IMG/VR virus record: IMGVR_UViG_3300042892_000676
Location: 1-22,353 of that record
From: a virus
Length of the DNA stretch: 22,353 nt
Reading direction: 5' to 3' (one strand)
Shown: in pieces, positions 1 to 22,353 of the stretch
Layout: each line of letters begins with the position of its first letter
How positions within the stretch are numbered: position 1 is the stretch's first letter
The notes under the pieces: generated by a model
The model's database searches: none
What the model was told of the DNA's origin: nothing
Seen by the model: only the letters and a program-made list of their open reading frames with translations
Translations under genes and position numbers: made by a program

Positions 1-285
1 GTTGTTGCTACAAAAGCACTTAAAGATTTAAACAAAACAGATAACTTTGACTGGAGAGAAGTTACTGTAGCAAAAATTTATGCTTGCGTAACAGAGGCTG
101 GATTGCCTTCTGACTTATTTTATGTTTGTTTAGATGGGCTAAGACTTGAAAATATTACTTCTACAAATTCTTTGTATGGACTTACTGGATACTCTGTAAT
201 TAAAAGTGTAGGTGCAAAACCAATTATAAAATCAGCAAACACAACAAACTATATTGAGTTTAGATTTGCCTTGGATGTTGGATAA
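1..285 (+). CDS. Phage structural (tail/fibre-type) protein, C-terminal part
   Basis: The reading frame is already open at the first base and closes with TAA at 283-285, so only the last 94 residues are seen and the start lies outside the window. A start at the internal TTG (103) is possible but unnecessary, because the upstream codons read as ordinary protein. The visible part is hydrophilic and rich in Asn, Thr and Gly with alternating hydrophobic residues, as in beta-rich tail proteins; it includes GLTGYSVIKS and ends FRFALDVG. No enzymatic motif is seen. The next gene starts inside the stop codon (TAATG), indicating translational coupling within a structural operon. The structural role is inferred from composition and neighbours; I do not recognise a specific family. 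Confidence 0.6.
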   Translation, partial: VVATKALKDLNKTDNFDWREVTVAKIYACVTEAGLPSDLFYVCLDGLRLENITSTNSLYGLTGYSVIKSVGAKPIIKSANTTNYIEFRFALDVG

Positions 286-713
286 TGGCAGACAAAGGAA
301 TAAAAAATGTTATTATTAAAAAAGATTTACTTGGAAAAGTAACATCGTCTAATTCAAGAGTTTTAAGATTTAGATTAATAGCAGAAGATAAAAACAGAAA
401 GTCAGCATATTCAAAAATATTTATTCTTGGTTCTGAGGCTGTTGTTACTGGCCCAGGAGATCTTAATATTATTGGTAATACAATTTTTCTAAATTGGGCA
501 GTAGGAGAAGTTTCAATACAAATAACCTATGATATCTTTGTAGGGTTTGATGGAGCAACTCCGTCTTATCTAGGAACATCTGGATCACAAAACTATTCAT
601 TTTTAAAAACAGGAACACAGTCAGTAAGGGCTATAGTTCAAATATCATCTATTAATCCAGCACTTACAGAAAACTTAGAAGTCTATGACTCTGGAATCGT
701 AAGTCTGGTATAA
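285..713 (+). CDS. Phage structural protein, possible FN3-like beta domain
   Basis: A 142-residue protein starting at an ATG that overlaps the previous TAA by one base. The N-terminal third (to about residue 50) is basic and mixed; residues 58-125 look like alternating beta strands, with a pattern (LNIIGNTIFLNW, then ITYDIFV, then a final SVRAIVQISS) reminiscent of fibronectin type III or other Ig-like folds often attached to phage tail proteins. There is no signal peptide, membrane segment or catalytic motif. It sits between two other probable tail genes, which supports a virion role. The stop codon overlaps the -10 box of the next gene, so the structural transcript and the next gene may be separately controlled. 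The fold call is a pattern impression; function is unknown. Confidence 0.55.
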   Translation: MADKGIKNVIIKKDLLGKVTSSNSRVLRFRLIAEDKNRKSAYSKIFILGSEAVVTGPGDLNIIGNTIFLNWAVGEVSIQITYDIFVGFDGATPSYLGTSGSQNYSFLKTGTQSVRAIVQISSINPALTENLEVYDSGIVSLV

Positions 714-720
714 TTATAGT
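706..720 (+). promoter_or_regulatory. Extended -10 promoter, leaderless start
   Basis: TGGTATAAT at 706-714 is a perfect extended -10 element. Only six bases separate it from the ATG at 721, so the expected transcription start coincides with the start codon, the arrangement of leaderless mRNAs. No Shine-Dalgarno sequence precedes this ATG, in agreement. No convincing -35 hexamer was found. Confidence 0.55.
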
Positions 721-1164
721 ATGGCAATATTACCCGTACCAGAGCGAGGTCAACCACTAGATGTAACATATATCTATCAGATTGTTAAGGCTATTAATGA
801 TCTCTCTGTTCAGGTATCACCATCAGCATATAAATATGTAACCATAGACACGCCTAACGCTGGAAAACAAAGCGTAAAAGCATCTGAGGCAAGAATCATT
901 GGTGGGTATGTTCAAGTTACAACAAGCGCAACACAGACTGCTGGATCTTCTCAGCCATTTTCTTATGATTTTTCAAGCGAGTTTAAGTTTGCACCAGTGG
1001 TAACAGCAACACCAGTTAACGTTGGAAATACTGATGCTGGTAAAGATGTTACAGTTACATTAAAAAGTGTCTCAACTTCTAAAGTTGAGGGTACAGTTAA
1101 ATTTAATGCTGGAGGCGACACAAGTATTGGTATTAATCTAATAATTATTGGAATACCAAATTAA
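721..1164 (+). CDS. Phage tail/fibre-like protein
   Basis: A 147-residue protein. The N-terminal 35 residues (VPERGQPLDVTYIYQIVKAI) look like a short helical attachment segment, and the rest is a beta-rich, Ser/Thr/Val/Gly-rich domain. Residues about 84-147 (FKFAPVVTATPVN through INLIIIGIPN) resemble the C-terminal receptor-type domains of tail fibres, in which 'FAPVVTATP' followed by repeating strands is common, somewhat like H-type lectin-like modules. It has no Shine-Dalgarno site but lies directly behind an extended -10 box, so it is probably translated from a leaderless mRNA. It overlaps the next gene by one base (TAATG). A role as a short fibre, spike or decoration protein is inferred, not shown. 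Confidence 0.55.
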   Translation: MAILPVPERGQPLDVTYIYQIVKAINDLSVQVSPSAYKYVTIDTPNAGKQSVKASEARIIGGYVQVTTSATQTAGSSQPFSYDFSSEFKFAPVVTATPVNVGNTDAGKDVTVTLKSVSTSKVEGTVKFNAGGDTSIGINLIIIGIPN

Positions 1165-1355
1165 TGATGTCATGCAAAAAATGTAAGGGAAGAATGTTCA
1201 TAGATAGGCAATATACTGAGATTAACCATCTAGAAGTATATTGTATGACTTGCGGAGTAAGAGTATTTTTTCATCCACCTAGCCACACTTTGGAGGGACA
1301 ATGGTTACTAAAAAGGGAACTATTGAGAGCGAAAAGTACAATGAGTCACCTGTAA
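1164..1355 (+). CDS. Small zinc-ribbon protein
   Basis: A 63-residue protein with two CxxC knuckles, C4/C7 and C27/C30, separated by about twenty residues: a typical zinc ribbon. The ATG overlaps the previous TAA; a second ATG at 1167 is an equally good start. The last 55 bases overlap the next gene, which starts in another frame, so the C-terminal tail (about residues 46-63) may be incidental rather than conserved. Zinc ribbons of this size in phages often bind nucleic acid or the host transcription machinery, but nothing here identifies a partner. It lies at the boundary between the tail genes and a regulatory/replication module. Confidence 0.6.
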   Translation: MMSCKKCKGRMFIDRQYTEINHLEVYCMTCGVRVFFHPPSHTLEGQWLLKRELLRAKSTMSHL

Positions 1356-1843
1356 TACCAGGTAACAAAAAAGTTTGGTTTCTTAATGGAGACCTAGTTA
1401 GAATACATCACTACAATCACTCTAATGGAATAATGTCTGTTTATAATATAAACAAAGATCAAATTGAAAGTTGTTTAATTAATGATTTTAGAAATAAAAG
1501 AGAGCGAGCATACACGGTAGGTCAGACTGCTGATTTAGTTAATCGTCATAAAAAATATATGCCATCACTAATGAAACGAGGAGTCATTCCATTTCCAACG
1601 GGATCTCAAAAAGGTGGAGCAAGAGGGTTTCAGGTAAGATCATATTATTCAGAATCGCAAGTAAAAGAGATACGTGATATACTTGCTTCATATCATATTG
1701 GTCGACCAAGAAAAGATAAATTAATTACTAATGATATTACGCCTAGCAAACAAGAGTTGACACGAAGAATGGGCGATGGTATACTTACTTATAGGAAAAC
1801 TGAAGATGGACGATTTATTCCAGTATGGAATGAGTCTATATAA
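1301..1843 (+). CDS. MerR-like helix-turn-helix protein
   Basis: A 180-residue protein with a good ribosome site (GGAGGG a few bases before the ATG). Residues 71-130 (YTVGQTADLVNRH, then PSLMKRGVIPFPTG, then RSYYSESQVKEIRDIL) follow the order of a MerR-type winged helix: a recognition helix that reads the DNA, a Gly-rich wing with an aromatic, and a following helix. The N-terminal 65 residues (GNKKVWFLNGDLVRI) could be a small beta domain. The C-terminal 44 residues (from RKDK to VWNESI) are conserved in a second diverged DNA copy at 2521-2655, so this tail was under selection before the locus was rearranged. Likely a phage transcriptional regulator or DNA-binding architectural protein; target unknown. 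Confidence 0.6.
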   Translation: MVTKKGTIESEKYNESPVIPGNKKVWFLNGDLVRIHHYNHSNGIMSVYNINKDQIESCLINDFRNKRERAYTVGQTADLVNRHKKYMPSLMKRGVIPFPTGSQKGGARGFQVRSYYSESQVKEIRDILASYHIGRPRKDKLITNDITPSKQELTRRMGDGILTYRKTEDGRFIPVWNESI

Positions 1844-1878
1844 TTTAGAAATGGGTGTGGTAATGAAAAACGAAACTG
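1709..1878 (+). repeat. Imperfect direct repeat, copy A
   Basis: This covers the last 44 codons plus stop of the MerR-like gene (1709-1843) and continues weakly into a start-like segment: GGGT, a short spacer, then ATGAAAAACGAA at 1863. Copy B is at 2521-2684. By hand alignment the coding part differs at 25 of 135 positions with no gap, mostly at third codon positions. In copy A the downstream start decays into a nine-codon frame (1863-1892, MKNETGRIK) whose TGA overlaps the ATG of the sulfotransferase gene. Confidence 0.85.
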
Positions 1879-1892
1879 GACGCATTAAATGA
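1863..1892 (+). pseudogene. Nine-codon start remnant coupled to the sulfotransferase gene
   Basis: ATG AAA AAC GAA begins like the gene at 2669 (ATG GAA AAC GAA) and sits at the equivalent place downstream of the repeated 3' end, then closes after nine codons. It is best read as the cut-off beginning of that gene left behind by the rearrangement. Its TGA overlaps the next ATG (ATGA), so ribosomes ending here could feed the sulfotransferase, whose own ribosome site is poor. Confidence 0.5.
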
Positions 1893-2521
1893 TATATTCA
1901 AAAAAATATAATTTTTTATATTTAAAAAACAAAAAAGTTGGAGGGTCTTCAACTGAAATTTGTTTATCTCAAATAATGGATAAAGATGCTGCTGTAACAC
2001 CAGTATATCCAATAGATGAAAGACATAGTCCAAGAAATCATGAAAAATTTTTTAATCATATCCCATATTCAGAATTAGAAGCACTAATTGAAAATTTATC
2101 TGAAGTAGATTCATGCGTTGTAGTCAGAAATCCATACGATACAGTCTTATCAGATTTCTTTTTGCAGATAGAGTATACAGGTAATATGCAAAACTATTTA
2201 TCTGGAGATAGACCTGACTTTGTAAATAAATATTTTGAAAACACTTTAAGAAAAGATTGGCGTGGGTGGTTAAAAAGCACAAAAGATTTATACTCAAAGG
2301 ATGGCACTATTCAGGTTAAAAATGTTATTAAATATGAAGATGGCATTGAGCCAGGTATTAATCAAATTTTAGAGCCCAAAGGATTGCATTTAGATTTAAA
2401 TGTATATCAAAAAAATCATAGGCCAAAAGAAATAACTCCAAAAGATGTGTTTTCAGAAAAGCAGATGCAAGATATTGCACATGAGTGGGCCTGGGAATTT
2501 GATACATTTAAGTACAATTAA
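1889..2521 (+). CDS. Sulfotransferase family protein (PAPS-dependent)
   Basis: A 210-residue protein of the sulfotransferase fold, predicted to transfer sulfate from PAPS to a hydroxyl or amine, most often on a glycan. The 5'-phosphosulfate loop is visible at residues 10-22 (LYLKNKKVGGSST), and the 3'-phosphate motif at 77-90 (VVVRNPYDTVLSDF), with Arg80 and Ser88 as the expected PAPS contacts. The length is at the short end of the Sulfotransfer_2-like group, but both cofactor motifs are intact. There is no signal peptide or membrane span, so it would act in the cytoplasm. It starts by ATGA overlap with a gene remnant and stops exactly where repeat copy B begins, and it is visibly more AT-rich than the replication genes. 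These are signs of a recently acquired cargo gene. The acceptor is unknown. Confidence 0.75.
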   Translation: MIYSKKYNFLYLKNKKVGGSSTEICLSQIMDKDAAVTPVYPIDERHSPRNHEKFFNHIPYSELEALIENLSEVDSCVVVRNPYDTVLSDFFLQIEYTGNMQNYLSGDRPDFVNKYFENTLRKDWRGWLKSTKDLYSKDGTIQVKNVIKYEDGIEPGINQILEPKGLHLDLNVYQKNHRPKEITPKDVFSEKQMQDIAHEWAWEFDTFKYN

Positions 2522-2655
2522 GAAAAGACAAATTAATAACAAATAACATGACTCCTACAAGCCAAGAGTTGACAAGGCGCATAGGAGACGGTATACTTAC
2601 ATATACGAGAACTAAAGATGGACGATTTATTCCAGTGTGGAATGAATCTATTTAA
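2521..2655 (+). pseudogene. Detached 3' end of a MerR-like gene (repeat copy B)
   Basis: This stretch encodes 44 residues in frame (RKDKLITNNM... to VWNESI, then TAA), 36 of them identical to the C-terminus of the gene at 1301-1843. It has no HTH part and no upstream frame of its own, because the sulfotransferase stop codon lies on its first bases. A 35-codon frame starting at the ATG at 2548 exists but has no ribosome site. Changes relative to copy A are concentrated at silent positions, so the two copies diverged as functional genes, probably in two related phages, before being brought together. Confidence 0.7.
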
Positions 2656-2668
2656 CGAAGGGTATAAA

Positions 2669-2878
2669 ATGGAAAACGAAGAGACAAAGGTATCCGTTAC
2701 ACTTGGGTACACACTTAACCTTGGCAACTTTCAATCACTAAGACTTGATCTTGGCGTTTCAGATTCTCGCAAGAGTGGAGAGACTGTTGATCAGGCTTTT
2801 GAGCGTGTTTACAAGTTTGTTGAAGATAAACTTACAGACAAAATTAGGGAAGCACAAGAAGAGGCTGCCGAAGCATAA
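2669..2878 (+). CDS. Conserved-looking small phage protein, function unknown
   Basis: A 69-residue acidic protein. The frame is open further upstream, but the ATG at 2669 is the likely start: it has GAAGGG at a suitable distance, the upstream part overlaps the relic in another frame, and the equivalent ATG context is echoed in repeat copy A. Residues 7-30 look like beta strands (VSVTLGYTLNLGNFQSLRLDLG) and residues 38-69 form one amphipathic helix rich in Glu and Lys. Such short strand-plus-helix proteins occur in phage early regions, but I cannot name a family. The stop overlaps the next start (TAATG), placing it in the replication operon. Confidence 0.65.
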   Translation: MENEETKVSVTLGYTLNLGNFQSLRLDLGVSDSRKSGETVDQAFERVYKFVEDKLTDKIREAQEEAAEA

Positions 2879-3186
2879 TGGTAGAACGCAAAGACCGTAT
2901 GGCTTTGCTTTCAAGATACAGTAAGTATCATACCGCAAGGTACGAATCTAAGCCATCCCTTAACTTAAATGTAGAACAGTGGGCCTCCGATGCTCTTGTT
3001 GAATCATACACACTACCAGGGTGTTACGATATACTTGAGTATTACTTTTCAGTTGCAGAGAACCCCTCTTGGAACTACTTTGCATATAACGCAGAAAAAA
3101 TATTAAAGGCACAAAAAGATAATATAAAAGACAGTTTAGAAAGAGCAGAGCGTAGAAGAATGGCAAAGGAGTGGCTAAGTGAATAA
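2878..3186 (+). CDS. Small protein upstream of the helicase, possible helicase partner
   Basis: A 102-residue, mostly helical, Tyr-rich protein. Its centre (residues 45-75, YTLPGCYDILEYYFSVAENP) looks like a compact helical bundle and its C-terminus (residues 80-98) is strongly charged (RAERRRMAKEWL). The start overlaps the previous stop by one base, and the end overlaps the helicase start by eight bases, with the helicase ribosome site lying inside this gene. Position directly before a DnaB-type helicase and its size would suit a helicase loader or accessory factor, but no AAA+ or DnaD/DnaI motif is seen, so this is only inference from context. Confidence 0.6.
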   Translation: MVERKDRMALLSRYSKYHTARYESKPSLNLNVEQWASDALVESYTLPGCYDILEYYFSVAENPSWNYFAYNAEKILKAQKDNIKDSLERAERRRMAKEWLSE

Positions 3187-4399
3187 TACAGAGTCAAAAC
3201 TTATTACAGCAGTGCTTAAAGATAAGCAGATGCATGTTCTTCTTCAAGCCAATGTTGATAACTTATTAAGAACCCATGGAGATATTTGGGAGTTTATTCG
3301 TTTATATTTTGAGGCTAATGCATCCTTGCCTCCAGCAGAATTAGTTACAGAAAAGTTTAGAGACTTTGAACCAGTAGCAAGCGTAGGAGCAACAAAGCAC
3401 CACCTTGAAGAACTTCAGGGTGAGTATTTAAATGATAGCCTAAAAGATATTCTAAGGTCAGCAGCAACAAATGTTCAAAATAATCAGGGCGTTGTTGCAT
3501 TAAATGATTTAATTACAAAGACATCAGAATTAAAAAAGAATACATCTGCAATTCGTGATATTGATGTTACGGATCTTGAGTCTGCCGTTGCTTACTTTGA
3601 AAATCTAAAAAAGCAACAACTTCTTGGTCATGTTGGTATTAAGACTGGACTGCCAGGGTTTGATAACTACCTTCCTTCAGGAATTATGCCTGGCCAACTT
3701 GGAGTGTTTTTAGCATATCCAGGTATTGGAAAATCTTGGTTAGCATTATACTTTGCAGTTCAAGCATGGAAGCAGGGGAAAAGCCCTCTAGTCATTAGTC
3801 TTGAAATGTCTGAGACAGAAGTTCGTAATCGTGTATTTACAATTATGGGTGAAGGTCGTTGGTCTCATAGAAAATTAAGTAATGGCGAAGTTGAGATGGA
3901 CATGCTAAAAGAATGGCATGAAAAAAATCTTAAAGGCAAGCCAGAATTTCACATCATATCAAATGACCAGGGTGGGGAAATTAACCCCTCCGTTCTTCGT
4001 GGAAAGATTGATCAATACAAACCAGACTTTGTAATCGTTGACTACCTTCAGTTAATGGCTCCTAATCAGAAGTCAGATAATGAAACGGTACGAATGAAGA
4101 ACCTTTCAAGAGAACTCAAACTAATGGCTATTGGAGAAGAAGTTCCTATTATTGCTATTTCTTCTGCTACACCAGATGATGTTAATGATCTATCTTCAGT
4201 CCCGACACTTGGTCAAACTGCATGGTCTAGACAGATTGCTTACGATGCAGACTGGGTGCTTGCTCTTGGCCGTGGGACTAATAGCGATATCATTGAATGC
4301 GCCTTTAGAAAAAACCGTAATGGGTTTATGGGAGATTTCCTAGTTCAATGTGATTTTGACAAGGGATACTATCGATATAAAGATTTTGAAGATAAGTAG
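3179..4399 (+). CDS. dnaB: DnaB-family replicative DNA helicase
   Basis: A 406-residue hexameric-type helicase that would unwind DNA at the phage fork. An N-terminal helical domain (about 1-125) is joined by a linker to a RecA-like C-terminal ATPase. Walker A is AYPGIGKSW at 179-187, the region after it holds VISLEMSETEVRNR (205-218) with the conserved Glu, and Walker B is FVIVDYLQLM at 284-293. The stretch QTAWSRQIAYDADWVLAL (346-363) matches the end-of-motor region of DnaB. Where many DnaB proteins have a Gln-containing SQLSR-type sensor, this one reads ISSATP (327-332). The start is GTG at 3179 with GGAG seven bases upstream. It lies just ahead of the primase and ssDNA-binding genes. Confidence 0.92.
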   Translation: MNNTESKLITAVLKDKQMHVLLQANVDNLLRTHGDIWEFIRLYFEANASLPPAELVTEKFRDFEPVASVGATKHHLEELQGEYLNDSLKDILRSAATNVQNNQGVVALNDLITKTSELKKNTSAIRDIDVTDLESAVAYFENLKKQQLLGHVGIKTGLPGFDNYLPSGIMPGQLGVFLAYPGIGKSWLALYFAVQAWKQGKSPLVISLEMSETEVRNRVFTIMGEGRWSHRKLSNGEVEMDMLKEWHEKNLKGKPEFHIISNDQGGEINPSVLRGKIDQYKPDFVIVDYLQLMAPNQKSDNETVRMKNLSRELKLMAIGEEVPIIAISSATPDDVNDLSSVPTLGQTAWSRQIAYDADWVLALGRGTNSDIIECAFRKNRNGFMGDFLVQCDFDKGYYRYKDFEDK

Positions 4400-4400
4400 T

Positions 4401-4411
4401 TATAATATGAT
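4401..4411 (+). promoter_or_regulatory. -10 box, leaderless start
   Basis: TATAAT at 4401-4406 directly follows the helicase stop codon and ends five bases before the ATG at 4412. This is the same geometry as at 709-714 and 17160-17165. No TG extension and no clear -35 are present. It may start a leaderless transcript for the primase-SSB-polymerase block in addition to read-through from upstream. Confidence 0.5.
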
Positions 4412-4765
4412 ATGTCAGAAAACATGGAGTCTTTACCACCTACGTTCTATCATCATAAACCTATAAAAAAGTTTTATCTTGATGGAGTAATTCATGACGA
4501 CTCTATGATTGGTAGACTTAAAATAGAATATGTAAGATTATTAGTCTCAGAAATGAAACTAAGCGGGTATGTGCCAAGGCTTGACCTTGACCCAGACTTC
4601 ACTATACGATATAATGATAAAAAGAACTTTTACGAATTTGAATTATCAATACAGGCAGTTTACGCAGGGAAAAGGAAAAGCGAATGGATAGCAGGAATAG
4701 ACGGAACGAATCCAATCTTTATACCGCAGACCAAGTTAAAAGAGTCCTTACAGGATCGGGTATAG
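4412..4765 (+). CDS. Small protein between helicase and primase, unknown function
   Basis: A 117-residue protein of mixed helix and strand, without a recognisable motif. Residues 16-50 (IKKFYLDGVIHDD, then RLKIEYVRLLVSEM) suggest a strand followed by an amphipathic helix, and residues 54-88 (VPRLDLDPDFTIRYNDKKNF) suggest strands. The start lacks a ribosome site but lies five bases behind a TATAAT box. Its last 82 bases overlap the primase start in another frame, which argues for tight co-expression. It is sandwiched between helicase and primase, so a replication role is plausible, but nothing in the sequence shows one. Confidence 0.65.
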   Translation: MSENMESLPPTFYHHKPIKKFYLDGVIHDDSMIGRLKIEYVRLLVSEMKLSGYVPRLDLDPDFTIRYNDKKNFYEFELSIQAVYAGKRKSEWIAGIDGTNPIFIPQTKLKESLQDRV

Positions 4766-5628
4766 ATATTGAGTCTGATTTATCAGATAACTATATAGTC
4801 TTTTGTCCATTTCACAACAACCACAGAACCCCAGCAGGAGAAGTACATAAATCAAACGGTTTATTCTTTTGTTTTTCTTGTCAGAAAACAGCAGACCTTC
4901 TTGAACTAATAATGCATACTTCTGGAAGAACCTATTTTGAATCAGCAAGATATATCAAATCAAAAGAAAAATTAAGTAATCTTGTTGATGACATAAATAA
5001 AAGCCTAATAGTTGAAGAAGAGTTTAAACAATTTGACATAGATATATTAAAAAGACTTTATAACAATTTAGTTTTATTAGATAGACCAAAAAATTATTTT
5101 AAATCAAGACACATAGAGATGCAGTCCTGGGCAAAGTTTTCACTTGGCTATTCTGATAAGCAAGATATGGTTACCGTTCCAGTCCATAGCCCAGATGGGA
5201 TTCCAATTGGATTTGTTGGCAGATCTATTGAAGGAAAAGATTTTAAGAATACTCCAGGACTTCCAAAAAGTAAAACATTATTTAACTTGCATAGAGTAAA
5301 AAAGTCTGATAGAGTGTATGTAGTGGAGTCATCATTTGATGCAATAAGGCTTGACCAAGTAGGTCTTCCAGCCGTTGCAACCTTGGGTGCAAACGTATCA
5401 AACATACAAACAGAATTGCTTCAAAAGTATTTCAATAACATTATTGTTATTGCCGATAACGATGAGGCAGGAGGAAACATGAAAGATAGGATAGTTGAAA
5501 AACTTTCTACTCGTGTTTCTGTTATTAAACTAAACAATCAGTATAAAGATATTGGAGATATGTCCGACGAAGAACTTAAGAATTTAGAGTTCCAGTTTGA
5601 CAAATCAATATCTCTTATGCTAAACTAA
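4684..5628 (+). CDS. dnaG: DNA primase (CHC2 zinc finger plus TOPRIM)
   Basis: A 314-residue DnaG-type primase that would synthesise RNA primers at the phage fork. The zinc-binding domain is at 40-68: CPFH (C41, H44), then CFSC (C63, C66), a CHC2-type C-H-C-C finger. The RNA-polymerase core follows, with DMVTVPVHSPDGIPIGFVGR (161-180) and the TOPRIM residues E215 in VVESSFDA and D258/D260 in IADNDEAG. At half the length of bacterial DnaG it lacks the C-terminal helicase-binding domain, so its contact with the phage helicase must differ or use a neighbour. The start ATG has a purine-rich AAAGG-type site upstream and overlaps the preceding gene by 82 bases. Confidence 0.9.
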   Translation: MDSRNRRNESNLYTADQVKRVLTGSGIDIESDLSDNYIVFCPFHNNHRTPAGEVHKSNGLFFCFSCQKTADLLELIMHTSGRTYFESARYIKSKEKLSNLVDDINKSLIVEEEFKQFDIDILKRLYNNLVLLDRPKNYFKSRHIEMQSWAKFSLGYSDKQDMVTVPVHSPDGIPIGFVGRSIEGKDFKNTPGLPKSKTLFNLHRVKKSDRVYVVESSFDAIRLDQVGLPAVATLGANVSNIQTELLQKYFNNIIVIADNDEAGGNMKDRIVEKLSTRVSVIKLNNQYKDIGDMSDEELKNLEFQFDKSISLMLN

Positions 5629-5651
5629 TATAACAAACAAAGGAGAAATAT

Positions 5652-6308
5652 ATGAGCGTAGTAAAGGGACTCAAGAACATTAATGCCCTGCTCGACAAGC
5701 CAAAGTATGAAAACGACGGGCCAAAGTTAAAATGGCTAAAACTCGCTGACGGACAATCAGTTAAGATTCGATTTATCGAAGAACTTGATGAAGACTCAGC
5801 AAACTATAATGAAGGTCGTGGACTAGCACTTGTTGTTAAAGAACACGTAAATCCAAAGGACTACAAGCGTAAGGCTGTAGACACATTGGAATCTGAAGGC
5901 CGTGACTGGGCAGAAGAAATGCATCGTAAAGATCCAAAAGCAGGTTGGCGTGGTCGCCTTCGTTTCTATTGCAACGTATTAGTTGATGATGGAATTGAAG
6001 CACCATATGTTGCAATCTGGTCAATGGGCATCAGCAAGCAATCATCATTCAACACAATTCGTGAGTATGCTCTTGAAACAGGAAGCATCTCAAACGTACT
6101 ATGGAAGTTAAAGCGTAATGGTCAGGGAACTGAAACTAATTACACACTTATTCCAGCAGCACCAGATAAGGAACCATTTGCATGGGGAACAGTTGAACCT
6201 TATCCTCTTGAGTCAGCACTTAAGAAGATTCCTTATGCAGAGCAAGAAGCATACTATTTGGGCTTTGATGGTCCATCTGTAACTTCATCTACCAACGCAG
6301 ATTGGTAA
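5652..6308 (+). CDS. Single-stranded DNA-binding protein candidate
   Basis: A 218-residue protein with a strong ribosome site (AAAGGAG six to seven bases before the ATG), consistent with high expression. Residues 26-45 (KWLKLADGQSVKIRFIEEL) and 104-125 (LRFYCNVLVDDG, then YVAIWSM) resemble strands of the OB-fold in phage gp32/gp2.5-like ssDNA-binding proteins, and the region 84-101 is charged. No acidic C-terminal tail ending in Phe is present; the protein ends STNADW. Its place between primase and polymerase is where phages commonly keep their SSB. There is no catalytic motif. The call rests on strand pattern, expression signal and context rather than a diagnostic motif. Confidence 0.65.
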   Translation: MSVVKGLKNINALLDKPKYENDGPKLKWLKLADGQSVKIRFIEELDEDSANYNEGRGLALVVKEHVNPKDYKRKAVDTLESEGRDWAEEMHRKDPKAGWRGRLRFYCNVLVDDGIEAPYVAIWSMGISKQSSFNTIREYALETGSISNVLWKLKRNGQGTETNYTLIPAAPDKEPFAWGTVEPYPLESALKKIPYAEQEAYYLGFDGPSVTSSTNADW

Positions 6309-6309
6309 T

Positions 6310-9300
6310 ATGAATTACGTAGGCTTACATGTCCATACCCATTTTAGTTTATTTGATGGGATTGCTACTCCAGAAGAATACGTGAACCGTGCAGTTGAGT
6401 TAGGGATGCCAGCAATTGCCATCACTGACCACGGTACTTTATCTGGGCATAGGGAACTGCACCGTATTGCAAAAGCAAATGGCATTAAGCCAATTCTAGG
6501 TCTAGAAGGATACATGTGTGCAGACATATCTGATACAAGAGATAAGTCTGAAAGAGAAGGTCAGCAAGATCTTGTCTACAACCACATTATCCTTCTAGCC
6601 AAGAATCAAATTGGTTTAGAAAACCTTAACAAGATTAGTGAACTATCTTGGACAGATGGTTTCTTTAAGAAGCCAAGATTTGATTTTACTATTTTGGAAA
6701 AGTATAAAGAAGGAATTATTGTTACTTCTGCTTGTCCAAGTAGTGTGCTTGTAAAAGCATTAGAAGAAGAAGAGTTTGCTCTTGCCAAGAAGTATATATC
6801 TTGGTTCAAGGAACGCTTTAAAGATGACTACTATATTGAAGTCATGCCTCACAATGATGCACAGATTAACAAATATTTAATTGAACTTGCAGATGAGTTT
6901 GGAATCAAGGTTGTTGTAACACCAGACTGCCACCATGTTGATCCATCACAAAAAGAAGTGCAAGAGTTTAAGTTGCTTATGAACACACACGGTAAGTTTG
7001 TAAAAGATGCAACATATGAGAAGTCAAAGAAAAAAGGCAGCATGATGGAACGCCTTGACTATCTTTATGGCGAAGACCGTCAGATTACATTTAATAAGTT
7101 TGATATTCACCTGCTCTCATATGAAGAGATTAAAGCAGCGATGGAATCGCAGGGGATTGATAGACCTGACATATACTCAAACACAATCCTATTAGCAGAG
7201 ACAGTAGGAGACTATGGAATTCAAGAAGGATTAGACTTGCTACCAGTACAGTACAAGGGTCCTGATAAAGAACTTGCAAAGGCTGCATTAGAAGGTTTGG
7301 TAGAAAGAGGTTTGTCAGAAAACCAAGAGTATCTTGACAGACTTGAAGAAGAGTTAAAGATTATTAAGGATAAAAAGTTTGCTCCATATTTCCTTGTTGT
7401 AAGTAACATGATCAACTGGGCAAAGAAGGAAGAGATTATGGTTGGCCCAGGTCGTGGTTCTTCTGCTGGTTCTCTTGTCTGTTATGCATTAAAGATTACA
7501 GACATTGATCCTATTGAGCACAATCTTTTGTTTTTCCGTTTTATTAATCCAGAACGTAATGACTTCCCAGATATTGATACAGATATTCAGGATACTCGTC
7601 GTGAAGAAGTTAAAGACTATCTTGTTAGACAGTATCGACATGTTGCATCTATTGCTACCTTCCTTGAGTTTACTGGCAAGGGAATTGTTAGAGATGTTTC
7701 ACGAGTATTAAATATTCCTTTATCAGATGTTAATAAGGTTTTAAAAACTGTAGACTCCTGGGATGATTTCTGCACATCAAAATCAACATATGAATTTCGT
7801 CAAAAGTATCCAGAAGTAGAAGTCTATGGAGAACAACTTCGTGGTCGCATTCGTGGTACAGGTATTCACGCAGCAGGCGTAGTAACAAGCAAAGAGCCAA
7901 TCTTTAGATACGCACCACTTGAAACAAGATCGTCTACTGGTTCTGATGAAAGAATTCCTGTAGTTGGTGTTGATATGGAAGAGGCTGAAAGAATTGGTTT
8001 AATTAAAATTGATGCTTTAGGTCTTAAAACTTTGTCTGTTCTTAAAAATACAATTGACATAATTAAAGAGCGAGATGGAAAAAAGATTGACCTTCTTAAG
8101 ATTAAGATGGACGATGCAAATGTTTATCAGATGCTTTCTGATGGATACACAAAAGGAGTCTTCCAATGTGAAGCAGCACCATACACAAACCTTCTTGTTA
8201 AGATGGGAGTTAAGAACCTAAATGAACTAGCAGCGTCTAATGCTCTTGTTCGTCCAGGTGCAATGAATACTATTGGAAAAGACTATGTTGATCGTAAGCA
8301 TGGTCGTCAAAATATATCTTATACACACCAAGTATTAAAAGAATTTACGGAGGACACTTATGGTTGTATTCTTTACCAAGAACAAGTTATGCAAGCATGC
8401 GTACACCTTGGCGGTATGTCCATGTCGGAAGCAGATAAAGTTAGAAAGATCATTGGAAAGAAAAAAGATGCTAAAGAATTTGATCAGTTTAAAGAGAAGT
8501 TCGTAGAGGGTGCATCAAAGTTTATCTCTCCTAACCTTGCTCGTGATTTATGGCATGACTTTGAGGCTCACGCAGGGTACTCATTTAACAAGTCTCACGC
8601 AGTAGCATACTCAACGCTATCCTATTGGACAGCATGGCTAAAGTATTATTACCCACTTGAGTTTATGTACTCAGTGCTAAAAAATGAAAAGGACAAAGAT
8701 GCAAGAACTGAATACCTTATTGAAGCAAAAAGAATGGGCATTAGCGTTAAGTTACCTCACATTAACGATTCGGATATTGATTTTAAGATTGAGGGTAAAG
8801 GCATTCGGTTTGGACTCAGTGCTATCAAGTTCATATCTGACAAAATTGGTGAAAGATACATATCTGCACGACCATTCAATTCGTACAAAGAACTTGAGGA
8901 ATTTACATTTACCAAAGGAAATGGAGTAAACAGTCGTGCACTCCAAGCACTAAGAGCAATAGGCGCAGCAACCTTTAATGATAATCCTAGAAATGATCAG
9001 GAGATTAAAGAGAACCTATATGAATACTTAAACCTTCCAGAGTTTAATATTACTATTCCTTCTCATTACTATGCATTTATTCAGGACATTGTTGACTTTG
9101 AAGAAAAAGGATCATACATTTTTATGGGTATGGTAAAATCAATTAAGCGAGGAACAGGATGGTCACGAGTTGAAGTTTTGGACAAAACTGGCAGTGTCGG
9201 TATATTTGACGATGAAAATACGATTATTGAGACAGGTCGTTCTTATCTGCTTTTGTGTAATGACAACAGGATTGTTTCTTTCATACCTTCAGATGAAATA

Positions 9301-9585
9301 AAAGAATCATCTCACGCACTTGTAAAGTTCTTAAGTTACAAGCAGTTACCATATAAAGATGATGAAATGTTTGTAGTTTCTTTTAAACCAAGAATTACAA
9401 AGACAGGAAAAAAAATGGCATCTCTGACACTTGCAGATACAAGCAGAGACTTGCATTCTATTACAGTTTTCCCTACATCATTTGCAAAAGCATACATGCA
9501 CATTGAAGAAGGAAAATCTTATAAGTTTGATTTTGGAAAGACAAAAGACGGAACAGTAACATTGGAGGATGTACATGTCGGTTAG
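6310..9585 (+). CDS. dnaE: DNA polymerase III alpha subunit (DnaE-type, PHP proofreading site intact)
   Basis: A 1091-residue C-family replicative polymerase. The PHP domain opens the protein with LHVHTHF (H7, H9), ITDHGTLSG (D40, H41), GLEGYM (E66), TSACPSS (C142) and CHHVD (207-211). The metal ligands therefore appear complete, as in PHP domains with 3'-5' proofreading activity. The Pol3 palm has VGPGRGSSAGSLV (378-390) and PDIDTD (420-425), with the third acidic residue in KIDALGLKTL (567-576). GIHAAGVV (518-525), FQCEA and the finger region YSFNKSHAVAYS (757-768) follow. A helix-hairpin-helix (about 870-886) and two OB-like segments (930-985 and about 1018-1085) close it. No separate epsilon exonuclease gene is visible. 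Its start is two bases after the SSB stop; its end overlaps recA. Confidence 0.95.
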   Translation: MNYVGLHVHTHFSLFDGIATPEEYVNRAVELGMPAIAITDHGTLSGHRELHRIAKANGIKPILGLEGYMCADISDTRDKSEREGQQDLVYNHIILLAKNQIGLENLNKISELSWTDGFFKKPRFDFTILEKYKEGIIVTSACPSSVLVKALEEEEFALAKKYISWFKERFKDDYYIEVMPHNDAQINKYLIELADEFGIKVVVTPDCHHVDPSQKEVQEFKLLMNTHGKFVKDATYEKSKKKGSMMERLDYLYGEDRQITFNKFDIHLLSYEEIKAAMESQGIDRPDIYSNTILLAETVGDYGIQEGLDLLPVQYKGPDKELAKAALEGLVERGLSENQEYLDRLEEELKIIKDKKFAPYFLVVSNMINWAKKEEIMVGPGRGSSAGSLVCYALKITDIDPIEHNLLFFRFINPERNDFPDIDTDIQDTRREEVKDYLVRQYRHVASIATFLEFTGKGIVRDVSRVLNIPLSDVNKVLKTVDSWDDFCTSKSTYEFRQKYPEVEVYGEQLRGRIRGTGIHAAGVVTSKEPIFRYAPLETRSSTGSDERIPVVGVDMEEAERIGLIKIDALGLKTLSVLKNTIDIIKERDGKKIDLLKIKMDDANVYQMLSDGYTKGVFQCEAAPYTNLLVKMGVKNLNELAASNALVRPGAMNTIGKDYVDRKHGRQNISYTHQVLKEFTEDTYGCILYQEQVMQACVHLGGMSMSEADKVRKIIGKKKDAKEFDQFKEKFVEGASKFISPNLARDLWHDFEAHAGYSFNKSHAVAYSTLSYWTAWLKYYYPLEFMYSVLKNEKDKDARTEYLIEAKRMGISVKLPHINDSDIDFKIEGKGIRFGLSAIKFISDKIGERYISARPFNSYKELEEFTFTKGNGVNSRALQALRAIGAATFNDNPRNDQEIKENLYEYLNLPEFNITIPSHYYAFIQDIVDFEEKGSYIFMGMVKSIKRGTGWSRVEVLDKTGSVGIFDDENTIIETGRSYLLLCNDNRIVSFIPSDEIKESSHALVKFLSYKQLPYKDDEMFVVSFKPRITKTGKKMASLTLADTSRDLHSITVFPTSFAKAYMHIEEGKSYKFDFGKTKDGTVTLEDVHVG

Positions 9586-10585
9586 TATAGAAGAGGCTTT
9601 AGCACAACTTGATCCTAAGTTAAGAAAGAGATTAGGCAGTGGGGTTGGTATTAGTTATGAGTATCAGCCAACACCAAGTTATGGTTTAAACCGTGCTCTA
9701 GGAGGAGGTTTGCCATATGGTAGACAAGTTCTTATTTGGGGGTCTAAGTCTTCTGCAAAGTCCTCTATGTGCCTTCAGATGATTGCTTTAGCACAGGCAG
9801 AAGGAAAATTATGTGCGTGGATTGATTCAGAAATGTCATACTCAGAAGAGTGGGCTAGAACTCTTGGGGTAGATCCAGAAAAATTAATCTACTCACAAGC
9901 AAGAACTATTAGTGACATGGTAGATGTAGGTGTTGGATTAATGAACGCTGGTGTTGACTTAATCGTGGTAGACTCTATTACATCAATGCTTCCAGCAATC
10001 TATTTTGAAAAAGATACAGATGAGATGAAGGCATTAGAAAATACAAAGCAGATTGGGGCAGAATCTCGTGACTTTAGTAACGCATGGAAAATGCTTAATT
10101 ATGCTAACAACAAGGTTAAGCCTACTCTTCTTGTTCTTATTTCCCAGTCTCGCAATAATATTAACGCTATGTATACTAGCCAGCAGCCTTCTGGTGGTCA
10201 GGCTACTAAGTTTTATTCTTCTTGCATTGTTAAGTTATTTAGTTCCGAGTCAGACAATCAAGCGATTAAAGGAAAGATTAAGGTAGGAGACAAATTAATT
10301 GAAGAAAAAATTGGTAGAACTATTAAATGGGAACTCCAGTTCTCAAAAACCTCCCCAGGGTTTCAATCTGGCGAGTATGATTTTTATTTTAGAGGTAATA
10401 ATATTGGTCTTGACACCATCGGTGATCTTGTTACTACTGCTGAATTAAATGGTATCGTAGAGCGTACAGGTGCATGGTACATTCTTCCTGATGGATCAAA
10501 AGTCCAAGGCAAAGAGGCATTTGTTAATCGTGTAAGAGAGGATCTTGATTTGCAAGAATCAATCAAGGCAAAACTCAGTGGCTAA
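9575..10585 (+). CDS. recA: RecA/UvsX-like recombinase
   Basis: A 336-residue ATP-dependent strand-exchange protein. I chose the ATG at 9575 rather than that at 9569, because GGAGG at 9564-9568 gives six bases of spacing to 9575 and none to 9569. Walker A is GSKSSAKSS (56-64); the usual Gly before the catalytic Lys is Ala, as in several phage RecA/UvsX proteins. Walker B is VDLIVVDS (127-134), the catalytic-Glu region is WIDSEMSYS (82-90), and the loop 2 region runs from ISQSRNNI to GGQATKF (189-213). The C-terminal domain is short. It overlaps the polymerase gene by 11 bases, and the following zinc-ribbon gene overlaps its own end. Confidence 0.9.
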   Translation: MSVSIEEALAQLDPKLRKRLGSGVGISYEYQPTPSYGLNRALGGGLPYGRQVLIWGSKSSAKSSMCLQMIALAQAEGKLCAWIDSEMSYSEEWARTLGVDPEKLIYSQARTISDMVDVGVGLMNAGVDLIVVDSITSMLPAIYFEKDTDEMKALENTKQIGAESRDFSNAWKMLNYANNKVKPTLLVLISQSRNNINAMYTSQQPSGGQATKFYSSCIVKLFSSESDNQAIKGKIKVGDKLIEEKIGRTIKWELQFSKTSPGFQSGEYDFYFRGNNIGLDTIGDLVTTAELNGIVERTGAWYILPDGSKVQGKEAFVNRVREDLDLQESIKAKLSG

Positions 10586-10754
10586 CTTTACTGTTTACAA
10601 TGGAAAGTTTATTTGTCATGAATGCAAAAATGATGTTAGATCTCTAAGGCTATACCCAGAAACAAAAACAGCAACATGGATGTGTCCAAATAAACATCTT
10701 AGTACAGTTAAGTTTGGCAAGCAGAAATACAAAGGCAATGACAGAGAAGAGTGA
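10578..10754 (+). CDS. Small zinc-binding protein
   Basis: A 58-residue protein starting at GTG 10578, chosen because the protein then begins directly before its first strand and overlaps recA by only eight bases; an earlier TTG at 10545 would force a longer overlap. Putative zinc ligands are C13, C16, C36 and H40 (ICHEC, then CPNKH), with a beta-hairpin between them. The tail is basic then acidic (KFGKQKYKGNDREE). The size and ligands fit a zinc-ribbon nucleic-acid-binding protein. It sits between recA and a nuclease-like gene, so a recombination or repair accessory role is possible but unproved. Confidence 0.65.
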   Translation: MANFTVYNGKFICHECKNDVRSLRLYPETKTATWMCPNKHLSTVKFGKQKYKGNDREE

Positions 10755-11019
10755 GTCCAAGAGGATAGGTGCTAAACAGCACAAGAACTCTGGACGTAAT
10801 ACTCAAAAAGGAGATGCATCTTGGAAAAACTTTGTTGTAGACTTTAAAGAGGTCGGAAAATCTTTTACATTAAATAAAGAGGTTTGGGCAAAGGCTACTA
10901 CCGATGCCATGAAGAACGGAAAGGACCCAGCCATAGTAGTCGTAATGGGCGAGGGTAACTCTAAAGTAAGACTTGCTATAATTGAGATGAGTATATTAGA
11001 AGATCTAGTGGAGGAATAA
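10738..11019 (+). CDS. Putative small PD-(D/E)XK-type endonuclease
   Basis: A 93-residue protein. The ATG at 10738 has AAAGG upstream and is preferred over a TTG at 10714. A basic N-terminus (SKRIGAKQHKNSGR) is followed by QKGDASWKNFVVDFKEVGKS (23-42), in which D26 and the D35-x-K37-E38 group resemble the metal-binding core of small Holliday-junction-type or VRR-NUC-type PD-(D/E)XK nucleases. The later strand AIVVVMGEG and helix are compatible with that fold. The motif is short and the spacing between D26 and D35 is tight, so a non-enzymatic DNA-binding protein is an alternative. It lies among recombination genes, overlapping the zinc-ribbon gene before it and abutting the next start. Confidence 0.55.
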   Translation: MTEKSESKRIGAKQHKNSGRNTQKGDASWKNFVVDFKEVGKSFTLNKEVWAKATTDAMKNGKDPAIVVVMGEGNSKVRLAIIEMSILEDLVEE

Positions 11020-11324
11020 TGGAACAACAACAAACAACTATAGATATGGTAAATGGTTTGGCAGAGATTGCAGACTACATGCAAGATGAGGAGTTGACTA
11101 CTGCTTTAACATTTATTGCTAAGATAATTATTAAGCCAGACATTCCTTTAAATGTAGCACATATAGAGATTGTAAGACTTCAAGCAATAGCAGCAAAGAT
11201 GGCATTTAAGGCAACATGGATGGCTAATGTTGACAAATCAGATCGCGGCAAAAAGAATCTTTATTATACGGCAGCAGAGTCGTTAAATAACTTGGTGTCT
11301 GCACTAAAGTACATAACCCGATAA
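11019..11324 (+). CDS. Helical protein of unknown function
   Basis: A 101-residue protein predicted to be almost entirely helical (IDMVNGLAEIADYM, ELTTALTFIAKIII, AHIEIVRLQAIAAKMAFKA, AAESLNNLVSALKYI). It has no charged active site, Cys cluster or membrane span. A clear GGAGG precedes the ATG, which overlaps the upstream TAA by one base. It stands between the putative small nuclease and the Cas4-like nuclease, and could be a helical-bundle accessory protein of the recombination module. I do not recognise a family. Confidence 0.65.
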   Translation: MEQQQTTIDMVNGLAEIADYMQDEELTTALTFIAKIIIKPDIPLNVAHIEIVRLQAIAAKMAFKATWMANVDKSDRGKKNLYYTAAESLNNLVSALKYITR

Positions 11325-11326
11325 TC

Positions 11327-11341
11327 TGCTATACTTATACT
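11327..11341 (+). promoter_or_regulatory. Probable extended -10 promoter for the Cas4-like/RuvC block
   Basis: TGCTATACT (11327-11335) is an extended -10-like element, immediately followed by a second TATACT (11336-11341). It lies in one of the few gaps between genes in this block. A transcript from here would have a leader of roughly 10-15 bases before the ATG at 11356. No -35 element was recognised. Confidence 0.4.
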
Positions 11342-11355
11342 AATAGAAACGAGAA

Positions 11356-12174
11356 ATGATGACAAAAAATTTATTGCATACGGTAATGATAAAGCCAGAA
11401 GAAAAGCCAATTCATCCTATAGATATAGCAGGGCTTGAGGCAAAGATTAAAGAAGGCTATACGATTACTCGTGTAGATAAGCATACAACAAAAAAGACTT
11501 TTGCTCCATCAACTATTGCTTACGGGCACGGAGAATGTGCTAGATATTGGTATCTTGCTTTTGACGGTCAGATGTTTGAAGACAACGCAGATGCTTATGG
11601 TGCAGCCAACATGACTGCAGGAACACTATCACATGCACGAATTCAAAATGCAATGTTGAACGCTGGAATGGTAAAAGTTTATCGTGATGAGAATAACGAA
11701 GCCACTACAGAGTTTAAAATTATAAATCAAGATCCCCCTATCTTTGGATATGGCGATGTTATGTTTGATTGGCAAGGCCAAGAACTCATTGGTGAAATTA
11801 AAACAATGATGAACGAAGGATTCGAGTATAGAAAGGCATCTGGTAAGGCCAAGAATGGTCACCTAATGCAGTTACTTATCTATATGAAAATCTTAAAGAG
11901 ACCAGTTGGTGTAATGATTTATGAAAATAAAAATAATCATGAACTCCTTTTGATCCCTGTAGATGTAAACGATCATTACCGTCGGTGGGTAGACCAGGCA
12001 TTTGATTGGATGAGATTAGTTCGCAAGACATGGGAAGACAGAACCCTGCCAAACAAAAACTATAGATCAAACTCCAAGATATGCAAGTCATGCCCAATTA
12101 AAAAAGCATGTGAGTCTGCAGGTCCAGGCGTGTTAAAAATAGCACCCTTGGAGATTCTCGGTGAACAATTGTAA
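11356..12174 (+). CDS. Cas4-like PD-(D/E)XK exonuclease with Fe-S cysteines
   Basis: A 272-residue protein of the RecB/Cas4 nuclease group, predicted to resect DNA ends. The nuclease core is visible: H93 in LSHARIQ, D134 in GYGDVMFD, the E147-x-K149 pair in LIGEIKTM, and the Q172 motif MQLLIYMKIL. Four cysteines, C61 in ECARYWYL and C243, C246, C252 in ICKSCPIKKAC, have the one-plus-three arrangement that holds a 4Fe-4S cluster in Cas4 and AddB. No cas1, cas2 or repeat array is present, so a phage recombination role, providing 3' ends for the RecA-like protein, is more likely than CRISPR adaptation. The start is one of two adjacent ATGs (11356 or 11359). Confidence 0.8.
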   Translation: MMTKNLLHTVMIKPEEKPIHPIDIAGLEAKIKEGYTITRVDKHTTKKTFAPSTIAYGHGECARYWYLAFDGQMFEDNADAYGAANMTAGTLSHARIQNAMLNAGMVKVYRDENNEATTEFKIINQDPPIFGYGDVMFDWQGQELIGEIKTMMNEGFEYRKASGKAKNGHLMQLLIYMKILKRPVGVMIYENKNNHELLLIPVDVNDHYRRWVDQAFDWMRLVRKTWEDRTLPNKNYRSNSKICKSCPIKKACESAGPGVLKIAPLEILGEQL

Positions 12175-12445
12175 ATGCTGCGACAATCAGTTTGAGCCCA
12201 CTGTATCTTATCAGATATATTGCTCTCCACACTGTAGAGATATCGCAACAAAAGAAAAAATTGCAATAAGATATGTGCAATCAAAAAGGCAAAAAAGAAA
12301 GGGAAAAACAAGACTTTGCAAGTCATGTTTAACTCCACTTTCTATATACAATGATGACTTAGTTTGTTCATCTTGCAGTATAAATCCTGATGCAGTTATC
12401 AAAGCAATTAAACAGATAAAAGGAAAAACAAATGGTAAAAAATAA
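12161..12445 (+). CDS. Small Cys-rich protein with two zinc-finger modules
   Basis: A 94-residue protein starting at GTG 12161, with GGAG seven bases upstream inside the preceding gene. Two cysteine modules are visible: C4/C7 (NCKCC) with C21/C25 (CSPHC), and C53/C56 (CKSC) with C69/C72 (CSSC), separated by a Lys/Arg-rich linker (residues 40-51). This looks like two treble-clef or ribbon-type zinc fingers joined by a basic segment, suited to nucleic-acid binding. It overlaps the Cas4-like gene by 14 bases and the RuvC-like gene by 14 bases. HNH-type residues were looked for, but no His-Asn-His motif follows the cysteines. Confidence 0.6.
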   Translation: MNNCKCCDNQFEPTVSYQIYCSPHCRDIATKEKIAIRYVQSKRQKRKGKTRLCKSCLTPLSIYNDDLVCSSCSINPDAVIKAIKQIKGKTNGKK

Positions 12446-13022
12446 GTGGGGGCTAGAGGTTAAGCCACATACAATTTGCGCTATTGATGCCAGTACTAAC
12501 AGCATGGCATTTTCTTTGTTTAATGGTGAAGATCTTGGTGTTGTTGGTAAAATTAATTTTGAAGGAAACAATACCTATGAAAAAGTTATGGATGCAGGTA
12601 AAAAAATAAAAGCATTCTTTGATTACTATGGTGGGTTTGAAGCAATTATTATTGAGCATACAGTGTTTATGAATAGTCCAAAAACGGCTGCCGACCTTGC
12701 TTTAGTTCAAGGAGCAATTCTTGGCGCAGCAGGGCAATCTGGAACTAAAGTAATCGGAACGGTTTCACCAATCACTTGGCAAAACTATATAGGTAATAAA
12801 AAAATATCAAAAGATGAGCAGGTTGTTATAAGGTATCAACACCCAGCAAAATCTATTTCTTGGTATAAGGCTTACGAAAGAAATCTACGTAAAGAAAGAA
12901 CAATAAAATTTATTAATACAATCTATGATAGAACTATTACTGATAACGATGTTGCAGATGCTTGTGGCATTGGTCATTGGGCTGTAAAAAACTGGGGGAA
13001 AGCAATTGGAGTTGACAAATAA
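12432..13022 (+). CDS. RuvC-like Holliday junction resolvase
   Basis: A 196-residue RNase H-fold endonuclease expected to cut four-way junctions during phage recombination and before packaging. The first strand carries D19 in CAIDASTNSMAFSLF, the fourth strand carries E75 in AIIIEHTVF, and the final helix carries D173 and D176 in DNDVADACGIG. Together these form the four-acid active site of RuvC. Length is close to bacterial RuvC (about 170-190). A Lys/Arg-rich segment (134-156, RYQHPAK... RNLRKER) probably contacts DNA. An AAGGAA site lies upstream of the ATG, inside the preceding gene. Confidence 0.85.
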   Translation: MVKNKWGLEVKPHTICAIDASTNSMAFSLFNGEDLGVVGKINFEGNNTYEKVMDAGKKIKAFFDYYGGFEAIIIEHTVFMNSPKTAADLALVQGAILGAAGQSGTKVIGTVSPITWQNYIGNKKISKDEQVVIRYQHPAKSISWYKAYERNLRKERTIKFINTIYDRTITDNDVADACGIGHWAVKNWGKAIGVDK

Positions 13023-13026
13023 TATT

Positions 13027-13182
13027 ATGGCTGCTAAACTATATACAAGTGAAACTTTTATGCGTAAGCGTTACCTTATGGATAAAAAGACGCCAGAGGA
13101 AATTGCAAAGGAGTGTGGGTGTTCATTGGAAACTATCTATGTATACCTTGCTAAATTTGGATTAAGGAAATCAAGACGATGA
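13027..13182 (+). CDS. 51-residue helix-turn-helix protein
   Basis: This small gene runs from ATG 13027 to TGA 13180-13182. It encodes a compact HTH: residues 12-48 read MRKRYLMDKKTPEEIAKECG, then CSLETIYVYLAKFG, like the region-4-type or resolvase-type HTH in which 'TPEEIAKECGCS..TIY' forms the turn and recognition helix. The N- and C-terminal ends are basic (RKSRR). No good ribosome site is visible. The next gene starts inside the stop codon (ATGA). Probably a small DNA-binding regulator or terminase/packaging accessory; the target is unknown. Confidence 0.6.
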   Translation: MAAKLYTSETFMRKRYLMDKKTPEEIAKECGCSLETIYVYLAKFGLRKSRR

Positions 13183-13316
13183 GTAAAGTTGAAAAAGCAT
13201 TTATAGCACTTGCTATAGCAGGTACTGTTGGTTTTGCTTTTGCGTTTGCTGCGCTAAAAGGAATTCCAGAAGTATTTGATTGGGATCTAGAAGAGGAGAT
13301 AGATGATGAGTTCTGA
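13179..13316 (+). CDS. 45-residue single-span membrane protein
   Basis: This runs from ATG 13179 (overlapping the previous TGA) to TGA 13314-13316. After a short charged start (MSKVEK), residues 7-26 (FIALAIAGTVGFAFAFAALK) form one strongly hydrophobic helix, and the tail (VFDWDLEEEIDDEF) is very acidic. The topology fits a small inner-membrane protein. Its end overlaps the next gene by 14 bases, and that gene's ribosome site is inside it. Small phage membrane proteins of this kind can be holin-like, exclusion or host-takeover factors; nothing here decides between them. Confidence 0.6.
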   Translation: MSKVEKAFIALAIAGTVGFAFAFAALKGIPEVFDWDLEEEIDDEF

Positions 13317-13578
13317 GACACAGTTCACCATTGGTCAAGTTTGTGATGAGATTAAGGACATGCTTATTACAAAAAATAAATCCTACGGAGACTCAGCACT
13401 AAACCCAGTTCGTATTTTTTCTATTTCTGATAACATTGAACAGTTACATGTTCGAATTGATGACAAACTGTCTAGAATTACTAGAGGTGGATCATTCATT
13501 GGTGACAATGATATTGACGATTTGATTGGCTATCTTATACTATTAAAAATAGCAAGGGAGTTAAAACATGTCAACTGA
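13303..13578 (+). CDS. MazG/DUF1599-like all-alpha protein, nucleotide metabolism
   Basis: A 91-residue helical protein. It contains KNKSYGDSALNPVRIFS (24-40), then LHVRIDDKLSRI (48-59) and DIDDLIGYLILLKIA (70-84). This order (a K..YG.. lead, an acidic R-x-DDK-x-R helix and a D-D-L-x-x-Y helix) resembles DUF1599/Nmad1 proteins and the MazG all-alpha NTP pyrophosphohydrolases, which may clean or prepare nucleotide pools. D53/D54 and D72/D73 would be the metal ligands. Two adjacent ATGs exist; 13306 has seven bases to AGGAG (13294-13298) and may be the true start. The gene overlaps the membrane protein gene before it and the terminase small-subunit gene after it. Confidence 0.55.
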   Translation: MMSSETQFTIGQVCDEIKDMLITKNKSYGDSALNPVRIFSISDNIEQLHVRIDDKLSRITRGGSFIGDNDIDDLIGYLILLKIARELKHVN

Positions 13579-14104
13579 AGAAGATCTAGTTAAGCACCTT
13601 GATCAAGTAAATCAAGTTGTAGAAGAATACCTAAAAGGCAATGACCCAACTGTAATATCAAAACAACTTGCAATACCAAGACAAAGAGTTGTGACATTAA
13701 TTAACGAATGGAAAGTCATGGCATCTGCTAATGATGCTATTCGTGCCCGTGCTAAAGAGGCACTTGCTGCTGCAGACACACATTACAGTAAGTTGGTTTC
13801 TCGTACATACGAAGTTATTGATGAAGCATCCATGACTAATAACCTTAGCGCAAAGACTGCTGCAATTAAACTTGTAATGGATATTGAGTCTAAGCGTATT
13901 GATATGCTACAAAAGGCTGGTCTTCTTGAGAACAAAGAACTTGCAGAAGAAATGATGGAGATTGAGCGACGCCAAGAGGTTCTTGTTTTAATATTAAAAG
14001 ATATTGCATCTGAGTATCCACAGGTTCGTGATGAGATAATGCGTAGACTTTCTTCGTTTGCAAAAGACAACGAGGTGATTACGGTTGTCCACGACATTCA
14101 ATGA
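13568..14104 (+). CDS. Terminase small subunit candidate
   Basis: A 178-residue, almost wholly helical protein immediately upstream of terL. Residues 18-50 (VEEYLKGNDPTVISKQLAIP, then QRVVTLINEW) form an HTH suited to recognising packaging DNA. The centre (52-125) is a long helical oligomerisation region (ARAKEALAAADTHYSKLV, SKRIDMLQKAG), and the C-terminal part (126-178) is helical and charged. This domain order, the length and the 20-base overlap with terL match small terminase subunits. GGGAG lies seven bases before the ATG. The sequence is not diagnostic by itself; the call leans on position. Confidence 0.7.
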   Translation: MSTEEDLVKHLDQVNQVVEEYLKGNDPTVISKQLAIPRQRVVTLINEWKVMASANDAIRARAKEALAAADTHYSKLVSRTYEVIDEASMTNNLSAKTAAIKLVMDIESKRIDMLQKAGLLENKELAEEMMEIERRQEVLVLILKDIASEYPQVRDEIMRRLSSFAKDNEVITVVHDIQ

Positions 14105-15881
14105 TTTTCTTGAAGTGCTTAAAGATAACCATTTTCAAGAGACACCTGTAAATGCAAGAACATTTGTTGAGGGCGAAAAATACTTAGGTCAGCCTCCACT
14201 TTCTGATATTCAGTACGATATTGTAGAAGCAATGAGTCAGATATATCGCAAAGAAGATCTCATTGATATAATGGGAGAAGAAGAAGGCATAAGATACTTT
14301 GATAAATATACTAAGAATGAGATTATTCTGCAACTTGGCAAGGGATCTGGTAAAGACTTTGTATCTACAGTATCGTGTGCATATATTGTATATAAACTAT
14401 TATGTTTAAAAGACCCAGCAAAGTATTTTGGTAAGCCGTCAGGAGATGCCATTGACTTAATCAATGTGGCTATTAACGCACAGCAGGCTAAGAATGTTTT
14501 CTTTAAAGGTTTTAAATCAAAGATTGAAAAATCCCCATGGTTTGCTGGAAAGTATTATGCAAAAGCAGACTCAGTTGAGTTTGATAAGTCTATAACTGTT
14601 TACTCTGGACACTCAGAAAGAGAATCCCATGAGGGGTTAAACCTTCTTCTTGCAGTTCTTGATGAGATCTCTGGATTTGCATCTGAAGTTGGAACAGGTA
14701 ACGAACAAGGAAAAACTGCTGAGAATATCTACAAGGCTTTCCGTGGATCAGTAGACTCTCGTTTCCCAGACCTTGGCAAAGTTGTTTTGCTTTCATTCCC
14801 AAGATACCCAGGAGACTATATCTCAGAGAAATACGACGCAGTTGTTGCTGAGAAAGAAGTAATTGAAAGAACACACGAGTTTATTATTAATCCACTGCTA
14901 CCTGATACAGACCCAAACAATAAGTTTGAAATTTCCTGGGATGAAGACCACATCATCTCATACAAATACCCAGGAGTCTTTGCACTAAAAAGACCTACAT
15001 GGGAAGTAAACCCAACAAGACAGATTGATGATTTTAAGATTGCTTTTATGACTGACCTTGGAGATGCAATGATGCGCTTTACATGCGTACCAACTTTTGC
15101 TTCTGATGCATTCTTTAAGCAGCACGAAAAGGTTAGATCTTGTATGACACTTAGAAACCCTGTAGATAACTTTAGAAGGTTTGATGAAGCATTTAAACCA
15201 GATCCAACTAAGAAATATTATGTACACGCTGACCTTGCCCAGAAGCACGATAAGTGTGCTGTTGCTATTGCACATGTAGAAAAATGGGTAAACATACAAG
15301 TCATTAATAACTATGAACAAGTAGCACCAATTGTAGTAGTAGATGCAGTAGCATGGTGGGAACCAAAGATTGAAGGCCCAGTTAATCTTTCAGAAGTTAA
15401 ACAATGGATTCAGAACCTTAGAAGAATAGGGTTTGATATTGGAATGGTTTCCTTTGACCGTTGGCAATCATTTGATATTCAAAATGAACTAAAGCAAGTA
15501 GGAATGAATACTGATACTGTTTCTGTTGCTAAAAAACATTATGAAGATATGGCTATGCTTGTATACGAGGAAAGACTTGCTATGCCTGCAATTGATTTAT
15601 TATTTGATGAACTAACACAATTAAAGATTATGAAAAATGACAGAGTTGACCACCCCCGCAAAAAGTCAAAGGACTTGGCTGATGCTGTGTGTGGAGCAAT
15701 ATTTGGGGCAATATCACATACTCCAAAAAATATAGACACTGAAGTAGAGGTTCACACCTTTAAAGACAGACCAAAGACTCCAGAAGAGCAATTTGACCTG
15801 GATAGTCGCAATGTGATACAATATAAACCTAGCCAAATAAAAGACATCGAAGATTATTTGGATGGACTAAAAACACTATAA
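14085..15881 (+). CDS. terL: Terminase large subunit (packaging ATPase-nuclease)
   Basis: A 598-residue motor that pumps DNA into the prohead and cuts the concatemer. The ATPase domain has Walker A QLGKGSGKD (83-91), Walker B LLLAVLDEISGF (187-198) with catalytic E194, and a coupling-type segment KVVLLSFPRYPGDY (232-245). The RNase H-like nuclease domain carries D382 in YVHADLAQKHD, D458 in MVSFDRWQS, and D530/D533 in KDLADAV. The start is TTG 14085, since a stop codon lies nine bases upstream in frame and the next Met is at residue 50; GAGG at 14072-14075 provides the ribosome site. It is followed not by a portal gene but by a secreted-protein gene. Confidence 0.93.
   Translation: MSTTFNDFLEVLKDNHFQETPVNARTFVEGEKYLGQPPLSDIQYDIVEAMSQIYRKEDLIDIMGEEEGIRYFDKYTKNEIILQLGKGSGKDFVSTVSCAYIVYKLLCLKDPAKYFGKPSGDAIDLINVAINAQQAKNVFFKGFKSKIEKSPWFAGKYYAKADSVEFDKSITVYSGHSERESHEGLNLLLAVLDEISGFASEVGTGNEQGKTAENIYKAFRGSVDSRFPDLGKVVLLSFPRYPGDYISEKYDAVVAEKEVIERTHEFIINPLLPDTDPNNKFEISWDEDHIISYKYPGVFALKRPTWEVNPTRQIDDFKIAFMTDLGDAMMRFTCVPTFASDAFFKQHEKVRSCMTLRNPVDNFRRFDEAFKPDPTKKYYVHADLAQKHDKCAVAIAHVEKWVNIQVINNYEQVAPIVVVDAVAWWEPKIEGPVNLSEVKQWIQNLRRIGFDIGMVSFDRWQSFDIQNELKQVGMNTDTVSVAKKHYEDMAMLVYEERLAMPAIDLLFDELTQLKIMKNDRVDHPRKKSKDLADAVCGAIFGAISHTPKNIDTEVEVHTFKDRPKTPEEQFDLDSRNVIQYKPSQIKDIEDYLDGLKTL
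15793..15822 (+). promoter_or_regulatory. Sigma70-type promoter inside the end of terL
   Basis: TTGACC at 15793-15798 and TACAAT at 15817-15822 are separated by 18 bases; each hexamer matches the consensus at five of six positions. It is the best paired -35/-10 combination noticed in the window. Transcripts would start near 15829, giving a leader of about 70 bases for the secreted-protein gene at 15902. Confidence 0.5.
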
Positions 15882-15901
15882 ATAGAAAAGGAATACATTA
15901 A

Positions 15902-17080
15902 ATGAACTCATTTAAGAAAATCGCCCTAGCCATGGTTGCAGCCATGACTCTGGGCACAATCGTGGCAACGCCTGCAAACGCTGCTGTAATGACAGTCGCA
16001 GTAACTCTTGGAGCAAGTAACACAGATAAGTCATCTGCTTCAGCAATTGCTACGCCTGCTTCATTGCCAGTACCTGCAGACAACACAATTGACGTTGCTG
16101 ACGCACTAAAGTTTGTCGCAACAGTTGACACAGGAACAGTAGTTTCTGTAGTAGCAACAAATGCAACAATCGTGTCTGCACTACACACAACTGCTGCACC
16201 AGTAGGAGCAACATCAGGATCTTCATCTTTGACAGTTGCAACTGGTACAGGAACAACAGCAACTTTTTATGTCTACACAAAGACAACAGCAATTGGTACA
16301 GTTGTAATCACCAACGGTGGAACAACTCTTACTTACTACGTACAGGGTACTGCTGGTTTAATTAATAACCTAACAGTTTCTGCTCCAGTATCTGGTGCTG
16401 CTGGAACAAAGCAAGATATTTTAGTTACAGCAACAGACGTATTTGGCAACAAGGTGTCTGCACCAACTACTGGTACGTCAATTACTGCAACAGTATTTGC
16501 TGCAACAGCAACACTTGCTTCAGCAACAGCAACAACTGGTATTACACTTTCAGATTTTGGAGTTGCAAAGTTTACTGCAACGCTTCCAACAACTGGTACA
16601 CGAGCACTAATCATGTTTGCTCCAACAACTGCTGGCGAAGCAACAACTGCTGATGTAGTTGGTTTAACTGCTCGCACACTAGCACCTTTTGCAGAAATTA
16701 CAGTTCGTGATCTAGTATCAGAACTTGCTGCCGAAAAGTCTGCTAAGGATGCTGCACTTGCTGCTAAGGCAATTTCAGATGCTGCAGTCGTAAAGGCTGC
16801 TTCAGATGCTGTTGCTGCTAAGGCTGCTTCAGATGCTGCTCTTGCAGCAGAGAAGGCTGCTTCTGTAAAGGCACTTGCTGATGCAAAGGCTGTTTCAGAT
16901 AAGGCTGCACTTGATGCAAAGACTGCTTCAGATGCAGTTGTTCTTGCTAAGGATGCAACAATTGCTAAGTTAACAGCAGATAATGCTGCTGCACTTAAGG
17001 CAATTAAGACTGCTTTCAATGCACTTGCAAAGAAGTGGAATGCAAAGAATCCAAAGGCAAAGGTTACTTACATTAAGTAA
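15902..17080 (+). CDS. Secreted Ala/Thr-rich beta plus coiled-coil protein
   Basis: A 392-residue protein with a textbook Sec signal peptide: a basic start (MNSFKK), a hydrophobic core, and a signal peptidase site after ATPANA at residue 27. Residues 30-270 are Thr/Ala/Val-rich beta strands, probably two Ig-like domains (the second near NNLTVSAPVSGAAGTKQDIL, 174-193). Residues 270-365 are an Ala-rich coiled coil with repeated SDAA/ASDA units, and the end is basic (KKWNAKNPKAKVTYIK). Base composition is clearly more GC-rich and codon use more uniform (GCA, GCT, ACA) than in neighbouring genes, suggesting high expression or a different origin. A promoter lies upstream, AAAGGA before the ATG, and a strong terminator after. 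It could coat the host cell or the virion; no enzyme motif is seen. Confidence 0.75.
   Translation: MNSFKKIALAMVAAMTLGTIVATPANAAVMTVAVTLGASNTDKSSASAIATPASLPVPADNTIDVADALKFVATVDTGTVVSVVATNATIVSALHTTAAPVGATSGSSSLTVATGTGTTATFYVYTKTTAIGTVVITNGGTTLTYYVQGTAGLINNLTVSAPVSGAAGTKQDILVTATDVFGNKVSAPTTGTSITATVFAATATLASATATTGITLSDFGVAKFTATLPTTGTRALIMFAPTTAGEATTADVVGLTARTLAPFAEITVRDLVSELAAEKSAKDAALAAKAISDAAVVKAASDAVAAKAASDAALAAEKAASVKALADAKAVSDKAALDAKTASDAVVLAKDATIAKLTADNAAALKAIKTAFNALAKKWNAKNPKAKVTYIK
16736..16965 (+). repeat. Degenerate repeats coding for the Ala-rich coiled coil
   Basis: Short recurring units built on AAGGCTGCTTCAGATGCTG (exact at 16793-16811 and 16820-16838) encode K-A-A-S-D-A-type residues of the coiled coil. 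The units are irregularly spaced and stay in frame. They look like within-gene expansion and not a mobile or CRISPR repeat. Confidence 0.6.
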
Positions 17081-17095
17081 TTAGTCCAACAATTG

Positions 17096-17127
17096 GGGGG
17101 ATTGGCTTAACGCTAGTCCCCCTTTTT
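17096..17127 (+). terminator. Rho-independent terminator
   Basis: An 11-bp stem (17096-17106 paired with 17112-17122, including two G-U pairs) closes a TTAAC loop and is followed by TTTTT at 17123-17127. It stands 16 bases after the stop of the secreted-protein gene and isolates that gene's transcription from the AT-rich operon downstream. Confidence 0.9.
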
Positions 17128-17156
17128 GTGGAATAAAATAATATAAAAATTGTATA

Positions 17157-17171
17157 TGATATAATTATAAT
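17157..17171 (+). promoter_or_regulatory. Extended -10 promoter, leaderless start of the accessory operon
   Basis: TGATATAAT (17157-17165) is an extended -10 element; a second TATAAT follows at 17166-17171, directly before the ATG at 17172. From the first box the expected transcription start falls on or beside that ATG, giving a leaderless mRNA. The stretch 17130-17260 is extremely AT-rich and lies just after a terminator, so this is the probable operon promoter. Confidence 0.55.
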
Positions 17172-17261
17172 ATGGCAATAAAATATTTTGTGTATAAAGT
17201 TATATTTAAAATAAAAAATATTTTTAAGAAAAATAAAAATAAGAATAGGTTCATATACTAA
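17172..17261 (+). CDS. 29-residue cationic leader peptide or small protein
   Basis: The frame runs from ATG 17172 to TAA 17259-17261. It encodes 29 residues: a short hydrophobic/aromatic start (MAIKYFVYKVIFKIKNIF) and a Lys/Asn-rich tail (KKNKNKNRFIY), giving an amphipathic, strongly cationic peptide that could lie on a membrane. It lies six bases behind an extended -10 box and its stop overlaps the start of the SGNH gene (TAATG), so it is either a real microprotein or a translated leader that couples ribosomes to the next gene. In such AT-rich DNA a chance frame is possible, but the double coincidence of promoter and stop-start overlap favours translation. Confidence 0.45.
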   Translation: MAIKYFVYKVIFKIKNIFKKNKNKNRFIY

Positions 17262-18256
17262 TGAACCCTCTATTGGCAATGATTGATGGTTATGAAACCG
17301 ATGAAGACTATTCAATGGCTAGTAAAAGATATAGAAATCTACTTTTAAAAAATACTCTTACAAGATATATAAATATAAACACAACGAGATTTGGACAAAA
17401 CAGGATAGACAATATCTTGGTAGATCCAAAAACAGAATATTCTATAAATAATTTTGGATATAGAGATGTTGACTGGATTGAAAAAGCAGAAATACTTGCA
17501 GTTGGTTGTTCAAATACCTGGGGCTATGGAGTTCCTGTAGATGGAAGATGGACAAATATTTTAGGTGAAAGAATTAATAAAGAAATTCGAAACCTATCAT
17601 TTCCTGGAGGGTCCATAAATGACTTAGTGGCTAAATCATTTGAATATTTTAAAATATTTGGTAACCCAGAAATTATGTTATGTTTGTTTCCAGATCCTTT
17701 TAGATTACGTCTACCAATTAAAAAAAATATAACTAAAGAGTTTAGACTTAATAAAGAAGATAGTAAGAATAATCTATCTATCCCTGATTTAACTTTTGGA
17801 GATATACAACTTGATGTTCATCCAGAACCAATTTCACAAAGAAATAAATATATTAAAAGACCTTATACTTATAGAGAGATATTGCCATTAGAGGTTCCGC
17901 TATTTTTTTCTATGCAAGCAATACACTTATTAGAGCAATACTGCAGATCAAACAATATAAAACTTATCTGGTCATCTTGGCATGTTGATACAGTAAATGC
18001 TTTAACTAATGATAAAGAAAATATATTTAGTGATGTTGTTTTTAATAAAGATTTAGTTATTGGTCATTATTTAAATAATATAAATGAATTAGAAAATAAA
18101 GAATTTGATGAAGACTGTCATAAAGAATATGAAAATTATTTTAAACACTGTTTTCATATTGGTGGTGATGTTGAAGATGGACTTGACCAGGCACACCCAG
18201 GAGTTCATAAACATATTCATATTGCAGAAGGATTTTATCAGGAAATGAATAAATGA
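17261..18256 (+). CDS. SGNH/GDSL hydrolase-like protein (first copy)
   Basis: A 331-residue protein with the block order of SGNH esterases/acyltransferases. Block I is LAVGCSNTWGYG (79-90), with Ser84 as candidate nucleophile. Block II is NLSFPGGSIND (111-121). Block V is DQAHPG (309-314), with D309 and H312 in the D-x-x-H arrangement. Residues 1-70 form a mixed lead region. There is no signal peptide, so it acts inside the cell. Such enzymes remove or add acyl groups on sugars or lipids. It is coupled to the peptide upstream (TAATG) and overlaps the carbamoyltransferase start (ATGA), implying they work together. It is much more AT-rich than the replication genes. It is only distantly similar to the third gene of the cassette, with which it shares the block I pattern. 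Confidence 0.7.
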   Translation: MNPLLAMIDGYETDEDYSMASKRYRNLLLKNTLTRYININTTRFGQNRIDNILVDPKTEYSINNFGYRDVDWIEKAEILAVGCSNTWGYGVPVDGRWTNILGERINKEIRNLSFPGGSINDLVAKSFEYFKIFGNPEIMLCLFPDPFRLRLPIKKNITKEFRLNKEDSKNNLSIPDLTFGDIQLDVHPEPISQRNKYIKRPYTYREILPLEVPLFFSMQAIHLLEQYCRSNNIKLIWSSWHVDTVNALTNDKENIFSDVVFNKDLVIGHYLNNINELENKEFDEDCHKEYENYFKHCFHIGGDVEDGLDQAHPGVHKHIHIAEGFYQEMNK

Positions 18257-19674
18257 TAATTTTAGGAATTAACGAAACTTCCCACGACGCATCTGTATCT
18301 TTAATTAAAGATGGAGAAATACTTTTTGCGGGACATGCAGAAAGATATAGTAAACAAAAGAATGATTGGTATAACAACAAAGATATTATCTTAGATGCAT
18401 TAAACTATGGAACACCAGACTACATTGCTTACTATGAGAAGCCTTGGCTTAAAAGATCTAGAATAATGTTAAAGGGTGGCGCAGCAGACTGGAAGCCAAA
18501 CATTCCTTTAGATGTTCCAGTACACTACTTTAAGCATCACTACTCTCATGCAGCAGCAGGATACTACACAAGCGCATTTAACGATGCTGTAATTGTTGTA
18601 TTAGATGCAATAGGAGAATATAACACTTCAACTATTTGGGTTGGTGAGGGCGACAAGATTAAACTTAAGTATAAGCAAAACTATCCAGTTAGTTTTGGAC
18701 TATTTTATTCTGCTTTTACACAACTTATTGGACTTATGCCAAACCAAGAAGAATACATTATGATGGGAATGGCTGCCTATGGTGACTGGAAGCGTTACTA
18801 CAAAGAGGTTGATGAATATTTTCCTTCATACGATAAACAAAAATATAATTTTCATAAAGGAATTAATGACTGGGGAATGATAATTACAGAGCAAGATAGG
18901 TTTGATATTGCTGCAGCAGTACAAGTAGTGTATGAGCAAAGATTAAATCAGTTTATGCGTATGGCAAAGTCCCTTACTGGTAAAAAGAACTTAGTATTTA
19001 TGGGTGGTTGTGCCCTTAACTCTTCAGCAAATACATTGCTATGGAATATTTTTGATATGATTTGGATCATGCCTAACCCAGGAGATGCTGGTAGTTCTTT
19101 AGGTGCAGCAGCAGCCTTGTACGGAAAGCACCTTGACTGGAAGACTCCGTATCTTGGCTATGATCTTGGAGGAGAGTATCCTGTTCAGCAAATTGTGGAC
19201 GGTATATTAAAAGATGGAATCGTAGCAGTAGCAACAGGCAGAGCAGAATACGGTCCAAGAGCATTGGGCAATCGAAGCATTCTTGCTGACCCAAGAGATC
19301 CAAATATAAAAGATAAAGTTAATTTAATTAAACAAAGAGAGTTGTTTAGACCATTTGCTCCAGTAGTTATGGAAGAGTGTGCGTCTAAGTGGTTTGATAT
19401 GGATTTTGCAAGCCCTTATATGCAATATACAGTTAAGTGTCTTCAGCCAGATAAAATACCATCTGTAGTTCATGCTGATGGAACCTCAAGAGTTCAAACT
19501 GTAAATAAAGATCAACATCGTGGGTTATGGAGAGTTCTTAATAAGTTTTATATTGAAACTGGTGTTCCAATACTATTAAATACAAGCCTTAATATTAAAG
19601 GACAGCCACTACTAAATGATGAAAATGATATAGAAAAATGGCAAAAAACTTATAACAATTTAGTGATAAGATAG
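18253..19674 (+). CDS. NodU/TobZ-type O-carbamoyltransferase
   Basis: A 473-residue enzyme predicted to move a carbamoyl group from carbamoyl phosphate, through carbamoyl-adenylate, to a hydroxyl of a sugar or other metabolite. The N-terminal Kae1-like domain shows GINETSHDAS (5-14), KHHYSHAAAGYYTSAF (94-109) with metal-binding His residues, D118 in VLDAIGE, and MGGCALN (250-256). The C-terminal YrdC-like part has GPRALGNRS (334-342), FRPFAP (365-370), HADGTSRVQ (407-415) and LLNTSLNIKGQP (441-452). All landmark motifs are present, although the protein is shorter than many family members (about 550-600). Its base composition is nearer the phage core than its two AT-rich SGNH neighbours. ATGA overlap with the upstream gene shows tight co-expression. 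Confidence 0.9.
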   Translation: MIILGINETSHDASVSLIKDGEILFAGHAERYSKQKNDWYNNKDIILDALNYGTPDYIAYYEKPWLKRSRIMLKGGAADWKPNIPLDVPVHYFKHHYSHAAAGYYTSAFNDAVIVVLDAIGEYNTSTIWVGEGDKIKLKYKQNYPVSFGLFYSAFTQLIGLMPNQEEYIMMGMAAYGDWKRYYKEVDEYFPSYDKQKYNFHKGINDWGMIITEQDRFDIAAAVQVVYEQRLNQFMRMAKSLTGKKNLVFMGGCALNSSANTLLWNIFDMIWIMPNPGDAGSSLGAAAALYGKHLDWKTPYLGYDLGGEYPVQQIVDGILKDGIVAVATGRAEYGPRALGNRSILADPRDPNIKDKVNLIKQRELFRPFAPVVMEECASKWFDMDFASPYMQYTVKCLQPDKIPSVVHADGTSRVQTVNKDQHRGLWRVLNKFYIETGVPILLNTSLNIKGQPLLNDENDIEKWQKTYNNLVIR

Positions 19675-19678
19675 TTTG

Positions 19679-20518
19679 ATGATTAATAAAAAATCAAACT
19701 TAAAAACAATTCCAGATATTTTTGTAAATAGGTCTTTAGAAGAAATGAGTCAGCATGCTATGCCTAAAACAGAAGCAGACTCTGTTTTTATTGAATATAA
19801 ACTAAACTCTCAAGGATATAGGTGCAATGAGTTTAGCAATCAAGAAATTTTAACTTTGGGATGTTCTCAAACAGAGGGACATGGAATGCCTATAGAACTT
19901 ACATGGCCTTATCTAATATCACAAAAAATGAATAAGGATTATATTAATTTAGCAAAAGGAGGAGAAGGAATACAAGCACAAATAGTTAAAGCATTTCAGT
20001 TTTTTAAAGAATTTTATCATCCAAAATATATATTTGCAGTATTTCCAATAACAAGGCTGGAAGTTCCTTTGATAAACCTTAGAGTAAAAAATGAAGGTAA
20101 TCATGAACGTGTAAAGTCTAGAGAAAATATAGGCAAAGCCATGCTATCTAACAAATTACTTGAAAAATTTTCTAAAGAACCACATATAGTAGAAAATATT
20201 TTGCCAGAAGAATTTGCAATTTTTTATAATATGTTATTTTTAAAAATGTTTATTCAGTATTGCAAATCAAATAATATAATATTATTGTGGACCTACTGGA
20301 ACGATTCGTCTTTAGAGCAATACTCATTTAAAGATTTTACAGATACATATTTTGAGACTAGTTCGCCAGAAAATAATTGTCACTTAGAGTTTTCAGATAA
20401 TAAATTTTTTGAGTACGCAGCAGACTATGAGTATTGGCATCCTGGTCATTGGGCATTTCACCAACAAATGCATATGGCAAATTCAATATATAGTACACTT
20501 TTTAAACAAACAGAATGA
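19679..20518 (+). CDS. SGNH/GDSL hydrolase-like protein (second copy)
   Basis: A 279-residue protein; the start is taken at ATG 19679, with the TTG directly before it (19676) as an alternative. Block I is LTLGCSQTEGHGMP (58-71) with candidate nucleophile Ser63, block II is NLAKGGEG (90-97), and block V is YWHPGHWAFHQQMH (252-265) with His254. The Asp usually three residues before the catalytic His is not in place; D249 lies five residues before it, so activity may be altered. The core order (GCSxT, N-L-x-x-G-G, C-terminal HPG) matches the gene at 17261, showing an SGNH pair around the carbamoyltransferase. It starts within five bases of the carbamoyltransferase stop, has a weak ribosome site and is very AT-rich. 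Confidence 0.65.
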   Translation: MINKKSNLKTIPDIFVNRSLEEMSQHAMPKTEADSVFIEYKLNSQGYRCNEFSNQEILTLGCSQTEGHGMPIELTWPYLISQKMNKDYINLAKGGEGIQAQIVKAFQFFKEFYHPKYIFAVFPITRLEVPLINLRVKNEGNHERVKSRENIGKAMLSNKLLEKFSKEPHIVENILPEEFAIFYNMLFLKMFIQYCKSNNIILLWTYWNDSSLEQYSFKDFTDTYFETSSPENNCHLEFSDNKFFEYAADYEYWHPGHWAFHQQMHMANSIYSTLFKQTE

Positions 20519-20565
20519 TATAAGTGACTGGGAAAGACCTATAACTTTAAAATGCAGTAATAAAA

Positions 20566-20574
20566 TGGTATAAT
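20566..20574 (+). promoter_or_regulatory. Extended -10 promoter for the large secreted protein
   Basis: TGGTATAAT at 20566-20574 is identical to the element at 706-714. The predicted transcription start is near 20581, giving a leader of about 30 bases. The -35 position carries only a weak TTTAAA. The element sits in the 93-base gap after the SGNH gene. Confidence 0.6.
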
Positions 20575-20581
20575 AACCCTA

Positions 20582-20596
20582 ACAGACATTGTCTGT
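20582..20596 (+). promoter_or_regulatory. Perfect 15-bp palindrome at the transcription start (operator candidate)
   Basis: ACAGACA-T-TGTCTGT is a perfect seven-base inverted repeat around one central base, beginning where the transcript should begin. It would suit a dimeric repressor blocking the promoter, or form a 5'-terminal RNA hairpin just before the ribosome site GGGGGAAGG (20601-20609). CCCTA and TAGGG flank it, extending the dyad with a two-base bulge. Confidence 0.5.
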
Positions 20597-20611
20597 CCTA
20601 GGGGGAAGGTA

Positions 20612-22353
20612 ATCAAAAAACTAATACGAATAGCAGCAGCCACATTATTAGCATTTGGCTGGCTTCTTATTTCCCCAGAAGGTGCCCACTCTGATGATCC
20701 CCTCACAGTAGCAGCCCAAGAAATACAAGACCTTAACGATAGCATTGACGACCTTGGCTACAAGGATGAGTTCATATTTTTAATTGAAGAGGCAGAAGAT
20801 AAGTATGCCCTTGCAGTATCTGCAAAAGAAACCCAGACCCAAACCTCTACCACATATGATGCATCTCTTGTCTTAAAAGCCACGGCGGGAGAAGAAAAAG
20901 CATCAGCCCAAACAGCCGTAGACGAACAAACAGTAGTAGTGGCAACTGCATTAGAAGATAAGAATGATGCACAAGATGCTCTTGATATAGCCAATATAAA
21001 CCTTTCAACCCAGTCTGGCTCAATGACTGATATCACAACAGAAGATTTTAATAATAATAGTATAAATAATGGTAGACAAAATTGGCCAGCAGGTGCTCTT
21101 AGTATATTTATAGTTGGATCAATAGACTCAAATGGAAACTCTGTTGGCACTGAGGTTGCAATAACTTCAACAAATAATGGTGGATATTTTTATGGAAGCG
21201 ACCAGGTTCCAAGTAATGATTATACAAACCCACCAGCGTTGCATCTTCAAGCCCCAAGTCAAACACTTGCTTTTCGTGTTGCCAATTGGAGTGAGGGAGC
21301 AGTTACTCAGGTTAAATTTTCCGTTTATGCAAAAAATGGAGATGCCACTGCTATGGTCAGGCATACAGATGGAACAACATATAATTTTACAATTCAAAAC
21401 AATGTTAATTCAGATTATCCAGGATTTGTCCATCAAGAGGTTTTAGATGCGCTTCCTGGTAAACAAATTCATGAGATATATTTTTGGGCAGACAACAATG
21501 ACTGGTACATTATTGATAATGTAATTATAAAAACTATTATAGGAAGTGTTCCAAGCCAAGAATCAAGTGCGGCGGTTGCCTCAGCACAGGCTGTATATAA
21601 TGATAAATTAAATATTTACAACCAAGCAGTTTCAACATTAAATGCTTACAATCAAACCTTAACTAATAAAACAACTGAGGCTGAGAATGCAAGTTTAAAT
21701 GTTGTAACGGCATTACAAAATAAAAATAATGCTATTAGTGCATACGATCAAGCAATTAATAATGTTAATAGTGCAATTGATGATGCATGGCGTTGCTATG
21801 ACGAGCAACTACAAAGAGAAATTCAATCTGCTATTGCCCAAGCAGCAGCCAACGCTGCAGCAAATCAACCCACCCCAGAGCCAAGTCCTGAACCAACTGC
21901 TGAAGAGCCACCTACTCCTGAGCCAAGTCCAGAACCTACTGCTGAGGAACCATCAACTCCAGAACCAAGTCCTGAGCCTACGGCAGAAGAGCCTCCTACG
22001 CCAGAGCCTTCTCCAGAGCCTACAGTGGACCCTACAGAGGAGCCTACACCTGAGCCTACCCCAGAGGAACCACCAACACCTGAGCCTTCTCCAGAACCAA
22101 CTACAGAAACAACTGAAGAGCCTGCTCCAGAACCTTCACCAGAACCTGGCCCAGAGCCAAAGCCAGAAGAGAACCCTTGGACTGAACCAGATGTAGTAAT
22201 TGAAGATGAGGTATTAGCAGCCCTTGTTCCTGAAAAAGGAACTGGAACAGAAGAAGATCTATCTAATGTTATTGCTAACCTTACAAGCAGTGATAATAAG
22301 TTAGTTACTCTTTCCCCTGAACAAGTAACAGCAGTTAGCCAAACACTTAGAGC
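20612..22353 (+). CDS. Large secreted coiled-coil/Pro-Glu-rich protein, 3' end outside the window
   Basis: The frame is open from about 20612 to the window edge (580 codons and counting). No ATG, GTG or TTG lies in frame near the start. The best initiation point is ATC 20612, just after GGGGGAAGG, which gives a clean signal peptide (KKLIRIAAATLLAFGWLLIS, then GAHS). Next come a coiled coil rich in Ala, Glu and Lys (about 30-135), a beta-sandwich-like domain (about 150-312, with Trp/Asn-rich strands such as EIYFWADNNDWYIIDNVI), a second coiled coil (about 315-418), Pro/Glu repeats (420-521) and a further domain cut by the window. The layout resembles surface-anchored or fibrous proteins. Either ATC initiation or one sequence error (ATG to ATC) explains the start. 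Function unknown; surface display is inferred. Confidence 0.7.
   Translation, partial: MKKLIRIAAATLLAFGWLLISPEGAHSDDPLTVAAQEIQDLNDSIDDLGYKDEFIFLIEEAEDKYALAVSAKETQTQTSTTYDASLVLKATAGEEKASAQTAVDEQTVVVATALEDKNDAQDALDIANINLSTQSGSMTDITTEDFNNNSINNGRQNWPAGALSIFIVGSIDSNGNSVGTEVAITSTNNGGYFYGSDQVPSNDYTNPPALHLQAPSQTLAFRVANWSEGAVTQVKFSVYAKNGDATAMVRHTDGTTYNFTIQNNVNSDYPGFVHQEVLDALPGKQIHEIYFWADNNDWYIIDNVIIKTIIGSVPSQESSAAVASAQAVYNDKLNIYNQAVSTLNAYNQTLTNKTTEAENASLNVVTALQNKNNAISAYDQAINNVNSAIDDAWRCYDEQLQREIQSAIAQAAANAAANQPTPEPSPEPTAEEPPTPEPSPEPTAEEPSTPEPSPEPTAEEPPTPEPSPEPTVDPTEEPTPEPTPEEPPTPEPSPEPTTETTEEPAPEPSPEPGPEPKPEENPWTEPDVVIEDEVLAALVPEKGTGTEEDLSNVIANLTSSDNKLVTLSPEQVTAVSQTLR
21869..22176 (+). repeat. In-frame Pro/Glu-rich tandem repeats (42-base unit)
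   Basis: Three full 14-codon units (PTPEPSPEPTAEEP and close variants) start at 21869, 21911 and 21953, followed by shorter degenerate units to about 22176. Silent differences between units show they are not a recent exact expansion. The encoded segment is expected to be an extended, rigid, acidic spacer, as in wall-spanning or stalk regions of surface proteins. Confidence 0.85.

Follow-up and report, generated by a model that had tools for sequence, protein, structure and literature searches.

Comparison of a phage sequence of 22,353 bp (here called the window) with its relatives showed that the three genes sgnh1, CT and sgnh2 form a moron-type cassette within the spacer between secA and secB, where the cassette lies between two copies of a AATAAAATnnTATAA promoter box. 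The same comparison showed that terL, secA and secB constitute a conserved accessory backbone of a lineage related to the Stanwilliamsviridae. The spacer between secA and secB is a preferred insertion site with moron behaviour. We consider it possible, with a probability of roughly 0.4, that the enzymes of the cassette modify a host glycan during infection, that SecB is displayed on the infected cell and that readsorption or superinfection by related phages is blocked.

The window spans an entire IMG/VR record (22,353 bases) that is probably a fragment. Its source phage is apparently related to Streptomyces phages, as judged from the sequence. TerL shared 55% identity over its full length with the terminases of Stanwilliamsviridae infecting Streptomyces, and the gene order from the helicase to terL was that of the phages Gilson and StarPlatinum (synteny comparison). 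By these two features the fragment is Stanwilliamsviridae-like, and both argue for an actinobacterial host. Bacterial genomes scanned with CT and with the secA alignment yielded no relative, by a pattern method that reaches close relatives only.

The sequence-only reading had held that portal or capsid genes might be expected directly after terL. This expectation does not hold for Stanwilliamsviridae, which carry an accessory region 3' of terL and the portal far upstream. In phage Gilson the portal (~14-15.6 kb) precedes terL (62.4 kb) by ~47 kb; HNH, tRNA and hypothetical genes come after terL in both Gilson and StarPlatinum. Given this gene order, the lack of a portal or capsid gene after terL is normal, and the synteny rules out that the genes found here take the place of such genes. 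All six genes from terL to secB are orientated into the same direction (Table 1).

Table 1. Location of genes and regulatory elements in the terL-secB region (positions refer to the window)
Feature	Position	Strand	Basis or remark
terL, terminase large subunit, backbone	14085..15881	+	PHROG terminase 1.3e-15
secA, exported protein	15902..17080	+	sequence; 10-member alignment; follows terL
Intrinsic terminator after secA	17095..17123	+	12-pair stem, loop 5, T run; counterpart in empty sites
Left promoter-like box flanking the insert, GGAATAAAATAATATAA	17130..17146	+	comparison with empty sites
sgnh1, SGNH-fold enzyme	17261..18256	+	alignment, PDB profile matches, fold match
CT, NodU/TobZ-type O-carbamoyltransferase	18253..19674	+	Pfam N and C domains, phrog_1601
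sgnh2, second SGNH-fold enzyme	19676..20518	+	alignment; directly after CT in most sgnh2-picked loci
Right promoter box, GTAATAAAATGGTATAAT, extended -10 type, upstream of secB	20557..20574	+	exact AAAATGNTATAAT at 20562-20574
secB probable ribosome-binding site, AGGGGGAAGG	20600..20609	+	kept before ATC/ATT/ATA in relatives
secB, open at window end	20612..22353	+	putative ATC start
SecB head domain, CBM-like beta sandwich	21026..21538	+	AlphaFold2 pLDDT 63, fold matches

The gene content downstream of terL was analyzed in loci picked by terL alone. Here, as in each large scan, the best 80 loci were kept, and the counts therefore describe close relatives. In most of these loci with enough downstream sequence, secA started 19-25 nt past terL and was followed by secB. 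The spacer between both genes measured about 106-116 nt in most of all the loci compared; in the backbone secB begins about 108 nt past secA. CT was absent from the downstream sequence available for the 80 loci, an SGNH-like gene was present in a single one, and the great majority of relatives carried secA-secB without CT or SGNH-like genes. The two genes thus are a widespread pair encoding exported proteins which is so far without a name: neither SecA nor SecB matched a named family, and secA and secB, like sgnh1, had no match among GenBank phages.

Signal peptides, coiled coils and anchors of both proteins were assessed by visual inspection and with a Kyte-Doolittle scan. SecA is shown as a predicted exported protein by its layout of a signal peptide, a beta-rich middle, an Ala/Lys-rich helical C-terminal part and a basic C-terminus lacking an anchor. 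A search of its profile against the PDB gave chance-level matches only. SecB (706 aa as encoded on the longer contig L003) is built from a signal peptide, a beta head with helical repeats on either side, a PEPSPEP stalk and a C-terminal anchor located beyond the window. Its C-terminal hydrophobic segment (2.06 on the Kyte-Doolittle scale) is followed by RRNK, and in the longer contigs RRNK, GMRR or TRR came after the hydrophobic C-terminus. This architecture shows SecB to be exported and membrane-anchored, with an exchangeable head of carbohydrate-binding type on a Pro/Glu stalk.

The SecB head of the window gave no match in sequence searches, and its AlphaFold2 model (pLDDT 63) was nearest to the folds of CBM29, CBM61 and CBM16. 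Chains of Cry proteins among the fold matches were taken merely as the common lectin-like jelly roll. A CBM-like head was present in 24 loci, about 19 of which lay outside the lineage of the window. Most SecB homologs have a PA14 head instead (Pfam, to 6.8e-7); PA14 scored above the Pfam cut-off in five of the eight homologs scanned and below it in one more. The SecB of the window had no Pfam match, and its head differs from PA14. Two secreted coiled-coil proteins displayed on the host envelope had been proposed for this region. The signal peptides and the helical regions are in line with this description, to which a beta-domain and an anchor have to be added for SecB; display is consistent with the architecture and the carbohydrate-binding-type head of SecB. 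A separate point concerns translation control: the putative start codon of secB was AUC, AUU, AUA or UUG and never AUG among the sequences seen, and this non-AUG start is conserved.

In the near-identical contigs of the window and in contig L002 the secA-secB spacer was extended to ~3,535 nt and contained SGNH-CT-SGNH. Compared with empty sites, sgnh1-CT-sgnh2 is a 3.4-kb cassette that follows the terminator of secA and precedes the promoter of secB, an arrangement that was seen at this spot only in the lineage of the window. Left and right box were identical at 14 of 17 positions by eye. TGNTATAAT was found in all 54 distinct empty spacers (54/54), and several other inserts were likewise flanked by it on either side. 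Other genes occupied the insertion site in other phages: one is cupin/JmjC-like (Pfam JmjC_2 2.5e-6), another is sulfotransferase-like, with an HIPRTGG motif and a Pfam match (0.0017) that falls short of the cut-off. Presumably, recombination at the boxes brought the insert in. A TGATATAAT box is located upstream of sgnh1. That each block has its own promoter, and that a terminator follows secA, was confirmed by the AAAATGNTATAAT and TGATATAAT boxes and the 12-bp stem. The cassette thus shows the features of a moron, namely insertion relative to close relatives, an own promoter and a flanking terminator.

Within the cassette, sgnh1 and CT overlap in ATGA and CT is separated from sgnh2 by 1 nt, which makes the three genes look like one operon; sgnh2 starts with TTG, or with an ATG 3 nt further on. 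By family membership the predicted product of CT is an O-carbamoyltransferase of the NodU/TobZ type. Both Carbam_trans_N (1.5e-34) and Carbam_trans_C (5.4e-53) were above the Pfam cut-off, phrog_1601 was matched with 2.2e-104, and the protein aligned to NovN, GdmN and TobZ, its relatives of solved structure being O-carbamoyltransferases. The HHxxH motif and the downstream Asp of the Kae1-like domain are present (HHYSH/HHLAH and VLDAIGE/VMDGAGE in the alignment of CT with NovN).

The SGNH-like family is very divergent, with about 21-48% identity to sgnh1 and 27% between sgnh2 and sgnh1. Gly82, Ser84, Gly116, Pro136, Arg148, Cys228 and His312 were invariant in the alignment and Asp303 was conserved in at least 90%. 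A PDB profile search with sgnh1 matched SGNH esterases, and its AlphaFold2 model (mean pLDDT 69.5, core above 90) had its best fold matches among TesA/GDSL enzymes. The fold, the block I Ser, the block II Gly and the block V Asp and His are shared with the SGNH superfamily. The block III Asn (GxND) was not conserved in the alignment, where Pro144 and Arg148 are conserved in that region; we therefore use the name SGNH-like, as both a hydrolase and an acyltransferase are possible. An operon of glycan-tailoring type, as proposed earlier, is well in agreement with the CT domains, the SGNH fold and the gene spacing.

The dN/dS values were 0.06-0.08 for CT, 0.14-0.21 for sgnh2, 0.24-0.27 for secA and ~0.42 for sgnh1 (versus a distant relative); they are rough, since dS was high in several pairs. 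With values of about 0.06-0.42 the tested genes are under purifying selection and are not chance frames. Together with the confirmed coordinates and the Pfam assignment of CT, this bears out that the five adjoining genes exist. No match above the cut-off was obtained for secA, sgnh1, sgnh2 and the SecB of the window in Pfam, NCBIfam and PADLOC. PHROGs gave a single weak match for sgnh1, to a PHROG of unknown function. A reading as a defence system had no PADLOC support and was discarded.

The association of CT with SGNH-like genes extends beyond the window. Among 60 non-redundant CT copies (< 97% identical in DNA), 43 had an SGNH-like gene no more than 300 nt away, and the two were co-orientated in every case. 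When loci were selected by sgnh2 alone, CT was nearby in 22 of 29, mostly directly upstream of sgnh2 and including copies only 43-60% identical; the remaining 7 lacked CT within the available sequence. Within the phage collection, the closest CT belonged to the marine virus AG-345-D19 (41% identity), where two tandem SGNH-like genes lie immediately upstream, the second of them matching only weakly (2.4e-4). CT occurred without SGNH-like genes in those Kyanoviridae loci that were tested, namely Phage C48C1, cyanophages and HTVC008M, and annotated CT genes of cyanophages and pelagiphages were found among sugar-nucleotide, glycosyltransferase and 2OG genes. That CT and SGNH are paired both in this lineage and in a marine virus suggests enzymes that are inherited together and may have a joint product.

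The sequence-only reading had combined all five genes into one island. In the lineage of the window they do adjoin and are co-orientated. However, secA-secB is common without the enzymes, as outlined above, and the CT/SGNH cassette elsewhere had no adjoining secA or secB. The loci picked with terL, CT and sgnh2 led us to reject a five-gene unit, and we regard a single functional surface-modification system of all five genes as highly improbable. The gene-neighbourhood check, preset as the refuting test of co-occurrence, thus spoke against the five-gene system and in favour of a CT-SGNH sub-unit.

If the cassette acts on the infected cell, CT would work in the cytoplasm and, with carbamoyl phosphate and ATP, place O-carbamoyl groups on a sugar nucleotide or a lipid-linked glycan precursor. 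On this glycan the SGNH-like enzymes would either take off acyl groups or transfer them, and which position is altered would depend on how these enzymes have diversified. None of the three enzymes has a signal peptide by eye, so that action on a precursor in the cytoplasm is the simplest reading. The surface glycan of the infected cell would be altered while the SecB heads would bind surface glycan, and the most likely benefit would be that readsorption or superinfection by related phages is blocked during the infection cycle. We infer that a glycan is the target, that carbamoylation is combined with its de-acylation or with acyl transfer, that display takes place at the surface, and that the phage benefits through exclusion or receptor change. 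The window contains no glycosyltransferase or polysaccharide cluster adjoining the cassette. Furthermore, the phages look lytic, which leaves a short time for a surface change to help and counts against exclusion. It is rather unlikely that secA-secB is a surface-display system at large, in which the head and the swapped enzymes (carbamoyl, acyl, sulfo, hydroxyl) of the promoter-flanked slot decide on re-infection.

The enzymes could also tailor glycans on the virion of the phage itself, e.g. on glycosylated tail or capsid proteins, as the location of CT near tail-fibre and structural genes in the cyanophages S-SSM7 and S-CAM1 would suggest. We give this a low probability, since the tail module of the window ends near position 1.4 kb, ~16 kb before the cassette, the cassette sits between two genes of exported proteins and a glycosyltransferase is not adjoining. 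Small molecules inside the cell or modified DNA bases appear still less probable as substrates of the enzymes. Some relatives of CT (NovN, GdmN and TobZ) do carbamoylate small molecules, but CT of phage relatives is found among glycan genes and the annotated gene set of the window includes no base-modification genes. A role of SecA and SecB in lysis or release, or as virion-associated proteins (e.g. wall-binding or tether), rather than in exclusion would fit the holin-like, CHAP endolysin and secreted protease-like genes that follow in the same stretch in relatives. Yet an exchangeable sugar-binding head on a long stalk is unexpected in lysis proteins, and a structural-gene neighbourhood is lacking, so that this role too is doubtful. 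We favour, tentatively, the tailoring of the infected-cell surface.

The composition of the locus appears to be undescribed in Pfam, PHROGs, NCBIfam, PADLOC, the phage collection and open-licence papers, the latter including none that joins carbamoyltransferase and SGNH in phages. Its kind is already known, as moron and as surface modification. CT shares both domains and a full-length family match with the 'Nol-like carbamoyltransferase' of cyanophages and pelagiphages (phrog_1601). It differs from its relatives in the phage collection by an identity of 28-41%, a shorter N-terminal part and the pairing with SGNH-like genes, which the tested Kyanoviridae loci lack. The SGNH-like proteins have the fold, block I Ser, block II Gly and the Asp and His in common with SGNH/GDSL hydrolases (TesA, lipolytic G-D-S-L), but they are very divergent, have a GCSxT block I and Pro/Arg in place of the block III Asn, and have no Pfam match. 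Phage morons and the T4-type mobile regulatory cassettes, reportedly treated in Arbiol et al. 2010, resemble the present locus in having extra genes that relatives lack there, with a terminator before and a promoter after them, and in the regulatory boxes that border the insert on either side. The phage group and the sequence are different.

Host-surface changes encoded by phages have mostly been described for temperate phages infecting Gram-negative bacteria, in the form of O-antigen conversion. Such conversion is performed by phages (PMC7168646). An exported PA14 protein of Cryophage is variable between close phages, and its authors suggest superinfection exclusion (PMC7468147). Like SecB, most homologs of which carry PA14, it is phage-encoded, exported and variable. 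However, it relies on Type IX secretion in a Bacteroidetes-type host, while SecB has a signal peptide and a membrane anchor. CwpV of Clostridioides difficile, a repeat-bearing cell-surface protein, blocks phage infection in a manner like superinfection exclusion (PMC4737114); it is host-encoded with other domains, and SecB may be likened to it by analogy only. Compared with these systems, the modular and apparently common version in an actinophage-related lineage would provide a concrete locus for phage competition at the cell surface.

About six SGNH-like genes, belonging to the divergent SGNH-fold enzyme family that includes sgnh1 and sgnh2, were found in one long record (G014:58981-78541, the record containing L079), and most of them surround its O-carbamoyltransferase gene (CT). 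This suggests that the family was locally expanded in G014. In some relatives, e.g. L039, a PstS-type phosphate-binding gene is located close to CT. The spacer between the exported-protein genes secA and secB contains an alternative insert in other phages, namely genes resembling the sulfotransferase-like gene of the window.

The start of secB (20612 in the window) seems to be an AUC/AUU/AUA codon downstream of AGGGGGAA(A)GG, or else UUG, and no AUG start was seen among approximately 70 distinct secB upstream sequences. Additionally, an in-frame UAA directly precedes the apparent AUC/AUU/AUA start in several phages. Many relatives carry a further exported-protein gene 3' of secB, which encodes a subtilase-like protein, and the genes downstream of secB in the longer contig L009 are listed in the table.

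Features of the window and of related loci
Feature	Coordinates	Location	Pfam match
Sulfotransferase-like gene	1889-2521 (window)	between tail end and helicase	Sulfotransfer_2, 4.9e-4 (just below cut-off)
PstS-type phosphate-binding protein gene	L039:11220-12422		PBP_like_2, 6.2e-43
Subtilase-like exported protein	L084:5693-6565, and relatives		Peptidase_S8, 2.5e-6
Proteasome/HslV-like gene	L009:14997-15590	downstream of secB	
2OG oxygenase gene	L009:18158-18814	downstream of secB	
APS-kinase-like domain fused to cytidylyltransferase-like domain	L009:19341-20099	downstream of secB

Follow-up and report, generated by a model that had tools for sequence, protein, structure and literature searches.

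Carbamoyltransferase genes are scattered across marine and freshwater phages, without a known target. The present locus gives this problem a more specific form: what does such an enzyme do, and on what, when its gene sits between two genes for diverged SGNH-type proteins? The window, i.e. the entire 22,353-bp IMG/VR virus record, carries such a same-strand triplet at 17261-20518, in which a NodU/TobZ-type carbamoyltransferase (hereafter CT) is preceded by SGNH1 and followed by SGNH2 (Table 1).

Organization of the cassette

As the initial annotation had described, the three same-strand reading frames are joined by an ATGA overlap (18253-18256) at the first junction and a four-base gap at the second. 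This gap would shrink to 1 nt if SGNH2 were translated from an alternative TTG codon at 19676 (280 aa); since 4 nt is the most frequent distance between CT and a downstream SGNH gene among relatives, the ATG at 19679 is the likelier start. With a terminator-like hairpin between the upstream secreted-protein gene and SGNH1, the cassette probably begins its own transcription unit, although hairpins in the region were no more numerous than in shuffled sequences, leaving position as the sole argument for this one. Similarly, the number of promoter-like hits did not rise above the shuffled background, and the hairpin upstream and the TATAAT site downstream are only suggestive.

Table 1. Features of the cassette and its surroundings (window coordinates).
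Feature	Position	Strand	Remarks
Terminase-like gene	14085-15881		Basis: recognition and context
Upstream neighbour gene	15902..17080	+	Signal-peptide-like N-terminus; context, outside the cassette
Terminator-like hairpin	17095..17123	+	12-pair stem followed by TTTTTG, 3' of the upstream secreted-protein gene
SGNH1	17261..18256	+	331 aa, SGNH/GDSL-fold (predicted), 'upstream' paralogue clade; Ser84, Gly116, Arg148, Cys228, Asp303, His312
CT, NodU/TobZ-type O-carbamoyltransferase	18253..19674	+	473 aa; sequence blocks intact
SGNH2	19679..20518	+	279 aa from ATG, 'downstream' paralogue clade; Ser63, Gly95, Arg126, Cys195, Asp249, His257
Promoter-like site	20546..20574	+	TTTAAA-17-TATAAT with TG, between the cassette and the next secreted-protein gene
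Downstream neighbour frame	20612..22353	+	Signal-peptide-like start, Pro/Glu-rich stalk, runs past the window end; context

Elsewhere, the window encodes replication functions (a DnaB-type helicase, a primase-like protein, SSB, PolIII alpha and UvsX/RecA). Neither the terminase-like gene nor the upstream neighbour had a Pfam match, and the cluster to which the latter belongs (c44) was found again near the cassette in other loci. The cassette itself recurs almost unchanged, with 0-1 mismatch over 3258 nt, in five further IMG/VR records.

The carbamoyltransferase

The reading of CT as a complete NodU/TobZ-like enzyme was borne out. Both family domains, the N-terminal Kae1-like and the C-terminal YrdC-like one, are present and match Carbam_trans_N (PF02543; 120 bits against a cut-off of 24, 1e-34) and Carbam_trans_C (PF16861; 180 bits against a cut-off of 27, 5e-53), respectively, and CT also matches the Nol-like carbamoyltransferase family phrog_1601 (2e-104). 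In an alignment with a solved NovN-type enzyme and in a 14-member phage alignment, the blocks HHYSHA, LDAIGEYNT, GCALNSS, PGDAGSSLGAA, GPRALGNRSI, FRPFAPVV and LLNTSLN were intact, and with them all of the family blocks HHxxHA, GDAGSS, GPRALGNRS, FRPFAP and NTSxN. By homology, CT would thus transfer a carbamoyl group onto a hydroxyl. With NodU, TobZ, GdmN and NovN it has in common both domains, all aligned blocks and, presumably, a cytoplasmic chemistry based on ATP and carbamoyl phosphate; its nearest solved relatives are NovN-type enzymes, GdmN and TobZ. However, it is shorter (473 aa versus 576-702 aa for the solved chains) and belongs to a phage subfamily with SGNH genes alongside. This subfamily spans at least 577 viral contigs, and no CT among 50,697 phage records is more than 41% identical to that of the window.

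The flanking proteins and their active sites

SGNH1 and SGNH2 are paralogues (28% identity, E 9e-32), and searched individually neither was given a name by any library. At the family level, a profile built from 60 members aligned with solved GDSL/TesA chains along the Ser block (1e-4), and six members gave weak matches to a TesA equivalog model. Foldseek searches with AlphaFold2 models (pLDDT 76.2 for SGNH1 and 92.8 for SGNH2) returned GDSL/TesA-type enzymes as the best matches of both proteins, with E-values down to 3e-5. The models therefore predict SGNH folds on either side of CT, as initially proposed, a call that relies on Foldseek probability together with the motif pattern because overall TM-scores are modest.

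The nucleophile blocks GCSNTWG and GCSQTEG highlighted by the initial annotation are both in place, and an HPG motif does occur in either protein. The His of this motif in SGNH2 (H254), which had been taken as catalytic, is nevertheless replaced by Pro in almost every close homologue, and it is instead H257, within GHW, that is conserved. In the alignment, Ser63, Asp249 and His257 of SGNH2 correspond to Ser84, Asp303 and His312 of SGNH1, and these positions are kept in 72, 71 and 71 of 72 distinct relatives (block II Gly: 69/72). We therefore reject the suggestion that SGNH2, through a displaced Asp, is a pseudo-enzyme serving as a binding partner. The initial interpretation is thus partly supported: the module holds up as a genuine unit, but there is no sign that its second SGNH copy is inactive. 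Many relatives are just 20-30% identical to the window copies and yet retain Ser, Asp and His, which argues that these proteins are under selection as enzymes.

What kind of enzymes they are is less obvious. The phage proteins share with SGNH/GDSL hydrolases such as TesA the GxSxT Ser block, the block II Gly and the C-terminal Asp/His, in addition to the Foldseek and profile matches, but they differ by an N-terminal extension, by a Cys that is invariant (72/72) and by an FP..R motif, with its Arg likewise in 72/72, that stands family-wide in place of the canonical oxyanion-hole Asn of block III. This Asn is absent from 62 of the 72 sequences, the other ten having no fixed Asn position, so ordinary esterase or hydrolase activity is not assured. 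Moreover, the canonical DxxH is found in about a third of the family (24 of 70 scored sequences). Asp-His spacing falls into two main modes, of 2 or 7-8 residues, and the window copies, with 8 (SGNH1) and 7 (SGNH2), belong to the long class that is frequent among the phage proteins.

Recurrence of the gene pairing

According to the initial annotation, its reading would fail if the flanking proteins lacked SGNH folds or if the triplet occurred a single time. Neither was observed: SGNH-CT-SGNH arrangements occur in nine distinct loci (the window, L013, L061, L106, L100/L155, L102, L115, L124 and L171). Starting from CT, a same-strand SGNH gene lay within 1.5 kb in 43 of 56 distinct loci. Starting from the SGNH proteins, and hence without selection on CT, a same-strand CT lay within 200 bp in 29 of 43 distinct loci, a set that leaves out one bacterial locus without SGNH. 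As the pairing recurs from both search directions, we reject the view that the genes are chance neighbours. Their junctions in relatives are -4 overlaps or short gaps, as is typical of coupled genes. Exactly one CT was present in 19 of 20 large phage records, and all 20 encoded SGNH proteins, at 1-8 copies each. The association extends beyond the freshwater group, given that the marine single-cell virus AG-345-D19 has a 41%-identical CT with two SGNH-like genes directly upstream.

Among the 13 CT loci without a nearby SGNH gene, five are truncated contigs, and in seven of the eight untruncated ones CT lies beside either a 2OG-oxygenase-cluster gene or an oxygenase-like gene, c24, that was recognised by no library searched. 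Four of the loci lacking SGNH have c24 next to CT, and by eye it resembles a 2OG oxygenase (HxH...R). A sulfotransferase-like gene and an NTP-transferase-like gene each directly border CT in a single locus. NTP_transf_3 was absent from all 20 large records and was discarded as a general partner. In a cyanophage, CT is grouped with heptose and nucleotide-sugar genes.

A tblastn search with SGNH1 and SGNH2 against 50,697 phage records gave no matches. A single genome scan, based on just two peptide patterns from the CT alignment, found no host genome with an SGNH-CT pair and returned one 30%-identical CT. Both kinds of enzyme are already known. What the open-licence literature searched, papers on freshwater actinophages included, does not describe is their standing association, with a CT that stays constant and SGNH paralogues that vary.

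Evolution and genomic setting

In a tree of 97 SGNH proteins, upstream and downstream labels clustered, requiring 16 and 15 changes compared with means of 27.1 and 22.3 after shuffling (500 shuffles, none as low as observed). Judged from this tree, SGNH1 and SGNH2 belong to old, mostly position-specific paralogue clades. The SGNH1 clade has eight members, all CT-adjacent ones upstream of CT, and the SGNH2 clade thirteen, all CT-adjacent ones downstream. Such separate clades fit two different roles, and a functional difference between the paralogues is probable. We also rejected the idea that the flanking genes arose by recent tandem duplication, as the copies sit in separate clades with their own relatives elsewhere.

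The central gene behaves differently. Where terminase identity drops to 51-58%, CT still shares 74-89% identity with the window copy; many of the phages concerned come from the SGNH-first set, i.e. were unselected for CT identity. Within the two clades, median identities were 48% for SGNH and 85% for CT in one, and 62% and 81% in the other. Since CT is conserved above terminase while the SGNH proteins diverge much faster, we regard CT as the constant and the SGNH proteins as the variable part of the module. In these phages of freshwater bacteria, a CT that is better conserved than terminase points to strong selection or to frequent transfer.

WhiB is an actinobacterial marker. It is encoded in 18 of the 20 large records and, among 14 control genomes, matched only Corynebacterium, which points to actinobacterial hosts. 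The cassette carriers are thus probably uncultured freshwater phages infecting actinobacteria. Their cassette neighbourhoods vary and comprise terminase, endolysin or Hsp20-like genes as well as secreted-protein genes, as would be expected of a moron module.

Possible functions of the module

We give an even chance to the reading that the cassette is a cytoplasmic tailoring ('moron') module of freshwater actinophages: CT would attach a carbamoyl group to a hydroxyl, and the SGNH proteins would be acceptor-specific hydrolases or transferases, most likely acting on a glycan. In its favour are the intact CT blocks, the recurrence and tight spacing of the gene pair, the single CT set against 1-8 SGNH proteins, the retained triads, the contrast in divergence, and the genes found beside CT elsewhere (oxygenase-, sulfotransferase- and NTP-transferase-like, or, in a cyanophage, heptose and nucleotide-sugar genes). 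By homology, CT would use carbamoyl phosphate and ATP to form a carbamoyl-adenylate, from which the carbamoyl group would pass to the hydroxyl. The SGNH proteins, presumably catalytically competent serine hydrolases or transferases, may match the module to a particular acceptor: in the simplest view, the upstream type would remove an acyl group and so free a hydroxyl, and the downstream type would perform trimming or transfer after carbamoylation. As neither protein has a signal peptide by inspection, we infer that they act in the cytoplasm. The acceptor glycan may be a host cell-surface precursor, whose modification could block superinfection or hide receptors, or a sugar carried by fibre proteins of the phage itself; CT would remain constant and the SGNH proteins would vary as they track a changing acceptor. 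Some observations count against this reading: the cassette itself contains no glycosyltransferase or sugar-nucleotide gene, the GlcNAc-transferase family PF11397 occurs in only 10 of the 20 large records and NTP_transf_3 in none, and the missing oxyanion Asn weakens the case for hydrolysis.

A bolder version, to which we assign a small but appreciable chance, builds on the altered active site. Here, the absence of the oxyanion Asn and the invariant Arg and Cys would make the SGNH proteins carbamoyl- or acyl-transferases, or acceptor-docking enzymes, and as exchangeable partners of a CT that is near-invariant across diverged actinophages they would direct it to new glycans or fibre glycoproteins. 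Carbamoylation would then serve as a surface code that evolves quickly in the conflict between phage and host.

Precedents for GDSL/SGNH proteins and carbamoyltransferases in a shared pathway come from the crocagin and saxitoxin clusters, and these keep two further readings alive. In the crocagin cluster, the hydrolase CgnD is found together with the carbamoyltransferase CgnI and the 2OG dioxygenase CgnC (PMC10070186). By analogy, a 2OG oxygenase, an SGNH hydrolase and CT might act in sequence on a peptide or small molecule, which we consider unlikely. The same three kinds of enzyme come together in the phages: 2OG oxygenases are encoded in 20/20 large records and adjoin CT in 14 of 56 loci (the unrecognised oxygenase-like cluster counted), and CgnD was the third-best Foldseek match of SGNH1 (E 1.5e-4). 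Yet the overall TM-score against CgnD reaches only 0.32-0.40, TesA and other GDSL enzymes score equally well, and the crocagin pathway is a ribosomal (RiPP) one with the peptide-binding proteins CgnB/CgnE and a precursor peptide, a gene for which was not seen in the cassette or the phage loci.

In cyanobacteria, the saxitoxin cluster (sxtI-sxtJ-sxtK-sxtL) includes the GDSL-type SxtL along with the carbamoyltransferase SxtI, and decarbamoylation by SxtL has been proposed, not proven. This closest known arrangement, as well as the conserved SGNH triads, would be in line with CT adding a carbamoyl group that the adjacent SGNH protein takes off again. We hold this to be distinctly unlikely, given that the two activities would undo each other if both were produced during one lytic infection, and that neither the 1-8 SGNH proteins per single CT nor the position-specific clades would be explained. 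Besides, the saxitoxin cluster is bacterial, serves a small-molecule pathway and has one GDSL gene rather than a paralogue pair around the carbamoyltransferase.

A slimmer prospect still is that the phage's fibre proteins are hydroxylated and decorated with GlcNAc by phage enzymes, and that the cassette then carbamoylates this sugar. The Skp1 hydroxyproline GlcNAc-transferase is a member of PF11397, and GlcNAc is a substrate of NodU. An 88.6-kb relative has, in one strand-consistent run, fibre-like genes, of which one encodes collagen repeats, an overlapping gene pair that includes a confirmed 2OG oxygenase, and a gene for a GlcNAc-transferase of PF11397. However, the cassette is located beside terminase and lysis genes, a long way from the fibre genes, and the patchy occurrence of PF11397 noted above weighs here as well.

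Finally, phage carbamoyltransferases with the same Pfam domains were found in the MetaGPA study to make 5-carbamoyloxymethylcytosine on phage DNA (PMC8670742), but conversion of 5-hydroxymethylcytosine (5hmC) by CT is very unlikely here: the dCMP hydroxymethylase needed in that pathway has no homologue in any of 20 large SGNH-bearing records, 19 of them with CT (thymidylate synthase/dCMP hydroxymethylase family PF00303; control genomes were positive and many records exceed 110 kb, though they may be incomplete), and SGNH partners have no role in it. One 2OG oxygenase encoded downstream does match Tet_JBP, below threshold, and an oxygenase might conceivably provide another route to 5hmC. The recurring, coupled SGNH partner sets the present CTs apart from this 5hmC-DNA branch and offers a handle on their targets.

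Conservation and gene neighbourhood of the carbamoyltransferase

When compared between phages, the large terminase is less conserved than the carbamoyltransferase (window 18253-19674), with 51-58% versus 74-89% identity. Marine virus AG-345-D19, a single-cell virus record without annotation, also carries a carbamoyltransferase gene, directly preceded by two SGNH-like genes. The window itself has a weak sulfotransferase-like gene at 1889-2521, and another sulfotransferase-like gene adjoins the carbamoyltransferase in two loci (L064 and L076).

On the 3' side of the window's cassette, a strong GGGGGAAGG precedes the ATC at 20612, where homologues of the secreted-protein frame have TTG; between the upstream stop (20561) and the signal-like start, this frame holds no ATG, GTG or TTG.

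Fibre-like genes and other phage genes

The 20 large phage records (G001-G020) encode 1-13 2OG-Fe(II) oxygenases each. In the strand-consistent run of G001, fibre-like genes, of which one contains collagen repeats (PF01391), are accompanied by an overlapping gene pair that includes a confirmed 2OG oxygenase (PF13640) and by a gene for a GlcNAc-transferase (PF11397); the run might constitute a cytoplasmic pathway for hydroxyproline glycosylation of phage fibres. An endolysin-like gene is found near the HslV/proteasome-like peptidase gene of G003, in the same phage.

Features in the window and in viral records
Feature	Location	Remarks
Sulfotransferase-like gene, weak	window 1889-2521	PF03567 below cut-off; phrog_3347
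Secreted-protein frame	window 20612-22353	downstream
SGNH-like genes (two)	L178 (MH319727.1):3906-4583, 4762-5640	directly upstream of carbamoyltransferase
Carbamoyltransferase	L178 (MH319727.1):5871-7208	
Strand-consistent run of fibre-like, 2OG oxygenase and GlcNAc-transferase genes	L182:10485-17014 = G001:C1:70485-77014	minus strand
Array with several 2OG-Fe(II) oxygenases	G001, L181:12887-19444	among tail genes
HslV/proteasome-like peptidase gene	L184:3249-3842	G003, downstream of window; phrog_1040
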